NCBI RefSeq assembly: GCF_037126435.1
Contig: NZ_CP147020.1
Location: 2,655,293 to 2,719,292 of the forward strand
DNA: 64,000 bases
Reading direction: 5' to 3'
From: Bernardetia sp. ABR2-2B
GTDB taxonomy: Bacteria > Bacteroidota > Bacteroidia > Cytophagales > Bernardetiaceae
This document shows, piece by piece, positions 1 to 64,000 of the stretch. The notes beneath the pieces are model-generated. The model was not told the origin of the DNA, did no database searches, and saw only the letters and a list, made by a program, of their open reading frames with translations. Both the position numbers and the translations under genes were made by a program. Every line of letters starts with the position of its first letter. Position 1 is the stretch's first letter.

Positions 1-138
1 ATTCAGAATGACAATTTAATTGTTACAACAAATTCCAACGCAATTCGTCGTTTTGACATCAATTCTGGCGAGAGAATATCTGATACAGAAACAATTATAG
101 AAGGCTGGATTACTGCAATTGTGCCTTTTAATAAGTAA
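1..138 (+). CDS. C-terminal end of a protein cut by the window start (possible beta-propeller/WD40-like)
   Basis: Frame 1 is open from the first base and ends at TAA 136-138, giving 45 residues ending in ITAIVPFNK. The pattern of NLIVTTNS followed by IRRFDINSGE looks like a blade of a repeat beta-propeller (an xxIRxFDxxSGE turn), but one blade is too little to name a family. No start is present, so the gene lies mostly outside the window. Confidence is fair that this is coding and low for the fold. Confidence 0.5.
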   Translation: MQNDNLIVTTNSNAIRRFDINSGERISDTETIIEGWITAIVPFNK

Positions 139-249
139 TCTACCCCTGCTGTTGCTCGGCTGTCCAAAAATTGCCGTCGCTTGGCTTTGCCGAGTGACTG
201 ATATGTATTCAGCATCCTGCCGTGTATTTGTATTTATTTATTTTTCTTC

Positions 250-288
250 ACTCTATCCAAATCTTGTTTTGTAGGTCTTAGATAGAGT
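250..288. terminator. Inverted repeat, possible bidirectional terminator
   Basis: ACTCTATC at 250-257 is exactly complementary to GATAGAGT at 281-288, with a 23-nt loop. It lies between two converging 3' ends (the partial gene ending at 138 and the barrel fragment ending at 325), where a shared terminator would sit. The T-tract is weak. The spacer also holds a short hairpin near 181-197 (TTGGC/GCCGA) that recurs near 18480. Confidence 0.3.
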
Positions 289-324
289 CTGAATAATTCT
301 CAATAGACAACTCTTAATTATGTT

Positions 325-657
325 TTATTTCTTTAGATTGCACAGTTTTATTCTCCAATTGGCTTCTAAACTCAAAAGATGTTCATAAATTGGTTTGAAT
401 CCGTCGCTTAAATTGAGTAATGAAGGTCTGTATATAACTCCAATGTTTAAAGTTTTTCCTATTCTATAATAGGTGTTTAGGGTTATACCTAAATTCTTGT
501 TTTTGTAATCAGTTATGTCAATTGTCGGAAGATTTATTAATCCAACATCACGATACCATTCTCCCCAATGATTTACAGAATAGTTAATTCCATATCCATA
601 CGTAAAACGATTATGTATTATGTTGTCAGTCGTACTTACATAATAAGAAAATAAAGT
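325..657 (-). pseudogene. 3' fragment of an outer-membrane beta-barrel protein
   Basis: The minus strand encodes about 110 residues with the alternating aromatic/polar pattern of transmembrane beta strands, for example GITLNTYYRIGK, LNIGVIYRPS and a final SLEANWRIKL strand. This matches the C-terminal third of a barrel or autotransporter-like protein. No signal peptide or proper start is present. The open frame runs a further ten codons (to 687), but those codons are antisense to the conserved DCTGHGVPGA motif of the adjoining phosphatase remnant, so the barrel homology must stop near 657. The 5' part of the gene is missing from the window. Confidence 0.55.
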
Positions 658-1233
658 TTCTTCGCTGCTGCTGATTGTACTGGACATGGAGTGCCTGGAG
701 CAATCGTTAGTGTGATTTGTAATAGTGGACTTAATCGTTCCGTACGAGAATTTGGATTAATTGATACTGGCGAAATCCTTGATAAAACGAAGGAGCTTTT
801 ACTTAAAGAGTTTGAAAAGAGTGAAGAAGGAATTAGTGACGGCATGGATATAGCATTATGCAAATTGCAAGATAATTTACTCTCTTACTCTGGAGCAAAC
901 AACCCCCTTTGGATTGTTAGAAATGGAGAATTACTTGAAACTAAGGCTGACAAACAACCCATAGGCAGGTATAGACGAAGCAAGCCATTTAATACACACA
1001 CTATTAGGTTAGAAAAAGGTGACACCATCTATATATTTTCCGACGGCTATCCTGACCAATTTGGAGTGGAAAAAGAAAAGAAATACATGACTCGTAAGTT
1101 CAAGAGTTTCCTTATTTCTATTCAAGCAAATTCAATGGAAGAACAACACAAGCTGCTTGATGAAGAATTTGAAAAATGGAAAGGAAAGCTTGATCAAATA
1201 GATGATGTATGTGTAATTGGAGTAAGAGTTTAA
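655..1233 (+). pseudogene. 5'-truncated SpoIIE/PP2C-type serine phosphatase
   Basis: The frame encodes the C-terminal half of a SpoIIE-family PPM phosphatase: AAADCTGHGVPGA (metal site; 664 onward), YSGANNPLWI, GDTIYIFSDGYPDQFG (metal-binding Asp) and the terminal IDDVCVIGVRV. Such proteins usually carry a long N-terminal TPR/coiled-coil or sensor region before this domain. Here an in-frame TAA (652-654) lies immediately upstream of the first recognisable residues, and the sequence beyond is the barrel fragment on the other strand. A GTG at 691 would start inside the catalytic motif and cannot give an active enzyme. I read it as a rearrangement remnant; the catalytic C-terminal part itself is not decayed, which suggests the event is fairly recent. 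Confidence 0.75.
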
Positions 1234-1328
1234 ACAACTCATTAAATTTCATTTTATTTCTATCATATTAAGTTTATTTGGTACTTTAGCATAGCGACAC
1301 CAACAATTACCCCTTTTCTAAACAACTA
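1233..1328 (+). repeat. Decayed copy of the 141-bp MITE-like repeat
   Basis: The stretch after the phosphatase stop contains TTTAGCATAGCGACACCAAC (1288-1307) followed by a right end CTAAACAACT. Both match the second hairpin and right terminus of the intact elements at 2625 and 31825. The left half (CTCATTAAATTTCA) is only loosely similar. It ends a few bases before the folP start. Confidence 0.5.
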
Positions 1329-1341
1329 CAAATCTAATTTA

Positions 1342-2181
1342 GTGCAAACCTCCATTACTCCTACTTTACGTATAAAAAACAAACTCATTTCCCTACAAAA
1401 ACCGATTGTGATGGGGATTTTGAATGTTACACCCGATTCTTTTTATGAAGGTAGCAGAATAAAGACAGACAAAAGTATTCTACAAAAAGCATCTCAAATG
1501 CTAGAAGAAGGAGCTACTATTCTTGATATTGGAGGATACTCTACTCGTCCGAATGCTGACGATATTTCTATTGAAGAAGAAATAAATAGAGTCGTAAATC
1601 CGATTCGTCTCATAAAAAAAGAATTTCCAAATGCTATTATTTCTATCGATACGTTTCGCTCAAAAGTAGCTAGACAAGCTGTAGAAGCAGGTGCAGATTT
1701 GATAAATGATGTATCTGGTGGAAGTTTGGATATTCAGATGTTCGAAACAGTAGCGAGTTTGAATGTCCCTTATATTTTGATGCACATGAGGGGAAATCCT
1801 CAAACAATGAAAACACTAACTAATTATGAAAATATCATTACTGAAATGATGACTTATTTTCAGCAGCGCATCACTACACTAAAATCTTTTGGAGTAGAAG
1901 AAATTATCCTTGATTTGGGTTTTGGATTTGCAAAGACAATAGACCAAAATTACTTTCTATTAAAAAACTTGGCTGTCTTTGAGCAATTAGAATTTCCTAT
2001 TTTAGCAGGAATTTCTCGTAAATCTATGATTTATAAACAGCTTGCTATTCCTGTTTCGGAAGCTTTAAATGGAACAACAGTTTTGAATACAATAGCTATT
2101 CAGAACGGGGCAAAAATTTTGCGTGTCCATGACGTGAAAGAAGCAATGGAAACAATTCAGCTTTTGAGTTATTTAAAATAA
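1342..2181 (+). CDS. folP: Dihydropteroate synthase
   Basis: Cytoplasmic enzyme of folate synthesis; it condenses 6-hydroxymethyl-7,8-dihydropterin diphosphate with p-aminobenzoate to give 7,8-dihydropteroate. The TIM-barrel signatures appear in order: MGILNVTPDSF (residues ~24-34), GATILDIGGYSTRP (~57-70), ISIDTFRSKVA, LINDVSGG, YILMHMRG, IILDLGFGFAKT, ILAGISRKSM and the terminal LRVHDVKEA. Length (279 aa) is normal. The frame begins at GTG 1342; no in-frame ATG precedes the conserved core, so GTG is the best start. It is followed after 31 bases by the DoxX-like gene on the same strand, probably one transcript. Confidence 0.95.
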   Translation: MQTSITPTLRIKNKLISLQKPIVMGILNVTPDSFYEGSRIKTDKSILQKASQMLEEGATILDIGGYSTRPNADDISIEEEINRVVNPIRLIKKEFPNAIISIDTFRSKVARQAVEAGADLINDVSGGSLDIQMFETVASLNVPYILMHMRGNPQTMKTLTNYENIITEMMTYFQQRITTLKSFGVEEIILDLGFGFAKTIDQNYFLLKNLAVFEQLEFPILAGISRKSMIYKQLAIPVSEALNGTTVLNTIAIQNGAKILRVHDVKEAMETIQLLSYLK

Positions 2182-2212
2182 GCTACTATTACTTTCAAAA
2201 TCAAAATACATA

Positions 2213-2587
2213 ATGAAAAACAAAATTCTCTTTGGTGTTAGTCTTCTTTTTGGTCTAATTATGATTAATGGGGGACTTAACAAATTTTTCAATTACCTTC
2301 CTTTAGAAATGGGTAAGGAAGCAATGGATTTGATAGCCGTTTTCAAATCATCACGCTGGATATTTAACTTAGTTGCTGTGGTAGAAATTATTGCAGGAAT
2401 TTTGATTATTATTCCAAAAACTCGTGCTTTAGCTGCCATTATGATTTTTCCTATTGTTGTAGGAATTGTTCTTTTCCATATCTTTCAAGACCCTGCCAAC
2501 ATGATTGCAAGTTTTGTCTTTTTAGTTATCAACCTTTGGATAATTTTCGAAAATAAAGAAAAATATATACCGATGATTAGTAAATAA
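2213..2587 (+). CDS. DoxX-like small integral membrane protein
   Basis: A 124-residue protein with four hydrophobic segments (about 5-23, 47-67, 73-93 and 98-115), the size and spacing of the DoxX/DoxD-like family. The first helix carries the family's GGLNKFFNY-type turn. The biochemical role of most members is unknown; some are linked to thiol or redox membrane complexes. It probably shares a transcript with folP (31-base gap), and DoxX-like genes are often found beside folP in Bacteroidota (from memory). The family call is good; no specific function is claimed. Confidence 0.8.
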   Translation: MKNKILFGVSLLFGLIMINGGLNKFFNYLPLEMGKEAMDLIAVFKSSRWIFNLVAVVEIIAGILIIIPKTRALAAIMIFPIVVGIVLFHIFQDPANMIASFVFLVINLWIIFENKEKYIPMISK

Positions 2588-2624
2588 AATCTCAGACTTT
2601 TTTATTATTAATACTATTGCTATT

Positions 2625-2765
2625 GAAGCTGTTTAAGAATACTCATTTTTTCTTAGAATTGAGTTGCAAACCCAGTTCTAAGGAAAAATAATAACATTGC
2701 CTTTGTTGGTGTTTTAGCGAAGCGACACCAACAAACACACCCAAAACCCATTCTTAAACAACTCC
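2625..2765 (+). mobile_element. 141-bp MITE-like element, intact copy A
   Basis: The ends are 16-bp inverted repeats (left GAAGCTGTTTAAGAAT, right ATTCTTAAACAACTCC), flanked by a 3-bp direct repeat ATT (2622-2624 and 2766-2768). Inside are two hairpins: one built on CTTAGAATTG / CAGTTCTAAGG, and one on TTTGTTGGTGT / ACACCAACAAA around TTTAGCGAAGCG. It has no coding capacity. It is the same length as the copy at 31825 and close to 90% identical by eye. A partial hairpin-2-like remnant follows at about 2768-2795. Confidence 0.8.
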
Positions 2766-2815
2766 ATTATTTTGGCATAACGACACCAAAAATCAAACAA
2801 TTAGCCTCCTCACAA

Positions 2816-3505
2816 ATGAAATATTACTACTTTTCTAAAACTCTTCAAATTTTTACTTTTTTATTATTTATTTTTCTTATTGAAAGTAGTTTTTCTAGCG
2901 TAGAGACTTTTGATAAAACCAAAAAACCACTTTTTGTAGTTGTCATTGATGCAGGACATGGAGGAAATGATGTGGGAAATGAATGTTCGGATTTATCAAG
3001 ATTTAAGCAAGAGAAAGATATAGTTTTGCCAGTAGCCTTACAGCTTGGGGGATATTTAGAAAACCTATTAGAAAATGTAAAAGTCGTTTATACACGTACA
3101 GAGGATAGATATGTAAGCCTAGAAGAGCGTGTAGAAATTGCCAATAATGCTAGTGCAGATTTGTTTATTAGTATTCATGCCAATCATAATCCCATAAAAA
3201 GTATTTATGGTTCTCAAGTTCATATCCATAATCACGACATAAAGTTTAGTAAAGTTTTTGCAAAAAAATTGATGAAACAGCTTTCAGAAAGAGCCAAAAG
3301 AAAAGTGCTAAAACTTCAAACAAAAGTAGATAGAGGACATAATTTGTTTGTTCTTCAAAACACAAAAATGCCTGCCGTTCTTGTAGAATTAGGTTTTATG
3401 AGTAATGGACAGGAAGAAGTTTATCTAAATAGCGAATACGGACAAACTATTTTGGCATCTGCTATTTTTCGTGCTGTCAGAGAATACCGTGAAGTGGTGC
3501 AGTAA
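2816..3505 (+). CDS. N-acetylmuramoyl-L-alanine amidase (Amidase_3 family)
   Basis: Exported zinc amidase that cleaves the bond between N-acetylmuramic acid and L-alanine in peptidoglycan, acting in cell separation or turnover. An N-terminal hydrophobic segment (residues 8-25) is a signal peptide or anchor. Amidase_3 motifs follow: VVIDAGHGG (zinc His, ~45), a Glu in QEKDIVL, LEERVEIAN, ADLFISIHAN (zinc His) and PAVLVELGFMSN (catalytic Glu). At 229 aa it is a single-domain form without the AMIN or SPOR domains found in many relatives. No operon partner is evident. The spacer downstream contains hairpin repeats. Confidence 0.92.
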   Translation: MKYYYFSKTLQIFTFLLFIFLIESSFSSVETFDKTKKPLFVVVIDAGHGGNDVGNECSDLSRFKQEKDIVLPVALQLGGYLENLLENVKVVYTRTEDRYVSLEERVEIANNASADLFISIHANHNPIKSIYGSQVHIHNHDIKFSKVFAKKLMKQLSERAKRKVLKLQTKVDRGHNLFVLQNTKMPAVLVELGFMSNGQEEVYLNSEYGQTILASAIFRAVREYREVVQ

Positions 3506-3529
3506 TTAAAACTCGTTGTTGATAATCTC

Positions 3530-3666
3530 TGATAAAGTATAATAAACCTTATCACGGTTTGTATTAAGGTAGTTCAGACATCTTGTCTGAACATAAAAAG
3601 TAGTATTTTATCCTATCCAACAGTCTGGAGAACTGTTATACAAAAATAACTGTGATAAAGTATAAT
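3530..3666. repeat. Hairpin pair bounded by 14-bp direct repeats
   Basis: TGATAAAGTATAAT occurs at 3530-3543 and again at 3653-3666. Between them are two hairpins: GTTCAGAC/GTCTGAAC (3572-3592, 5-nt loop) and AACAGT/ACTGTT (3619-3637). An outer inverted pair, TTATCAC (3549-3555) and GTGATAA (3652-3658), also brackets them. This occupies most of the 326-base gap between the amidase and the next gene; no coding sequence is seen there. Confidence 0.5.
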
Positions 3667-3775
3667 TTTGATATGATATTTTAGGAAAGCTAAAACAGAA
3701 AAATATCCACAAGTAAACCTAAGCCTTTCACACATTTACCTCTATACACAATAATTATAAATTACAAAAATAGAG

Positions 3776-3783
3776 TATCTTTG
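3776..3783 (+). promoter_or_regulatory. -7 promoter element (TAnnTTTG)
   Basis: TATCTTTG fits the Bacteroidota -7 consensus. Transcription would start near 3790, leaving a leader of about 40 nt before the ATG at 3832. This argues for the later start of the acyltransferase. No clear TTG -33 box is seen. Confidence 0.5.
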
Positions 3784-3831
3784 TATTTTAAACGTATTTT
3801 AATTTTCTATCAAAAAACTCATTTTATTTTT

Positions 3832-4542
3832 ATGGATTCTATTCATTCTCTTCCTACTGATTCTAATGAACTTCCTCCAATTCTTCCACTTATTATTGTA
3901 GGTGCAAAAGGTCTTGGAAAGGTTGCCCTAGAGGTTTTGCAAAGTACAGATAATATTATTTATTGTTTTTTGGATGAAGATTATAAAGAGGAAGCTATTG
4001 TTTCTGAAAAAACTGATTTTCCAAATGAAATCAATCATGTTTCGATAATGGGAAGCTCTGATGATGATGATATGCTTAATCTTATCAATGATAAATGTGA
4101 TTATTTTGTCGCCATAGAAAACAATGCAGATAGAAAAAGACTTATCAAAAAAATCTATAAACAGAGAAAAAAATATCCTGCCGTAGCTGTTCATTCTACT
4201 GCTCATATTGCCGATGATGCGACAATGGGTTACGGAACTTTGATAGGAATGGGAGCAATGATAGGCGCAGATGTGCAACTCGGAACAAGTTGTATTGTTG
4301 CTGCAAATGCTACAATAGATTATGAAGTAGAAATAGGAAATTTCACTCAAATTGGTGTAGGAGCAAATATTGGTAATGGTGTAAAAATAGAAGAAGATGT
4401 TTTTGTAGGAAATGGAGTTACTATTATTGCAGGTGTTACGATAGGAAAAGGCGCAAGAATTGGAGCAGGAAGCATAGTTTTGAGTAACATAAAAGCAAAA
4501 GAAACCGTTTTAGGTAATCCTGCAAAGGCTGTTTCTTTGTAA
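3832..4542 (+). CDS. NeuD/PglD-like sugar O-acyltransferase (left-handed beta-helix)
   Basis: A two-part enzyme: an N-terminal Rossmann-like nucleotide-sugar-binding half (PLIIVGAKGLGKVALEVL, equivalent to the GAGGHGKV loop of PglD) and a C-terminal left-handed beta-helix of hexapeptide repeats (TLIGMGAMIGADVQLG, NFTQIGVGANIGNGV, VTIIAGVTIGKGARIG), ending with ETVLGNPAKAV. Relatives acetylate amino sugars for surface polysaccharide or sialic acid. The frame is open from TTG 3781, but I chose ATG 3832 because a -7 element overlaps 3781 and the conserved fold starts after it (236 aa). No sugar-biosynthesis neighbours are present, so the substrate is unknown. Confidence 0.85.
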   Translation: MDSIHSLPTDSNELPPILPLIIVGAKGLGKVALEVLQSTDNIIYCFLDEDYKEEAIVSEKTDFPNEINHVSIMGSSDDDDMLNLINDKCDYFVAIENNADRKRLIKKIYKQRKKYPAVAVHSTAHIADDATMGYGTLIGMGAMIGADVQLGTSCIVAANATIDYEVEIGNFTQIGVGANIGNGVKIEEDVFVGNGVTIIAGVTIGKGARIGAGSIVLSNIKAKETVLGNPAKAVSL

Positions 4543-4570
4543 CATCAGTAGGTCAAATGGCTTACCTTTG
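4537..4570 (+). promoter_or_regulatory. Probable metH promoter
   Basis: TTG at 4537-4539 and TACCTTTG at 4563-4570 are separated by 23 bp, the upper end of the usual Bacteroidota spacing. The predicted start near 4577 puts both hairpins (4589-4653) inside the metH leader. Confidence 0.55.
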
Positions 4571-4588
4571 ACAATACAAAAAAGTAGC

Positions 4589-4653
4589 AAACAGCTTCCA
4601 AGCTGTTTTTGAATATACATTAAAAAAAATCAAGACAACTTGGAAGTTGTCTT
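4589..4653 (+). promoter_or_regulatory. Two hairpins with complementary loops in the metH leader
   Basis: Hairpin 1: AAACAGC (4589-4595), loop TTCCAA, GCTGTTT (4602-4608) plus a short T-run, so terminator-like. Hairpin 2: AAGACAAC (4632-4639), loop TTGGAA, GTTGTCTT (4646-4653), ending 8 nt before the ATG. The two loops are perfect reverse complements, so the hairpins could kiss, or pair as one long alternative duplex. Equally, they can be read as one REP-like palindrome present twice in inverted orientation. No known SAM or cobalamin riboswitch is recognisable here. Confidence 0.5.
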
Positions 4654-4661
4654 CTACAAAT

Positions 4662-7600
4662 ATGAATACAACAACTAGCATCAATATACATAAGCTCATT
4701 AAAAAACACCTTCAAGAACGCATTTTAGTTTTAGATGGTGCAATGGGTACAATGATTCAACGCCATACTTTAGAAGAAGAAGACTTTAGAAGTGAGCGTT
4801 TCAAAGATTGGAAACAAGATGTAAAAGGAAATAACGACCTTTTATCGATTACTCAACCTAACATCATCAGAGATATTCATAAAAAATATTTCGAAGCAGG
4901 TTCTGACATCGTCGAAACCAATACGTTTAGTGCTACCACAATCGCTATGGCTGATTATGGAATGGAAGAATTGGCTTATGAACTCAATTATGAATCGGCA
5001 AAATTAGCCAAAGAAGCAGCAGCCGAATTTGGAGGACTAGAACACGAAACAAAACCTCGTTTTGTAGCTGGTGCAATGGGACCGACCAACAGAACAGCAT
5101 CTATTTCACCTGATGTAAATGACCCAGCTTACAGAGCTGTAACGTTTGATGATTTGGTAACTGCTTATTATGAGCAAGTTCGTGGTTTGGTTGATGGTGG
5201 AGTTGATTTAATTTTGATAGAAACCGTTTTTGATACACTCAACTGTAAAGCTGCCCTTTTTGCTGTGGAAAAATATTTTGATGATAGAAATATTCCACAA
5301 GAAGACCGTTTGCCGATTATGGTTTCGGGAACAATTACTGATGCTAGTGGTCGTACACTTTCTGGACAAACAACAGAAGCATTTTATAATTCTATTGCTC
5401 ATTCAAATATTATTTCAGTTGGCTTAAACTGCGCTTTGGGTGCTGCACTTATGAAGCCGTATATGCGTGAACTCTCAAGAGTAGCAAACTGCTTTGTTTC
5501 ATGTTATCCAAATGCAGGACTTCCAAACGAATTTGGTCAGTATGATGAAACGGCTGCACAAATGAGCCGTTTGTTAGAAGACTTTGCTAGTGAAGGATTA
5601 TTTAATATTGTTGGTGGTTGTTGTGGAACTACGCCAGACCATATTCAAGCCATTGCAGAAGAAGCTGCCAAGCATGAACCTCGTAAAGTTGCAGAACGCA
5701 AAACGGCAATGCGTTTGTCAGGTTTAGAAGCCATTACTTTAGATGAAACAACCAACTTTGTAAATGTTGGAGAACGTACAAATGTAACAGGTTCAAAGAA
5801 ATTTTCAAGATTAATAAAAGAAGGCAAATTTCAAGAAGCCTTAGATGTTGCCAAGCAGCAAGTAGAGGGTGGAGCGCAAGTTATCGACATAAATATGGAT
5901 GAGGGAATGTTAGATTCTCAAAATGCAATGGTTCATTTTCTAAATCTTGTAGGTTCAGAGCCAGATATTGCCAAACTTCCAATTATGATAGATTCCTCAA
6001 AGTGGGAAATCATAGAAGCAGGTCTAAAATGTGTGCAAGGAAAAGGAATTGTAAATTCTATTTCACTCAAAGAAGGCAAAGAAGAGTTTGTTAAACACGC
6101 AAAACTTGTTCGTCGTTATGGTGCTGCTGTTATCATTATGGCTTTTGATGAAGATGGACAAGCAGATACTTTTGAGCGCAAAATTGAAATCTGTAAACGC
6201 AGTTATGATATTTGGGTAAATGAACTTGGTTTTCCACCAGAAGACGTGATTTTTGACCCTAATATTTTTGCCATTGCTACAGGAATTGACGAACATAATA
6301 ATTATGCTGTCGATTTTATCAATGCGACAAGATGGATAAAAGAAAACTTGCCACACGCAAAAGTAAGTGGTGGAGTGAGTAATGTTTCGTTTTCGTTTCG
6401 TGGAAATGATGTAGTTCGTGAAGCGATTCATGCCGTTTTCTTGTACCACGCTGTAAAAGCAGGAATGGATATGGGAATTGTAAACGCAGGAATGTTAGAG
6501 GTTTATGATAATGTGGATAAAGAACTTCTAAAATACGTTGAAGATGTAGTTTTGAATAAAAATCCTGAAAACGGAACAGAGCTTTTGGTCGATATGGCTG
6601 AAAAGTACAGAGGAGAAGGAAAAAAACGAGTAAAAGACGAAACTTGGCGAGAAAACGAAGTAGAAAAACGCCTTGAATATTCCTTAGTAAACGGAATTAC
6701 AGAATACATTGTTGAAGATACAGAAGAAGCAAGACAAAAAGCAGAACATCCTTTGCACGTTATTGAAGGGGCGCTGATGGACGGAATGAACGTAGTAGGA
6801 GATTTATTTGGAGAAGGGAAAATGTTTTTGCCACAAGTTGTAAAATCGGCTCGTGTAATGAAACAAGCTGTTGCTCATTTAGTACCATATTTGGAAGCAG
6901 AAAAACAAAAATTACGTGATTCTGGGCAGGAAGTAAAGAAAAATGGAAAAATTCTTTTAGCTACTGTAAAAGGCGATGTTCATGATATTGGGAAAAATAT
7001 TGTAGGCGTTGTTTTGGCGTGTAACAATTATGATGTTGTCGATTTGGGTGTAATGGTTCCTGCTGATAAAATTTTGAAAGAAGCTGTAAATCACAGTGTT
7101 GATGTAATTGGTCTTAGTGGACTTATTACGCCTTCGCTTGATGAAATGGTTTTTGTGGCGCAGCAAATGGAAAAACAAGGCTTAAAGTTTCCTCTCTTGA
7201 TTGGTGGAGCGACTACTTCACGCATTCATACGGCTGTCAAAATTTCGCCTTCTTACAAAGGCTCGGTAGTTCATGTAGTAGATGCGTCTAAGGCAGTTCC
7301 TGTAATGTCAAATCTTTTGAATGATGAAGCAAAAGACGAGTATTCGAAAACGATAAAAGACGAATACGAAAAACTTGCAGAAGACCACGCCAAACGCCAG
7401 TCGGAAGTAAAATATGTTTCTATTCAGGAGGCAAGACGCAACAAACTCAAAATTGATTGGAAGCAAACCACGATTACAGAACCTACATTTTTAGGAAATC
7501 GTTATTTCAATAATTATAATTTGGGAGAGATAAAAGAACACATCGATTGGAGTCCCTTCTTTATGACTTGGGGACTAAAAGGAGCTTTCCCACGTATTTT

Positions 7601-8390
7601 TGACCACAAAAACCACGGAGAAGAAGCCAAACGTCTTTACGATGATGCTCAACAAATGCTAGACAAAATTATTTCTGGTCGTTGGCTGACAGCAAACGGA
7701 GCAGTAGGTTTTTATCCTGCCAATACTATCAATGACGATGATATTGAAATCTATACAAATGATGAAAGAACAGAAGTTTTGACACACTTTAGAAACCTTC
7801 GTCAGCAGCAAGAAAAAACTGGCAAAACGCCAAACCTTTCTATTTCTGATTTTGTAGCACCAAAAGAAACAGGTCTTAAAGATTACATCGGTCTTTTTGC
7901 CGTTACGACAGGCATCGGAATTGAGAAAAAACTAGCAGAGTTTGAAGCCAAAAACGACGATTATAGCAAGATTATGTTACAAGCCTTAGCTGATAGATTA
8001 GCCGAAGCCTTTGCCGAAATGATGCACAAGCAAGTCCGTACACAGCTTTGGGGATATGCAAAAGACGAGCAACTCACAAAAGAAGACATTGTAAGAGAAA
8101 AATATGTAGGTATTCGTCCAGCCCCCGGTTATCCTGCAAATCCAGACCACACCGAAAAAACGCTTTTATTTGACTTACTGAAAGCCACCGAAAAAACAGG
8201 GATTGAACTTACCGAAAGTTTGGCAATGATACCAACGGCAGCCGTTTCAGGTTTGTATTTTTCACACCCAGAATCTATTTATTTTGGAGTAGGAAGAATC
8301 AGCAAAGACCAAATAGAAGATTATGCAAAACGAAAAAATATGTCCGTAGAAGAAATAGAAAGATGGTTAGGTAGTAATTTGAATTATTAA
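4662..8390 (+). CDS. metH: Cobalamin-dependent methionine synthase
   Basis: Cytoplasmic enzyme that moves the methyl group of 5-methyltetrahydrofolate to homocysteine through methylcobalamin. All four modules are present in order: homocysteine domain with zinc cysteines (GLNCALGA ~256, GGCCGTTPD ~318); pterin domain ([14 protein letters not shown] ~370 onward); cap and B12 domain with cobalt-ligating DVHDIGKN (~771) plus SGLITPS and [10 protein letters not shown]; and the S-adenosylmethionine reactivation domain with [14 protein letters not shown] (~1150). The 1242-aa length matches full-length MetH. The frame is open from TTG 4647, but that codon lies in a hairpin stem; ATG 4662 is the sensible start. 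Transcribed alone, with a terminator at 8413. Confidence 0.97.
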
Positions 8391-8412
8391 TATAACTTTT
8401 TTGTATATTGTA

Positions 8413-8450
8413 AACACCATTGGTTCTTTTTTGAATTGGTGGTGTTTTTT
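8413..8450 (+). terminator. Intrinsic terminator after metH
   Basis: AACACCA ... TGGTGTT with extra imperfect pairing (TTGGTTC/GAATTGG) closes a T-rich loop and is followed by TTTTTTATTTT. It starts 23 bases after the metH stop. Confidence 0.75.
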
Positions 8451-8466
8451 ATTTTAAAGCAATATT

Positions 8467-9792
8467 ATGAAAACTGTGATACCAATTAATAAAAAGTTAT
8501 TCGATATATACATTCTTTTTACAAGAGATCCTTTCGTTCAATACTTTACCAAAGAGTTAGAGTTTTACTCAAATAAAGAAGGAGGTTTATTGGGTTTAAT
8601 AAGTCTTGACCTTACTGACAATGACTATTATGCTTGTATATTATCTAGGGATAAATCTAAGCAATATCGTTCAGAACTTGTTGAGTCCAGTTTAAAAACA
8701 ATAGAAGAGGCTAGAGCATGGATTGATGAAAATATGGATAATAATTCAATTTCTTTTCATGACAATAATCATAATTTTTTCGATCTTTTTCAAGACTTGA
8801 GTAATGAACACAAACAACATCCAAATTATAAACTATTAAATTCAAGCATAGCCCTTTCTATGGCTAAAGAATGTATAGAAGAAATTTCTTATCATTATAA
8901 AGATATAGATGGGAATTTTATAGATCAGTTTCAGACGATGAATGGATTTGATTCTAGAGTTTGGGAACTTTTTCTATTCTGCTTTTTTAGAGAACAATTC
9001 TTTTCATTTGAAAGAAATTTTAATGCTCCAGATTATATGATTAAAAAATTTAATCAAGAAATTGCTATAGAAGCTGTTATCGTTAGTAGAAAAACTAGTA
9101 TGAATAACGAACCGAAAGAGCCAAAAGAAATTAAAAAAGAGTTAGAAAATGCAACTCCTTTACTTTTTGGAAGTGCTTTATTTGATAAAATGAAAAAAGA
9201 ATACTGGAAAAAAGAACATGTCAAAGGAAAACCATTTCTAATTGCCATTGCAGATTTTCATGATACAATGTCTATGACTTGGTCTTTTAATGCTTTATCT
9301 GACTACTTATATGGTTACACATATGATTATTCATTTGATGCAAATGGAGAACTAATTATTAATCCTATTGAGATTGGAAATTATACAAAACCGAATGGGC
9401 AGGAAATTCCAAGTGGTTTTTTCTTTCAGCCAAATTCTGATAATGTAAGTGCAATAATTTTTTCTTCACATGGTACTCTGTCAAAGTTCAATAGAATGGG
9501 AAGACAAGCAGGACTTGGGAGTAATATTCCTACTTTAATAAGAATTGGAGAGTTTTATGATCACACGCCAAATGCTGTTAAACCAAATTTCATTAAATAT
9601 ACTGTAGACGAAAACAGTAATGAAACTTGGTCTGAGGGAGTCATTGTGTTTCACAATCCAAATGCTAAAATACCATTAGATCCCAAATACTTTGATGATA
9701 AAGTAGCCCAATTTTTTTTTAGAGATAATTTTCTGTATTCGAAGATTCCTAAATGTTTTCCTTACTGTTCGACTACAATTAACCTCCGTTAA
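8467..9792 (+). CDS. Conserved orphan protein with a possible PD-(D/E)XK-like core
   Basis: 441 residues, no signal peptide. The middle has RVWELFLFCFF (~163) then NAPDYM and IAIEAV (~187-205), the arrangement of a restriction-endonuclease-like strand pair (PD...ExK), but the lysine position is Ala/Val, so catalysis is uncertain. The C-terminal third has features I associate with a widespread uncharacterised family: SGFFFQP, SAIIFSSHGTLSKFNRMG, and WSEGVIVFHNPNA. It stands alone, immediately followed by a REP-pair element at 9794 and the RAYT, so the locus is accessory. The nuclease reading is inference; the function is unknown. Confidence 0.6.
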   Translation: MKTVIPINKKLFDIYILFTRDPFVQYFTKELEFYSNKEGGLLGLISLDLTDNDYYACILSRDKSKQYRSELVESSLKTIEEARAWIDENMDNNSISFHDNNHNFFDLFQDLSNEHKQHPNYKLLNSSIALSMAKECIEEISYHYKDIDGNFIDQFQTMNGFDSRVWELFLFCFFREQFFSFERNFNAPDYMIKKFNQEIAIEAVIVSRKTSMNNEPKEPKEIKKELENATPLLFGSALFDKMKKEYWKKEHVKGKPFLIAIADFHDTMSMTWSFNALSDYLYGYTYDYSFDANGELIINPIEIGNYTKPNGQEIPSGFFFQPNSDNVSAIIFSSHGTLSKFNRMGRQAGLGSNIPTLIRIGEFYDHTPNAVKPNFIKYTVDENSNETWSEGVIVFHNPNAKIPLDPKYFDDKVAQFFFRDNFLYSKIPKCFPYCSTTINLR

Positions 9793-9793
9793 G

Positions 9794-9900
9794 CGTAGTG
9801 TTTCACTACGAACCTAAATGTATTAAGCGTCACGCTTTGTATTCCGTACAATACAAGTGTGACGCTTTTGATTTTACAAGTTCTTAAGGCTACGAACAGT
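9794..9900. repeat. REP-pair (BIME) element, left of the RAYT
   Basis: It starts with a perfect hairpin CGTAGTG/CACTACG (9794-9810), then GAACCTAAATGTATT, then AAGCGT-C-ACGCTT (9825-9837), a spacer, an inverse AAGTGTGACGCTT (~9855-9867), and a degenerate closing hairpin GTTC...GAAC. The same module order recurs at 10531-10640 and, shortened, at 13057-13136. It begins within a few bases of the preceding stop codon. Confidence 0.7.
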
Positions 9901-9913
9901 GTTTTTTGGAGTT

Positions 9914-10466
9914 TTATACCATTGTCAAATCCACTTTACTTTTTTCTATTTCTGCGTAAGCTCTGGCACTACTCCAAATCCAATGGTGTGCTTCTGCTAC
10001 AAAACCTGCACGAACAGGATTTTGATGTGTATAATTGATACGTTGATGGAGCATATCTTGTGTAGTGAGTGCGACAGGATGACTATGTTGTAACCAAAAC
10101 TGAAAATCTTTATTTCTATGATTTTTTCTTTCCTGCACGTCCAAACATCCACAACATCCATTCTCTGCGACTTTCTTTTTCATTTTGTTCGATAGCTTTA
10201 CGAATATGACGAGAAGTAAAACTTTTTAAATCTCTGACAATATCCGAAAGTTCAAAACCTTCTTTTGCTCTGATAACTAAATGAACATGGTTTGTCATAA
10301 TGCAGTAGGCAAAAACCTCTAAACCTTTATTTTTCTGACAATAAACGACACTATCAATAAAAATCTCTCTATATTCATCTCTTGTGAAAATGTCAATCCA
10401 ATTTACGACCGTAAAAGTTATAAAATAAACATCATCAGAACTATGTATAGCATATTTTCTTCCCAT
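9914..10466 (-). pseudogene. REP-associated tyrosine transposase (RAYT, IS200-like), frameshifted
   Basis: Y1/HUH-family single-strand transposase of the kind that mobilises REP palindromes. The first part (from ATG 10466) has MGRKYAIHSSDDVYFITFTV, then the HUH motif in YCIMTNHVHLVI and DLKSFTSRHI. The C-terminal part, in another frame down to 9914, has KDFQFWLQHSHP, INYTHQNPVRAGFV (a YxHxNP segment probably carrying the nucleophile) and WSSARAY. The frames join if one A is removed from the six-A run at 10122-10127 (minus strand), giving about 183 aa, normal for the family. An indel, a sequencing error and slippage on the A run are all possible. The frame upstream of 10466 has an alternative start at 10517. 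Confidence 0.85.
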
Positions 10467-10530
10467 AAAAATAGTTTTTGTAGATTGTAAAATAGAAAGA
10501 TAAATAAAGTTTTCCACAAAAGGAATATCT

Positions 10531-10640
10531 GTTCGTAGTCTTACGAACCTAAATGTATTTAAGCATCACGCTTGTATTTTACATAATGCAAAGCGTCACA
10601 CTTTTTGTTTTTAGGTTCTTAGCGAGACGCTAAGAACAGT
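10531..10640. repeat. REP-pair (BIME) element, right of the RAYT
   Basis: It opens with GTTCGTA/TACGAAC (10531-10548), then CTAAATGTATT, a hairpin-forming AAGCATCACGCTT, a spacer, AAGCGTCACACTT, and TTTTTAGG leading into a perfect 10-bp stem GTTCTTAGCG/CGCTAAGAAC with a 3-nt loop (10615-10637). The two terminal palindromes, each bordered by GAACCTAAA in opposite orientation, are the REP/inverse-REP arrangement of a BIME. It lies between the RAYT start and the truncated fic gene. Confidence 0.75.
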
Positions 10641-10663
10641 CACGTTTTGAGCGTCGTACCTGC

Positions 10664-11053
10664 TTACCTTCTGAATCCAGCTTTATTATGTTCTAGTGTT
10701 TCTTGAATAGCTATAATATCATTCACTCTCAATAATCCTGTTTTTCGAACCATTTCAAAACCTTCCTTCAATGCTTGTACATAATTTTGAACCTCTTTAG
10801 CAGCCGAAGAGGTAAATAAATTATCAAATGTTTGAACTTTAAAGAGTTCGTCGTGAGTAGTGATTATATTTTCGACTGCCGAACTATCTTTTGCTTCTTG
10901 TAGCGTAAGTGTACTGATAAGAATACTTTCATTTGGAATAGTCTTCGAGATACTTTTTAGCTCGGCTAATGCTCTACTTGCTAAAGTTGTTTTCTTTAAT
11001 ACTTCTTTTGTTTCTATATCAAGCGGCAAAGGTAGTTTTTTTATTTCGTACAT
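10664..11053 (-). pseudogene. Truncated Fic-family protein (N-terminal part only)
   Basis: Full-length Fic proteins transfer AMP to target proteins through an HPFxxGNGR core. This 129-aa fragment keeps only the N-terminal region: LPLPLDIETKEVLKK, SISKTIPNESILISTLTLQEAKDSSAVENIITT read in pieces, with the inhibitory-helix pattern SxxxEN, then YVQALKEGF and AIQETLEHNKAGFRR. It stops exactly where homologues continue with a LPGTALKN-like segment. The next in-frame codons here, after TAA, read AGTTLKT then a second stop, so the stop looks like a point mutation followed by truncation at the REP-pair element that ends 24 bases away. The Fic core is absent from the window. Confidence 0.7.
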
Positions 11054-11119
11054 ATTTTCTAGAAGTTTGATTGATTGCTCAACTTCATAAAACTATAATT
11101 TCTTTGTATTGAAGGCATA

Positions 11120-11340
11120 ACGTGTAAAAAAAAAAGCTATATTCTTTACACGTTATTTTTTTATGTAAAAAAATTGGGACTTGTTTTACATAAGCACTAT
11201 AGTATTCGGCTTGTAGCCGTGGTTTTTGTATTTTTTATTCAGTAGTCTTTTTTCCTATCAGATAAATAAAACTTCTCAAAGTAAGTCCAAAAACAAGGAC
11301 TTGTTTTTTATTTTTAGGTTCTTAATTAGAGGCTAAGAAC
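11120..11340. repeat. Cluster of hairpins in the fic-mdaB gap
   Basis: This 372-base gap (11054-11425) has no gene. It holds, in order: TAACGTGTAAA/TTTACACGTTA (11120-11157, perfect 11 bp), TTATGTAAAA/TTTTACATAA (11161-11193, perfect 10 bp), AACAAG/CTTGTT (about 11292-11306), and a solo REP palindrome GTTCTTA/TAAGAAC (11318-11340) preceded by TTTTTAG, as in the BIME element at 10531. Confidence 0.55.
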
Positions 11341-11425
11341 AGAAGTTGTTTTTTCTAAATTAATGGCTGCATTCATCATTCTAACTGAATTTTCACCCCT
11401 TATTCGCATTCATAGTTCAAATCAA

Positions 11426-12016
11426 TTATTCAATTATGTGTTTTAAAAAAGTTTTGTATTTTTTTAATTCTAGTGGAACATCTGCATTTTTTTCCATATC
11501 GTGAAAATGATGAGTTGCTAACAATTCCATTCCTGTAAAAGCATTCATTTTGTGAAACCCAAACATTACACCCTCATCAACGCTTTTTTGATTGAAAAAC
11601 TCATTTTTTAAAGTGAATGCCGTTTTAGGTGCATTCCAACTTGTCGTAAGCATATATTTTTTTCCGTGCATTAAACCACCAGTTCCGTAATTGATATCGG
11701 GATTCAACCTACTTCTTCCATCGTTTTTATAAATTCCGTTTTGATGACCTTCTGTAAAAACTACATCGATATATTTTTTAAATCCAAAAGGAATTTGAAA
11801 CCACCAAATTGGAGTGTGATAAATTATCAAATCTGCCCACTTAAATTTTTCTACTTCTTCTTGTGGATTATAGTCTTCTCCTACTTGAGTCGATTTCACT
11901 TCATAACCTTCTAATGACTCAAAAAATGAAATCGTAGTATTGAAAAGTGTTTCATTAAATCTTCCACCAGAATGTGCAAATGGATGACTTCCATTAAGTA
12001 TGAATATATTTTTCAT
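11426..12016 (-). CDS. mdaB: MdaB-type NAD(P)H quinone oxidoreductase
   Basis: A flavodoxin-fold FAD enzyme that reduces quinones by two electrons, protecting against quinone and oxidative stress. The sequence parallels E. coli MdaB throughout: NGSHPFAHSGGRFNETL at the N-terminus, FKWADLIIYHTPIWWFQIP, KKYIDVVFTEGH, YGTGGLMHGKKYMLTTSWNAP and FHKMNAFTGMELLAT. At 196 aa it is the normal length. It is transcribed away from the LysR gene, and the 114-base gap between the two carries promoter-like elements for both (TAATTTTG on the minus strand at 12054-12061). The regulator is therefore likely to control it. Confidence 0.92.
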   Translation of the reverse strand: MKNIFILNGSHPFAHSGGRFNETLFNTTISFFESLEGYEVKSTQVGEDYNPQEEVEKFKWADLIIYHTPIWWFQIPFGFKKYIDVVFTEGHQNGIYKNDGRSRLNPDINYGTGGLMHGKKYMLTTSWNAPKTAFTLKNEFFNQKSVDEGVMFGFHKMNAFTGMELLATHHFHDMEKNADVPLELKKYKTFLKHIIE

Positions 12017-12076
12017 TTGTCTATTATTTAATTGTCTATTATGTAACTTCTGACAAAATTAAAGCGTTCATTGGTA

Positions 12077-12105
12077 TTGTAAAAATAATATAATTCATAC
12101 CTTTG
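12077..12105 (+). promoter_or_regulatory. Promoter of the LysR-type regulator
   Basis: TTG (12077-12079) and TACCTTTG (12098-12105) are 18 bp apart, a textbook Bacteroidota spacing. The start would fall near 12112, 19 nt before the ATG. Confidence 0.65.
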
Positions 12106-12130
12106 TATTAAAATATTAATAGCTTAAATT

Positions 12131-13060
12131 ATGGTCAATTTAGAATGGTATCGAACGTTTAAAGAAATTTACGAAAACGGAACATTAACAAAGGCTTCGG
12201 TAGCTTTATATTCATCACAACCAGGTGTAAGCGTACATTTGAATGCTTTAGAAGCCTATGTTGGTAAAAAATTATTTGAGCGAACCTCTAGGAAAATGAT
12301 TCCTACCGAAGAAGGAAAAGCACTATACAATTTTGTTTTAAGCAGCATTAAACAACTTGAAAAAGCGGAGCAGCATTTTAAAAAAACATCAAAAGATACG
12401 ATTCCTTCAATAAGTATTGGAATGTGTACTGAAACATTTCAAACTATTTTAGAACCAGAAGTTTCTAATCTTAATTTTAATCTTGTAGCTAGATTTGGAA
12501 CTAATCAAGATTTAATAAAAGATTTAAATAATGGTATTCTTGACCTTATCATTACACCAAAAGTTGATAATAGCACAAATTCTCTTGTTAAATATGAAGA
12601 TTTCACAAAAGAAAATATTGTTTTAATTGCAGGTAATCAAAGTGATTTGGAAGAAATAAATAAACTGATAAAAAACAAAGATTTTTCATTGTTAGAAAAA
12701 ACACTAAAAAATAAAACTTGGTACAGTGCCTCTAACGAAATGGAGCATTTTAATAGGTTTTGGTATGAAAATTTCAATAAAAGACCCGATTTTAAACCTA
12801 ATTACATACTTCCTAATATTGGTTCAATTATAAGATGTGTTGAAGACAATAAAGGATTTGCTATTGTTCCAGATTTTTTGGTCAATAAATCAATCGAATT
12901 AAATAAAATAAATTTGGTTTGGAAAGGTAAAAAAGATGTTTCTAATACCTTATATTTCGCAACTAGAAGCGACCTTCTATTTAAGAAAGAAATTGACATT
13001 ATAAAGGAGGTTTTTCAAAGAAAGATGAATATAAAAACGTTGCACACCACATATTTGTAG
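12131..13060 (+). CDS. LysR-family transcriptional regulator
   Basis: 309 aa. The N-terminal winged HTH reads NLEWYRTFKEIYENGTLTKASVALYSSQPGVSVHLNALE in pieces, the usual LysR recognition region (residues 1-60), followed by GKKLFERTSRKMIPTEEG. A periplasmic-binding-like effector domain occupies about 90-300. It is divergent from mdaB, which makes that gene its most likely target; the inducer may be a quinone or oxidant (inference from context). The final codons (ending at TAG 13058-13060) run into the start of a REP-pair element, so the C-terminal few residues may have been altered by it. Confidence 0.88.
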   Translation: MVNLEWYRTFKEIYENGTLTKASVALYSSQPGVSVHLNALEAYVGKKLFERTSRKMIPTEEGKALYNFVLSSIKQLEKAEQHFKKTSKDTIPSISIGMCTETFQTILEPEVSNLNFNLVARFGTNQDLIKDLNNGILDLIITPKVDNSTNSLVKYEDFTKENIVLIAGNQSDLEEINKLIKNKDFSLLEKTLKNKTWYSASNEMEHFNRFWYENFNKRPDFKPNYILPNIGSIIRCVEDNKGFAIVPDFLVNKSIELNKINLVWKGKKDVSNTLYFATRSDLLFKKEIDIIKEVFQRKMNIKTLHTTYL

Positions 13061-13136
13061 TGTCTCACTATGAACCTAAATGTATTTAAGCGTCACGCTT
13101 TGTATTTCACATTCTTATCGAGACACTAAGAACAGT
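13057..13136. repeat. REP-pair (BIME) element with internal deletion
   Basis: TAGTG/CACTA hairpin, GAACCTAAATGTATTT, AAGCGTCACGCTT and TTCTTATCGAGACACTAAGAA follow the same order as the elements at 9794 and 10531, but about 25 bp of the middle, including the second AAGCGT palindrome, are missing. It overlaps the LysR stop codon. Confidence 0.65.
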
Positions 13137-13138
13137 AA

Positions 13139-13360
13139 ATTGGTATAGATGATTATGAAGGAGTTTTAGCACAAAGAAAATTTAATTTAAAAAACAGAGA
13201 AATGAAGAATAAACAAAATTTAGGCGATAAAACACCTTTTATTACTATCGATAAAAGTTTGAACAAGTTGCGTAATAAAACAATGTTTCCAAAAAAACTT
13301 AAAAAGGCAAATGAAATTTTATTGACAGCAAGGTTACCAAAAAATAAACACATCAGCTAA
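13139..13360 (+). pseudogene. Possible 3' fragment of an unidentified basic protein
   Basis: A 73-codon frame without a proper start runs from just after the REP element to TAA 13358-13360. It begins IGIDDYEGVLAQRKF and ends ILLTARLPKNKHIS, lysine-rich. The first ATG (13203) would give only 52 residues. Its position immediately behind a repeat suggests the 5' part was lost there. I do not recognise the family, and chance coding cannot be excluded. Confidence 0.3.
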
Positions 13361-13379
13361 CATTGGCTTTAGCAAAAAA

Positions 13380-14654
13380 CTATACCCTCTCCAACAAAGC
13401 CATATAAAACCCATCAAAACCTGTCTGATAAGAAAGTATTTTTTTGTCTTCAATAAATTTAAAACCACTTCCTACTTTGCTTTTCAAAAATATTTCAATT
13501 TGATTTTGATTTTCAGAAGGCAGAATAGAGCAGGTTGCATAGACTAACTTTCCTCCTTTTTTAGTCATTTTAGAGTATTCTTGTAAGATATTTTGTTGTG
13601 TTTGTTTTATTTCTTCCAAAAAATCAAGACTAAGTTTCCACTTCGCATCAGGGTTTCTACTCAAAACTCCCAAACCACTACAAGGCGCATCAATCAAAAC
13701 TCTATCAGCAGAATTATAAAAAGGTTTGAATTGATTGTAATCAACAGTTTTGCCTTCTCTTTTTATAGCATAAGTTTTTATATTGTGAACATCTGCACGG
13801 TTGGCTCTTTTTCTAAGTTCTATCAACTTATTTTCATAAATATCCATTGCTGTTATTTGCCCTTTATTTTTCAGAAGAGAAGCAATATGTAGCGATTTTC
13901 CTCCTGCTCCTGCACAGGTATCTATGATTTGTAAGCCTTTTTTATTTTCTTCTTCTACATCTAAAAAATGAGCAATCAGCTGTGAAGAAGCATCTTGAAT
14001 TTCGAAAAAACCATCTTTGTATAATTGATTTCTTACGATACTTTTTCTTTTTACTAATTGAAGTGCCTCTGGATATTCTGTATTATTTTGAGCAATCTTT
14101 TTAGTTTCAATATTTTGCTCTGAAAGCTGTTTTTGGAGTTTATTCAGATTTGTCTTCAACGTATTGACACGCAAAACTACTGGTGCTTGATTATTGAGTG
14201 CAGCAATTTCTTTTGTCCAAATTTCATTTCCCAATTCTTTTCCTCCCAAACCATCTAACCAATCAGGAATAGATTCTCTATATTTTCGGTCTTCTTGAAG
14301 CTCTTGATATTCCTTATTTATTTTTTCTTTATCATAATTTATTCCTTCAAATTCTTCCCAAACTGGCAATTCAATTTCCTTCAAGATAGCCCAAATAGAA
14401 AAAAGCTGAAACAGGTTTTTATTTGAATAATCTTTACTTTGAAATTCTTTTTCTACTCCTGCTAGTTTTGCATACAAACGTTGCCAACGCACAATTTCAT
14501 AAATCGTTTCAGCGACAAAACTTCTATCTCTTGCGCCCCAGCGTTTGTCTTGTTTTAGTGTGATGGCTACAATTTTATCAGCTTGTTTTTTTTGATTGAA
14601 AATTTGAGATAATGATTCAATGACAGCTAAAACTAAATTACGATGTAAACGCAT
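13380..14654 (-). CDS. RsmB/NOP2-family RNA (cytosine-5) methyltransferase
   Basis: SAM-dependent enzyme that makes 5-methylcytosine in rRNA. The N-terminal NusB-like region (about 1-150, GARDRSFVAETIYEIVRW) is followed by the methyltransferase fold: VLRVNTLKT, IIDTCAGAGGKSLHIA (SAM loop), AMDIYENKL, RVLIDAPCSGLGVLSRNPDAKW with the PC motif cysteine, and LVYATCSILPSENQ with the catalytic TC cysteine. At 424 aa it is the usual length for RsmB-like members of Bacteroidota. The exact rRNA target cannot be told from sequence. It is transcribed alone. Confidence 0.92.
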   Translation of the reverse strand: MRLHRNLVLAVIESLSQIFNQKKQADKIVAITLKQDKRWGARDRSFVAETIYEIVRWQRLYAKLAGVEKEFQSKDYSNKNLFQLFSIWAILKEIELPVWEEFEGINYDKEKINKEYQELQEDRKYRESIPDWLDGLGGKELGNEIWTKEIAALNNQAPVVLRVNTLKTNLNKLQKQLSEQNIETKKIAQNNTEYPEALQLVKRKSIVRNQLYKDGFFEIQDASSQLIAHFLDVEEENKKGLQIIDTCAGAGGKSLHIASLLKNKGQITAMDIYENKLIELRKRANRADVHNIKTYAIKREGKTVDYNQFKPFYNSADRVLIDAPCSGLGVLSRNPDAKWKLSLDFLEEIKQTQQNILQEYSKMTKKGGKLVYATCSILPSENQNQIEIFLKSKVGSGFKFIEDKKILSYQTGFDGFYMALLERV

Positions 14655-14750
14655 ACAAAATTGTTTTATGGTTGGATTGGCAAATGATAAAATACAGAAT
14701 AATTACTTTTCGAAATTACAAAATTACGCTACTTTCTATTCTGAAACAAA

Positions 14751-14781
14751 AAACAGTTCTAACACTTGGCTAGAACTGTTT
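14751..14781 (-). terminator. Terminator of the gene at 14812
   Basis: AAACAGTTCTA and TAGAACTGTTT form a perfect 11-bp stem with a 9-nt loop. On the minus strand it follows the stop codon by about 30 bases and is followed by a T-rich run. Confidence 0.75.
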
Positions 14782-14811
14782 CTTTATAAATAACTTTTTT
14801 TACAAAACATT

Positions 14812-16449
14812 CTATTTCTTGTCTTTTTCTAAGCCAATTTCAAGATTATCAAAAGACATAATATCTACAACCGACTGCATAGCCTCATCATAATAAACAG
14901 TAACTGAATCTCCAGCCTGTGTAATTGGAAGTTCTTGCGAGACAGACGAAGAGGCTACAAAAAGTTTTCTAGGTTCATTTTTAAGAAGTAAATAATAGAA
15001 AGTAGTTCCACCATTTACATCTTCTGCAACACGCAAAACACGCCCTTTTATTTCATTGAGTTTGCTTTCACTTGTCGGACGAATAGAATTTCCTACACTA
15101 TTTAGTGAGCTTTTATATTCACGAAGAGCTTCTTGCAAATTATCGGCTGCTCCCACAATTGTATAATCTTGAACAGAAACCAAAGCCATCATTTTTATTA
15201 GCCCAGAATTATCTTTCAGAGACATTACATACGTCGGAACGCCATTTATATTGTAGGTAATTGGAAAGGAACTGTCATATCCTTTTTCTTGTACTTTTCC
15301 TTCTGCCGAACGCTGTGCAGCATATTCTGTCGCTCCTGTTTGGCGATACCATTTAGCTTCCTTTGTACGAGTATCGACCAAAACAAAACCTACTGTTCCT
15401 TCATCTGCACCGACAGAAGTCAGACCTGTGTACCAATACGAACGATTATCTTCTCCATAAACAAGAGACATTCCAGGGGTTGTGGTTAGTTTGTCCTTAT
15501 TCGAAAAATTGAAATAACCGTGTACAAACTCTCCCCAGTCGTCTAGTTGAGTTTCGATGAAATCTTCAGGCTGAATACGGTCAATCCAAAGAGGTGCATC
15601 AGCAACAGAGTAGTTTTGAATTTCTCCATTTTGAGCATTTACTACAACTACTCCAACGGCATCTTTACCCAAAAAACCAATTGTTTTTTTGTATTGTGTA
15701 ATTACCCAAAAAGGATTTCCTTCATCGTCAATTTCGAAAGTAAAATCTGCCAAACCTTTCGTCAAATATCCATTAAAATAAACGTGTCTTTGCAAATCAT
15801 CAAATGCAAATGCTGCTGTTTGGTATTTTAGATTCACTTGTTTTCCATTTACTTCCTGTACCAATTTTACATCACGCTCATTAGTTGCCGAAACCATCAC
15901 ATACCCTGGTGTTCCTTCTGTATTGGTAAGCCATTTGAGAAAACCAGAGTGTAAAAGAGGCGCAACCCAGTAGAGTTTGTCTTTTACTTTTTGAATATGA
16001 AACTTTCCTAAATACGTTTGACTACCCAAAGAAGGCTTTTCCCCCATTACTTTATCTCCTAATCGTTGGGCAACAGATTCATCAACAATACGAATATTAT
16101 CCGTCGAAACAGGAGCTACTTCACTAGCAAAACTTTCTCCTACCTCCAAACTTCCTATTAAATTTCGGTAATCATCGGCTCTAAAAAGCGACCATGAAAC
16201 AATAGAAGACCAAATAATTGCATAAAAACCAGCAGCAACACCAATTCCCATAATTATTTTGAGAATAGGTTTGTCTTTTGGATTAACGAATTGTTTCCCA
16301 AAATACATTGTAAAAAATGGAATACTAAAAAACATCAATACAACGGGTAGTTCCGAAAAACCATAATTCAAAACAGGAAAGCTCATATATGAATAAATCA
16401 GAATAGCTAGAACATATCCAATAGCTAAAAATCGAACAGGTAATTTCAT
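14812..16449 (-). CDS. Conserved membrane protein of unknown function
   Basis: 545 aa. Three hydrophobic helices lie near the N-terminus (about 7-25, 34-52, 64-86), then a large soluble part of about 450 residues on one side of the membrane. The soluble part has strongly patterned motifs: EGTPGYVMVSATN, FEIDDEGNPFWVITQY, DAPLWIDRIQPEDFIE, YWYTGLTSVGADEGTVGFVLVDTR in pieces, and QTGATEYAAQRSAEGKVQE. These rigid motifs suggest a real, widely conserved family, and I recall similar proteins in Firmicutes, but I cannot name it or give a function. It is monocistronic, with its own terminator, and divergent from cysN. Confidence 0.75.
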   Translation of the reverse strand: MKLPVRFLAIGYVLAILIYSYMSFPVLNYGFSELPVVLMFFSIPFFTMYFGKQFVNPKDKPILKIIMGIGVAAGFYAIIWSSIVSWSLFRADDYRNLIGSLEVGESFASEVAPVSTDNIRIVDESVAQRLGDKVMGEKPSLGSQTYLGKFHIQKVKDKLYWVAPLLHSGFLKWLTNTEGTPGYVMVSATNERDVKLVQEVNGKQVNLKYQTAAFAFDDLQRHVYFNGYLTKGLADFTFEIDDEGNPFWVITQYKKTIGFLGKDAVGVVVVNAQNGEIQNYSVADAPLWIDRIQPEDFIETQLDDWGEFVHGYFNFSNKDKLTTTPGMSLVYGEDNRSYWYTGLTSVGADEGTVGFVLVDTRTKEAKWYRQTGATEYAAQRSAEGKVQEKGYDSSFPITYNINGVPTYVMSLKDNSGLIKMMALVSVQDYTIVGAADNLQEALREYKSSLNSVGNSIRPTSESKLNEIKGRVLRVAEDVNGGTTFYYLLLKNEPRKLFVASSSVSQELPITQAGDSVTVYYDEAMQSVVDIMSFDNLEIGLEKDKK

Positions 16450-16557
16450 TGTTTTTTATAATTAAAATTCAAAATATCTTTTTTTATTTACTTGAATGTA
16501 GTAATTTTTCAGAGAAACAGAAAATCATAAATGAGACTTTGGAAAGCATCGGTTATA

Positions 16558-16587
16558 TTGTTTTGAAACTCCTTTTTTCTACCTTTG
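16558..16587 (+). promoter_or_regulatory. cysN promoter
   Basis: TTG (16558-16560) and TACCTTTG (16580-16587) lie 19 bp apart, matching the Bacteroidota consensus. The start near 16594 leaves a leader of about 37 nt. An in-frame open stretch that crosses this promoter (16449-16691, other frame) is therefore not a gene. Confidence 0.65.
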
Positions 16588-16630
16588 TTTTATCAACTCA
16601 ATACTTAAAAGATAAATTAAAAGTAATAAA

Positions 16631-17878
16631 ATGGATTTATTGCGTTTTGCCACAGCAGGAAGCGTCGATGACGGAAAAAGCACACTCATAGGACGACTTT
16701 TATACGATACAAAAAGTATTTTTGAAGATCAACTGACAGCCATCGAAGCAGCTAGTAAGAGAAGAGGAGAAGAATACGTAAACCTTGCACTACTTACCGA
16801 TGGGTTACGTGCCGAACGTGAACAAGGAATTACGATTGATGTTGCTTACAGGTATTTTGCTACACCAACTAGAAAATTTATTTTGGCAGACTGCCCTGGT
16901 CATATTCAATATACTCGCAATATGGTAACAGGTGCTTCGACGGCACAGCTTTTAGTTATTTTAATTGATGCAAGACAAGGAATCGTAGAGCAAACTCGTC
17001 GTCATACATTTATAGCAGAACTTTTAGGAATCAAAAATTTGGTAGTTTGTATTAATAAAATGGATTTGGTAGCGTATGATGAACAAGTTTATGATAGAAT
17101 AAAAACAGAGTTTTTGGATTTTGTAAGAAAGACACGCATTTCAGAAGTTAATTTTATTCCAATTAGCGCACTCAAAGGCGATAATGTAGTAGAGAAGTCG
17201 GAGAATATGAGTTGGTATAAAGGAACAAGCTTTTTGTATCACTTAGAAAATGCCTATATCGGAAATACGTGGGATTTTATAAACTCTCGTTTTGCTGTTC
17301 AGCACGTTATTCGTCCACAATCTAAAGAACAAGAATTACACGATTATAGAGGTTATGCAGGAGAGGTTTTGGGAGGCGTTTTTAAGAAGGGCGATAAAAT
17401 AACTGTTTTGCCTTCTGGATTTTCTACGACTATTAAAAAACTAGATTCCTTTGATGGAGAACAAGAAAGAACATTTCCTCCTCAAAATATTACCATGCTT
17501 TTGGAAGATGATATTGATATTAGCAGGGGCGACATGCTCGTAAAAGCAGATAACAAACCAAATATAGGACAGGATTTGGAAGTAATGATTTGTTGGCTCG
17601 GTGAGCAGAAACTACAACCCAATGGGAAGTATTTATTGCGTCATACTACGCAAGAAGTGAAAGCAATTGTAAAGGAGATCGTTTATAAAGTAAACATAAA
17701 CACGCTTCATAGAACTGAGAATGACTTGAATATTGAACTTAACGATATTGGAAGAATAAGAATTAGAACGGCAAAGCCTATTTTTTATGATAGTTATTCC
17801 AAAAATAAAAGAACAGGAAGTTTGATTTTGATAGACTTACAAACCAATGCTACGGTCGCTGCTGGAATGATAATTTAA
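16631..17878 (+). CDS. cysN: Sulfate adenylyltransferase, large (GTPase) subunit
   Basis: CysN uses GTP hydrolysis to drive CysD-catalysed formation of adenosine 5'-phosphosulfate from ATP and sulfate. The elongation-factor-like GTPase motifs are intact: GSVDDGKST (P-loop, residues 10-18), DGLRAEREQGITIDVAYRYF (switch region), DCPGH and NKMD. Beta-barrel domains follow (RDYRGYAGEVLGG; VIRPQ). At 415 aa it is the usual length without a fused CysC kinase. CysD normally precedes it in an operon, but here the upstream gene is an unrelated divergent one and the promoter sits directly before cysN, so CysD must be encoded elsewhere. Confidence 0.93.
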   Translation: MDLLRFATAGSVDDGKSTLIGRLLYDTKSIFEDQLTAIEAASKRRGEEYVNLALLTDGLRAEREQGITIDVAYRYFATPTRKFILADCPGHIQYTRNMVTGASTAQLLVILIDARQGIVEQTRRHTFIAELLGIKNLVVCINKMDLVAYDEQVYDRIKTEFLDFVRKTRISEVNFIPISALKGDNVVEKSENMSWYKGTSFLYHLENAYIGNTWDFINSRFAVQHVIRPQSKEQELHDYRGYAGEVLGGVFKKGDKITVLPSGFSTTIKKLDSFDGEQERTFPPQNITMLLEDDIDISRGDMLVKADNKPNIGQDLEVMICWLGEQKLQPNGKYLLRHTTQEVKAIVKEIVYKVNINTLHRTENDLNIELNDIGRIRIRTAKPIFYDSYSKNKRTGSLILIDLQTNATVAAGMII

Positions 17879-17915
17879 GTTTATCACCAATTATCTATTT
17901 ATAAATTCTTTATAG

Positions 17916-18362
17916 CTAACCCAAAAGTTCTAGTTCGCTTGTCTCAAAACGTCCTGAATCTTTTAAATAACCAATAATAAACTGGCTAAAATCTAAGTCA
18001 AAATTAGCTTTATCAAAATTTTCTACCAACACGTCTTTATCTTCTTCAAATTCTCTGTTCTTTCTCAAAAAATCAGGAACATTATGTTGAACAGAAAAGC
18101 GTAAAAAGCGAATTTCTACATTTTGAGGTTCTTCTTTTACAGCTTTTTCAAAAAAATCAAAACTCTTATTTACCTGCGCTAATTTGGTGTACGGATTCCA
18201 AGAAAATTGTGCCATCATAGACTCACAGGCAGCACGATATGCCATTAAAAGTGCAGACGTATTTTTTATATCTCTCAAGTGCTTTAAAAGTTTTTCTATC
18301 TTTCGTTCATTTCCTATTGCTTCAAAATATTTTTTACGTATTTCTTTCTCTTCTAATTTCAT
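17916..18362 (-). CDS. Uncharacterised helical protein (TPR-like)
   Basis: 148 aa, no signal peptide or membrane segment. Mostly amphipathic helices: KYFEAIGNERKIEKLLKHL, SALLMAYRAACESMMAQF, KSFDFFEKAVKEEPQNVEIRFLRFSVQ in pieces. The FFEKAVKEEPQNVEIRFLR portion resembles a TPR hairpin. It lies convergent with cysN (37-base gap). I do not know a function. Confidence 0.65.
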   Translation of the reverse strand: MKLEEKEIRKKYFEAIGNERKIEKLLKHLRDIKNTSALLMAYRAACESMMAQFSWNPYTKLAQVNKSFDFFEKAVKEEPQNVEIRFLRFSVQHNVPDFLRKNREFEEDKDVLVENFDKANFDLDFSQFIIGYLKDSGRFETSELELLG

Positions 18363-18451
18363 AAACAGTATTTTTAATAATTAGTGTTGAACATTGGGAA
18401 CTAACATAAAAAGGCAAACACATATAATTTGCTAACAAGATGCTAACAATA

Positions 18452-18563
18452 AGTAGTCAGACATAATTAGCGAGTGATTTGGCTTCGCCGAGCTATCGGT
18501 TTTATAATAAATATGATAATTACAAGGAACAATTACGAGTTACGAATTAAACTTCTGACTACT
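18452..18563. repeat. 112-bp stretch bounded by 10-bp inverted repeats
   Basis: AGTAGTCAGA (18452-18461) and TCTGACTACT (18554-18563) are exact reverse complements. Inside is a small hairpin TTGGCTTCGCCGAG like the one near 181-197, and a CAATTACGAGTTACGAATTA stretch that recurs in altered form near 26920 and 28600. It lies in a 507-base gap between genes (18363-18869) with no coding sequence. Confidence 0.4.
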
Positions 18564-18741
18564 AGTTAATTATAAAAGTGTCAATTTATTTAATTTCTAT
18601 TCCTAATAATTTAAAAAGAAGACTATTTGTTTTTATCTTAAAAATCATATAAATCACTTGCCAATCAGTTATATATGTTATACAACTACTTAGTTAGTAT
18701 TCAATGAGCTATGAACTAATAATAGAAAGACTTGTTTGGAG

Positions 18742-18776
18742 GTTGTTGGTGTCGCTATCGCTAAAAAACCAACAAC
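18742..18776 (-). repeat. Solo hairpin related to the 141-bp element
   Basis: GTTGTTGGT (18742-18750) pairs with ACCAACAAC (18768-18776). Read on the minus strand, the loop TTTTTTAGCGATAGCGAC matches hairpin 2 of the MITE-like elements (TTTAGCGTAGCGACACC). The terminal inverted repeats are not preserved, so it is a decayed or partial copy. Confidence 0.5.
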
Positions 18777-18869
18777 GGTATTTTCTTTTTAAAAAAATCC
18801 TGCTCCTTCGTATAATTCTAAAGATAAAGACACGAAAGTTTTAACAGCTACCTAAAAGCTCAAAAAAAG

Positions 18870-21020
18870 CTACTTTACCTGCGCTCCTGTATTTACCATT
18901 TTTTCAGGACTCACAAATACTAATTTTCCTTTTTCATTTTCTGCTAAAAGAATCATTCCTTGCGAAACAACACCTCTCATTTTTCGTGGTGCAAGATTGG
19001 CAAGCCAACAAACTTGCTTTCCAATAATTTCTTCAGGCGAAAAATGCTCTGCAATTCCACTCGCTACGGTTACTTCCTTTTCTCCTACCTCTAAAGTAAT
19101 TTTGAGAAGTTTATCAGCTTTTTTTATAGGCTCTGCATTTTTGATAGTCGCAACACGAATATCTATTTTAGAAAAATCATCAAACTGAATTTCTGGTTGG
19201 ATTGGTGCAATCGGATTTTTTTCAGACGAACGACTGTTCATCTCTACATTGGCTTCTTTCATTTTCTTTGCTTTGCCCTCTTCTAATTTTTTGACTTGAC
19301 TTTCTACTAGCTCGTCTTCTATTTTTTCAAAAAGCAGAGTTGCTTTATTTATTTTGCCTCCATTTGATTTGAGTAATTCTAAGTTTCCAGCCAAATCCCA
19401 TTTCAAATCATCTCCTAAATTCAACATTTGAGCAATTTTATTAGAAGTTTCAGGCAAAAATGGACGCATCAGAATAGCTAAACTAGCCGTCAGTTCTGCA
19501 CTAATTTTCATAATTTGTTCTACTCGCTGTGGCTCTGTCTTTTGAAGTTTCCAAGGCTCTGTTGTTGCAAGATACTTGTTTCCGATTCGTGCTAGTTCCA
19601 TTACTTCAAACAAACCATCTCTAAAATTGAAGTTGTCTAAATTCTGACTTACTTTTTGAGTCTGATTTTTTATTCCTTCTAAAGTTTCTTTATCAAAATC
19701 CGTTAAGTCTTTTTCAGTTGATAAATCAATAATTGGAACTTCTCCCTTATAATATTTATTAATCAAAACAACAGTACGATTTACAAAATTTCCAAGTGTA
19801 TCGACAAGTTCGTTATTGATTCTTGATTGAAAAGTAGCCCACGTAAACTCACTATCTTTTGTTTCTGGTGCAATAGAAGTCAAAACATAGCGCAATTCAT
19901 CTTTTTTGGTAGGAAACTCTTTTACATATTCATTCAACCAAACAGCCCATTCTCTTGATGTAGAAATTTTATCACCTTCCAAATTCAAAAAGTTATTGGC
20001 AGGGACATTTTCAGGCAAGATATAATCTCCATGTGCTTTCAAAATAATAGGAAAAATCAGACAGTGAAAAACAATATTATCCTTTCCAATAAAATGAATA
20101 AGACGAGAATTTTCAGATTCATCTTCTTGTTGTAACCAGTATTTCTTCCAGTCATTATTTGTATCTTTTGCCCATTGTTTGGTTGCCGAAATATAGCCAA
20201 TCGGTGCATCAAGCCAAACATAGAGAACTTTCCCATCAGCATCTTGAAGAGGAACAGGAACACCCCAGTCCAAATCTCTTGTCATCGAACGCTCATGCAA
20301 ACCTTGTTCTATCCAAGACTTACATTGCCCATAAACGCTAGTACGCCACTCCTCTTTTTTGTCCTCCAAAATCCATTTTCTAAGCCAGTTATCATAATTT
20401 TGTAAAGGTAAAAACCAATGAGAAGTAGATTTCAAAATAGGCTTTTCTCCACTTAATGCTGACTTTGGGTTGATTAATTCTGTTGGGCTAAGTGTAGAGC
20501 CACATTTTTCGCATTGGTCTCCAAAAGCATTATCATTCTGACAGTTCGGACACGTCCCTACAATATATCTATCGGCTAAAAACTGCTCAAACTTTTCATC
20601 ATAAAACTGTTCGTTGGTCTGCTTCGTAAAAACACCTTTTTCATACAAATTAGTAAAAAAATCTTGTGCAGTTTCTTTGTGCAAATCTGTCGAAGTACGA
20701 TGATAAATATCAAACTCTATCCCAAAGTCTTTGAAAGAATTTTTGAGTAAATCATCATATTTATCAATAATTTCTTTTGGAGAGATTCCTTCTTTTTTAG
20801 CTCTAAGTGTAATAGCTGCCCCATGTTCATCACTCCCACACACAAAAACAACATCATGATTTTTCATTCGAAGATAACGCACATAGGTATCTGCTGGTAG
20901 ATATGCACCTGCAATGTGTCCGATATGAAGTCCACCATTAGCATACGGAAGAGCTGCAGTAACAGTAGTTCGTTTGAAATCATCAGATATTTTAGAAGAA
21001 GTTTTGAGGGAAGTCGACAT
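18870..21020 (-). CDS. metG: Methionyl-tRNA synthetase
   Basis: Class I aminoacyl-tRNA synthetase charging tRNA-Met. Visible signatures: TAALPYANGGLHIGHIAGAYLPAD in pieces (HIGH motif, residues ~24-40), a zinc knuckle CPNCQNDNAFGDQCEKCGS (~158-176), and GDKISTSREWAVWL (KMSKS equivalent, ~350). The C-terminal 110 residues are an EMAPII/Trbp111-like tRNA-binding and dimerisation domain (FDDFSKIDIRVATIKNAEP, GKQVCWLANLAPRKMRGVVSQGM in pieces), joined by a charged linker. At 716 aa it is normal for the two-domain form. A minus-strand TACTTTTG at 21106-21113 is a plausible -7 element. Confidence 0.97.
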   Translation of the reverse strand: MSTSLKTSSKISDDFKRTTVTAALPYANGGLHIGHIAGAYLPADTYVRYLRMKNHDVVFVCGSDEHGAAITLRAKKEGISPKEIIDKYDDLLKNSFKDFGIEFDIYHRTSTDLHKETAQDFFTNLYEKGVFTKQTNEQFYDEKFEQFLADRYIVGTCPNCQNDNAFGDQCEKCGSTLSPTELINPKSALSGEKPILKSTSHWFLPLQNYDNWLRKWILEDKKEEWRTSVYGQCKSWIEQGLHERSMTRDLDWGVPVPLQDADGKVLYVWLDAPIGYISATKQWAKDTNNDWKKYWLQQEDESENSRLIHFIGKDNIVFHCLIFPIILKAHGDYILPENVPANNFLNLEGDKISTSREWAVWLNEYVKEFPTKKDELRYVLTSIAPETKDSEFTWATFQSRINNELVDTLGNFVNRTVVLINKYYKGEVPIIDLSTEKDLTDFDKETLEGIKNQTQKVSQNLDNFNFRDGLFEVMELARIGNKYLATTEPWKLQKTEPQRVEQIMKISAELTASLAILMRPFLPETSNKIAQMLNLGDDLKWDLAGNLELLKSNGGKINKATLLFEKIEDELVESQVKKLEEGKAKKMKEANVEMNSRSSEKNPIAPIQPEIQFDDFSKIDIRVATIKNAEPIKKADKLLKITLEVGEKEVTVASGIAEHFSPEEIIGKQVCWLANLAPRKMRGVVSQGMILLAENEKGKLVFVSPEKMVNTGAQVK

Positions 21021-21105
21021 AGAATGATTGTATATATTTTTATTTTTTCAGAACTGAAAAATCAGTTTATATAAATGACATCTTGAGTAAATGTAGATTT
21101 GTTTG

Positions 21106-21113
21106 CAAAAGTA
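21106..21113 (-). promoter_or_regulatory. Candidate -7 element of metG
   Basis: CAAAAGTA on the plus strand reads TACTTTTG on the minus strand, about 90 bases before the metG ATG. No convincing -33 box. The rest of the 365-base gap (21021-21385) is AT-rich and shows nothing else. Confidence 0.4.
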
Positions 21114-21385
21114 AGAAAAATGTAATCCTAATAATAATTGCAAGAATCAAAACTTTATGTTTTTCGAAAAGATATAAGCATTTAATTTGAACAGTCTCTA
21201 AAAACTTTATTTCAAAGTAAATTAAATAGCACTATAAAAGGTACTTATATGATTTTTTAAACAACTTTCACTTTTTTTTGAAAGTTGATGAAGTTGTGCA
21301 TCAATTTTGTAAAATAGTTTTTATACTTACTTAACGAAGTATAATCTTAATTACTCAAACTTATTTAATTTAAAATCAGACACTT

Positions 21386-21736
21386 ATGAAAACTCTTTTT
21401 TCTTTCATGTTTGCGACGATATTATTCTTCGCTATCCAATCAGAAGCTGCAGCTCAAAAATATTTCACGTATGATGGAGATGTTTTTTCCGTACAACTCA
21501 AAACCAATAGTGCTAACACTCAAGTAATGGAAGTTTATTTCTCTAGCAATGGAGAATGGCACAAATTTGATATTATTGATTTCCATGATTTAGAAGACAC
21601 TCACGAAGGAGGTTTTCTTTATACAGTAAAAGACGGCAAAGGCGACATTTATGACGTAGATTATTATCGTAATCAGAATTATATCATTGTTTATGCAAGC
21701 GACCACAGCACAAGCTGGAAACTTTACAAACGATAA
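21386..21736 (+). CDS. Small secreted beta-rich protein, unknown function
   Basis: 116 aa. A clear signal peptide (KTLFSFMFATILFFAIQSEAAAQ read as basic start, hydrophobic core, AAAQ cleavage region at ~23) is followed by a short, beta-rich, Tyr/Asp-rich mature part of about 92 residues (TYDGDVFSVQLK, MEVYFSSNGEWHKF, YIIVYASDHSTSWKLYKR). No known domain recognised. Followed by a terminator, so monocistronic. The size and layout resemble the secreted protein at 61762, but I see no clear homology between them. Confidence 0.7.
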   Translation: MKTLFSFMFATILFFAIQSEAAAQKYFTYDGDVFSVQLKTNSANTQVMEVYFSSNGEWHKFDIIDFHDLEDTHEGGFLYTVKDGKGDIYDVDYYRNQNYIIVYASDHSTSWKLYKR

Positions 21737-21763
21737 GAAATTTACTTGCCAAAAAACACTCAG

Positions 21764-21797
21764 AAAACATCTATCAATAATTTGGTAGATGTTTTTT
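21764..21797 (+). terminator. Intrinsic terminator
   Basis: AACATCTATC pairs with GGTAGATGTT (one wobble) across an 8-nt loop and runs straight into a seven-T tract. Confidence 0.8.
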
Positions 21798-21889
21798 TGT
21801 GTACAATACAGAATGAGGTTTTAAACATTAAATAATATAAAAAAGTCAGATTGGTAAAGCGATTAAAACTGAATGAGTGATTTTTTTAG

Positions 21890-21897
21890 TAATTTTG
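21890..21897 (+). promoter_or_regulatory. -7 element upstream of yajC
   Basis: TAATTTTG fits TAnnTTTG and lies 51 bases before the yajC ATG. No TTG -33 box at a good distance. Confidence 0.45.
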
Positions 21898-21948
21898 TCT
21901 TCACATAGAGTTCAAAAAATCAATATTCACTAATCAAAATATAAAATT

Positions 21949-22254
21949 ATGTTATTACAAGCAGGTATGGACGGTACAGGAATGGCAAATATCCTTATGA
22001 TTGTCGGTATGGTAGCCGTCTTTTATTTCTTTTTACTTCGTCCACAACAACAACAACGCAAAAAACAAAAAACATTTTTAGAGTCTTTAGCCAGAGAAAT
22101 GAAAATCGTTACTACAGGTGGCGTTCATGGAAAAATAATTGATGTAAGTGAAAATACGGTAACTGTAGAAGTAGATAAAGGTGTTCGTATGAAATTAGAT
22201 AAAACAGCTATTGCTTATGAATCTGGTGTAGTTGCTGAAACTATCAAAAAATAA
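21949..22254 (+). CDS. yajC: Sec translocon accessory subunit YajC
   Basis: Inner-membrane accessory of the SecDF-YajC complex in protein export. 101 aa with one N-terminal transmembrane helix (about 12-31, NILMIVGMVAVFYFFLLRPQ) ending in the RPQQQQRKKQ family hallmark, followed by the soluble domain (KIVTTGGVHGKIIDVSENTVTVEV, read in pieces). Length is typical. The lipoprotein gene starts 28 bases after it on the same strand and is probably co-transcribed. SecDF is not in this window. Confidence 0.93.
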   Translation: MLLQAGMDGTGMANILMIVGMVAVFYFFLLRPQQQQRKKQKTFLESLAREMKIVTTGGVHGKIIDVSENTVTVEVDKGVRMKLDKTAIAYESGVVAETIKK

Positions 22255-22282
22255 ATTATCAAATTAAATCATTAAAAGAATT

Positions 22283-22810
22283 ATGAAAAAAATAAATTTA
22301 TTTATCGTCTTTATTTTGTGTCTGACTATTTTCTCTGCTTGTAAAAAAGAAGATGAAAAAGAGCCAACAGCAAAAGAAAATTTAGTTGGCAAAACGTGGG
22401 TAATAACAGAAGTAGATTCTGATATATCCTCTACTTTTGGAACTTTACCTCCAGAGCTGACAAATGAATTTAATCCAACGCAAGGTTTGGAAGGGCAAAC
22501 CATTATTTTTAATGAAAATGGAACTTTTACAGTAGAAGAAACACAACAACAGGGAAACTGGACACTTTCAGAAAATGGGCAGACACTTACCTTTAGTGGT
22601 TTGGTAGAAGGAGAATTGACTGATTTTGTAGATGCTCAAACGCTTTCTGACTTACAAACTTTTGAAGTAACTACGCTTACAGATTTGAAACTATCAATTC
22701 AGAACAGTACAAATGTTCCTATTTCAGAAGAAGTTGCAGAACAAATAACAGGCTTTCCAATTCCGATAACATTGATTGTAAAACTCACTATTAATTTTGA
22801 TAAACAATAA
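22283..22810 (+). CDS. Lipoprotein with a lipocalin-like domain
   Basis: 175 aa. The N-terminus MKKINLFIVFILCLTIFSAC is a lipoprotein signal with the lipobox IFSAC (Cys 20), and lysines follow immediately. The mature part has NLVGKTWVITEV, GQTIIFNENGTFTVEETQQQGNW and LTFSGL, the pattern of short lipocalin-like lipoproteins common in Bacteroidota. Function unknown. It probably shares a transcript with yajC, though a link to secretion is not implied by sequence. Confidence 0.75.
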   Translation: MKKINLFIVFILCLTIFSACKKEDEKEPTAKENLVGKTWVITEVDSDISSTFGTLPPELTNEFNPTQGLEGQTIIFNENGTFTVEETQQQGNWTLSENGQTLTFSGLVEGELTDFVDAQTLSDLQTFEVTTLTDLKLSIQNSTNVPISEEVAEQITGFPIPITLIVKLTINFDKQ

Positions 22811-22904
22811 AAAAGATTTTTTTTATCTAAAATTCAAACAAAATTGATTTACAAAAGACTTTAAAATTGATAAATACAAACTTTCAAATTTGATTGAAAA
22901 TTCG

Positions 22905-22912
22905 TATTTTTG
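22905..22912 (+). promoter_or_regulatory. -7 element upstream of the acyl-CoA dehydrogenase
   Basis: TATTTTTG, 51 bases before the ATG. The spacing to the start codon equals that at yajC. Confidence 0.45.
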
Positions 22913-22962
22913 TCTGATTATCAAGAATATACAAAATATTAAATCAAAAAAATAAAACATAT

Positions 22963-24135
22963 ATGACATTAGTAGCAGATACTCCACAAGTTCTTAGTTT
23001 TGAGCTTACAGAAGAACAAGCAGAAGTACAGAAAGCAGCAAGAGATTTTGCACAGTCTCAACTTTGGGAAGGTATTATTGAGCGTGATAACGAACAACGA
23101 TTTCCTGCCGAGCAAGTAAAGCAAATGGGCAAACTTGGCTTTATGGGAATGATGGTAAGCCCTGAATATAATGGAAGTGGAATGGATACCGTTTCTTATA
23201 TCTTAGCAATCGAAGAAATTTCGAAAGTAGATGCTTCGGCTTCTGTTTGTATGTCTGTAAACAATTCTCTTGTTTGTTGGGCATTAGAAAAATATGGAAC
23301 AGAAGAACAAAAAGAAAAATACTTAAAGCCACTTGCATCAGGAGAAAAGATTGGTGCTTTCTGTCTTTCTGAGCCAGAAGCAGGAAGTGATGCTACTTCA
23401 CAGCGCACGACAGCAGAGGACAAAGGCGACCATTATTTATTGAATGGAACAAAAAACTGGATTACAAATGGTAAGACAGCTTCTATTTATTTAGTAATGG
23501 CTCAAACTGACGTTGATAAAAAACACAAAGGAATCAACTGTGTAATCGTAGAGCGTGGAATGGACGGCTTTGTGGTAGGTCAGAAAGAAGATAAAATGGG
23601 TATTCGTGGTTCTGATACGCATTCTTTGATGTTTACAGACGTAAAAGTACCTAAAGAAAATCGCTTAGGTTCGGACGGACAAGGTTTTAATATTGCAATG
23701 GCTACCTTGAATGGTGGACGTATCGGAATTGCTGCACAAGCTGTAGGAATTGCTGGTGGTGCTTTAGAACTAGCTTTGAAATACTCAAAAGAAAGAAAAA
23801 CATTTGGAAAGGAAATCCACAAACACCAAGCAATCGCTTTTAAGTTAGCTGATATGGCTACAAAAGTAGAAGCTGCTCGTTTGCTTTGCCTAAAGGCTGC
23901 ACAAATAAAAGATGCAGGTGGAGATTATTCTCTTTCTGGCGCAATGGCGAAACTATATGCTTCTAAAATTGCGATGGAAGTAACTTCTGATGCGATTCAG
24001 ATTCACGGTGGATATGGTTATGTAAAAGAATTCCACGTAGAAAGAATGCTTCGTGATGCCAAAATCACAGAAATCTATGAAGGAACTTCTGAAATTCAGA
24101 AAATTGTAATTTCAAGACATATCTTGAAAGACTAA
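22963..24135 (+). CDS. Acyl-CoA dehydrogenase (short-chain/butyryl type)
   Basis: FAD-dependent dehydrogenase that introduces the alpha-beta double bond in acyl-CoA thioesters (fatty-acid or amino-acid degradation), passing electrons to electron-transfer flavoprotein. Family motifs: GFMGMMVSPEYNGSGMD, CLSEPEAGSDATS (FAD/substrate), GTKNWITNG, KMGIRGSDTHSLMFTDVKVP in pieces, QAIAFKLADMATK, and QIHGGYGYVKEFHVERMLRDA followed by EIYEGTSEIQK, which holds the catalytic Glu of the short-chain group. 390 aa is standard. Monocistronic, with a terminator at 24167. Exact chain-length preference cannot be read off. Confidence 0.93.
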   Translation: MTLVADTPQVLSFELTEEQAEVQKAARDFAQSQLWEGIIERDNEQRFPAEQVKQMGKLGFMGMMVSPEYNGSGMDTVSYILAIEEISKVDASASVCMSVNNSLVCWALEKYGTEEQKEKYLKPLASGEKIGAFCLSEPEAGSDATSQRTTAEDKGDHYLLNGTKNWITNGKTASIYLVMAQTDVDKKHKGINCVIVERGMDGFVVGQKEDKMGIRGSDTHSLMFTDVKVPKENRLGSDGQGFNIAMATLNGGRIGIAAQAVGIAGGALELALKYSKERKTFGKEIHKHQAIAFKLADMATKVEAARLLCLKAAQIKDAGGDYSLSGAMAKLYASKIAMEVTSDAIQIHGGYGYVKEFHVERMLRDAKITEIYEGTSEIQKIVISRHILKD

Positions 24136-24166
24136 GTAAACTGAAAATGGATAATTAACAAATACG

Positions 24167-24203
24167 AAATCCTTAAGATTCTTTATGAGCCTTAGGGATT
24201 TTG
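24167..24203 (+). terminator. Intrinsic terminator after the acyl-CoA dehydrogenase
   Basis: AAATCCTTAAG and CTTAGGGATTT pair with one wobble across a 13-nt loop, followed by TTGT. Confidence 0.65.
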
Positions 24204-24243
24204 TATGTAAACTGTGTTTTAGCCGAGTATAGAGTTATACTAA

Positions 24244-24978
24244 TCATTCTATTTCTATCCTACTAAAACCTACGAAAAGAGAAGTGGCGTAATAATCATT
24301 ACCTTTTATCTGTAAAGTTTTTCTTTTAGAAAGTAAGGCTTTTCTATATTTGCTCCTATTAACTGTTTCCCAAATTTCAATTTCAGAAACGCCTAAATTA
24401 TTGGCTACTCCATTAACATCAACATTTACTTCAAAAAAAATAGAAAAGGGTTTAGACAGTTTATAAAAGTTATCAAAGTTTTTATCAAATTCACTCAGAT
24501 ATAAAACCATGGGTTTTTCCATTTTATAAGGATATTTGAGCATTAAATATTCTATCGTATTTATGTAAACAAATATTCTATACAGTTCTATATTCTTTAA
24601 TCTAATCATTTTAGATAAATTGTTATAACTATTATTTAAAGAATCCAAAAAATCTATTTTATCAAGTTTTTCTGGAGTAGGTCTCATTTTTTCTAAAAAT
24701 AGTCCGTATTTATAATCTTCTTTTACTCTTTCAAAATAAAACTCTATGTTCTCTGTCATTGTTATTTGGTAATCTTCCCTAAATTTGTCTATGTAATAAA
24801 CAGTATCTTTATCAATAGTTGTATAAACTAAAAGGTTTAGTGGTAGACTATCATTATGATACTTGTAATAAGTCTTACCTTCTATATTTAAAGTATCAGA
24901 ACAATCAATACATTCTTCATACTGAGAATATGAGTTAAACGAAAGCATACAGAAAATGAATAAAAAAAGGTGTTTCAT
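24244..24978 (-). CDS. Secreted protein of unknown function
   Basis: 244 aa. A signal peptide (MKHLFLFIFCMLSFNSYSQ, cleavage after SYS or Q) is followed by a CIDCSD motif and a mostly helical middle. The C-terminal 70 residues (FFEVNVDVNGVANNLGVSEIEIWETV) look like the beta-strand pattern of a TonB C-terminal-like or repeat domain, where a variable 'N-x-x-G-x-V' turn links product strands. I cannot name the family. It is divergent from the SanA-like gene, and no partner gene is adjacent on its strand. Confidence 0.65.
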   Translation of the reverse strand: MKHLFLFIFCMLSFNSYSQYEECIDCSDTLNIEGKTYYKYHNDSLPLNLLVYTTIDKDTVYYIDKFREDYQITMTENIEFYFERVKEDYKYGLFLEKMRPTPEKLDKIDFLDSLNNSYNNLSKMIRLKNIELYRIFVYINTIEYLMLKYPYKMEKPMVLYLSEFDKNFDNFYKLSKPFSIFFEVNVDVNGVANNLGVSEIEIWETVNRSKYRKALLSKRKTLQIKGNDYYATSLFVGFSRIEIE

Positions 24979-25074
24979 ATATTTATCTTGTGATTTGTAG
25001 TGAAGCTAGAAAATATAATACCTAAAGTAGAAATGGGTAAAAAAAACTTATTTTGATTTTTAAATAATTGCTTT

Positions 25075-25719
25075 ATGAAAAAATGTATCAAAAAAACACT
25101 GTTCATTTCCCTTATTCTTATTTTAGGAGCAATAGGAAGCATAATTATAGCTGATTATCTAATTGTTTCTAAAGCAGAAAGTAGTTTGTTTAAAGATATA
25201 AATGCTATCCCAAAAAAGAAAGTGGGTTTGGTTTTAGGGACAATTAAAATTTTACCAAATGGAAATCAAAATCGTTACTTCAAGCATAGAATAGATGCTG
25301 CTGTTTCTCTTTACAACGCTGGAAAGATAGAATACATTATTGTAAGTGGCGATAATAGCAAAGAAGAGTATAACGAGCCTGAAGACATGAAAAATGATTT
25401 AGTAGCGAGAGGAATTCCAGAAGAAAAAATATTTATGGACTTTGCAGGTTTCAGAACATTAGACTCTGTGGTAAGAGCAAGAGAGATTTTTGGTCAAAAC
25501 TCATTTACTGTTATTTCTCAAAAATTCCATAATGAAAGAGCTATTTATTTAGCTCATTTGGAAGGAATGGAAATTATTGGTTTTAATGCAATGGAGGTAA
25601 CCATAAAGTACGGCATCAAAACACAAATCAGAGAAAAATTCGCTCGTGTAAAAGTCTTTGTAGATTATCTGACAGGAAAAGAGCCTAAGTTTTTGGGAGA
25701 GAAAATCATTATTCCATAA
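25075..25719 (+). CDS. sanA: SanA/YdcF-family membrane protein (DUF218)
   Basis: 214 aa, one N-terminal transmembrane helix (about 8-28) and a periplasmic DUF218 domain: KKVGLVLGTIK, FKHRIDAAVSLYNAGKIEYIIVSGDN in pieces, EPEDMKNDLVARGIPEEKIFMDFAGFRTLDS in pieces, VISQKFHNERAIYLAH. E. coli SanA is associated with envelope barrier function and vancomycin resistance at high temperature; the biochemical activity is uncertain. The overall length and the GFRTLDSVVRA signature support SanA rather than YdcF. Single gene. Confidence 0.85.
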   Translation: MKKCIKKTLFISLILILGAIGSIIIADYLIVSKAESSLFKDINAIPKKKVGLVLGTIKILPNGNQNRYFKHRIDAAVSLYNAGKIEYIIVSGDNSKEEYNEPEDMKNDLVARGIPEEKIFMDFAGFRTLDSVVRAREIFGQNSFTVISQKFHNERAIYLAHLEGMEIIGFNAMEVTIKYGIKTQIREKFARVKVFVDYLTGKEPKFLGEKIIIP

Positions 25720-25766
25720 AATTTGCCTTCATTTCCAAAACATTTTCATTACTTTTACGTAAAACA

Positions 25767-25783
25767 TACCAAACAGTCGGTTT
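25767..25783 (+). promoter_or_regulatory. TetR-type operator candidate upstream of the 25837 gene
   Basis: TACCAAACAGTCGGTTT agrees at 14 of 17 positions with TACCAACCGTTCGGTTT upstream of the ABC exporter (27698-27714). It lies 53 bases before the ATG at 25837. Confidence 0.5.
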
Positions 25784-25792
25784 AAATTTATC

Positions 25793-25821
25793 CTCAACGA
25801 CACTTTCAAGCTCGTTGATGG
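25793..25821. repeat. 7-11-7 spacer hairpin (TCAACGA/TCGTTGA), copy 1
   Basis: TCAACGA (25794-25800) and TCGTTGA (25812-25818) with an 11-nt loop, 18 bases before the next start codon. Confidence 0.6.
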
Positions 25822-25836
25822 TTAAAACAATACATT

Positions 25837-26250
25837 ATGGACATACAAACAGCAGTAGAGAAGGTAAAATCAAATCCAAAAGTCATTTTTTTGATTGATG
25901 GAATAGGTGCTTTAGTTACTTCACTTTCTTTGTTCGGAATAGGATTTTTGTTACAAGAGCATTTCGGAATGCCTAAAAATATTCTCTATGTGCTTTCAAG
26001 TATTGTTGCTTTTTATGCTATTTATTCTTTCTCGTGTTATTTCTTTTTATTTGATAAAAATACGACTAAGAAATGGCAATCATATTTGAAAGTAATTATT
26101 ACTGCAAATATTTTATATTGCGTTGTGATGCCTTTTTTATTGATGTTTCATTATGAAAGTCTGACAGTTTTAGGAATCAGCTATTTCATTTTTGAGATAA
26201 TCGTAATTCTGACTTTGGTATTTTTTGAAATTAAAGTAGCTTCTAAATAA
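25837..26250 (+). CDS. Small four-helix membrane protein, unknown
   Basis: 137 aa with four hydrophobic segments (about 17-40, 48-72, 83-104, 110-132), a short basic N-terminus and no signal peptide. KNPKVIFLIDGIGALVTSLSLF-type opening (read in pieces) with an acidic residue inside the first helix is reminiscent of uncharacterised flavobacterial membrane proteins. It has an upstream operator-like sequence shared with the ABC exporter and could be under the same TetR regulator (inference). Confidence 0.65.
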   Translation: MDIQTAVEKVKSNPKVIFLIDGIGALVTSLSLFGIGFLLQEHFGMPKNILYVLSSIVAFYAIYSFSCYFFLFDKNTTKKWQSYLKVIITANILYCVVMPFLLMFHYESLTVLGISYFIFEIIVILTLVFFEIKVASK

Positions 26251-26253
26251 AAA

Positions 26254-26283
26254 TCCTCAACGACGCTTTTAAGCTTGTTTATG
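26254..26283. repeat. 7-11-7 spacer hairpin, copy 2 (degenerate)
   Basis: CCTCAACGACGCTTTTAAGC then TTGTTTATG: the left arm is intact, the right arm has two changes, and an inner GCTT/AAGC pair is kept. It sits directly behind the stop codon of the preceding gene and 35 bases before the next ATG. Confidence 0.5.
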
Positions 26284-26317
26284 ACTAGGTCGTGTAATAA
26301 TTGAAAACAAACAGAAA

Positions 26318-26902
26318 ATGAATCAATTTATTTTACTTTTTCATCCTTTAAGTACAAGCGAAGAGATACGAATTGATTTCAAATCGTCAAAACCAGCGTC
26401 TGATTTTATTGAATTAACAAAGTTAGATGGTTATAAAGTTTATCAATACATCCAAAGTGATTACACATACAATATGCCTATTGAAAAATTAGAATCTAAG
26501 AGTATCAGATTCAAAAAACTGTATAGAGAGGAGAAAACTTGGTTTGGTTTTTCAAAAAAGATAGTAACAGATTTATTGATTGAACCTAAAAATGGATTTT
26601 ATTATCCCTATAGTTACGGAAATTATCTGTATTTATTTACAAAACATGATATTGACCAATCTGAATTTGAAAAGTGGCTAAATAAAAGTTTCCCTAACCG
26701 ATTTGCAGACATCGATGAAACCTTCACTGGATTCAATTCCGAGTTTTTACATTTAATCAACGAAGATGATTACATAATTGTAAATAATCATGATTATCAA
26801 GAGGAGTTGGGGATAACAGGTAAAACGGAGATTATCAAACAAATTATTACTAAGTTTAATGATTTGAATTTGGAACAATATGAAATAGAAAAATACGAGT
26901 GA
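26318..26902 (+). CDS. Uncharacterised cytoplasmic protein
   Basis: 194 aa, no signal or membrane segment. Two similar-looking alpha/beta halves; motifs FWFGFSKKIVTDL-like (ETWFGFSKKIVTDLL), YPYSYGNYLYLFTKHD, FEKWLNKSFPNRF. No domain recognised. It is followed after 47 bases by the TetR gene on the same strand and may be co-transcribed. Confidence 0.6.
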   Translation: MNQFILLFHPLSTSEEIRIDFKSSKPASDFIELTKLDGYKVYQYIQSDYTYNMPIEKLESKSIRFKKLYREEKTWFGFSKKIVTDLLIEPKNGFYYPYSYGNYLYLFTKHDIDQSEFEKWLNKSFPNRFADIDETFTGFNSEFLHLINEDDYIIVNNHDYQEELGITGKTEIIKQIITKFNDLNLEQYEIEKYE

Positions 26903-26949
26903 GAACCTAAAAAAATATTGCGTAACAATTCGTAACCTTAATTGAACCT

Positions 26950-27561
26950 ATGACAAAAAACCTTACAAAAGAAAATATTTTGATAAGTTCCTTTCGTGTC
27001 TTTTTGGAAAAAGGTTATGAAAAGGCAACTTTGAATGAGCTGGTGAAGGCTTCAAAGGTTTCTAAAGGGGCATTTTATCATTATTTTAAAGGAAAAGAAG
27101 AATTATTTGATGCAACAATAGAAAAGTATTTTTTTGAAATTGCTTCGCCTGTGGTAGTATTCGAACCTTCAAAAAAGCATACTTTTTTAGAAAATGTTCA
27201 ACAGTATATCACTAAGAAAAATGCAGAAGTGATGAAAGTCATGCAACAGCTGGAAGTTGATTTTACTATCAATTATATGAATGTGATTTTAGAAGCCATG
27301 AAACTTTTTGAACATCACAAAAAGCGTTCGTTGAAGCTCTTAGATGCTGAATTAGATATTCATCAAAAAATCATTGAAACGGCACAGCAAAAAGGAGAAG
27401 TTCGAAATGATATGGATGCAGCTTTGTTGGCTAAACAGTTCTATTTTTTGTTAGATGGTTTCAAATTTCATGTTCTGATTTTGGCAGATTGGAATGTAGA
27501 AAAATATACAGAAGTAAATAAACTAATAGAGCAATTTTATCAACTTATTAAAATACATTGA
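26950..27561 (+). CDS. TetR/AcrR-family transcriptional regulator
   Basis: 203 aa. N-terminal TetR HTH: ENILISSFRVFLEKGYEKATLNELVKASKVSKGAFYHYFKGKEELF read in pieces (residues ~8-53), with the typical GAFYHYFKGKEEL recognition-helix end. The C-terminal helical ligand-binding domain (about 70-200) is variable, as usual. It lies just upstream of an ABC exporter, and the palindrome AACCGTTCGGTT directly before the exporter's first gene is a likely binding site. It probably represses the exporter until a toxic ligand binds. Confidence 0.9.
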   Translation: MTKNLTKENILISSFRVFLEKGYEKATLNELVKASKVSKGAFYHYFKGKEELFDATIEKYFFEIASPVVVFEPSKKHTFLENVQQYITKKNAEVMKVMQQLEVDFTINYMNVILEAMKLFEHHKKRSLKLLDAELDIHQKIIETAQQKGEVRNDMDAALLAKQFYFLLDGFKFHVLILADWNVEKYTEVNKLIEQFYQLIKIH

Positions 27562-27610
27562 TTACGAATGAGATAAAGATTATACTACTAGACAAAAACC
27601 ATTGATTCTT

Positions 27611-27642
27611 TATTTTTGTATAGGTCAGCCTCGTAGAGCAGA
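27611..27642 (+). promoter_or_regulatory. Promoter element and leader hairpin of the ABC operon
   Basis: TATTTTTG (27611-27618) fits the -7 consensus. Directly after it, GGTCAGCCTCGTAGAGCAG (then ACC) can fold as an imperfect hairpin. The same GGTCAGCC-N-GCAG hairpin recurs at 51591-51612. Confidence 0.45.
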
Positions 27643-27697
27643 CCGTTTGTAAAATACTCAGTTTATCATTCATAACTCATAATTTTATTCATTTACC

Positions 27698-27714
27698 TAC
27701 CAACCGTTCGGTTT
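27698..27714 (+). promoter_or_regulatory. TetR operator candidate before the ABC operon
   Basis: TACCAACCGTTCGGTTT contains the perfect 12-bp palindrome AACCGTTCGGTT (27702-27713), the dimension of a TetR-family site, 17 bases upstream of the first exporter gene. Confidence 0.65.
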
Positions 27715-27730
27715 TTAATTTTACAAAACA

Positions 27731-28597
27731 ATGATTACAGTTCAAAATCTTATTTATTCATATCCAAAAGCTGATAGTCCGACTGTAAGAAACGTTAGTT
27801 TTGAAGTAAAAGAAGGCGAAATATTTGGCTTTTTGGGACCCAGTGGTGCAGGAAAAAGTACCACTCAAAAAATATTGACAAAACTTCTGAAAGGTTATCA
27901 AGGCAAAATTTTGATAAAAAATGGTAACTCAAATAAAGAATTACAAAGCTGGAAGAGCGATTATTATAATCAAATTGGTGTTGGCTTTGAACTTCCTAAT
28001 CATTATTCAAAACTCTCTGCATTGGAGAATTTACAGTTTTTTGCTTCTTTCTATGATGTTCCTACACAAAATCCTCTAGAGCTTTTGGAGATGGTAGGCT
28101 TGGCAAAGGATGCTAAAAAGAAAGTAGCTGACTTTTCGAAGGGAATGAAAATGCGTTTGAATTTTATACGTGCTTTGCTTCATAATCCACCAATCTTATT
28201 CTTAGATGAACCAACTTCTGGGCTTGACCCAGTAAATGGAAAAATAATCAAAGATATTATCCTAAATCTAAAAAAAGGAGGAAAAACAATCATCTTGACA
28301 ACGCATCACATGAACGATGCCGAGCAGCTTTGTGATAGAGTGGCTTTTATGGTAGAAGGAAAGATTCCATTGATAGATTCGCCCAAAAATTTGAAAGAAA
28401 AGTATGGAAAACGAACGCTAAAGGTAGAGTATTCTCATCAAGACAAGCGAGAAAATCAATTATTTGATTTAGAAAATTTGGGACAAAATGACGAGTTCTT
28501 ACAACTGATTAATCAAAATTATATTCAATCAATGCACTCACAAGAAGCAACTTTAGAAGATATTTTTATTGAAGTAACAGGAAAAAAATTAATCTAA
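27731..28597 (+). CDS. ABC exporter ATP-binding protein
   Basis: 288 aa. Complete nucleotide-binding domain: GPSGAGKST (Walker A, ~39), FSKGMKMRL (signature), ILFLDEPTSGLDP (Walker B), TTHHMNDAEQL (switch His). The 60-residue C-terminal extension ends with SQEATLEDIFIEVTGKKL, common to ABC-2-type drug exporters. First gene of a three-gene operon with two permeases; the arrangement resembles the fluoroquinolone exporters of Mycobacterium (Rv2686c-Rv2688c), but the substrate is not determined here. A TetR operator precedes it. Confidence 0.92.
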   Translation: MITVQNLIYSYPKADSPTVRNVSFEVKEGEIFGFLGPSGAGKSTTQKILTKLLKGYQGKILIKNGNSNKELQSWKSDYYNQIGVGFELPNHYSKLSALENLQFFASFYDVPTQNPLELLEMVGLAKDAKKKVADFSKGMKMRLNFIRALLHNPPILFLDEPTSGLDPVNGKIIKDIILNLKKGGKTIILTTHHMNDAEQLCDRVAFMVEGKIPLIDSPKNLKEKYGKRTLKVEYSHQDKRENQLFDLENLGQNDEFLQLINQNYIQSMHSQEATLEDIFIEVTGKKLI

Positions 28598-28682
28598 GGA
28601 GCAATTACGAATGTAAATTACTGAATATCAATAAATTAAAAACTTCAATATCAACAGTCGTAGATTTATAAAAAAAATAACA

Positions 28683-29369
28683 ATGAAAAAATTACTCAAA
28701 ATTACATTGTGGGAAATCATTTTACAAGCTCGTCAGCATATCATTACTGTGGTCGCTATCATTACATTTATTTATAGTTTAGCCTTTACGTATTTTGATG
28801 AATTACCTAGTAAATTTATTGTTTTGCTCATCAGCACTGACCCCACAATGCTTGGTTTTCTTTTTATTGGCGTTTTGATTTTATTCGAAAAAGGTTCAAA
28901 AACGATAGAAGCCGTAGTAGTTACGCCTATCAAAAAGTCAGAGTATCTATTCTCCAAAATCATTTCACTTACAGGAATTGCACTTGTGGCAAGTTTAGTG
29001 ATGGCATTTGCCAGTCAAAAAGAGTTTAATATTTTGATTTTGATACTTGCTGTTTTGCTCTCTTCTACCCAGTTTCTATTGATTGGCTTTATTGGAGTTT
29101 CTCGCATCAAAACGATTAATCAGTATATTTTTACTTTTCCTTTTTTGGTTTCTCCTCTGATGCTTCCTTTGCTCAATTTTTTTGAGTTTACAGATTCTAT
29201 TTTTCTTTATGTTTTTCCATTTCAAGCCTGTTTGTTGCTTTTTAAAGCTGCTTTTGAACCTATTTTGATGTGGCAATGGATTTATGCACTTGTTTATTTG
29301 CCATTAAGTACGGTTGGGTTTTATTTACTTGCCTTGAAATTTTATGATAAATATCTACTTCAAAATTAA
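28683..29369 (+). CDS. ABC exporter permease 1
   Basis: 228 aa with six predicted transmembrane helices (first about 17-36), no signal peptide. Carries the short ABC-2 permease pattern, with FEKGSKTIEAVVVTPIKKSEYLFSKI read in pieces matching the conserved cytoplasmic loop of the fluoroquinolone-type permeases. It forms the membrane part together with the second permease at 29425. The 85-base gap from the ATPase carries an AATTACGAATGTAAATTA stretch. Confidence 0.88.
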   Translation: MKKLLKITLWEIILQARQHIITVVAIITFIYSLAFTYFDELPSKFIVLLISTDPTMLGFLFIGVLILFEKGSKTIEAVVVTPIKKSEYLFSKIISLTGIALVASLVMAFASQKEFNILILILAVLLSSTQFLLIGFIGVSRIKTINQYIFTFPFLVSPLMLPLLNFFEFTDSIFLYVFPFQACLLLFKAAFEPILMWQWIYALVYLPLSTVGFYLLALKFYDKYLLQN

Positions 29370-29383
29370 TCAACTCTTAACCG

Positions 29384-29408
29384 TCGTTGAGGTCAAGACC
29401 ATCAACGA
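29384..29408. repeat. 7-11-7 spacer hairpin, copy 3
   Basis: TCGTTGA (29384-29390), 11-nt loop, TCAACGA (29402-29408), 16 bases before the second permease ATG; the opposite orientation of copy 1. Confidence 0.6.
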
Positions 29409-29424
29409 GGATTAAATAAAAACT

Positions 29425-30123
29425 ATGAAACCTACTACTTTTATTCACTTATTAAGAAACGATACTACAAATATTTTGAGAGATAAAACGCTCTTGATGA
29501 TGCTTGTATTTCCATTTTTATTGATTTTTGGCTTAAAAGCAGGTTTGCCTTCACTTAACGAACTTCTACCGTCATTTCCAAAGTATTACGGACTAGCTTT
29601 AGCTGTTTTGGCTACAACTTCTGGACTTTTGGGAGGGTATATTATTGCCTTTGTAATGCTTGATGAGAAAGATGAGAATGTCTTTGTGGTAATAAAAGTG
29701 ATGCCTTTTTCTACGGCTTGGTTTATGGCGTATCGGTTAATTTTTGCTGGATTATGGGCATTTTGTTTTGCTTTTTTGAGTTTTTTAGTTTTGGATATAA
29801 ATGGATATTCTCTGCTTGAAAAAGTATTTTATAGTCTATTTTGTTCTCAAACGGCAGTCGTAGTATTACTTTTTTTGGTAGCCTTTGCAAATGACAAAAT
29901 TGAAGGAATTACTTTTATAAAAGGTATTAATTTCTGTTCTGTTCTCCCTGTTGTAGCATTTCTTGTAGATTCTTCTTGGAAGCACATTTTTAGTGTTTTT
30001 CCTTTTTATTGGACATATAGAGCGATGCAAGAGCCTAATTTTTTATGGATTTTAATTTCTGTTTTTAGTCATTTTATGGTTTTCTTGGTTGGTTATTATC
30101 TATTTTTAAGAAAACTAGAGTAG
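29425..30123 (+). CDS. ABC exporter permease 2
   Basis: 232 aa, six transmembrane helices. The start reads FIHLLRNDTTNILRDKTLLMMLVFPFLL in pieces, and LDEKDENVFVVIKVMPFSTAWFMAYRL is the cytoplasmic loop equivalent to that of permease 1. It ends the operon. The pair of half-size permeases suggests a heterodimeric transmembrane domain with a homodimeric ATPase (inference from family). Confidence 0.88.
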   Translation: MKPTTFIHLLRNDTTNILRDKTLLMMLVFPFLLIFGLKAGLPSLNELLPSFPKYYGLALAVLATTSGLLGGYIIAFVMLDEKDENVFVVIKVMPFSTAWFMAYRLIFAGLWAFCFAFLSFLVLDINGYSLLEKVFYSLFCSQTAVVVLLFLVAFANDKIEGITFIKGINFCSVLPVVAFLVDSSWKHIFSVFPFYWTYRAMQEPNFLWILISVFSHFMVFLVGYYLFLRKLE

Positions 30124-30225
30124 ATTTAATTTTGCTTACAAAATCAAAAAGGTAGTGATCTGAGTGAGATAAACTAATCCAAATTCCTACCTAAATAAAG
30201 TTGTTTTGTCTTTATTTTTCTAAAT

Positions 30226-30720
30226 TTATTTCATTCTTTTGAAGCTATATGACATATTATAAGCTAAGTCGTACGCTCTTTGATTGTCTTTCTTCCACCA
30301 AATGATAGCATAAAAATTAGTGTCGCTTTCTGGGTCTATAAAGCCAATAACCCAAAAAAGCCAAGTTGGATGTTTTGCTGTCGAACAACGAATCCAATAC
30401 CCATCATATCCACCACTTTTATATGCACCCTCTGAGATAGCACGATAACCTTTTTCATTGGCAATCTTTTGCACCATACCTTTAGAGGTTGCCGAATAAT
30501 CTTTGAAAGGATACATTTCTAACCAAGTCAGATTGTCGCCTGATTCGAAAGCTGTTCCACTACTTTGTTTGATTTCATGTGTACTTGGAATAGAAAACTG
30601 AACCCCATAACTATCCCAGTTGTAGAGAGTTGTTTGAGCTTCTATTTGATGAATTGAAAAACTAAAAAGTAGTATAAATAGAAAAGAACTAATGATTGAT
30701 GTAGAAACTAATTTTTGCAT
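30226..30720 (-). CDS. Secreted protein of unknown function
   Basis: I chose ATG 30720: it gives a proper signal peptide (MQKLVSTSIISSFLFILLF then SIHQIEAQ), whereas the open frame to 30795 would add a leader-like stretch. The mature part (~138 aa) contains YNWDSYGVQFSIPSTHE, GAYKSGGYDGYWIRCSTAKHPTWLFWVIGF in pieces and KKDNQRAYDLAYNMSYSFK, the pattern of small stand-alone Bacteroidota proteins. No known enzyme motif. Convergent with the ABC operon. Confidence 0.65.
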   Translation of the reverse strand: MQKLVSTSIISSFLFILLFSFSIHQIEAQTTLYNWDSYGVQFSIPSTHEIKQSSGTAFESGDNLTWLEMYPFKDYSATSKGMVQKIANEKGYRAISEGAYKSGGYDGYWIRCSTAKHPTWLFWVIGFIDPESDTNFYAIIWWKKDNQRAYDLAYNMSYSFKRMK

Positions 30721-30883
30721 AGTAGTAGTTTTTGATAAGTATATAAGTAATTTAATGAAAATTATCACACACTTTAAGCCATTATCAATTTTCAATTAAA
30801 AAAAATTAATATAATGCTAAAAAAACTTTATACAATTCTATTAAATATATAAAATAACTTGCTGATTATTAATTGTTTAGTAA

Positions 30884-31783
30884 TTAAAGTTCAGAAGAAT
30901 TCTTAATTAAACGAAGGCTACACCAAGGAGTTTCTTCCGTTTGTTTTGCGACAAGCCAACCAAACTCTTCTGCTCGTTGTTGGATGTCTTTTATATCGTT
31001 ATTATGAAAACCACTCAAAACTAAAGTTCCTGTTTCTTCTAAAAGCTCATTATACAAAGGCATTTCTTCTAAAAGAACATTTTTATTTATGTTGGCAAGT
31101 AAAATATCAAACTTCTTCCCTTGAAATACTTTTGCAGTTCCGTGTTTGGAATCAATTTTTAAGTTATTTCTCTCTGCATTTTCTAATGAATTTTCAACTG
31201 ACCAGTCCTCTACATCACAAGCAAAGACTTCTTTTGCTCCTAATTTTGCTGCCATAATTGCCAAAATTCCTGTTCCAGAACCTGCATCCAAAACAACTTT
31301 ATTTTTATGGTTTATTTCGAATTGATGCCCCAACATCAAACGAGTAGTTTGGTGATGTCCTGTTCCAAAAGACATTTTTGGAGTAACGATAATTTCGTGT
31401 TCAAAATCAGGTTCTGCTTCGTGAAAATCAGCTCTAATGATACATTTTTTTTCTAATTTGTTGCCTTCATTATACTCTAAACGAATAGGTTGAAAATTCT
31501 CCTCCCATTTTTTATTCCAGTTTTGTTTTTCTTCTTTGTTGATAGAATAAGTAAGCAAGTTTTGAGATTGATAATTATCTAAAATTTCCTTTACTTCTTT
31601 TTCATTATAATTTTCTTCTTCAACTGAAGTGATCCAAATTGTTTTTTCACTAGAATCAGAAATAACATTTTCTACATACATACTTTCTTCTTCCATAATA
31701 GAATCAAAACCAAGGGGAGCAAGTTGATAATAAACAACTTCAGCAATATTTTCTACCGTTTTTATACGAATTACAACAAACAT
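30884..31783 (-). CDS. prmA: Ribosomal protein L11 methyltransferase
   Basis: PrmA trimethylates lysines and the N-terminus of ribosomal protein L11. 299 aa in the usual two-domain layout: a substrate-binding N-terminal part (about 1-100) and a SAM domain with PKMSFGTGHHQTTRLML, VVLDAGSGTGILAIMAAKLGA, and FDILLANINKNVL (NxxNIxxxxL). The presence of both the FGTGHHxTT and DxGxGxGxL motifs makes this a confident call. Monocistronic; the 404-base gap upstream carries a MITE-like element and a strong terminator. Confidence 0.95.
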   Translation of the reverse strand: MFVVIRIKTVENIAEVVYYQLAPLGFDSIMEEESMYVENVISDSSEKTIWITSVEEENYNEKEVKEILDNYQSQNLLTYSINKEEKQNWNKKWEENFQPIRLEYNEGNKLEKKCIIRADFHEAEPDFEHEIIVTPKMSFGTGHHQTTRLMLGHQFEINHKNKVVLDAGSGTGILAIMAAKLGAKEVFACDVEDWSVENSLENAERNNLKIDSKHGTAKVFQGKKFDILLANINKNVLLEEMPLYNELLEETGTLVLSGFHNNDIKDIQQRAEEFGWLVAKQTEETPWCSLRLIKNSSEL

Positions 31784-31824
31784 ATTTTTAATTTTTATTA
31801 TCTAAATCAACAAAGATTATCACA

Positions 31825-31965
31825 GAAGTTGTTTAAGAATACTCATTTTTCCTTAGAACTGTGTTTGCAAACCCAGTTCTAAGGAAAAATAACACAGCCT
31901 TTGTTGGTGTTTTAGCGTAGCGACACCAACAAATATATCCACAAAGCCCATTCTTAAACAACTTC
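31825..31965 (+). mobile_element. 141-bp MITE-like element, intact copy B
   Basis: Ends are perfect 16-bp inverted repeats (GAAGTTGTTTAAGAAT / ATTCTTAAACAACTTC), flanked by a 3-bp direct repeat ACA (31822-31824, 31966-31968). Hairpin 1 has a perfect 16-bp stem TTTTTCCTTAGAACTG / CAGTTCTAAGGAAAAA enclosing the palindrome GTTTGCAAAC. Hairpin 2 pairs TTTGTTGGTGT with ACACCAACAAA. No coding capacity. The two differences from copy A inside the hairpin-1 left arm (C to T twice) leave G-U pairs in the plus-strand RNA. Confidence 0.85.
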
Positions 31966-32056
31966 ACAGTTATTTTGGAAAGCCTAAAAGTTTATAAAAA
32001 GTATATTTTAGATTAAACCTATCCTTGATTGTATTACTACACCAAGCAATAAAAAA

Positions 32057-32100
32057 CAAATACCGTTATTGGTAAAATAAATTATCAATAACGGTATTTG
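32057..32100 (-). terminator. Long perfect hairpin, terminator of the DksA-like gene
   Basis: CAAATACCGTTATTG and CAATAACGGTATTTG form a perfect 15-bp stem with a 14-nt loop. It lies 88 bases downstream of the minus-strand stop codon and is bordered by A/T-runs. Confidence 0.7.
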
Positions 32101-32187
32101 AATATATTTTATAGTACAAAGAACGGATTATTTTCTGATTAAATTGAATTTTATTTCGTAATTTTTAATCTCTAATCCATAATTATT

Positions 32188-32562
32188 TTAAACTCTGTTC
32201 ATTTTTGCTTCCATTGATTGTTGTGTATGAGGAACGGCACGCAAACGTTCTTTTGAGATAAGTTTGCCTGTATCCTTACAAACTCCATATGTTCCATTTT
32301 TAATTCTGAAAAGCGCACGTTCTAAATCCGATATAAACTTCTGCGCTCGTGCTGCCAATTGATTGAGTTGCTCTTTTTCCATTGAACTTGCTCCATCTTC
32401 TAAGTTTCCTGCGCTAGTTCTGTTTTCGGCTGCATCCTCTCGCATAATAGACCTTTTCAGATAATCTAACTCGTCTTTAGATTTAGCAAGTTTTGAATTA
32501 AGAATAGCTTCAAATTCTTTGAGTTCTTCTGACGAGTAGCGTAATGTTTGGTTATTTTCCAT
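32188..32562 (-). CDS. TraR/DksA-family protein
   Basis: 124 aa: a coiled-coil first half (about 8-75, with ELKEFEAILNSKLAKSKDELDYL) followed by the DksA globular part GTYGVCKDTGKLISKERLRAVPHTQQSMEAK. DksA binds the RNA polymerase secondary channel and tunes rRNA and stress transcription with ppGpp. Of the four zinc-finger cysteines only the first (GVC) is present; the second is Thr (CxxT), and the others fall in VPHTQQ. The E. coli acidic coil tip DxxDxA is not obvious either. A strong minus-strand promoter (TACCTTTG) precedes it. Confidence 0.85.
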   Translation of the reverse strand: MENNQTLRYSSEELKEFEAILNSKLAKSKDELDYLKRSIMREDAAENRTSAGNLEDGASSMEKEQLNQLAARAQKFISDLERALFRIKNGTYGVCKDTGKLISKERLRAVPHTQQSMEAKMNRV

Positions 32563-32610
32563 AATGAGTAATGTGTTTTAGTGATTTTTGCATGTACTTT
32601 TTTACGACCA

Positions 32611-32642
32611 CAAAGGTAATTTAATTATTTCAATCAAACCAA
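32611..32642 (-). promoter_or_regulatory. Promoter of the DksA-like gene
   Basis: On the minus strand TTG (32642-32640) and TACCTTTG (32618-32611) are 21 bp apart. The rest of the gap to 32935 (373 bases) is AT-rich and empty. Confidence 0.6.
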
Positions 32643-32935
32643 CATAAACATGTTATTTACACAAAAAAACATATTAAATTTGGGCGTAGTATCAATGAAC
32701 AAACTATTATATTAAAATAATTAAGGAATATAAAATCTATCTTTTTATAAATGATTAAAAAGATAAAATCACTTAATCAACTGATTATCAGCAAATTAAT
32801 CAAACTGTAAGCTTAATTATTTTATTTTGTATTATTGTTTTTTATGTAACTATCTTACTCTTTTTACGAATAACTTAACAAAAAGTTGTCTTACTGTTGA
32901 TGTTATAATTTTTTATCAAAAAAACAGATATAAAA

Positions 32936-33520
32936 TCAAAATTTTATGTTTTTTGGATGTGAAAAAAAACTATCAAACTCTTCTTTATACTCCCTTAATT
33001 TGTTATATCCCTCTTGTTTTAGCTGCTCTTCTTCCCATCTTCTATGGTTTCCATTTGTATAAGCCATTGCATTTTGATAATACATATACGCATTAAATTT
33101 ATTCATAATGTAATTGTTGCGTGGACGAATAATTTCTCCAAAAGCACCTTCTACAATAGAATTTGACGGAATTTTGGTTCTTTCTTTCAGACAAACACCA
33201 CTACCAATAATACAATTGTCTCCTATTTGGCAGCCGTCCATAATAATTGCACCTATTCCAATAAGTGTATTATCTCCAATGGTTGCTCCATGAATTGTTA
33301 CTCTGTGGGTAATCGAACAATAATCTCCAATCCTTACAGGCGTTCGCATACCTACATGAATCATCACAAAATCTTGAATATTAGTATATTTTCCTATTTC
33401 AACACTATGATTTTCGGCACGAATAACGGAATTTATCCAAAGTGAGCTATTTTCCTCAATGGAAACATTTCCATAAACTAAAGCCGTAGGATGTGAAAAA
33501 TAAGTGTCATTATAGTTCAT
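32936..33520 (-). CDS. Gamma-carbonic-anhydrase-like hexapeptide-repeat protein
   Basis: 194 aa, left-handed beta-helix of hexapeptide repeats (NVSIEENSSLWIN, IGDNTLIGIGAIIMDG, IGDNCIIGSGVCLKE), ending in a C-terminal helix. The three zinc-site histidines of gamma-carbonic anhydrase appear to be present (MIHVG; ITHRVTIHG). Length and motif order match the YrdA/PaaY-like group; carbonic anhydrase activity is uncertain, as many relatives are inactive or have other substrates. It starts 24 bases after the PhyH-type gene on the same strand, so they are probably co-transcribed. Confidence 0.8.
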   Translation of the reverse strand: MNYNDTYFSHPTALVYGNVSIEENSSLWINSVIRAENHSVEIGKYTNIQDFVMIHVGMRTPVRIGDYCSITHRVTIHGATIGDNTLIGIGAIIMDGCQIGDNCIIGSGVCLKERTKIPSNSIVEGAFGEIIRPRNNYIMNKFNAYMYYQNAMAYTNGNHRRWEEEQLKQEGYNKLREYKEEFDSFFSHPKNIKF

Positions 33521-33544
33521 AATTTTTTAGAGCTTTTATATCTT

Positions 33545-34411
33545 TTAGTTTGAGTGAATAGCTAAATTTTTCTTTTTGATAATATTGAGTGGAATAGTTT
33601 CTTTTGCATGACGCACTAAAGACTGACTTTCAGAAATAAAATGTACAGAAAATGAATGTCTTGTTTTTCCATTAAATTTTGGTCGGAAGCTTCCATGTAG
33701 CAGATTCGAATTAAAGAAAACAACATCTCCTTTTTTATAGCTGCGTGTTACTTGTTTGATTTGGGCTAACTCTAAGGACTCATCTAATAATTGATTCCCT
33801 TTTTTATAAATGGTATATAATTGAGCTTTGTCATTTTCTTGATAATTAGCTACTTTCTTATTTACACAATCCAAATATTCTTGATATTTTTCTTTTGCTT
33901 GTAGTCCTACTTCTTTGTCATCATTGAGAAAACAACTTTTTGGATAATAATAAAAACTACCTGCTTCTTCGCTTACATCTTCCAAAGCGACCCAACAACC
34001 AATAACTTGCCCCTTTTTAGTAGAATCAAATAAATCTCCATCAAAATGACGTTCTGTTCCCTTATTACTTTCAAAATACATAGTTTGTACCAAAACAGGG
34101 TTTTCTCCTAAAATTTTTCTTACTGTTTGAGGAAGTTCTGACTGTTCAATTATTTCAAGTAATAAATCAGAGAATTGAGCTGTTTTATTTGGCAGTTCGT
34201 GTACGTTTAAGAGAGGATTAATGACGTGGTCAAACTTAGAGAAACGATGCTTTTCAAATTTATAACTCTTGACACGCAAGAATTCCTCATTGCTATATTT
34301 TATAGTATTCTTATAACTGTCAATCAGTTTGTTACAACATTCGTCTGATAAAAATTGAGGTAAATAAAGACAGCCATCTGCTGCCATTTTTTCTTTGTAG
34401 ATAGATTCCAT
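33545..34411 (-). CDS. PhyH-type Fe(II)/2-oxoglutarate dioxygenase
   Basis: I chose ATG 34411 (288 aa); the open frame to 34471 adds a hydrophobic stretch unrelated to the family. Iron ligands: H-x-D in TERHFDGD (~143) and the distal His in LLHGSF (~248), with the 2-oxoglutarate Arg in KTRHSFSVHF. EEAGSFYYYPKSC and GDVVFFNSNLLHGS give the double-stranded beta-helix pattern. Relatives hydroxylate diverse small molecules (phytanoyl-CoA, ectoine, secondary metabolites); the substrate here is unknown. Likely co-transcribed with the carbonic-anhydrase-like gene. Confidence 0.82.
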   Translation of the reverse strand: MESIYKEKMAADGCLYLPQFLSDECCNKLIDSYKNTIKYSNEEFLRVKSYKFEKHRFSKFDHVINPLLNVHELPNKTAQFSDLLLEIIEQSELPQTVRKILGENPVLVQTMYFESNKGTERHFDGDLFDSTKKGQVIGCWVALEDVSEEAGSFYYYPKSCFLNDDKEVGLQAKEKYQEYLDCVNKKVANYQENDKAQLYTIYKKGNQLLDESLELAQIKQVTRSYKKGDVVFFNSNLLHGSFRPKFNGKTRHSFSVHFISESQSLVRHAKETIPLNIIKKKNLAIHSN

Positions 34412-34628
34412 ATGGATAAAACAAGAAGGTAAAGATAGATAGGAAGTTGCTATTATTATGCTATGAAGCATAAGTGCTATTTTATGCTAAAGTAAATAAA
34501 AAATAGATGATTTAGCAATTAATTGATAATAAAATAGTATCAGAAAACTTATTTGTGGATAAACTCTATCAATTTTATGAGCTTCTTATGTTTTCTTTAT
34601 GATTGAGAGATGGCTTTTGCAAACGAGC

Positions 34629-35231
34629 TTATTTATCAGCATAAATCTCAAAAGTAGCTTGAATAGGACTTCCTTTTTTTGTTGTTCCTACGATGCTTCC
34701 TCTTGTATAACCTTTTGCTTCATCAAAAATATCAATGTTCAGAGTTCCCTTTTCTAAAGAACCTTCAATGTTTGCCAGTCCATTATTGTAATAAAGCGTT
34801 ACAGTTGCAGAACGTTTGGGGCTTGACATAATTGGAAAGCTACCTTTATTATCTCCTATTGCAGTAATGACAAGATTCGTATTTGTATTTTGATAATTTG
34901 CTACCATGATATTTACAGTTTCTAAGTCTTCATCATAATCTACTACATTTTCTGCACGTAGAGTTTCGAAAATATAATCTTGTTCTGCAAAATCTTCATC
35001 ATCAATTTTCACATTTACAATTCCTCCCTGCATTTCTTCTGACAAGTCCTTATACTCTACTTTTTTGAGTTCTTCATTTGTCATTTTACTAGGCTGCGTA
35101 AGGAGTTTGTTTGTTGTTGTTTCTGTATCTTCTTTTACTACAAAAGTATCTGTATTTTCTTTTTCAATATTGGAAGAGCTACAAGCAGAAAATAAAACTA
35201 CAAAAGTAAAGACAGGCAAGATATTTTTCAT
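34629..35231 (-). CDS. Lipoprotein of unknown function
   Basis: 200 aa. Signal MKNILPVFTFVVLFSACSSS with the lipobox FSAC (Cys 17), then an acidic linker. The mature part has SPKRSATVTLYYNNGLANIEGSLEKGTLNIDIFDEA in pieces, a beta-sandwich-like pattern. No recognised domain. Transcribed alone; the upstream gap contains a decayed MITE-like sequence. Confidence 0.7.
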   Translation of the reverse strand: MKNILPVFTFVVLFSACSSSNIEKENTDTFVVKEDTETTTNKLLTQPSKMTNEELKKVEYKDLSEEMQGGIVNVKIDDEDFAEQDYIFETLRAENVVDYDEDLETVNIMVANYQNTNTNLVITAIGDNKGSFPIMSSPKRSATVTLYYNNGLANIEGSLEKGTLNIDIFDEAKGYTRGSIVGTTKKGSPIQATFEIYADK

Positions 35232-35295
35232 GAGTATTAACTTTTTGATTTAGATTAAAAAAATAGAAATTATTTATATAATAGACTTTATACGT

Positions 35296-35385
35296 GTATT
35301 CCTTTGCTAAAACACCGACAAAGATAGTATTGTTTTTCCATAGAATTAATTTTGCAAATGCAATTCTATCAAAAAATCTACACTC
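35296..35385 (-). repeat. Decayed copy of the 141-bp element (minus orientation)
   Basis: Read on the minus strand, a hairpin AGAATTGCATTTGCAAAA...AATTCTA (hairpin 1 with the inner TTTGCAAA) is followed by TTTGTCGGTGTTTTAGC, as in hairpin 2 of the intact elements. Ends are not recognisable. Confidence 0.5.
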
Positions 35386-35439
35386 TCAAATAACTTCATG
35401 ACTAGAGTATAAAAATACTATTTTTCTAAGATATGAACA

Positions 35440-37068
35440 CTAAGGCAACATAGAAGTAATCAGCCCACTTCGTATAACTCTCCAAACATATCTCAACAGA
35501 CTATCATTATATTCTCTTTGGTATTTTATTTTCCCTTCTTTCCCTTCAACATTTTTATCAATGACAGTATTGATAAGACCACTCAAAAATTTACGCTTTT
35601 TATTAGAATTCTTTTTCAATAGAGTTACTTCCAAACCATCATAAGTAATAATAAAAGTTCCTGTTGCGTAGCCATCATTTATGTTAGCATCAAACTCTGC
35701 TCTTCTTATCACTCCTCTGTTTGCTTCAAAACGTGTAATAGGAGAAAGCATTTTATTGAGTGAAGGAATTTCAATTTCTGTACAAAAGCCTTTTATACTT
35801 CCTTCAAATGTGTCTGTATTGAGTGGCATTTCCATTGCAATCTCAATTCTACTTTCCTTCATAAAATACATGTCAGCTTTTATTTTTGCTGGTTGAGATT
35901 CTTCAAAGTTATGAAAATTGAGAGCCATCATATTCAAGCTATCAAAAGCAAGACTTCCTATTCCATCTAAACCCTCTGCTCGTTCTGAATATACTATATT
36001 TCCTTTTTCTATTTGTAATGTATCGATTGCCAAGCCAATCTTCCATTCATAAGGCATTTTCTTTTCATTAGGTTCTCCATGTCTATTTCGGTCTTTTAGA
36101 ATTGAAATATCAGGGTTGAAAATTAAGATTTTATCAGCCTTAATGAGTTCTCTTTGAAGAGCTTGCCAGTCTAAATTGTGTGCCTCTAACTGCTGTGCTT
36201 TTATCTCTCGTTTTTCGTCTAGGTCTTGTGAAAGCTCTAAGTTTTTTACTTTTACTAGATTATTTTCATAATTTATTTCCTCTATTTTAAAATTTGTTCC
36301 ATTTTGGTGAGCCATTGAATAGTTAGAAATTAATAATTGTGCCTCCGAAAAGCGCAAAACATCAACATAGGAAGTATCAAAACTGACAGCATTCAGAGTG
36401 CCATTTAGCGTATCAACTTTTTGCAGAAAATCAGCTGTTTTGTGATTTAACTGTTCGAAAGAAACCTGCACTTTTTCAGAACTAAAACGAAAAGTGGGAG
36501 GTTTGAGCCATCTAGCATCATCAATTTCTAAATCTAGCTTTTTGAGTTCTATTCTCGAATTTGAGTTATATTGATAAACTCCTGTTAAGTTTTGTATTTC
36601 TAAAGAGCTTACTGAAAGAGGAGCAACCACAAAATTAGCTACTGTATCAGCAGCACGAGAAACCCCTTGTGTAGAATCAGCGATATATTTTATATCAATA
36701 ACAGGGTTTTGAAGCCTTATTTTATCAGCGTACCACTCTCCATCTGAAAAGTATTTGAAAATATTTACTCCTTTAAAAGCTACCTTTTCAACATCAATTT
36801 TTGCTTTTGGTTTTCCTTTCTTTTCTGCTAAAAGGCTGTCTGTTCTGACCTTTACTTTTTCTAAAGTTATGTTTGTGGGAAATAGCCAAACACTAATATT
36901 TTCTATTTCTATTCTGTAAGGAGATTCTTTATTTTCATTGATAGAAGCAGTAATCTTTTGTTTTAGGTAATTATCTAGGTAATCGACAGCCACAAAACCA
37001 CCACCAATTAAGATTAGTAAAATAGCTCCTAAGATTATGAAGAGCTTTTTGAAGAAGAAATTTTTCAT
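35440..37068 (-). CDS. AsmA/DUF748-like envelope protein
   Basis: 542 aa with a single N-terminal transmembrane helix (about 8-28) and a large periplasmic part made of short repeating beta-strand segments (IEIENISVWLFPTNITLEKVKVR in pieces; NPVIDIKYIADST; GSIKGFCTEIEIPSLNKML). This is the pattern of AsmA-like and DUF748 proteins, thought to form lipid-conducting grooves between inner and outer membranes. Shorter than TamB/YhdP (>1000 aa). Monocistronic. Assignment to AsmA-like superfamily is moderate. Confidence 0.7.
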   Translation of the reverse strand: MKNFFFKKLFIILGAILLILIGGGFVAVDYLDNYLKQKITASINENKESPYRIEIENISVWLFPTNITLEKVKVRTDSLLAEKKGKPKAKIDVEKVAFKGVNIFKYFSDGEWYADKIRLQNPVIDIKYIADSTQGVSRAADTVANFVVAPLSVSSLEIQNLTGVYQYNSNSRIELKKLDLEIDDARWLKPPTFRFSSEKVQVSFEQLNHKTADFLQKVDTLNGTLNAVSFDTSYVDVLRFSEAQLLISNYSMAHQNGTNFKIEEINYENNLVKVKNLELSQDLDEKREIKAQQLEAHNLDWQALQRELIKADKILIFNPDISILKDRNRHGEPNEKKMPYEWKIGLAIDTLQIEKGNIVYSERAEGLDGIGSLAFDSLNMMALNFHNFEESQPAKIKADMYFMKESRIEIAMEMPLNTDTFEGSIKGFCTEIEIPSLNKMLSPITRFEANRGVIRRAEFDANINDGYATGTFIITYDGLEVTLLKKNSNKKRKFLSGLINTVIDKNVEGKEGKIKYQREYNDSLLRYVWRVIRSGLITSMLP

Positions 37069-37255
37069 AGAAAATGAGAAAGGAATAAGAAAAATAGAGT
37101 CAAAAAAATAAAACTACAAATCAAGAACGCTTAAACAACTAGTAAAGTTTATCCTATCTACTAGACATTTTTGTTTTAACAACCCTCAATGAGTTTTTCA
37201 GTCTTGTTGAAATACTAAAATGGTAAGTTCTTCTTAAATTATTTTAGAAAAACAC

Positions 37256-37292
37256 AAAACTCCTACTTCTTTCCAAGAGGCAGGAGTTTTTC
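37256..37292 (-). terminator. Bidirectional terminator-like hairpin
   Basis: AAAACTCCT pairs with AGGAGTTTT (perfect 9 bp) around an inner CTT/AAG-rich loop. It lies about 130 bases downstream of the serine hydrolase stop (minus strand); T-runs flank both sides. Confidence 0.65.
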
Positions 37293-37344
37293 TTAGTAAA
37301 AAAAGTGATGTTAATTTACTTAAATTGAGTTCTTCGATATTTAT

Positions 37345-37425
37345 CTACTCAACCCTCCCACTTTCCTCTTCAGCAGTCGTTTTACGTTTTCTAACTGATT
37401 TCAACTTATAAAACTAAGTTAATCT
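37345..37425 (-). pseudogene. C-terminal remnant of a second TonB-receptor-like gene
   Basis: The minus strand reads KLKSVRKRKTTAEEESGRVE then a stop, against KSARKRKTAADEESGRI and stop at the end of the intact receptor (43628); the DNA agrees at 47 of 54 positions. Upstream of it the frame continues weakly as RLT-stop-FY where the receptor has RINLSYNF, so the remnant runs up to the serine hydrolase stop codon. No other receptor sequence is present near it. Confidence 0.75.
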
Positions 37426-38525
37426 TACTCTACAAGACTACTGCTCAATACTATTTTTCTTATCTCATTTTCAAAATGATATACTACAAGAGGCTCAATA
37501 TCATTATCAAGACAATATATATTTTCCCAAACAATAACATCTATATCATTTTCAGGAATATAAAATTTGATACAAACAAACCCTATTCCTCTACCTCCAT
37601 GTCCTAAATGCTTGATGGGGTGTTGGTCATGTACCCTCAATCCATAAGCATAGCCAAGAGTATCGTTATCAAAGGCTGCATGTGTTCCCTTATTAGTTGG
37701 AATAGTCATTTTGTTATAGAAATCAGTACTCAAAACTTTACCTTTATGTAACTTAGTATCCCACAGGTTCAAATCAGAAACATTTGAAATTATGCCTCCT
37801 GCTGGAATAAAACTTTTCCAACTTTCTTTGGTAAAGCCTATACTATCAAAAGCAACAAGACTTACCTCATTACTTTCTAACCAATAACTATTGACTAGTC
37901 CTTTATTATCTCCATCAGGCTGATAACAATATGTGTTTGTCATTTTTAATTCTTCAAATAAGCTGTTAGCAAGTTCGGAATATTCTTTTTTAGTAACATG
38001 TTCAAGAATATTACCTAACAAACCATACCCTGGGTTGCTGTATCTATATCCCTTACCAGCTTCAAAAAGTAGAGGCTCATTGACATCAATAATTCCAGAA
38101 GACATATTTAGTAATTGATGTACAGTTACAGTATCAGCCCAAGTTTGCTCAAGGTTTGGTAAATATATTTTGATTGTGCTTTCTAAATTTATATTTCCTT
38201 TTTCCACCTCCTTCAACACAAGAACTGCTGTAATTTGCTTACTATTTGATTGAATTCTGAAATTATCGTTTGAACTAATAGGTGTTTTTTTATCAAAATC
38301 AGAATATCCATACGCCTTTTCGTATTTCGTTTCTCCATTCTTTGTAATAAACACAACGCCATTGAATTTTCGTGGTGATGTAGTCAAAATCAGACTATCG
38401 ATTCTTGCAGAGTAATCGTCCTTTATTTCTTGAATTGATTCTTTAGTAGTAGGTTTGTCATTCTTGCAGCCTGTGATGAGTAAAATTAATGTTAGTAGAA
38501 AGTACGTGATATTGTTATTTTTCAT
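37425..38525 (-). CDS. Serine hydrolase lipoprotein, beta-lactamase/transpeptidase fold
   Basis: 366 aa with lipobox LLITGC (Cys 20). The class C beta-lactamase/DD-peptidase-like fold has SNSK (SxxK, ~94 in IQSNSKQI), YSN (in YRYSNPGYGL) and HGG (in LGHGGRGIGF). Such proteins act on peptidoglycan peptides, esters or D-amino-acid bonds; the exact substrate cannot be predicted. First in order of a cluster on the minus strand (38525 to 42057) with an NTF2-like gene, a second hydrolase and an NTF2/DJ-1 fusion. About 165 bases separate it from the next gene, so co-transcription is uncertain. Confidence 0.85.
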   Translation of the reverse strand: MKNNNITYFLLTLILLITGCKNDKPTTKESIQEIKDDYSARIDSLILTTSPRKFNGVVFITKNGETKYEKAYGYSDFDKKTPISSNDNFRIQSNSKQITAVLVLKEVEKGNINLESTIKIYLPNLEQTWADTVTVHQLLNMSSGIIDVNEPLLFEAGKGYRYSNPGYGLLGNILEHVTKKEYSELANSLFEELKMTNTYCYQPDGDNKGLVNSYWLESNEVSLVAFDSIGFTKESWKSFIPAGGIISNVSDLNLWDTKLHKGKVLSTDFYNKMTIPTNKGTHAAFDNDTLGYAYGLRVHDQHPIKHLGHGGRGIGFVCIKFYIPENDIDVIVWENIYCLDNDIEPLVVYHFENEIRKIVLSSSLVE

Positions 38526-38697
38526 ATTTTTAAAATGACTTTAAGTAAAATAAATAGTAATCTATCTGTATTATTTTTATTTTCAATTTGCCTGTTTTCT
38601 TTCTCTGATATAGCACTACAACTCATCAGAATAAAACTGAAAATGGAAACATATTTTTCATTAGACTCTTTCGTTTATTTTTTATAAAAAATAAATT

Positions 38698-39159
38698 TTA
38701 TGATTTCAATGGTACTTTATTCCAAATGTCTAAATATATTTTCCACACTCCTTTTTCTCGTCTCCAAACAATCACATATTTACCTTGCCAAGATGATTCT
38801 CTTCCATCTGCGTACTTTGTTTTGCCTTCATAATATCCATAATCATAGGCTTCATTACCATTAATGCGAATCTCACTTTGCGTGATTTTGTGGAATAAAG
38901 TTCCAACTCCCTCTGGCAGAGCCCAGTAAGAAATAATAGAATCTCTTCCAGTAAGAATTTTGGTGTTGTTAGGGAATATTTTCGCATCTGATGTATAACA
39001 ATTAGCAATACCTTCATAATCAGATTTCATTACGTATTCAGAAAATTTACGTGTGTTATCCAAAATTTGGTTGATATGTTTTTGTTTACCAACAAATGTT
39101 TGTGCTTGAGAGCTATTCCAACACAAAAATATGATAGATAAAATAAATAAATTTCTCAT
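38698..39159 (-). CDS. Secreted NTF2-like protein (DUF4440/SnoaL type)
   Basis: 153 aa. Signal peptide MRNLFILSIIFLCWNSSQAQ; mature part with INQILDNTRKFSEYVMKSDYEGIANCYTSDAKIFPNN in pieces, then RDSIISYW, EAYDYGYYEGK and GKYVIVWRREKGVWKIYLDIWN, the cone-shaped NTF2-like pocket of DUF4440. Function is probably ligand binding or a simple enzymatic role. Seventeen bases upstream on the same strand is the second serine hydrolase, so the two are likely co-transcribed. Confidence 0.8.
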   Translation of the reverse strand: MRNLFILSIIFLCWNSSQAQTFVGKQKHINQILDNTRKFSEYVMKSDYEGIANCYTSDAKIFPNNTKILTGRDSIISYWALPEGVGTLFHKITQSEIRINGNEAYDYGYYEGKTKYADGRESSWQGKYVIVWRREKGVWKIYLDIWNKVPLKS

Positions 39160-39176
39160 TGTATTAATTTTTATAT

Positions 39177-40445
39177 TTACTTGTAATTAATTTTATTAAT
39201 AATTTTGTTTGCAGTTTCCTTGATTAATTGATTTGCCTCAGGAAAACTGGAATTAGTGATAATAGATACTCCAACATTCTGTTTCGGAAATATTATTATC
39301 CAGTTTTGACTTCCATAAATTCCACCGTGGTGTTCAATGTAATCATCTACATTACGGTCAATAACCTCCCAATAGTAACCTATCCAAATATTTTCCACAT
39401 CGTGAAATAACTTCTCATGCGACCTTTTTATGATAGAGTTGTTCTCATTTAGTTGCCATTTTATATAATTCAATAAATCTTCAGAATTTGATTTAATTCG
39501 TCCTGCTGCTCCCCATAGCTGTATAGGCTCTTTAAAATTGGGCATCAACTCATTGTTTTCATTATATCCATTAGCAAGAAGTGCTTTTTGTTCATTATTG
39601 AGATTAATACAAGTATTGAGCATTTTTGCAGGAATAAAAAGTTTTTCTTTTAAGAGTTCTTCAAATGATTTGCTATAAACAATTTCTAAAATATGGGCGA
39701 TTAAGTTAGGTGCAATATTAGAATACCCATAATTTTCTCCAGGTTTTTGAGTCAATTTTAAGGACTGAACTTCTAATAATAAATCTTCTTTAGAATAGTT
39801 AGTTAATACTTTTTGAGCTTCTTTGTAACTAGTTGAGCTAGGATTCTGATACAATTCTGAAACTCCTCTAATATTTAAAGGTAAGCCACTCGTATGAGTG
39901 ATTAAATGTTTAATCCTAACAGGTTCTCCGTTATATTGGAGGTTTTGATACCGAGTACCAAGTATGTCATAGATAACGTCGTCTAATTTCAATTTACCTT
40001 CTTCTACTGCACTTGCTACAAGATACCCAGTCATTGTTTTTGATACTGATGCTATCTCATAAAGTGTTTTATTTGTTGGTTTATTACCCAGACCTTTATC
40101 CATTTCTCCATAGTGTCCGATATAGCTTTCGCCATTGTCAAAAACTGCTATTGATAAAGCATTGAACCTTTTGTCTTCTAAGAAAAATTGAGCTTCTTCA
40201 TTGACAATATCTGATAATGTCGTTTTTTTAGTATTAGAACTTATTTGATATAACGAGTTCTTATCAACAGCTACATCAGAATCTCTTGACATTGTGTCAT
40301 ATCTACTGGCAAAAGCTAATTGTCCGTTTTTCACGATACCAGTAATTGACTCTACTTTTATGACTTCACTTTTTGAATGAGTATCAAGGTTTTTACAGCA
40401 TGATATAAATAGGCAAATCGTCGTAATTAAAAATATATGTTTCAT
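39177..40445 (-). CDS. Serine hydrolase, beta-lactamase family
   Basis: 422 aa. A lipoprotein-like start MKHIFLITTICLFISCC is followed by a serine-hydrolase fold: ASVSKTMTGYLV (SxxK), YGYSNIAPN (YxN) and EHHGGIYGS (HGG). It resembles a penicillin-binding-protein-like or beta-lactamase-like esterase. About 16 bases separate it from the fusion gene at 40462, and it overlaps no other gene. The N-terminal ~90 residues before the domain are unassigned. Confidence 0.85.
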   Translation of the reverse strand: MKHIFLITTICLFISCCKNLDTHSKSEVIKVESITGIVKNGQLAFASRYDTMSRDSDVAVDKNSLYQISSNTKKTTLSDIVNEEAQFFLEDKRFNALSIAVFDNGESYIGHYGEMDKGLGNKPTNKTLYEIASVSKTMTGYLVASAVEEGKLKLDDVIYDILGTRYQNLQYNGEPVRIKHLITHTSGLPLNIRGVSELYQNPSSTSYKEAQKVLTNYSKEDLLLEVQSLKLTQKPGENYGYSNIAPNLIAHILEIVYSKSFEELLKEKLFIPAKMLNTCINLNNEQKALLANGYNENNELMPNFKEPIQLWGAAGRIKSNSEDLLNYIKWQLNENNSIIKRSHEKLFHDVENIWIGYYWEVIDRNVDDYIEHHGGIYGSQNWIIIFPKQNVGVSIITNSSFPEANQLIKETANKIINKINYK

Positions 40446-40461
40446 AGTTTGTTGTTTTGTT

Positions 40462-42057
40462 TTAATTATTCTTTGAAATCTCTCTCCAAGAATAGCTTTT
40501 ATGCACTATTTTCCAAGAACCTTCATATTTGAGAAGAAGAAAATAGTCTGTAAAAGTTCTCCAGTTTGGTACGACAATTTCTGCTTTTGCAATAGCTGCA
40601 TCTTTTTCGATGTCAATAGAAATAATACGTCCTATTCGGCTTGTCTTTTTTCCTTCTTTCACTCCAGCAATATACTTTTCTCCAGAACGAACCCACAAGG
40701 TATCTTCTTCCACAGTATAGAGGTTGAAATCTGGATGAAAGGCTTGTCGTAATCTTTGTGGCTGACCGTTTCCTGTTCCTTCAATGTAATCCATTAGTGT
40801 CGCTCTGACCTGCTCCAAATCTGTTTTTGTAGTAGCTGTATTTTCTAGATGTGCTTTGATAGGCTTAATGACTTCTTCTGTTTTTTTCGAATAAAAGACC
40901 TTGCTATCATTGTTTGTTGCAACTTTCTTACTTACTTCAATACTTTTTTGAGCAACTACTTTTGAAGATTGAAAATTCTGACCTGTAACTAATCTACCAT
41001 CTATAACGTAATATGCCTTTGCTCTTTCTCCGTATTTGAATGTACCTCCATTTTTTTCTATTTCTTCTTCAATAATAAAGGGAAAGTTTTGATACAAAAG
41101 CGAATTTTGGTTTTCGTATTCTTTTGGATAACCATTAATATTTTTTCCGTTTACCAAATAGCTTCCATCTGAAGTTTTAAGATTTGCAATTCCTGACGTT
41201 CCATGACAAACTGCTGCAATCACTCCATTTTGATTATATATTTTCATAGCAACATCCTGAATTTCAGCATTTTGAGGAATGTCAAATGATGGCGCACTTC
41301 CTCCTGTAAATAATACTATGTCATACTCAGTAGATTTTATTTCAAGAGGTTTTTTAGTATGAGCTATGGCGTACATAAAATCAGAATTATACAAGGCAGA
41401 TAGATGTGTGCTATCACTAGGATTTATATACGCTAAAGGTATTTTTCCTCCTTTTGGGCTAACAAAATCTACATGATATCCAGCCTTTTGATATTCAGAA
41501 TATGCAATTGCTATTTCTGAAAAGCTGTTACCAGTAGTAAGTGTAGTATTTTCTTTCTTTATATGACTTGATGTTACTATCAATACTTTTTTAACTTGCC
41601 TTTGGCTTGGCTCACTCCCAGCCGTTTTGCTAATTATTTTCCATCCATCTTCTAACTTTTTTAGAAGAAGCATGTCAATAAATCTCTTTTCAAGACCTGG
41701 AATGATTACCTCTAGTTTTGCTGTGGCAATACCTTGAAACCTATCAATAGAAAGTATATTTGTTGTTCTGCCATTGAATTTTCCAGCTTCACTTCTTCCA
41801 ACAGCTTCTGCATATTTTTCTATGCTTACTACAAAAAGTGGTTCGTTTTCCTTGTCTAGAAACAGCTTTGCTTCTGGAATAAATGCCGATTTCAATTTGT
41901 CTGGATAATTATAGGATGTTCCTACTATATAATTTTCAATTACATTTATAATTTTTTCTTCTTCTAGAAGAGTCGTATCGTTTAAGCTTTGTGCCTGTAT
42001 TTGATACCCAAAGAAAAATAATGTCAAGATTGATAGAATGATTTTTTTCGAAGTCAT
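40462..42057 (-). CDS. Secreted fusion: NTF2-like / DJ-1-PfpI / NTF2-like
   Basis: 531 aa with a signal peptide (about 1-22). An NTF2-like lumazine-binding-type domain (~30-150: NVIENYIVGTSYNYPDKLKSAF, WKIISKTAG) is followed by a DJ-1/PfpI domain (~157-385: KVLIVTSS, YDIVLFTGGSAPSFD, AAVCHGTSGIANLK with the nucleophile-type Cys elbow, VIDGRLVTGQNFQS) and a second NTF2-like domain (~405-528: MDYIEGTGNGQPQRLRQAFHPDF, WKIVHKSYSW). DJ-1 family members include glyoxalases, chaperones, proteases and isonitrile hydratases; the role here is unknown. It looks co-transcribed with the hydrolase at 39177. Confidence 0.85.
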   Translation of the reverse strand: MTSKKIILSILTLFFFGYQIQAQSLNDTTLLEEEKIINVIENYIVGTSYNYPDKLKSAFIPEAKLFLDKENEPLFVVSIEKYAEAVGRSEAGKFNGRTTNILSIDRFQGIATAKLEVIIPGLEKRFIDMLLLKKLEDGWKIISKTAGSEPSQRQVKKVLIVTSSHIKKENTTLTTGNSFSEIAIAYSEYQKAGYHVDFVSPKGGKIPLAYINPSDSTHLSALYNSDFMYAIAHTKKPLEIKSTEYDIVLFTGGSAPSFDIPQNAEIQDVAMKIYNQNGVIAAVCHGTSGIANLKTSDGSYLVNGKNINGYPKEYENQNSLLYQNFPFIIEEEIEKNGGTFKYGERAKAYYVIDGRLVTGQNFQSSKVVAQKSIEVSKKVATNNDSKVFYSKKTEEVIKPIKAHLENTATTKTDLEQVRATLMDYIEGTGNGQPQRLRQAFHPDFNLYTVEEDTLWVRSGEKYIAGVKEGKKTSRIGRIISIDIEKDAAIAKAEIVVPNWRTFTDYFLLLKYEGSWKIVHKSYSWREISKNN

Positions 42058-42352
42058 CTTTATATTGATTAAATTGATAATTGAGATTTTGATGATGACG
42101 AGTGAGGAAAATTCTTCCTAAACAATAATTTATGTTTTTAAAATACAGTCAGTAATTGGTTTGATGACTATATTTCCATAATGATATTGTTTAGAATCCA
42201 CCAAAGGCACTTTCTTTTAAGTAGAAGTACTAGTCAGTTTGAAACTGTTTGGTGCAAGAAATAAGAATTTAAAATCTTTCATTGCGTCAAATAATCTGTT
42301 TTTTTAGATTTGTCTTGACACAAAGAAACGTAAGCACGACAAGACATAGGTT

Positions 42353-42389
42353 TTGATTTATAATTCCGTAGTACAGATTTATAAATCAA
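42353..42389. repeat. 11-bp perfect inverted repeat downstream of the AraC gene
   Basis: TTGATTTATAA (42353-42363) and TTATAAATCAA (42379-42389). It may terminate the AraC-type gene, though the T-run is poor. The surrounding 359-base gap (42058-42416) has no gene. Confidence 0.4.
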
Positions 42390-42416
42390 GACTATTTTAG
42401 GTAAAATGCAGACTGA

Positions 42417-43514
42417 TTATTTTATGATTTTTTTCTTGTAACTTGCTGGTGTAAAACCTGTTATCTTTTTAAAAGTAGAGAAAAATGTAGATTTTGAGTT
42501 GAAACCACAATCATAACCAATAGCTTCTAAAGTATGGGTTTGATTTTGAAGCAAGAGCTTTTTGGCAGTTTCAATTCTGTATTCGTTGATGTAAAGTGGG
42601 AAACTTTTATTCAAATTATCATTCAGAAATTGTGATAAATGATGAGGTAAAATATTCAATTTTTCTGCTAAATCTGGGAGTTTGAGGTTAGGATCTTTGA
42701 ATAGTTCTTTTTCTCTAATAATTCTTTCAAGTTTTAATTGTAGTTCTTGAGCTTCCTCTTCGTCTATTTTTTTATTGGCGTATTTTACAGGAGTTTGTAT
42801 AGGTTTTTCTTCATTGTTATCCTCTAATTTTACAATCTGACTTTCTGTATTTCTCATTTTAGAACGCTTCAAAAACCAAATAAGCCCCAAGACATAAAAC
42901 ACAAACGAAAACGACAACGCACCAACAATATAAGAGGCATACGCCCCAAAAACATAAGCCACCCAGATAATGAATACTCCAAAAAAAATGTTGATTTGCC
43001 AGATTTGAGTTTCATCAAGTGCTTTGTCTTTGGAAAATAATTGTTTGATTTCACTTTTCAACTCCCAAGCAGAAAGTAAAATATAGACAAACCATTGTAG
43101 ATAGATGAGCGAAACAAAATATCCCCAAGTCAAACGGTTTTCTGAATAAGGATAGGAATAGCTAAAAACTAGAATAGTAGCTAACCAAAAAGTTACATGA
43201 AGCCACCAGTAATTTCTTTTTACATGATTTTCTTTTTCCTTAGTAGATTTACTAGCTTTTATAAAAAAATACAGAAAAACACCAATTAGTAGGCAAGCAG
43301 AAAGTCCAATTTGTCTGAAAATATCAAATAATATTTCATTGAAAAATAGAAATATAGACTTCGTTATCCGAACACTAATCACTAACAGAAGACCACCCAA
43401 GAAATAATTTGAGGACTTTTTTTGAGTGAAAAATGTAAAGTAAGCAGCCAATAAAAATCCATTGAATGCGCCTAAAGCACTAAAGAAAAATAGAATTTGT
43501 CTTTCTAAACCCAT
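42417..43514 (-). CDS. AraC-family regulator with N-terminal membrane domain
   Basis: I chose ATG 43514 (365 aa); an open frame to 43580 runs through a terminator stem (43573-43602), so the later start is right. Seven hydrophobic helices occupy about 1-225 (sensor), followed by a linker and a two-HTH AraC domain: LKLPDLAEKLNILPHHLSQFLNDN, INEYRIETAKKLLL, AIGYDCGFNSKSTFFSTFKKITGFTPASYK in pieces. This 7TM-AraC architecture is common in Bacteroidota. It is the last gene of the hydrolase/DJ-1 cassette and could regulate it. Confidence 0.85.
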   Translation of the reverse strand: MGLERQILFFFSALGAFNGFLLAAYFTFFTQKKSSNYFLGGLLLVISVRITKSIFLFFNEILFDIFRQIGLSACLLIGVFLYFFIKASKSTKEKENHVKRNYWWLHVTFWLATILVFSYSYPYSENRLTWGYFVSLIYLQWFVYILLSAWELKSEIKQLFSKDKALDETQIWQINIFFGVFIIWVAYVFGAYASYIVGALSFSFVFYVLGLIWFLKRSKMRNTESQIVKLEDNNEEKPIQTPVKYANKKIDEEEAQELQLKLERIIREKELFKDPNLKLPDLAEKLNILPHHLSQFLNDNLNKSFPLYINEYRIETAKKLLLQNQTHTLEAIGYDCGFNSKSTFFSTFKKITGFTPASYKKKIIK

Positions 43515-43572
43515 AAATAAACAACTAGAAATGAAGTATTCTTTTAGAAAATGACAATTTACTAAAACAAAA

Positions 43573-43602
43573 ATAGACATTGCCTTTCAAGACAATGTCT
43601 AT
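43573..43602 (-). terminator. Terminator of the TonB-receptor-like gene
   Basis: ATAGACATTG and CAATGTCTAT are perfectly complementary with a 10-nt loop, followed on the minus strand by a T-rich run. It lies within 60 bases downstream of the receptor stop, before the AraC start codon. Confidence 0.75.
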
Positions 43603-43627
43603 ACTATTTTTTATGAAGAATTTTCTA

Positions 43628-46027
43628 CTAAATCCTACCACTTTCCTCATCAGCAGCCGTCTTACGTTTTCTAGCTGATTTTACTTGTTTGCTACCAAAA
43701 TTATAACTCAAATTGATTCTAAACTGACGGCTTTCCCAGCCACCATTTCCATCAATGACTACATTATCAAATTCTGTCATTCCACGCCAAGGCGAAGTAA
43801 ACAAAGCATCGTTGAGCGACAAACGAAGAGAAAATTTATCATCTAAAAATTTCTTTTGTAGAGCTAAATTAAGCGAACCCAAACTTTTTGTCTGATACGT
43901 TCCTCCCCAAACCGAAGGCGAACTAAACCAACCAGAAACCTCAAATTTAAAATCTTTAGGAAGTGAAAATGTATTCTGTCCATAGCCTGAAACAGTATTT
44001 TGAGAAATAGACAAAAAAGCATCAGTTGTTCCTTTGTAAGCACTATGATAAGCATTCAAACTTGTATAAACACTCCACCACTTTGTAACATTAAACGGAT
44101 AACTCAAAGAAAAACTCCAAACCTCTTGACTAGCTACATTTTGAGTTTGCAAAACACTTCTTCGCTCATCTCTAGCCTGTGTAACTTGTGCAAAAAAATC
44201 TTGAACATAGCTATAACTTACCGAAGTATTGAGTGTGTATTTGTAAGTGTGTGAAAGTTTGATATTATCAATATATTGTGGCTGCAAAAAGGCATTTCCT
44301 TTGGCAATACTTAGCTCACTTAGCTGTCTTTCAAATGGATTTAGGTTTTGATAATTTGGTCTTTCTATTCTTTTACTATATGTCAGCGCAAAAGAATTTT
44401 GACGGTTTGGCTTATAGGTCAGTCCACCACTTGGAAAGAAGTTAGTATAATTTCGCTTTACTCTTTCATTATTTTCTTCCTGTGTGCTGTTTAGCTTTCC
44501 ATCAGAAACGGTATTTTCTACACGCAAACCAAACTGGAGGTTCATTTTTTTCCATTTTCTGTTATAATTGAAATACGCTGCATTGATATTTTCTGTGTAA
44601 AAAAACTGATTACTTTGGTCTGTATTCAAAACAGAATTTCCATCCAAAACATCATAAAACTTAAAAGTATTATCTGTCTTTACTTGCGATGCTTTTACTC
44701 CTAAGGCTAGTTTTCCTTTCAAAAAATTCTGTTCATAATCTATTTTTCCTGTCAGAATATCAATCGTAGTTGGCGCTATCATTTCAAAAATTACGCTACT
44801 CAAAACTTCTGTTTCATTAGCATTATAATACAAATTTGGCTGGTAGCTATCTGACTTTGCATCATACTTTCCATAATCTAAATCTACATTAAACGAATGC
44901 CCTAATGTATCTTCGTAACGGTAATTTAGATTTCCCAAAAGATTATAAAACTCTGAATCGTTTGTATTATCAGCCTTCAAAACTTGCAGTGTTTCGCCTG
45001 TGTCTTGTCTTGAAATGGGTGTATCTGTGTCAGTTTCTGAATAATTATCACTCAAATTTGCTGTAACCAAAACGCCAAACGTACTTTTTTCACTTGCGAA
45101 AATATCTGTTCCTGCTCTGAAATTATGACTATTTCTATCTCTAAGGGTTTCGGATTGAGCATCAAAAATTAAATCATTTTGTTTTCTATAAAGATTAATA
45201 AAACTACCTGTTTTGCCAAGGCGATTACTATAAGTCAGAAATGTATTTGTCTTTTTTGTGCGATTATTCAGCGACAAAGAACTATTCATTCTATGATTTT
45301 CCCAAACTGAATAACCAACTCCTACACTTCCATTTGTTCCAAAATTTTTATTTTTCTTTAGCTTAATATTCAAAATCCCTGCGCTTCCTGCTGCATCGTA
45401 TTTAGAAGACGGTTGCGTAATAATTTCTATACTTTCAATATCAGAAGCCTGTAACGTATTGAGATAGTTGGTAAGAGCTTCGCCCTGCAAAACAGATTGT
45501 TTTCCATCAATATAAACTTGTACGCCTGTTTTTCCCTCTACCATTAAGTTGTCGTTATTATCCAAAATCACACTTGGTGCTTTTCTCAAAACTTCTAAAG
45601 CTGATGAACCTGTTGCTGCGATTGTTCCTTCTACATTGAAAACTGTTTTGTCTGCAAAAACTTCTACTAACGGTTTTTGAACTTTTACTTCTACGGCTTC
45701 CAAAACGTTATTGGATTTCAAAATCAGCTTTCCTAAATCAAGGCTTTCATTTAAAACTTTAATTTTTTGATTAAATTTATCATAACCAACACTAGAAATA
45801 GTAATAAAATAATTGCCTTCCGAAATGCCGACCAAACGAAATTTTCCTTCGTCATCGGCTATGGTAGCTTTAGCAAGTGAAGAGTCAGATTGGTTCATTA
45901 GCCCAACGGCTGCAAAAGAAATAGGCTCGTTAGTTTCAGATTCTACAATGCCTTTTATAGAATAGCTTTGTGCAAAACCTGATAAAACTAAAAAGTAAAG
46001 AGCGAAAATATAAAAAAGTGATTTCAT
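43628..46027 (-). CDS. TonB-receptor-like outer-membrane beta-barrel protein
   Basis: 799 aa; ATG 46027 gives a signal peptide (MKSLFYIFALYFLVLSGFAQ). Layout: a carboxypeptidase-regulatory-like beta-sandwich (~22-105: SIKGIVESETNEPISFAAVGLM, GYDKFNQKI), a plug-like domain (~130-215: TIAATGSSALEVLRKAPSVILD in pieces, VYIDGKQSVL, GSAGILNIKLKKN) and a 22-stranded barrel. It matches the OMP_b-brl_3 group that lacks a classic TonB box. The substrate is unknown. The tail ...RKRKTAADEESGRI is the sequence duplicated at 37345. It is divergent from a LytS-type kinase. Confidence 0.85.
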   Translation of the reverse strand: MKSLFYIFALYFLVLSGFAQSYSIKGIVESETNEPISFAAVGLMNQSDSSLAKATIADDEGKFRLVGISEGNYFITISSVGYDKFNQKIKVLNESLDLGKLILKSNNVLEAVEVKVQKPLVEVFADKTVFNVEGTIAATGSSALEVLRKAPSVILDNNDNLMVEGKTGVQVYIDGKQSVLQGEALTNYLNTLQASDIESIEIITQPSSKYDAAGSAGILNIKLKKNKNFGTNGSVGVGYSVWENHRMNSSLSLNNRTKKTNTFLTYSNRLGKTGSFINLYRKQNDLIFDAQSETLRDRNSHNFRAGTDIFASEKSTFGVLVTANLSDNYSETDTDTPISRQDTGETLQVLKADNTNDSEFYNLLGNLNYRYEDTLGHSFNVDLDYGKYDAKSDSYQPNLYYNANETEVLSSVIFEMIAPTTIDILTGKIDYEQNFLKGKLALGVKASQVKTDNTFKFYDVLDGNSVLNTDQSNQFFYTENINAAYFNYNRKWKKMNLQFGLRVENTVSDGKLNSTQEENNERVKRNYTNFFPSGGLTYKPNRQNSFALTYSKRIERPNYQNLNPFERQLSELSIAKGNAFLQPQYIDNIKLSHTYKYTLNTSVSYSYVQDFFAQVTQARDERRSVLQTQNVASQEVWSFSLSYPFNVTKWWSVYTSLNAYHSAYKGTTDAFLSISQNTVSGYGQNTFSLPKDFKFEVSGWFSSPSVWGGTYQTKSLGSLNLALQKKFLDDKFSLRLSLNDALFTSPWRGMTEFDNVVIDGNGGWESRQFRINLSYNFGSKQVKSARKRKTAADEESGRI

Positions 46028-46270
46028 AATAAATAAGTTAAATGTCGTTTGTGAGGACACAAACAACGGCTGTGTTATTGAAAAATGTATGAAACAAATA
46101 TCTCATTATGAACACTAAGATGCACTCCGTTTCCGATAAGTGGCACTATAAGCTGTTGAAATTAAATCAATAAAACTGGTTTTGTCATTCGTCGGATTAT
46201 ATGGTAATTCATCAGATTATATTTATTATTTTAAGATGGAAGACTTAGCTTTGATAACTTTTTACAACCG

Positions 46271-46295
46271 TCAACGAGCTTTTCAGCGTCGTTGA
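46271..46295. repeat. 7-11-7 spacer hairpin, copy 4
   Basis: TCAACGA (46271-46277), 11-nt loop with inner GC/GC pairs, TCGTTGA (46289-46295), 15 bases before the LytS-type ATG. Confidence 0.6.
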
Positions 46296-46310
46296 GGAAT
46301 CAAGATTATT

Positions 46311-47384
46311 ATGATACACCAATTACGTTCAAAAAAAATAGCAGGAATTAGACTTGACGAATTAGCTTTTGTAATTGTTTTCTATATTTTTTCTGGGTAT
46401 AGCTACTATGTTACGCTATGGCTCAACCGTCCAGCAGAACGTCAGAAGATAGAAGATCTTTTTAATTTCTTAGATTTTTTTGATAGTGGTTTGCTCAATT
46501 ATGGCATCAAACTTATCCTTACTATACCAATTTGGTGGCTTGTCTTTAGAGGTCTGAAAAAACATCCTCTTTGGCTTCGTCTCTCAGTTCATTTGGTGGC
46601 TTTACCTATTTTTGCTTTTACTTTTCGATTTTGCTATTACAAAGCCTGTGATTATTTGGGTTTTTATCACTTACAAGGAAACGGGCAGATTTGGGATATT
46701 TATATTCCAGCACTTTTCTATATTTTGCAATTCGGGATTTTTCACGCTTATCATTATTATTCTCAAAACCAAAAGCAACTAAAAGAAGAAGCTATTTTAA
46801 AAGAAGCAGCTCTACAAAGTGAACTTTCAGCTTTGAAAGCACAACTGAATCCTCATTTTTTATACAATGCTTTTAATACTATAAATGCAGCTATTCCTCC
46901 AGAGCAAGAGAAAACAAGACAATTAATTGCAGAACTTTCAGACCTTTTTCGTTATCAATTAAAAGCCTCTCGTCAAGATTTGGTTACAGTAAGTGAGGAA
47001 TTAGAATTTGTAAAAAGTTATTTAGCGTTGGAGAAAGCTCGTTTCGAAAATCGTTTGGAAGTGGAAATAAATGTAGATAAAACTGTCTTGAATAAAAAAA
47101 TTCCTCCAATGATTTTGCAGCCTTTGGTAGAGAATGCAGTGAAACATGGAATATCTCCACTAATAGAAGGTGGAAAAGTTGTAGTTGCTATTTATGAAAA
47201 AAATGAGAAATTACATTTTGAAATAAGTGATACAGGAATTGGGATTAAAGAAGAAAAAAACACTGTTTTTGAAAAAGGAGTAGGACTAACAAATACAAAG
47301 TTACGATTAGAAAAAATGTATAATTCTGAATTAATTGTGGAAGATAATTACCCGAAAGGACTGATAGTTAAATTCGAATTGTAA
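46311..47384 (+). CDS. LytS/YehU-type sensor histidine kinase
   Basis: 357 aa. Four hydrophobic helices fill the first ~150 residues, then a short coiled segment and a HisKA_5-type kinase core: LNPHFLYNAFNTINA with the phosphoacceptor His (~182), ATPase boxes ILQPLVENAVKHGI and FEISDTGIGI, VGLTNTKLRLEKMY. Such kinases partner with LytTR response regulators; the gene for one follows 47 bases downstream. The four-helix N-terminus could sense a membrane or cell-envelope signal (family knowledge only). Confidence 0.93.
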   Translation: MIHQLRSKKIAGIRLDELAFVIVFYIFSGYSYYVTLWLNRPAERQKIEDLFNFLDFFDSGLLNYGIKLILTIPIWWLVFRGLKKHPLWLRLSVHLVALPIFAFTFRFCYYKACDYLGFYHLQGNGQIWDIYIPALFYILQFGIFHAYHYYSQNQKQLKEEAILKEAALQSELSALKAQLNPHFLYNAFNTINAAIPPEQEKTRQLIAELSDLFRYQLKASRQDLVTVSEELEFVKSYLALEKARFENRLEVEINVDKTVLNKKIPPMILQPLVENAVKHGISPLIEGGKVVVAIYEKNEKLHFEISDTGIGIKEEKNTVFEKGVGLTNTKLRLEKMYNSELIVEDNYPKGLIVKFEL

Positions 47385-47431
47385 TTTAGTAGATAAAAGG
47401 CTCGCTTTTCACAAATTCAATATTTATAAAA

Positions 47432-48169
47432 ATGAACGAATTAAAAAAAGTAGCTGTCATAGACGATGAGGCAGCAGGAAGAAAATTGATAAAAGAGTAT
47501 TTAGAGAATTATGAAAATTTCTTTGTTGTAGCAGAAGCAAACAATGGCGTTGATGCTGTAAAAGTTATTAATGAATTTAAACCAGATTTGATTTTTTTGG
47601 ATATTCAAATGCCTGCACTTACTGGCTTTGAAGTATTGCAGCATTTGGAAGAGTTACCAAAAATCATTTTTTCTACGGCTTATGATGAGTATGCCATGCA
47701 AGCCTTTGAAGTCAATGCGATTGATTATTTATTGAAACCATATACAGCAAGGCGCTTTGAAGCTGCAATGAATAAGCTCAATTTTTTTCAACCTCAAACG
47801 GCTCTTCAACCTCTGACAGAAAATCTGATGATGGAACAAAACTCCTATCCCAAACGCATTTTAGTTCAGCATAATAAAAAACTCATCAATATTTCTACAA
47901 AAGAAATCATTTGGATAGAAGCCTACGGAGATTATGCAAAACTTGTAACTGATGAAGGAATTTTTGTAAGCAACTTTGGAATAGGCGTATTAGAACAAAA
48001 GCTAAATCCAGAGTTTTTTGTGCGTGTGCATCGCTCTTCGATGATAAATATTCATTTTATAAAGGAAGTCAATAAATATACAAATAGTTATGATGTAGTA
48101 ATGCAGAATAATGATGTAGTGCGTGTAAGTCGTGGATATATGGAAAACTTGAAAAAATTGATGTTTTGA
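47432..48169 (+). CDS. LytTR response regulator
   Basis: 245 aa. A receiver domain (KPDLIFLDIQMPALTGFEVL with the phosphoacceptor Asp ~57; STAYDEYAMQAFEVNAIDYLLKPY) is followed by a LytTR DNA-binding domain (~145-243: IWIEAYGDYAKLVTDEG, FFVRVHRSSMINIHFIKEV in pieces). It pairs with the upstream kinase. Targets usually include a neighbouring gene, which here is the divergent receptor-like gene. Confidence 0.93.
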   Translation: MNELKKVAVIDDEAAGRKLIKEYLENYENFFVVAEANNGVDAVKVINEFKPDLIFLDIQMPALTGFEVLQHLEELPKIIFSTAYDEYAMQAFEVNAIDYLLKPYTARRFEAAMNKLNFFQPQTALQPLTENLMMEQNSYPKRILVQHNKKLINISTKEIIWIEAYGDYAKLVTDEGIFVSNFGIGVLEQKLNPEFFVRVHRSSMINIHFIKEVNKYTNSYDVVMQNNDVVRVSRGYMENLKKLMF

Positions 48170-48178
48170 GAAGACACA

Positions 48179-48213
48179 AAAAAACTCTTCCTAAACAAAT
48201 AGAAAGAGCTTTT
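48179..48213 (+). terminator. Weak bidirectional terminator
   Basis: AAAAACTCTT and AAAGAGCTTTT pair with one bulge across the gap between the converging regulator and DUF2147 genes. Confidence 0.4.
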
Positions 48214-48244
48214 ATGAAATTTGCGTCAAAGAAGAAAGTAGTTC

Positions 48245-48760
48245 TTATTTTCTAACCAAACGCTTCCATGTATCAGTACGACCAAACATTGAAACACCAA
48301 TATAACCACGTCCATCTACAATATTTGTATTTTTCTTGTCCATAGTCATTTCAAAGCTATAATCAGAACCATTATTTGGGTCATAGATATTTCCATTTTC
48401 CCAAACTAAGTCATTTTCATCTCCTACGAACTCTAAGCCTCTCATATTTGTCAGACCTAATATTTTTTGAGAGCGTTTTGATTCGTCTGGGTTATTTACA
48501 TCTACACGAGGAGTACCGTCGTCATTGTTTTTTTCTTTTAACCATACAATACGTCCATAGTATTTATCTGGGTCTTGCCCTTTTTTCGTTTCTCCTTTAG
48601 AAATACGAATTACAGAACGACCATTACTAGGTCTCCAGTCGCCTAACAAAATATCACCAGGGTTATCTGGCATTGGAGCATAATATTCTGCAGCTGTCCA
48701 GCTTGTAAGAACAAATAAAGAAGCAAAAAGAGCAATGAATAAGATATGAAGTTTTTTCAT
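48245..48760 (-). CDS. Exported DUF2147 protein
   Basis: 171 aa with a signal peptide (about 1-22). Mature DUF2147 pattern: PGDILLGDWRPSNGRSVIRISKG, YYGRIVWLKEKNNDDGTPRVDVNNPDESKR in pieces, ILGLTNMRGLEF, WENGNIYDPNNGSDYSFEM, MDKKNTNIVDGRGYIGVSMFGRTDTWKR in pieces. The family is a small lipocalin-like fold of unknown role, widespread in Proteobacteria and Bacteroidota. The next minus-strand gene starts 158 bases downstream of its start, so they may be separate transcripts. Confidence 0.88.
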   Translation of the reverse strand: MKKLHILFIALFASLFVLTSWTAAEYYAPMPDNPGDILLGDWRPSNGRSVIRISKGETKKGQDPDKYYGRIVWLKEKNNDDGTPRVDVNNPDESKRSQKILGLTNMRGLEFVGDENDLVWENGNIYDPNNGSDYSFEMTMDKKNTNIVDGRGYIGVSMFGRTDTWKRLVRK

Positions 48761-48917
48761 AATGAGTTTTAAAGTTTAAAGTGTTGTCTGAATAGGTTTA
48801 GTAAAATTGATATGCAAAGTAATAGTTTTAGCTATTTATCTAGTGAAAATCCAAAAACTATGCCTTTTATATAAATGATTATTTTTCAGCCTTTTTTTTA
48901 AGTTAATTCTTTATCAA

Positions 48918-50027
48918 TTAAGGACTTACAAAATTGAGACCAATACGAAAATACATAGGTAAACCTAAACTTCCTACTGAAACTTGATTACCATCATTGC
49001 TGCCATCATCCTCCAAATCAAAACGGTAAGCAGGAGCAACACCAGCTTGAATATTCAGACGAATAAAACTAGAAAGTGCTTGGTTAAGCATAATACGACC
49101 ACGAATTTCAGACTTTCTCAATTCATAATTGTTTGTTGCAAAAAGGTCTGGTGCGCTTGGAGAATTTTGAAGAAGGTAACTTTGTCCTTCTAGCTCATAA
49201 CCAAAGTTGATTGAAGAGAGCGCAGAGAAATTATAACGAATACCACCACGAGCAGGTAAGAGTAATTCCATTCCCCATTTGCTGTTAAATGTTTTGTTCC
49301 AAAGGAAAATAGGAATGTGAAGCAAACGACCACCACGATACGTACGAGTAAGACCAACAGCTATATTTTGGTTATCGCTTTTTTTCCATCCATAAAGAAG
49401 AGAAGCTGTATATTTCATCTTTCCAAAGTCTGGCTCAACTTCTCCGAAATCATACGTTCCGAAGGTATAATTTCCATTAAGTGAAGTGGCAGCTTGAAAA
49501 ATAAGAAAATGCTTTTCATCAAGGGGTTTGAAAGCCAAAACACCCAAAGTAGCTGTACGAAGACCGTTATTATTCAAAGAGACGGCTAGAGGGTCTCTAG
49601 TATCTACTTGGTCAAAGTTATAACGACTTTCCCAGTACGAAAAAGTAGCATTCAGAATGATATTACTCTTTGAAACTAAAGGAACATTAGCATCTAAACG
49701 AATTCCTTGATTCAGACTGATAGGAGAATTATAACTGAAAGTGCTATCGCTATCATCAGGGTTAGTGGACTCTAATTCTGCACCAAACATAAAGTCATAA
49801 CTCAAGCCTACGAGTGTAGTTGGGTTTAGATTATTTATTTTATTATTACAGTATTGTTTGATAACTGTATCGTCAGCCTCTTCAAAGCCGTCCATATCAA
49901 AGTCTAAATCATCATCAGACTCTATAACGTCGCCTGTATCTACTTGTGCATTTGCAAAGAATGAATTACCAAAAAAGCAAAAGCAACAAAAAAAGGCAAT
50001 AGCAAAAAAACGGTATCTTTTGTTCAT
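48918..50027 (-). CDS. DUF6268-type outer-membrane protein
   Basis: 369 aa with a signal peptide (about 1-27) and a 40-residue acidic stretch (DVIESDDDLDFDMDGFEEADD). The rest shows membrane beta strands with aromatic girdles (ISLNQGIRLDANVPL, GNYTFGTYDFGEVEP) and a final SLGLPMYFRIGLNFVSP terminal strand. The layout matches DUF6268 outer-membrane proteins of Bacteroidota. Function unknown. Confidence 0.75.
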   Translation of the reverse strand: MNKRYRFFAIAFFCCFCFFGNSFFANAQVDTGDVIESDDDLDFDMDGFEEADDTVIKQYCNNKINNLNPTTLVGLSYDFMFGAELESTNPDDSDSTFSYNSPISLNQGIRLDANVPLVSKSNIILNATFSYWESRYNFDQVDTRDPLAVSLNNNGLRTATLGVLAFKPLDEKHFLIFQAATSLNGNYTFGTYDFGEVEPDFGKMKYTASLLYGWKKSDNQNIAVGLTRTYRGGRLLHIPIFLWNKTFNSKWGMELLLPARGGIRYNFSALSSINFGYELEGQSYLLQNSPSAPDLFATNNYELRKSEIRGRIMLNQALSSFIRLNIQAGVAPAYRFDLEDDGSNDGNQVSVGSLGLPMYFRIGLNFVSP

Positions 50028-50221
50028 GAAATCAAGGTTTTATAAGGTTTGTGTGTAATTTTGTATATACTATAATAATAGGTAAGCAGAAACTAAACTT
50101 TAGAATTGACAAGTTTTCAATTCAATCACTAATATATTAACATTTCTTTAAAAAACGAATATTAAGAATGAAATTTTGAAAAAATATAAATCTTTAAAAT
50201 AAAATTCTAATAATTGTAGTA

Positions 50222-50229
50222 TAAGTTTG
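50222..50229 (+). promoter_or_regulatory. -7 element upstream of nuoH
   Basis: TAAGTTTG fits the consensus. The predicted transcription start near 50236 rules out the upstream GTG at 50229 and supports ATG 50283. Confidence 0.5.
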
Positions 50230-50282
50230 TGATTGTCTCATCTTGCCTATTATTATACATTTTTACTATCAAATATAATAGT

Positions 50283-51368
50283 ATGTCTATTATTTTCACA
50301 ATATTTCTGACACTTTCTCTAATTTTATTTAATACGCTTGTCGGTGTATATGTAGAGCGTAAAGTTTCTGCCTTTATTCAAGACCGTATTGGCCCTACCG
50401 AAACAGGTAAGTTTGGGTTTCTACAAACATTCGCTGATGTCATAAAATTACTTTTCAAAGAAGATATTATTCCTGCTTCTACCAATCGTTTTTTATTTAA
50501 GTTTGCTCCTATTTTGGTTTTTGTAGCTGTTTTTGCAGGGTTTTCAATAATTCCATTTACAGCAAACTCTGAAACTAAAATGCCTCTAGGAATTTTGATT
50601 TGGATAGGAATTGTAGCCCTAGATGTTATTGGAATTTTGATGGCTGGTTGGGCTTCTTCTAACAAGTTTTCTTTGTATGGTGCTGTTCGTTCACTTGCTC
50701 AAATGGTTTCGTACGAGCTTCCTTTAGGTCTTTCTGTTTTGTGTGTTGTCGTTTGGAATGGCTCTTTAGATTTGCAGGAAATTAGCCAAATGCAAGGAAT
50801 TTTTGCAGAACAAACGACGTATTTATTTGGGATTTCTTTTCTAACTATCGAAACTCAAAATATAGGAGGAGTTTTGTCTTGGAATATTATTTCAATGCCT
50901 TTTTTCTTTATCGTTTTTCTGATATTTTTTATCTCTGGTCTTGCACAAGCTAATCGAACGCCATTTGATATTCCAGAAGCTGAATCAGAACTAGTGGCAG
51001 GTTTTCAAACGGAATATTCTGGAATGCGTTGGGCATTTTTGATGCTTTCTGAATACGGAATGATGCTTTTGATAGGACTTCTAACAAGCATTTTATTTTT
51101 TGGAGGTTGGAATACGCCTTTTCCAAACATAGGAGGTTTTGAGTTAGCAACTTACACAAGTGGAGAATTAGGACATTTTTCTAGTTACTTATGGTCTTTC
51201 TTTTGGCTGATGAGCAAAACATTTATTTTTATTCTGATTCAGATGTGGATTCGTTGGAGTTTTCCTCGTTTGCGTGTCGATCAACTGATGAGTATGTGTT
51301 GGAAATATTTACTTCCTTTTTCTCTTTTTATGCTTGTTCTGACAGCTTTTTGGAAGGTTTTTTTGTGA
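50283..51368 (+). CDS. nuoH: NADH-quinone oxidoreductase subunit H
   Basis: 361 aa, eight to nine transmembrane helices. NuoH (ND1 in mitochondria) forms part of the quinone chamber of respiratory complex I. Signatures: VYVERKVSAFIQDRIGPTETGKFGFLQTFADVIKLL in pieces (ERKxxAxxQDRxGP), SYELPLGLS, NRTPFDIPEAESELVAGFQTEYSGMRWAFL in pieces (the conserved quinone-site EAESELVAGFxTEY) and the C-terminal WIRWSFPRLRVDQLMSMCWKYLLP in pieces. Start ATG 50283 as explained at the promoter entry. No other nuo gene is in the window, although nuoH usually sits inside a 14-gene operon. Confidence 0.96.
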   Translation: MSIIFTIFLTLSLILFNTLVGVYVERKVSAFIQDRIGPTETGKFGFLQTFADVIKLLFKEDIIPASTNRFLFKFAPILVFVAVFAGFSIIPFTANSETKMPLGILIWIGIVALDVIGILMAGWASSNKFSLYGAVRSLAQMVSYELPLGLSVLCVVVWNGSLDLQEISQMQGIFAEQTTYLFGISFLTIETQNIGGVLSWNIISMPFFFIVFLIFFISGLAQANRTPFDIPEAESELVAGFQTEYSGMRWAFLMLSEYGMMLLIGLLTSILFFGGWNTPFPNIGGFELATYTSGELGHFSSYLWSFFWLMSKTFIFILIQMWIRWSFPRLRVDQLMSMCWKYLLPFSLFMLVLTAFWKVFL

Positions 51369-51439
51369 GTTTTTCTAGTGCAAGATTTTATCTTGTACTG
51401 ATTGTTTGGTCAGCATATGCTGAAGAAAAAGAGCTTCCA

Positions 51440-51454
51440 AGCAAGATGCTTGAA
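51440..51454. repeat. CAAGCA/TGCTTG hairpin
   Basis: CAAGCAAGATGCTTG follows GAGCTTC, resembling the GCTTCCAAGC palindromes in the metH leader. It sits in the nuoH 3' spacer. Confidence 0.35.
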
Positions 51455-51490
51455 CGATATATGTTTAGAGGGAAAAAATAGCTTTTATTT

Positions 51491-51676
51491 TAACGTGAAC
51501 TCGGTATTAAAAACAGTCTGAAATATCTCTCTATCTACAAGGAAAGCTACTTTCGGTCTGCTCTAACGAGACTGATCTACTTTTAATCAAGGTCAGCCCG
51601 AAAGGGCAGCATCGAAGATTAAAAAGAACAGGCTAACTATATGACAATCAGTAGGTATAATCCCGAGTTCACGTTA
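51491..51676. mobile_element. 186-bp element with perfect 14-bp terminal inverted repeats
   Basis: TAACGTGAACTCGG (51491-51504) and CCGAGTTCACGTTA (51663-51676) are exact reverse complements, extending by four bases after one mismatch. Inside: GGTCTGCTCTAACGAGACTG (51555 onward) and GGTCAGCCCGAAAGGGCAGC (51591 onward), where GCCC-GAAA-GGGC is a GNRA-type tetraloop stem. No ORF. It separates nuoH from the convergent protease gene. No convincing target duplication beyond a TTT. Confidence 0.6.
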
Positions 51677-51712
51677 TTTTAGTATTATAATCGTAATTTA
51701 AAATACAGCACA

Positions 51713-51744
51713 AAAAAAGGCGATTCAAACAGAATCGCCTTTTT
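51713..51744. terminator. Bidirectional terminator between nuoH and the protease
   Basis: AAAAAGGCGATT and AATCGCCTTTTT (perfect 12 bp, 7-nt loop) with A- and T-runs on both sides, typical of a shared terminator between converging genes. Confidence 0.85.
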
Positions 51745-51768
51745 GATTTTACATAAAAGTTTGAGATT

Positions 51769-54700
51769 TTACTCTTTTATGAATTTGATTGTTTCTACTT
51801 CACGTCCATTATTTACACTCAAAATATACATTCCTCTTGCCAATTTAGAAATATCAAGAGTTGTATTTTGTTTGTCAAGTGAAGTGCGTATCATTTCCGA
51901 GCCTGTAACGCTATACACTACCAATTCAGAATTGATTCCAAAATAACCCAAACGAACATTTAATGAAGAACTTGCAGGATTTGGATAAGCAAGGAAAGCA
52001 AAATCCGAATCTGAAGAAATGACATCGTTTTGAGAGGTTACTGAATTAGCTTGTGCTTTATTAAAGTTTGCTTTATTAGCAGAACTAATTACTACTGTAT
52101 AATCTTCTACTTCTCCATAAGAGAATGTTTCACAAGGAGTAGCATTTGCATTGTATTTCATTGTTACACGCATACGAGTTGCGCCACCTAAAGCAGAAGA
52201 AGGAACTGTAAATGAACCACTTATTTGTGTGTTTGTAGAACGACTACGTGAATAAACAGCTTCACCAGCATCATTAAAATCTCCATCTTGATTATAATCA
52301 ATCCATACGTTATAAGCTTCACTATATGTTCTACCAGCCCACGCAGGATTAATTGTAATTGTATAATTACTTCCTGTTGCAAGTGTCGTAGAAAGGTTTG
52401 TGAAATCTGCATAACCACCGTTTGCACCAGAATTATTATCAATAGAACCCAAACGTACACGCTGAATCCATTCATCAGCAACACTATTTCCTTTAGATGC
52501 ACAATAATTTAGTGCTGGAGGTGCAGAAGTTGTAACAAATACACTTGAAGAATATGCACTACTCACAGAAGAACAATTTGCACGTACTTGAACTTCATAA
52601 GCAGTAGATGCTGCTGCACCTGTAATATTAAGAGAGGTAGAAGTGCTATTAAAAGAAGACCAGCTTCCTCCATTAGAGCGTACACGAACATCATAAGAAA
52701 CTGCACCACTAACTGCTGACCAAGATGCTGTAAATGAACTAGACGTTACTGCCGAAGTAGCCAAGCCAGTAGGAAGACCACAAGAAGGTGTTGAGCTTTT
52801 AGGAATATTTACAGAATAATCTTCAACTTCGCCGTATGTGAAAGTTTCACAAGCAGTTTGAGAACCATTATATTTCATAGATACTCTCATACGTGTTGTT
52901 CCAGTAGCTGCATTTGAAGGAATATTTAATGTTCCTGAAACAGCAGAACTACTCAACGAACCTGCATCAAAAACTAATTCACCTGCATCTTCAAAGTCTC
53001 CATCTTTATTAAAATCAATCCAAATTTTCCAATATTCATTATAAGTGCTTCCAGAAAATCCAGGAGTAAGAGTAAGAGCATTTGCGCTTCCTTGTTCTAA
53101 AGTTACAGTTGTAGAAGTTCTATCTACATAACCACCATCGTCTCCACTTGTATTACTGAATGAGCCAATTTGTACACCAGCAATCCATTCATAAGAGCTA
53201 TCATTTCCTTTTGAAACACAGTAGGTTGGAGTTGTTGTTCCACCAGTTGTAGTAAATGTAGCACTTGAAGAATATGCACTTGAAGAAGCCGAACAGTTTG
53301 TACGAACTTGAAATTCGTAGTTTGTATCTGCTGTAAGACCTGTTATGTTACGTGAAGTAGAAGTGTTACCGTTTAAGTTTGTCCAAGTAGATGTTCCAGA
53401 CTGACGAAAACGAGCATCATAACTTACTGCACCACTTACAGCATTCCAACTGAGTGTAGCTGTTGTATTAGCAATGTTTGAAGAGTTTAATCCACTAGGA
53501 ACAGCACACGTTGTAGGAGTTGTACCACCCAAATCTGCTCCAGATACGATTAAAGAATATGCCTGTGCACCAGATTGTAAAGAACCTTTATGTGAAACTG
53601 TAATTGTATAAGTCTGTCCAGCAACTGGATTAGCAATATATACTTTTTCTACATTATCTCTAAAGTTATCGCCTTTTGTTGCTCCACTATTTGGAGAAGC
53701 AGGGTTTAGTATCCAAGGAAAATTTGTACTTCCACCACCTGTTACACGTACATCTAAATCGTTTACAAGCATAATTGCACCATTATCTACTTGATTGCCT
53801 GAAACTGGTGTACCTTTAGGGTCTGTCCAACAAACAGTAACTTCTAAAGGAGCAGAACTTGTTGCAGTTACTTGTAAAGAATATGTTCCGTTATTAGCTA
53901 ATGTTTTTTCGTCAATTACTGAACTTGTTCCTCTGTTTGAGATAAGATTTACAGCTTTTTCAGCATTTAATAATCCCCAACCAAAACGATAATCAGGACC
54001 GTCTGCACTACCTGCTTCATCAGCTGTATGAATAGCCAAACCTCTCAAAGTAGCCGAACGCATAAAGTTGCCACTATTTAAGTTTTTGTAATGTTGTTGT
54101 ACAAGCAATAATGTTCCTGTTACATTAGGACTTGCCATTGAAGTACCTGACTTCGTATTATATGATGTGTTTCCTCCACTTGAGGTAGAATAAACGCTTA
54201 CACCACAACCCGAAATATCTGGCTTAATACGTCCGTCATCTGTTGGCCCCCAAGAACTAAAACTTGACATATTAACACTATTTGCTCCTGTATAATTTGT
54301 TACAGCAGAAACGGCTGCCACAACAAGTGCATTTTTCGAAGTCGCAAACCCAGTTACCAAATCATAACCACCTTTACCAGTATTATAACTTCCTCTATCA
54401 TTTCCTGCTGCTTTTACAGGAAGAAAATAAGGAGCATTATAAGTAATTTCATCCCACGTAGCAGCTTGGTCGTCATAATAACCAAATTGATAAGTAGAAA
54501 GGTATTGCGAGTTATATCCGTAAGAGTGATTTGAAAGAATTAATCCTTCGGCTGCTTGACTTGTTACTTCTGCCTCATCATTATTCCATTCGTTTGCCCA
54601 AAGTGTAGATTGATGCGATGCACCCTTAACATTACTATTTACTCCTGCTGCCATCATAGTACCTGCTACGTGTGTAGCGTGGTCATTATTACCGTTAGCA

Positions 54701-55167
54701 GATGTAAAAGGAACACCATCTTTTTGATTCACTCTACCTCCAAACTCTTGGTGTGTAGCACGAATAGGTCCACCGTCCCACTCCCCTACAATCATTCCTT
54801 GTCCGTTCAAATTTAAACCTAAACTTCCACCTGACCAAAGTTTGTCTGCACGTGTAGTTTTAGCTGCATTTAGATTGCTAGAAGTTACATAATATATTGG
54901 ATTTCCGAATCTATCAATAAATTGTAGTTCGGCTATTCTTCCATCTTTTAATTTTTGAAATACTTTAAGTCCTTTCTTTTTAGCAATCTGAATTGCTTCA
55001 GCTTTTCGCTGATTATAAAGTTTGGTTTTGGTTTTAGCAATTTGTTTTAGTTTGACTACGTTCGTTTCTGAAAGAATTTTAGTTCTCTCTTGTTGATTTT
55101 GTCCGTAGGCTGTAAAACTAAGCCCTGCTAGTAGGGCAGCTAAACCTATTTTTTTTCTGAGTTGCAT
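51769..55167 (-). CDS. Secreted subtilisin-like protease with FN3/GEVED modules and a type IX sorting domain
   Basis: 1132 aa. Signal peptide (~1-22), propeptide-like segment, S8 catalytic domain with Asp in VGEWDGG (~130), His in DHATHVAGT (~165), oxyanion Asn in AAGND and Ser in SGTSMASP (~343). Then a P-domain-like beta-sandwich (~420-545), an FN3 domain, a GEVED domain (YCVSKGND ... YGEVEDYSV), a second FN3 and a second GEVED (YCASKGNS ... YGEVEDYTV), and a type A CTD (AYPNPASSSLNVRLG ... ISKLARGMYILSV) for type IX secretion. It is probably released or attached to the cell surface and degrades proteins. Monocistronic. Confidence 0.92.
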   Translation of the reverse strand: MQLRKKIGLAALLAGLSFTAYGQNQQERTKILSETNVVKLKQIAKTKTKLYNQRKAEAIQIAKKKGLKVFQKLKDGRIAELQFIDRFGNPIYYVTSSNLNAAKTTRADKLWSGGSLGLNLNGQGMIVGEWDGGPIRATHQEFGGRVNQKDGVPFTSANGNNDHATHVAGTMMAAGVNSNVKGASHQSTLWANEWNNDEAEVTSQAAEGLILSNHSYGYNSQYLSTYQFGYYDDQAATWDEITYNAPYFLPVKAAGNDRGSYNTGKGGYDLVTGFATSKNALVVAAVSAVTNYTGANSVNMSSFSSWGPTDDGRIKPDISGCGVSVYSTSSGGNTSYNTKSGTSMASPNVTGTLLLVQQHYKNLNSGNFMRSATLRGLAIHTADEAGSADGPDYRFGWGLLNAEKAVNLISNRGTSSVIDEKTLANNGTYSLQVTATSSAPLEVTVCWTDPKGTPVSGNQVDNGAIMLVNDLDVRVTGGGSTNFPWILNPASPNSGATKGDNFRDNVEKVYIANPVAGQTYTITVSHKGSLQSGAQAYSLIVSGADLGGTTPTTCAVPSGLNSSNIANTTATLSWNAVSGAVSYDARFRQSGTSTWTNLNGNTSTSRNITGLTADTNYEFQVRTNCSASSSAYSSSATFTTTGGTTTPTYCVSKGNDSSYEWIAGVQIGSFSNTSGDDGGYVDRTSTTVTLEQGSANALTLTPGFSGSTYNEYWKIWIDFNKDGDFEDAGELVFDAGSLSSSAVSGTLNIPSNAATGTTRMRVSMKYNGSQTACETFTYGEVEDYSVNIPKSSTPSCGLPTGLATSAVTSSSFTASWSAVSGAVSYDVRVRSNGGSWSSFNSTSTSLNITGAAASTAYEVQVRANCSSVSSAYSSSVFVTTSAPPALNYCASKGNSVADEWIQRVRLGSIDNNSGANGGYADFTNLSTTLATGSNYTITINPAWAGRTYSEAYNVWIDYNQDGDFNDAGEAVYSRSRSTNTQISGSFTVPSSALGGATRMRVTMKYNANATPCETFSYGEVEDYTVVISSANKANFNKAQANSVTSQNDVISSDSDFAFLAYPNPASSSLNVRLGYFGINSELVVYSVTGSEMIRTSLDKQNTTLDISKLARGMYILSVNNGREVETIKFIKE

Positions 55168-55812
55168 AATAATAATTGTGTAAAGGGGTAAAAATGATTG
55201 ATTAGAGTCTATTTTTTATTAGATAAAGAGTATTTCGTTTTCTACTGATTAGTGTATGAAATACTAACATATTGCAATTATATAGATAAAAAACTTGTAA
55301 TCCAACATTTTTCTGAACTTTAATTTTGAAAAACGCATTATTTGCAGAATATTAAACGCTATTATTTAACCTTTAGGTATTTATATAACTATTTTATGAA
55401 TAACCTTATTAGGTTTTTTAGCTGTATTAGCGATACTTTTCTTAAAAAAAACTTTTTACACTCCTAACATTTCTTTGATTACCTTTAAAAAAGCCTTTTA
55501 ATAAAACTTATCTAGCTATTTTCAAAATAAATTGATATAACTAAAAAAAGATACCTTTAGCATAAAAAAACTTAATAGTATAACTAAAAAACAAAAACTG
55601 TTTAACTATCTAACCACAAACATTAATCAAAAGCCTAAATCTTAGATAAATCATTTCAATGTGCTTTTTTTTAAGAAATACAGTTATATTAACTATAAGC
55701 TTAGTTTTCATATTGTTTCTAAAAGAATAGCTGAATTATTTACGTTATTACTTTATATTGCGATATTTTAGACAAATTCGGTCGGATAAGAGAGTATCAA
55801 ATAACTATATCG
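55168..55812. other. Long AT-rich spacer without genes
   Basis: The 645 bases between the protease start and the promoter of the next gene are very AT-rich with several short imperfect repeats. No ORF, hairpin family member or other structure was recognised. Confidence 0.6.
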
Positions 55813-55820
55813 TAAATTTG
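55813..55820 (+). promoter_or_regulatory. -7 element of the 55846 gene
   Basis: TAAATTTG; the start codon is 25 bases downstream. No good -33 box. Confidence 0.45.
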
Positions 55821-55845
55821 GTGTGTAATAAATAAAAAGCACAAG

Positions 55846-56379
55846 ATGTCCATCTATCAAAAAATTGCAGCCATTGGCTCAAAATACATTGGCAAGGATA
55901 AACTATTCAAATATGGATTTAATTTATCGCCAATGTATAGGCGCAGTACAGGAAGGCTTACAGAAGTCTCTAAAGATTTACTGCATATAAAAATGAAACT
56001 TCCACTAAGTTATAAAAACAGAAATTATGTAAACTCTATCTTTGGAGGAAGTTTATTTTCTGCCGTCGACCCTATTCCGATGGTACAGCTCATCAATATT
56101 ATTGGAGATGAATATGTTGTTTGGGACAAATCAGCACAAGTATTCTTTAAAAGACCAGCAAAAGAAAATGTCTATGCAGAGTTTACTTATACATTAGAAG
56201 AGGTAGAAGAAATAAAAGCAGATGTAGAAAAAAATAATGAAATAGAAATTATCAAAACAACCTTTATCACTAGCAAAGACAAATCAATCGTTTATTGTGA
56301 AGTCAGAAAAACTATTTATGTGGCTACAAAGCAGTATTATAGAGAGAAGAGAAAAAGAAGGACAGAACAAAAACGATAA
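55846..56379 (+). CDS. DUF4442 protein (hotdog-fold thioesterase-like)
   Basis: 177 aa, no signal peptide. DUF4442 pattern: FNLSPMYRRSTGRLTEVSKDLLHIKMKLPLSYKNRNYVNSIFGGSLFSAVDPIPMVQLIN in pieces; the FGGSLFSAVDPI segment is the hotdog helix equivalent. The fold is related to PaaI-like thioesterases, but the catalytic residue is not obvious, so activity is uncertain. Single gene. Confidence 0.85.
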   Translation: MSIYQKIAAIGSKYIGKDKLFKYGFNLSPMYRRSTGRLTEVSKDLLHIKMKLPLSYKNRNYVNSIFGGSLFSAVDPIPMVQLINIIGDEYVVWDKSAQVFFKRPAKENVYAEFTYTLEEVEEIKADVEKNNEIEIIKTTFITSKDKSIVYCEVRKTIYVATKQYYREKRKRRTEQKR

Positions 56380-56597
56380 CTATATTATTATAAAATACAT
56401 TTTACAACAATAAGAGTTTCTTTATGAATTTAGTTTTACTTCCTTCTGTCAGACATCTCAAAGGTGTCAGTATAGCTCAAACTAAAGCAAATTATCTGAC
56501 ATGAAGGTGACTGATAAATTGGATTCTTCAAATTACAACTAAAACCATATAGAACCGACAAAATAAATCTTTCTTGGTAAAAATAATCATTCAAACT

Positions 56598-57980
56598 ATG
56601 AAACGACTATACTCTACTCTTGTTTTTCTCTTATTTTCTTATTCTACTTTTGGGCAATCATCTTCTATGTTTTCTAAAGAAGCTGTTTTAGAAGATCTAG
56701 ATTATCTTTATACATCTTTGAAAGATGCTCACTATAATTTGTATGCTTATACTTCCAAAGAAACCTTTGATTCTGCCTACTCATCTATCAAAAATTCTAT
56801 TCAAAAAGATTCTTTAAGTTTGCTAGAAACCTCAAATTTATATCAAAAACTAGCAGCTTTTGCAAAAAATGGACATACAGGAATTACTTTTCCTATTCAA
56901 TCGTATGGAGAATATGTCTATGCTGGTGGCACTCTTTTTCCTTTAGAAATTGCTTTTGAAGACAATAAACCTCTAATCCGAAAAAACTGGTCAGACAATC
57001 AAAATATAAAAATTGGTTCAGAAGTTTTAAGTATTAATGGAAAATCTATAAATGAAGTTTTAGCCAAAATATATCCACAGATTTCAGCCGAACGTCTGTA
57101 TTTTAAAAATGTCAAGATAGAATTGCTTTCTTTTCCAAGGTTTTACTGGCAGATGTTTGGAAAACAGGATAGTTTTGAGATTGAAGTAAAAGAAGATGGA
57201 AAAACGCAAAAATATACACTCAAAGCAGTAAAAGGAATCGAAGAGTATGAAATGAAGCGAAATGAAATTATCAATCCATCAAGAGAATTGAAATTTATTA
57301 AAAAATCGGCTTATCTTCATGTTGGGAATTTTTCAGGAGATGAAAAACTCTATCAGAACTTTATAGATTCAGCCTTTACCGAAATCAAAAAACAGAAAAG
57401 TAAAAACCTAATCATAGATATTCGTAATCACGGAGGTGGTGATGATTCTTTTAGTGATTATTTGATTTCCTATTTTGCAAATAAACCTTTTAAATGGAAT
57501 TCAGAGTTTACACTCAAAACAAGCAAATTTTTGAAAGAGCATACACGACAAAATTTTGATACTACCGAAGTTTACTGGCAAAAAGTCCTCACTAAAAAAG
57601 ATGGGGAAATATATAAATATGAGTTTGAAGAATATCAACCTCAGACTAAAAAGAAAAGGTTTAAAGGAAAGGTTTATGTTTTGGTAAACAGACAATCACA
57701 TTCACAGTCAGCCGTAACAGCAGCACAAATACAAGATTATGATTTCGCTACAATTGTAGGCGAAGAAACAGGCGATTATCCTTCATTGTATGCTTCTATT
57801 TTTCAGTATTCGTTACCTAACACAAAAATTCCAATCGCTGTTTCGAAGGGGTATATTGTGCGTATCAATGGAAGCAAAAAACAAGAAGGAGTAATTCCAG
57901 ATATTATAATAAAAGACTATTTATTGGATGAAGATGATGAAATTTTGAATGAATTGTTGAAGAAGATTAATGATAATTAA
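56598..57980 (+). CDS. S41-family (C-terminal processing) peptidase
   Basis: 460 aa. ATG 56598 gives a signal peptide (MKRLYSTLVFLLFSYSTFGQ); the open frame to 56574 has a GTG and no matching leader. The PDZ-like middle region (KIGSEVLSINGKSINEVL) precedes the S41 core: LIIDIRNHGGGDDSFSDYLI, LVNRQSHSQSAVTAAQI (catalytic Ser in SQSA), IVGEETGDYPS. Exported; presumably periplasmic or surface, cleaving proteins at the C-terminus. It ends 33 bases from the convergent tauE. Confidence 0.88.
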   Translation: MKRLYSTLVFLLFSYSTFGQSSSMFSKEAVLEDLDYLYTSLKDAHYNLYAYTSKETFDSAYSSIKNSIQKDSLSLLETSNLYQKLAAFAKNGHTGITFPIQSYGEYVYAGGTLFPLEIAFEDNKPLIRKNWSDNQNIKIGSEVLSINGKSINEVLAKIYPQISAERLYFKNVKIELLSFPRFYWQMFGKQDSFEIEVKEDGKTQKYTLKAVKGIEEYEMKRNEIINPSRELKFIKKSAYLHVGNFSGDEKLYQNFIDSAFTEIKKQKSKNLIIDIRNHGGGDDSFSDYLISYFANKPFKWNSEFTLKTSKFLKEHTRQNFDTTEVYWQKVLTKKDGEIYKYEFEEYQPQTKKKRFKGKVYVLVNRQSHSQSAVTAAQIQDYDFATIVGEETGDYPSLYASIFQYSLPNTKIPIAVSKGYIVRINGSKKQEGVIPDIIIKDYLLDEDDEILNELLKKINDN

Positions 57981-58013
57981 AAGTATTTTCTGTTTCTACA
58001 ATGATTCTATTTT

Positions 58014-58826
58014 CTAAAAAAACAATTCCTTCATCAAAATATAACTTCCCATTATCAATACAAACCAACCAAAAAGAGGTTTTAGTTTTTTTCCATCTAT
58101 ACGCTTTGAGAGTTTCATTCCTACAAAAATTCCTAAAATAGACATAGCAGAAAGCGATAAAAGCAATACCCAATCGGTTTGTAATTGATTTTGGGAAACC
58201 AAAAAACCAAAGAAAGAATTGAGTGTGATAATGGTAAGTGATGTTCCGATAGCTTCTTTCATCTCCAAACCTAACAAGAAAACCAAAGCAGGAATAATAA
58301 TAAATCCACCTCCTGCACCCACCAAACCTGTTATCATACCAACTACCAAACCTTGAATAATTATCATTGGATAATTGAAAGCTTTTTTCTCTACATCTAT
58401 ATTTTGAGGAGCTTCTTTTGAGGCTGTATTTTTAGACATAATCATTTTGTAAGAAGCCAAAATCATCAAGACAGCAAAGAGTGCCATCAAGAAAATTCCT
58501 TTTGTCAGAACAAAACTTCCAGCACTAAAAACTTCCTCAGGGATAGCAGGAACTAAATAGTTTCTTGTCAAGAAAACTGAAAAAATAGAGGGAATCCCAA
58601 AAACTAAGGCTGTTTTCATTCTGACCAAACCTTGCTTAAAATAATTGAATGCACCTACACTACTTGTTAGTCCGACCACAAAAAGTGAGTATGCCGTCGC
58701 CACCACAGGCTCAATACTAAACAAATATACCAAAACTGGAACAGTCAGAATACTTCCTCCTCCTCCAATCAGACCAAGTGAAACACCAATAAAAATAGCC
58801 GAAAAATAACCTATAAATTCTATCAT
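58014..58826 (-). CDS. TauE/SafE-type sulfite or organosulfonate exporter
   Basis: 270 aa, eight predicted transmembrane helices in two similar halves, with the duplicated glycine-rich loops SLGLIGGGGSILTVPVLVYLF and LVGAGGGFIIIPALVFLLGL. Most characterised members export sulfite or sulfoacetate; the substrate here is not known. A remnant of a Crp/Fnr gene lies next to it and a complete Crp/Fnr gene 2 kb away, recalling the frequent pairing of such genes in other Bacteroidota (from memory). Confidence 0.88.
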   Translation of the reverse strand: MIEFIGYFSAIFIGVSLGLIGGGGSILTVPVLVYLFSIEPVVATAYSLFVVGLTSSVGAFNYFKQGLVRMKTALVFGIPSIFSVFLTRNYLVPAIPEEVFSAGSFVLTKGIFLMALFAVLMILASYKMIMSKNTASKEAPQNIDVEKKAFNYPMIIIQGLVVGMITGLVGAGGGFIIIPALVFLLGLEMKEAIGTSLTIITLNSFFGFLVSQNQLQTDWVLLLSLSAMSILGIFVGMKLSKRIDGKKLKPLFGWFVLIMGSYILMKELFF

Positions 58827-58895
58827 AATCGTAAAAAGTAAAGTCTTTTTTCTTACAAAGAAGAGGAATTTAAAATTTTATATCAGCTACTTTTG

Positions 58896-58968
58896 TTACA
58901 GAATCGTATTTTTTCCACTTAATTCTACTACTTTATTATTTTCAAGCTATTTGAGAAGCCTTAAAGCA
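58896..58968 (-). pseudogene. 3' remnant of a Crp/Fnr-family regulator
   Basis: The minus strand translates to LRLLK-stop-LENNKVVELSGKNTIL and stop, matching SRLLKQLENNGVVELGRNKITIL at the end of the intact Crp/Fnr gene (60831). A TAG replaces the Gln codon of LKQLE. The homology covers only the last ~24 residues, which form part of the recognition-helix/wing region. Confidence 0.75.
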
Positions 58969-59104
58969 ATACTTATAACTGGTTTATTTATTGAATTTTT
59001 GTTTTAAATAGAACAGTATTTGATGTTTTTAATAAACCCAATGGATAATGTATTTGTAATGCAATAAAATTTAAAGGCAACTCATAACAAAGCTACTAAT
59101 AAAA

Positions 59105-59141
59105 AAACCGAATAATTTGCTTTAGACAGACTATTCGGTTT
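59105..59141 (-). terminator. Terminator of the SDR gene
   Basis: AAACCGAATA and TATTCGGTTT pair perfectly across a 17-nt loop; on the minus strand it follows the SDR stop by about 45 bases and ends in a T-run. Confidence 0.75.
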
Positions 59142-59184
59142 CTTTAATTTTGAGTTTCATTTCAAATTACAAACTAGCTAATTA

Positions 59185-59946
59185 TTAAGTGAGTTGTAAT
59201 TGTGTAAACCCTCCATCAGCAATAATTTCTGTACCTAACATATAAGAGGAATCTTCAGAAGCTAAAAATAAAGCTGCTTTAGCTATTTCCTCTGGCTGTC
59301 CGATACGTTTCATTGGGTTTTGAGAAGCTAGAGCATGAATCATTCCCTGTACTTGCTCTGCTGAAAGACCTGGCATATTTAAGATAGGTGTTTGTGTAAC
59401 CCCTGGACTAACCATATTAACACGGATTTTGCGTTGGAGTAATTCAGCACTAAATGTTCGGGTAAGTGAACGTAATCCAGCCTTACTTGAAGCATAGGCA
59501 CTTAATGAATGTTGCCCTATTTGATTAGAAATAGAACCTGTAAATACAATCGCTCCCCCGTCATTCATCTCTGAAAGAGCTGCTTGTACTAAAAAGTAAG
59601 GTCCTTTCAGATTAATAGCAAACACTTCATCGTACATTTCTTCTGTCATTTGCTCAATAGGAGCTGCCTTAGCAATACCCGAATTAATATGTAACACATC
59701 TATTTTTCCGAAGGCTTTTACCGTTTCATTTACAAGAGCCTGACGGTCAGTAGCGACTGAAATATCAGCTTTTATACTGCGTACTTTATCACTTCCAAGC
59801 TCTTCACACGCTTTATCTAACTTCTCTTTTGTGCGTCCACTAATCATGACTTTTGCACCTTCTGCTAAAAATAAACGAGCTGCAGCTAATCCGATACCAC
59901 TGCCTCCACCTGTAACAATACAAACTTTATCTTGAAATCTAGACAT
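59185..59946 (-). CDS. SDR-family oxidoreductase
   Basis: 253 aa, classical short-chain dehydrogenase/reductase: TGGGSGIG (NAD(P) loop, ~12), NSG in place of NAG, SIS then YASSK (catalytic Tyr and Lys, ~150), and the terminal LGTEIIADGGFTQL. The sequence resembles glucose-1-dehydrogenase or 3-oxoacyl-ACP-reductase-like enzymes; substrate unknown. Coenzyme is probably NAD or NADP. Single gene with its own terminator. Confidence 0.88.
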   Translation of the reverse strand: MSRFQDKVCIVTGGGSGIGLAAARLFLAEGAKVMISGRTKEKLDKACEELGSDKVRSIKADISVATDRQALVNETVKAFGKIDVLHINSGIAKAAPIEQMTEEMYDEVFAINLKGPYFLVQAALSEMNDGGAIVFTGSISNQIGQHSLSAYASSKAGLRSLTRTFSAELLQRKIRVNMVSPGVTQTPILNMPGLSAEQVQGMIHALASQNPMKRIGQPEEIAKAALFLASEDSSYMLGTEIIADGGFTQLQLT

Positions 59947-60243
59947 AATGAATAATTAAATGGTTATTTGTTTATTAGGATAAAAGTATAAAATCCAATA
60001 TATAAAATATTTAAACACTAACTGAAAAATCATTTTTTTTTCATAAAAAATATTCAAAAAGTAATATATAAAACTCTCAAGCAGTATTGTCCTAAATGCT
60101 ATAAATCAGTTACATTATTATTATTATTTAAAAAAAAATAACTATATTTAGAATCAAACCTGAAGTTATGATAAGGATAATGTCCTATTCTATCTTGTGT
60201 TTAAAAAAACATCATAATTATTCAACTATAAAAATACACTATC

Positions 60244-60675
60244 ATGGAAATCTACAAAAGCGACTATCAAACCATCAACTTTGATGAATCTAAATCTTTA
60301 CTCTCAAAATCTTGGACTTCAAAAACTGAAGATCTTGAAACAGATACCTTTCGCAAAGAGGTAAATAAAATAGCAGAGTGTGCTGAAGAACAAAATGCAA
60401 AATATATATTAGATGATACACGAAGCTTTGCTTTTACTATCACTATTGAGCTACAAAGTTGGGTAGATAATGAGGTTTTTCCTCGTTTTATAGCAGCAGG
60501 GTTAAAAAAATATGCTATCATTGTATCCAAAGAATTTATTGCACAGCTTTCTATCGAACAAACTATGGAGGGTGATAAAGGGACTCAGACTTTTGAGGTA
60601 CAGTACTTTGACAATACAGAAGAAGCACATAATTGGATATTAAACCGATTATCTTCTAATGTAACTGCTGAATAA
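60244..60675 (+). CDS. STAS/SpoIIAA-like small protein
   Basis: 143 aa, no signal or membrane helix. The pattern of a short alpha/beta domain: NFDESKSLLSKSWTSKTEDL, AECAEEQNAKYILDDTRSFAFTI in pieces, FPRFIAAGLKKYAIIVSKEFIAQLSIEQTMEGDKG in pieces, QYFDNTEEAHNWI. This resembles the SpoIIAA-like/STAS group common in Bacteroidota signal systems. No catalytic role is evident. Followed by a hairpin (60704-60755). Confidence 0.6.
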   Translation: MEIYKSDYQTINFDESKSLLSKSWTSKTEDLETDTFRKEVNKIAECAEEQNAKYILDDTRSFAFTITIELQSWVDNEVFPRFIAAGLKKYAIIVSKEFIAQLSIEQTMEGDKGTQTFEVQYFDNTEEAHNWILNRLSSNVTAE

Positions 60676-60703
60676 TTTGTGAAAGGTAAATATATCTTCA
60701 CTC

Positions 60704-60755
60704 AAGCTTTGTCAGTAGTTTTTTATGGTAATCAAGAATCACTCTGACAAAGCTT
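60704..60755 (+). terminator. 12-bp perfect inverted repeat (possible terminator)
   Basis: AAGCTTTGTCAG (60704-60715) and CTGACAAAGCTT (60744-60755) with a 28-nt loop, between the STAS-like and Crp/Fnr genes, which converge. Confidence 0.55.
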
Positions 60756-60830
60756 TGTACAAAAAGCATCTTTTTAATGATTGATAGTCTTCTAAAAGTA
60801 CCATCATAATTAAAAGAGAATAGAAATTAT

Positions 60831-61460
60831 TTAATTTACTGATTTTAGAATCGTAATTTTATTTCTGCCAAGTTCTACCACTCCATTATTTTCAAGCTGT
60901 TTTAAAAGCCTTGAAACTACGACTCTAGCAGTAGCAAGTTCGTTGGCTAAATGTTCGTGTGTAGTAGAGATGGTTTTTGAGCCTGTTAGTTCTACTTTTT
61001 TCTGTAAAAGATGTAAAAGTCGTTCATCCACTTTCTTAAAAGCCATTGCATTGACAACATCCAAAAGCTCCTCAAAACGCTTGTGATACAACCTAAAAAT
61101 ATAATCCAGCCATTCAGGATATTCTTTTATAAAAAGCATTACTTTATCAATCGGTAAAAACAAAATTTCAGCATCTTCTTCTACCTCTGCACGCACTTTA
61201 CTAGATTCATTGTGCATTCCTCCCAAAAAAGACATAATACAGCTTTCTCCAGATTTGATATAATAAAGGAAAATTTCCCTACCATCTTCTTCTGTTCTGA
61301 TAACACGAATACTTCCCTTTGCAATAATTGGAATAGAGCGAATAGATGATTCTTCTTCCAAAATAACATCTCCTGCATCGTAATTTTTGATGATACTATT
61401 GTCATAGAGTTTTTGAGTGAGTTCTGGCGAAGTTTTGAACTCTGTAAAAGTTTGAAGCAT
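60831..61460 (-). CDS. Crp/Fnr-family transcriptional regulator
   Basis: 209 aa. A cyclic-nucleotide-binding-like beta-barrel (about 20-115: YDAGDVILEEESS, IIAKGSIRVIRTEEDGREIFLYYIKSGESC in pieces) plus a C-terminal winged HTH (THEHLANELATARVVVSRLLKQLENNGVVEL in pieces). No Fnr-type iron-sulfur cysteines, and no clear cAMP-binding RGE...RS motif, so the effector is unknown. Homologues in Bacteroidota are often linked to nitrosative stress or sulfur genes. It is the parent sequence of the remnant at 58896. Confidence 0.88.
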   Translation of the reverse strand: MLQTFTEFKTSPELTQKLYDNSIIKNYDAGDVILEEESSIRSIPIIAKGSIRVIRTEEDGREIFLYYIKSGESCIMSFLGGMHNESSKVRAEVEEDAEILFLPIDKVMLFIKEYPEWLDYIFRLYHKRFEELLDVVNAMAFKKVDERLLHLLQKKVELTGSKTISTTHEHLANELATARVVVSRLLKQLENNGVVELGRNKITILKSVN

Positions 61461-61663
61461 AGTTTACTTATAAGTTAAAATTGATGTTTTGGTAAAGATA
61501 AAATCTATTTCAAGTTCTTTTGTTTTGTAAAAGCTGAGGTATTTTTCATCAAAAAACTAAAAAAATATTCAAATTACACATTCCTAGATAACTAAAGTGC
61601 AATTTATTATAAATATAATTTAATAAAAATGTATATTTCACTAAAAATACCCCAAATGCCCTA

Positions 61664-61694
61664 TTGTCAGTTTTTGTAGTCCCCACTACTTTTG
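61664..61694 (+). promoter_or_regulatory. Promoter of the 61762 gene
   Basis: TTG (61664-61666) and TACTTTTG (61687-61694) are 20 bp apart. The expected start near 61702 gives a leader of about 60 nt. Confidence 0.6.
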
Positions 61695-61761
61695 TGATAA
61701 ATAATTACAGAAAAAATCACTGTTCTTTTTATAAATTCATTTATCTCAAAATAAAACGGCA

Positions 61762-62115
61762 ATGCAAAAATTTCTTTTTATCAGTTTATTATTTATCGGA
61801 CTTTCTACTTTTTTTGCTAACAATGCAGCAGCTCAAAACACAGTAAGACTTCAATCAGAAGCTAGTGTTACTATTGAAGGAATCTATATCCATTTTTTGA
61901 ATGGTTGGAGTGGAAATGTAATGCCAGAATTAGGACAAGATTACTTAATGCCAAATAATAGTATAGATATTCCTCTTTCAAATGGTGGACGTTGTGAAAT
62001 CAAATTATGGGATGGCGAAAACATCTATTTCTTAGTCCTTAACATTGATGAGTACGATAACATTACTTATGTTACTATTACAGACGACCTGTTAAGAAGA
62101 TCTATTTCTAACTAA
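61762..62115 (+). CDS. Small secreted protein, unknown
   Basis: 117 aa. Signal peptide MQKFLFISLLFIGLSTFF then NNAAAQ, mature part of about 92 residues rich in beta strands (NTVRLQSEASVTIEGIYIHFLNG, WDGENIYFLVLNIDEYDNITYVTI). No known domain. It begins a run of four uncharacterised exported or membrane proteins on one strand. Confidence 0.65.
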   Translation: MQKFLFISLLFIGLSTFFANNAAAQNTVRLQSEASVTIEGIYIHFLNGWSGNVMPELGQDYLMPNNSIDIPLSNGGRCEIKLWDGENIYFLVLNIDEYDNITYVTITDDLLRRSISN

Positions 62116-62198
62116 ATCAATCCTACTTTCTAAAAAAGTGACTTGGTAACTAAAATTATCAAGTCCTTAAAACTTATTATTCAAAATTTTACTACGTG

Positions 62199-63584
62199 AT
62201 GAAATATTCAAAAAATATACTACTTCTTCTTTTATTATTTATTCCTCTTTTTGTTCAAGCAAAAGATATTAGTGGTACGTATCTCTGCCACAATATGTAT
62301 GTTGCAAGTACAGAAATAGCTCAACGTCCAGATGGCTCAATCAAGCTTGAAATGAAGTTTTTTTATAACGGAATTGATATGAATGACATCAGTACAACCT
62401 TAGCACCTATCAATAATGAAAAAACAATTTTTGAAACTGTAGAAAATACTAAATATCCTTTACACATAATTATTAGCGACGGTACAGCGGAGTTATATGT
62501 CTTAAATGAAGCTAGAGCTATTCAAGATTATTTTTTGCTATGTCAAGACAAAAAACTTTTGAAGAATCTAATGAAAGAAAAAGGTCTCAAAAGTAAGGCA
62601 CAACAAAAAATGACTTTACTGAAAAATGAAGAGTATCAAAGTGAGTATAGCTCAAAACCTGCTATTTTTATTGCCTCTAACCCAACTTCAGATTTTCACG
62701 CCAAAAATGCAGGAAAAGTAGTTTTCTTTTCAGAAAAGCCAGAAATAGGTAAGGAAGATATGTCTAAAATTAAGACAAAATTCACACTTGGAGATCAAAT
62801 TTGGGCTGTGGCTTATTTTCCTGTGGCTCTTGAAAAACTACCTCGTCTGATGGATACCAATAGAAAGAACTTTTTAGAAGTTGGTTTCTTTGATTATACC
62901 AAAAACCTAACTGAAGAAGAAAGAACTATCGGAAGTCAGTCTGTATTGGCATTAGATGAAGAGATGAGAAAACAAAACTACTTTATCTTTCAAGTTATTC
63001 CAACGACAGGCAAGTACAATAATATAGATATACAGAATACAGTTTGGATAGTCAATAAATTAAAGACCTTAGGAGCATTCAACCATACTATCAAAATGAC
63101 AATGGGAGATGACTATGATTATGATGATAGTGTAAATGATTATCAACCTTATTATGAAAATCTATTTTCTGGAACTTTTGAACTGGATATGAGTGATAAA
63201 GAAGCCGTAGCAAAATGGAGTAAAGCACTAAATGATAGTGAGTTTGAATCAAGAGAAATGCCTAATGTGCCAAGAGCTCCAGCTAGTTTTGAGGCTGATA
63301 TTATCGCAAGACTAAATGGTCTGAATGAGAGAAGAGGCTGGGACAGAAAGTGGATAAAAGTATTGAATGATGGTGCTTGGAACTGGATGACTAGAAGAGA
63401 TGACTATGGATTTATTACTGAAAGATATGCTGGCTTCATAGGTGTTTTTGAAGATAAAAAAGGCTGTGGATATATACAACTTACCCTCAAGCAAAAGTAC
63501 ATAGATAACGGTCAGTTTGAAGAAAAAATGTACTGGGATTATGAAGGTAGAGCATATTACCTTTCTTGTGAAAAAGCAAAATAA
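62199..63584 (+). CDS. Secreted protein, unknown function
   Basis: 461 aa. I chose ATG 62199; a GTG one codon earlier would also work. Signal peptide (MKYSKNILLLLLLFIPLFVQA). The mature protein is mixed alpha/beta with many aromatic residues (YFPVALEKLPRLMDT; FNHTIKMTMGDDYDYDDSVNDYQ; WDRKWIKVLNDGAWNWMTRRDDYG; MYWDYEGRAYYLSCEKAK). I do not recognise the family. It may be co-transcribed with the neighbouring genes at 61762 and 63678. Confidence 0.65.
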   Translation: MKYSKNILLLLLLFIPLFVQAKDISGTYLCHNMYVASTEIAQRPDGSIKLEMKFFYNGIDMNDISTTLAPINNEKTIFETVENTKYPLHIIISDGTAELYVLNEARAIQDYFLLCQDKKLLKNLMKEKGLKSKAQQKMTLLKNEEYQSEYSSKPAIFIASNPTSDFHAKNAGKVVFFSEKPEIGKEDMSKIKTKFTLGDQIWAVAYFPVALEKLPRLMDTNRKNFLEVGFFDYTKNLTEEERTIGSQSVLALDEEMRKQNYFIFQVIPTTGKYNNIDIQNTVWIVNKLKTLGAFNHTIKMTMGDDYDYDDSVNDYQPYYENLFSGTFELDMSDKEAVAKWSKALNDSEFESREMPNVPRAPASFEADIIARLNGLNERRGWDRKWIKVLNDGAWNWMTRRDDYGFITERYAGFIGVFEDKKGCGYIQLTLKQKYIDNGQFEEKMYWDYEGRAYYLSCEKAK

Positions 63585-63677
63585 AGCATTTATCTAAAAA
63601 ACAATTACCAAATTTATTTTTTTACAAGACTTTGCTTTCAAAAAAAGTGAAGTCTTAACTTTCAACCAGCTTTACTA

Positions 63678-63926
63678 ATGATTTCAGATATAGGATTCTT
63701 TATAATGATTTTAGGAGGAGTAAATACACTTTGGAATTTACTTTGGCTAATAATGGCTCAAAGCAGCATAGCAGGAGCTAAAATTTCGAAACAAGTGGGA
63801 ACAGACAACGAAAACACAGATGAAAATATAGAAATTGGAAAGTCTTTTTCTAAGCAACTCATCAGTAATATTGTACCAAGAGTAGCTATAACTCTTATAG
63901 GTACACTTATGTATTTATTAGGTTAG
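63678..63926 (+). CDS. Small membrane protein, unknown
   Basis: 82 aa with two hydrophobic segments (about 4-27 and 62-81) separated by an acidic linker (QVGTDNENTDENIEIGKSF). No signal peptide. The partial gene that follows starts 6 bases after its stop, so they are surely co-transcribed. Confidence 0.6.
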   Translation: MISDIGFFIMILGGVNTLWNLLWLIMAQSSIAGAKISKQVGTDNENTDENIEIGKSFSKQLISNIVPRVAITLIGTLMYLLG

Positions 63927-63932
63927 AAAATA

Positions 63933-64000
63933 ATGTCTATACAAAATCAACTTCAAGGAAAATGGAAATCTACTGAGCAGATTGAAAGACTACCAGACTA
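63933..64000 (+). CDS. N-terminal part of a gene cut by the window end
   Basis: ATG 63933 opens a frame (MSIQNQLQGKWKSTEQIERL) that is still open at 64000. Starting 6 bases after the preceding stop, it is likely the next gene of the same operon. Too short to classify. Confidence 0.5.
   Translation, partial: MSIQNQLQGKWKSTEQIERLPD

Follow-up and report, generated by a model that had tools for sequence, protein, structure and literature searches.

A REP sequence inside a putative IS5-type MITE family of Bernardetia

Some IS5 groups of insertion sequences produce target duplications of 3 bp, and in bacterial MITEs of the Nezha, RUP, NEMIS and ERIC type a REP belonging to a resident RAYT is not known to us. 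As described in part of PMC3733652, these and other bacterial MITEs are, like the element treated here, non-coding, 70-300 bp long and bounded by terminal inverted repeats (TIRs), the likeness being one of description and not of the ends. Neither MITEs nor IS5-type elements nor REP/RAYT systems are new, and REPs enclosed in other palindromes have also been described (PMC3733652). In the passage of that source on Anabaena variabilis, REP dimers are regularly enclosed by another repeated inverted-repeat sequence, as are the REPs of our case, although a transposase of the enclosing repeat, a target duplication and half elements are not described there.

According to the relevant passages of PMC8266576, RAYTs cut REPs in vitro, the one studied doing so at the dinucleotides CT and CA, and the mechanism of dissemination is still to be elucidated. 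Members of IS200/IS605 generate no larger duplications, as stated in a passage of PMC2817692. For the subclass 2.6 RAYTs of Bacteroidetes, a section of PMC6006769 reports REPs without the canonical foot: the gene is flanked by 'atypical' structures that lack GT[AG]G and have copies elsewhere in the genome. The system described below is alike in these respects, but its foot is GCC and many of its copies travel inside DDE-type MITEs. A literature search in one open-access library found no description of this MITE family, none of DDE-type MITEs that carry REPs and have an identified partner insertion sequence (IS), and none of half elements bounded by a REP and flanked by long direct repeats, and nothing on insertion sequences of Bernardetia. 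REPs within DDE-type MITEs would give one direct route of spread, hitch-hiking, and half elements with long direct repeats would offer a concrete junction for a second, RAYT-dependent one.

The 141-bp element, its family and its partner insertion sequence

The window analysed is a stretch of 64,000 nucleotides from Bernardetia sp. ABR2-2B, whose genome comprises 5.38 Mb in 4 contigs (assembly 99.5% complete). A first-pass annotation had described in it two 141-bp transposed copies of a MITE-like element with 16-bp TIRs, 3-bp duplications and two stable hairpins. Checked on the sequence, positions and duplications are correct: copy 1, with IS5-type ends and a REP inside, lies at 2625-2765 (plus strand) between ATT at 2622-2624 and 2766-2768, and copy 2 at 31825-31965 (plus strand) between ACA at 31822-31824 and 31966-31968. 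The TIRs are perfect 16-mers in copy 2 (31825-31840, plus; 31950-31965, minus), whereas each end of copy 1 (2625-2640, plus; 2750-2765, minus) has one mismatch to the consensus. Hairpin 1, a conserved long palindrome around TTGCAA, occupies 2645-2689 in copy 1 and 31845-31890 in copy 2, both on the plus strand. It is followed on the same strand by the second structure at 2699-2735 and 31897-31933, in which an unpaired GCC (2699-2701 and 31897-31899) precedes a hairpin (2702-2735 and 31900-31933). Both copies fold far beyond shuffled sequence (plus strand, z of -7.1 and -11.9; 0 of 200 shuffles as good), and no listed ORF of at least 80 aa overlaps either of them.

With copy 2 as query, at least 40 full or nearly full matches were found in the ABR2-2B genome, the window pair included; this number is a lower bound, since 40 of the 184 first-look candidates were scored. 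The loci fetched from this genome contained 49 end pairs (each end with up to 3 mismatches, spacing 100-200 bp), and an identical 3-mer was present on either side in 42 of them. When all end pairs from this and other genomes were considered (n=86, among them insertion sequences and a small number of spurious pairings), 68 showed a 3-bp duplication; 1000 permutations of the right flanks gave 7.7 on average and 18 at most. The duplicated triplets are varied and AT-rich. Conservation differs by module, with identities of 95-97% in the ends, 94% in the REP and 89% in hairpin 1 versus 47-73% in the spacers. The element was matched in all seven Bernardetia genomes searched, ABR2-2B included, and in none of 28 other genomes of the order. 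Outside the genus, one of four genomes of the same family gave a match (best E 2.4e-5), and the single locus taken from it contains a 49-bp hairpin-1-like palindrome, these ends being absent within 200 nt.

The flanking genes of both copies were followed in six sister genomes (G001 to G006). Between the orthologous flanking genes of copy 1, these ends are absent in all five genomes in which both flanks were matched (G001-G005), and the same holds for copy 2 in four of four (G001-G004). At the copy-2 locus, the gap between matched flanks measures 81, 48 and 70 nt in G001, G002 and G004 versus 267, 252 and 267 nt in ABR2-2B. At the copy-1 locus it is 160 nt in G002 versus 228 nt, while in G005 it is longer in the sister (320 versus 226 nt), and in G001, G003 and G004 the small flanking frame is likewise without a match. 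These comparisons involve one genome per species and intergenic DNA too diverged for a base-level reading of empty sites. The interpretation as a transposed MITE is upheld by the duplications, and the missing ends in orthologous intergenic regions are in keeping with it. Short (141 bp), non-coding, with 16-bp TIRs, many copies, a fixed 3-bp duplication and an autonomous relative that shares its ends, the two copies are confirmed, at the level of sequence comparison, as members of a MITE family.

The autonomous relative was found in sister genomes. In G001, a pair of these ends 947 bp apart, with the target duplication TTA, encloses two overlapping transposase frames, for which the Pfam profiles DUF4096, DDE_Tnp_4 and DDE_Tnp_1 all score above cut-off; with NCBIfam transpos_IS5_3, whose cut-off of 110 applies to the whole protein, the two pieces score 79.9 and 42.7 bits and so stay below it. 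This partner therefore has the DDE transposase of the IS5 type, and it resembles IS5-family elements and their derived MITEs in the combination of DUF4096 and DDE domains in two overlapping frames and in its short inverted repeats. Altogether, 12 end pairs are spaced 931-947 bp (11 in G001, one in G003), 10 of them with a 3-bp target duplication. What the MITE has in common with the 931-947 bp IS is the 16-bp inverted repeats and the 3-bp duplications, whereas its interior consists of hairpins, one of them a REP. The proposed mobilisation from outside the window, with the transposase acting in trans, hence has a fitting candidate, and the MITE copies would have spread by DDE cut-and-paste with the supplied IS5-type transposase.

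A search with the DDE piece of the partner IS (E 1e-5) gave no match in ABR2-2B, G002, G004 or G005, and in G006 there were two related matches, more distant or broken and without a pair of these ends. Since the IS5-type transposase was not detected in ABR2-2B, its MITEs are probably stranded there, that is, orphaned as far as the 99.5% complete assembly shows. Inspection by eye of four translated loci with single end-like 16-mers in this genome (L040-L043, of 20 fetched) revealed no transposase beside them. Another insertion sequence with DDE_Tnp_1, present in 16 like copies in ABR2-2B, was rejected as partner because its ends differ.

The REP sequence and associated RAYT genes

The first-pass annotation overlooked the REP nature of hairpin 2, about 40 copies of it outside the element and its copies beside RAYT genes. 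By its features, hairpin 2 is a REP sequence, with an unpaired GCC and a covarying stem-loop. Its core, TTGGTGTTTTAGCGNAGCGACACCAA (REP1), has 90 sites in the ABR2-2B genome at up to 1 mismatch, the reversed pattern used as control having none. At up to 3 mismatches, 91 places were obtained, 40 of which lie between both MITE ends, 10 beside a right end only, one beside a left end only and 40 beside neither. Unpaired GCC precedes 80 of the 91 places, the foot not having been used for their selection. Over all genomes, and among the matches listed, GCC stands ahead of the core in 170 of 222 places; the outer pair of the stem follows Watson-Crick rules in 168 of them all (TA 79, GC 69, CG 15, AT 5). 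A further GCC count (127 of 161) was discarded because the search pattern itself required such a foot. REP1 is thus a dispersed palindrome, on one side of which an unpaired foot is conserved, GCC instead of the canonical GTAG or GTGG. The window element holds one REP1 copy, not the unit of two inverted REPs that makes a REPIN. Positions 1278-1303 of the window also hold a degenerate copy of REP1, which has 3 mismatches and lacks the GCC foot.

At one locus of ABR2-2B (L115), five REP hairpins in alternating orientation lie directly upstream of a Y1-type gene with an uninterrupted frame. Its protein scores 77 bits with NCBIfam REP_Tyr_transpos, just below the cut-off of 80, and 23 bits with Pfam Y1_Tnp, which equals the cut-off. 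The protein motifs NHIH, WQ and YVHHNP closely resemble the subclass 2.6 motifs listed in PMC6006769 (NH[LIV]H, WQ, YIH[QN]NP), a likeness by motifs and not by tree. Genes related to this RAYT were found in 6 of 7 genomes, and REP1-like hairpins at 7 of the 20 loci of such genes. In six of the 20, the hairpin is within about 260 bp of the gene (L265, which is L115, and L266, L268, L270, L272 and L278), on both gene sides in L268, and REP1 is in this sense associated with RAYT genes. No REP1-like hairpin was seen at the other 13 loci, and five of these hairpin-less genes are 57-60% identical to the query, as near to it as four hairpin-bearing ones (55-57%). The window itself contains a Y1 (IS200/RAYT-like) transposase frame at 10116-10517 (minus strand; Pfam match at about 10155-10394), with no adjacent REP1-like hairpin seen.

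REP1 therefore occurs dispersed alone, inside the 141-bp MITE, in other MITE frames and beside RAYT genes. Considering ends, partner IS and REP, we regard the 141-bp element as very probably a DDE/HUH chimera, in which a non-autonomous MITE of the IS5 type carries a REP sequence. The RAYT would recognise the REP (GCC plus hairpin) as single-stranded DNA, and every MITE insertion would therefore also seed a new REP.

The association of REPs with MITEs extends to other frames. A second REP family, REP2, has 36 sites in ABR2-2B and fills 161-bp and similar elements with the same 16-bp ends, standing as inverted doublets in those of 161 bp. The 49 end pairs of this genome contain REP1 in 40 cases and REP2 in 7, the remaining 2 being read as degenerate REP1; this share of REP-bearing copies is biased upward, since part of the loci were fetched by REP patterns. 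REP2 is also found inside elements with ATACTACTAGACA ends. A MITE with GGTGGTGTTACAC ends holds REP1, has duplications of mostly about 8 bp and is present in at least 17 full copies (16 in G004, one in G006), and another MITE of G004, with GAGTACTGGACA ends that resemble those of an IS on a small contig of ABR2-2B, holds REP1 as well. In 28 fetched loci with Y1-type genes, some of them overlapping, no REP2 was found near the gene at up to 5 mismatches. Among ten end pairs inspected in G001, neither REP1 nor REP2 is present in six MITEs of 161-170 bp or in two very short pairs, so the REP is dispensable for mobility by the ends.

Several single loci of this kind deserve mention. A REP2 copy in the window (27622-27644, minus strand) stands beside one end-like sequence of the ATACTACTAGACA type (27582-27597), and the stretch 27582-27644 is apparently a half element. 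In G001, a third interior occurs between the same ends at the loci L285 (509-678), L288 (501-662) and L321-L324; these elements of 161-170 bp hold several other hairpins and lack both REP1 and REP2. In the same genome, at C1:910783-910818 (L287) two MITE ends stand nearly back to back, 36 bp in total, forming a palindrome of ends only. In ABR2-2B, L303 and L305 resemble the GGTGGTG-type MITE of G004, each with REP1, and one of them is a right half only.

Half elements and long direct repeats

We call half element a stretch from the REP edge to the MITE end. In eight of the 10 right-end-only places of ABR2-2B (L048 and L055 were dropped), identity to the MITE runs from the REP downstream to the end, and upstream it drops beyond the GCC. 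Some of the 10 places are no true halves, L048 being a full element of 178 bp, L055 retaining a decayed left end and L046 having a sequence like an end close upstream. In two of the 10, a direct repeat extends to the left edge, with 24 bp in L099 and 17 bp in L054, the latter with 3 extra bases on the right side; in L293, also from ABR2-2B, a 17-bp repeat does not reach the left edge. For the GGTGGTG MITE of G004, 17 places were classed as half or other among the matches listed, 15 remaining after L171 and L197 had been set aside as probable full elements. Among these 15, repeats of 18-43 bp reach the REP edge in eight, seven of which also abut the MITE end, and no direct repeat was found in five. 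Within this type, the repeat of L242 lies in simple repeated sequence and does not abut on the right side, and L260 has its edge 6 nt before the core, unlike the 10-11 nt elsewhere. Repeats that are present but not abutting were seen in L188 and in one of the two places of L168.

Direct repeats were also evaluated with a fixed score, using swapped flanks as controls. By this measure, they were found in 3 of 10 right-end places of ABR2-2B versus 0 of 45 controls, and in 15 of 109 end-less places of other genomes versus 1 of 540 (among the matches listed). Full elements had none, neither in ABR2-2B (0 of 40; controls 0 of 198) nor, among the matches listed, in other genomes (0 of 16; controls 0 of 73), and none were detected at the end-less REP copies of ABR2-2B (0 of 40; controls 0 of 197). 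The right-end class of other genomes, with 1 of 6 (L286, where the repeat equals the end sequence) versus 4 of 25 controls among the matches listed, is small and uninformative. Tandem arrays may account for two loci with long repeats, namely L199 (a REP without ends; 45 and 25 bp) and L239 (72 bp).

These observations suggest that half elements with direct repeats of 17-43 bp stem from REP-driven re-mobilisation from within MITEs. With less certainty than for the preceding steps, the RAYT would sometimes cut at the 5' edge of the REP inside a MITE, leaving half elements, part of them with such repeats. As a broader and tentative model, which we consider possible but rather doubtful, a DDE transposase of the IS5 type would spread REPs inside MITEs, and the HUH RAYT would re-mobilise them from inside, cutting precisely at the 5' foot of the REP, taking the end of the MITE as second boundary and producing target duplications of 17-43 bp, with several MITE families serving as vehicles of the RAYT. 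If this is true, REP spread would have left a visible signature in the junctions at the edges of half elements.

The same structures might instead have arisen without the RAYT, by a local duplication in tandem beside a MITE and later loss of the full copy or by template switching of replication at the hairpin, and we take this to be a serious possibility that falls somewhat short of even chances. Under this explanation the right edge would simply be the old MITE end, and most half elements of ABR2-2B indeed lack a long repeat. REPINs clustered in tandem together with their flanks have been described (PMC3116915), tandem REP arrays occur in L115 and L199, and L158 (CAKZOK010000022.1) is a chimera in which a second MITE sits within the left part of a GGTGGTG MITE, apparently joined via the common REP1. 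However, in 9 of the 10 cases in which the repeat reaches the edge (those of G004 among the matches listed), the left edge lies 10-11 nt before the hairpin core and 6-7 nt outside the stem, which is tighter than expected from polymerase stalling. Moreover, the units begin with CA in six of the eight G004 cases (among the matches listed) and with CT in L099, the dinucleotides cut by the RAYT studied in that part of PMC8266576, although bases common to repeat and unit blur the exact cut.

Free REP copies and hairpin 1

It could also be argued that the element is a plain IS5-type MITE and that the free inner hairpins are decayed MITE remains, not a REP with a transposase of its own. The right MITE end stands alone at 10 of the 91 places of ABR2-2B, and 11 of the 40 end-less copies have the MITE-type 3' stem, with the same 5' edge and ragged 3' sides; therefore, some free REP copies are probably derived from MITEs. 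As a general explanation, this origin is improbable. The MITE-type 3' stem is missing in 29 of the 40 end-less copies, at least two of which (L303 and L305) look like, and perhaps are, parts of another MITE, and the unpaired GCC is retained in 33 of the 40. The same kind of hairpin adjoins RAYT genes, and REP1 also occurs in MAGs labelled as other Bacteroidota, where the best nearby match to these ends, among the matches listed, has at least 4 mismatches in 13.

As for hairpin 1, transcription of the element had been hinted at from G-U pairs in the plus-strand RNA, and a test by compensatory changes had been proposed. Two-sided changes do exceed those of shuffles, with 16 cells versus 5.5 (0 of 500 shuffles as high) and 4 pairs versus 1.8 (36 of 500 as high), but a bias towards the plus strand is lacking. 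Among 35 distinct copies, departures to G-U affect 11 pair types and those to A-C 12, an A-C departure on the plus strand being a G-U of the opposite strand. The corresponding cells number 29 and 13, an excess not counted as evidence for RNA because 16 of the 29 stem from two pair positions common to many copies. A scan of the window with Rfam found no family at gathering score, so that neither strand-biased wobble nor an Rfam match speaks for a transcribed RNA element, and the hint from the G-U pairs was not borne out. Hairpin 1 is, on present alignments, a conserved palindrome without plus-strand RNA bias. That the element is mainly an RNA of transcribed hairpins, with mobility secondary, is therefore unlikely despite its very stable folds and the two-sided changes above shuffles, given the even pair types, the Rfam result and the fact that DNA-level processes can likewise maintain palindromes.

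Apart from the MITE copies, the window carries a further dispersed repeat, about 120 bp long and located at about 3539-3658, which has many copies of about 80-95% identity in G002 and occurs in other sister genomes as well.
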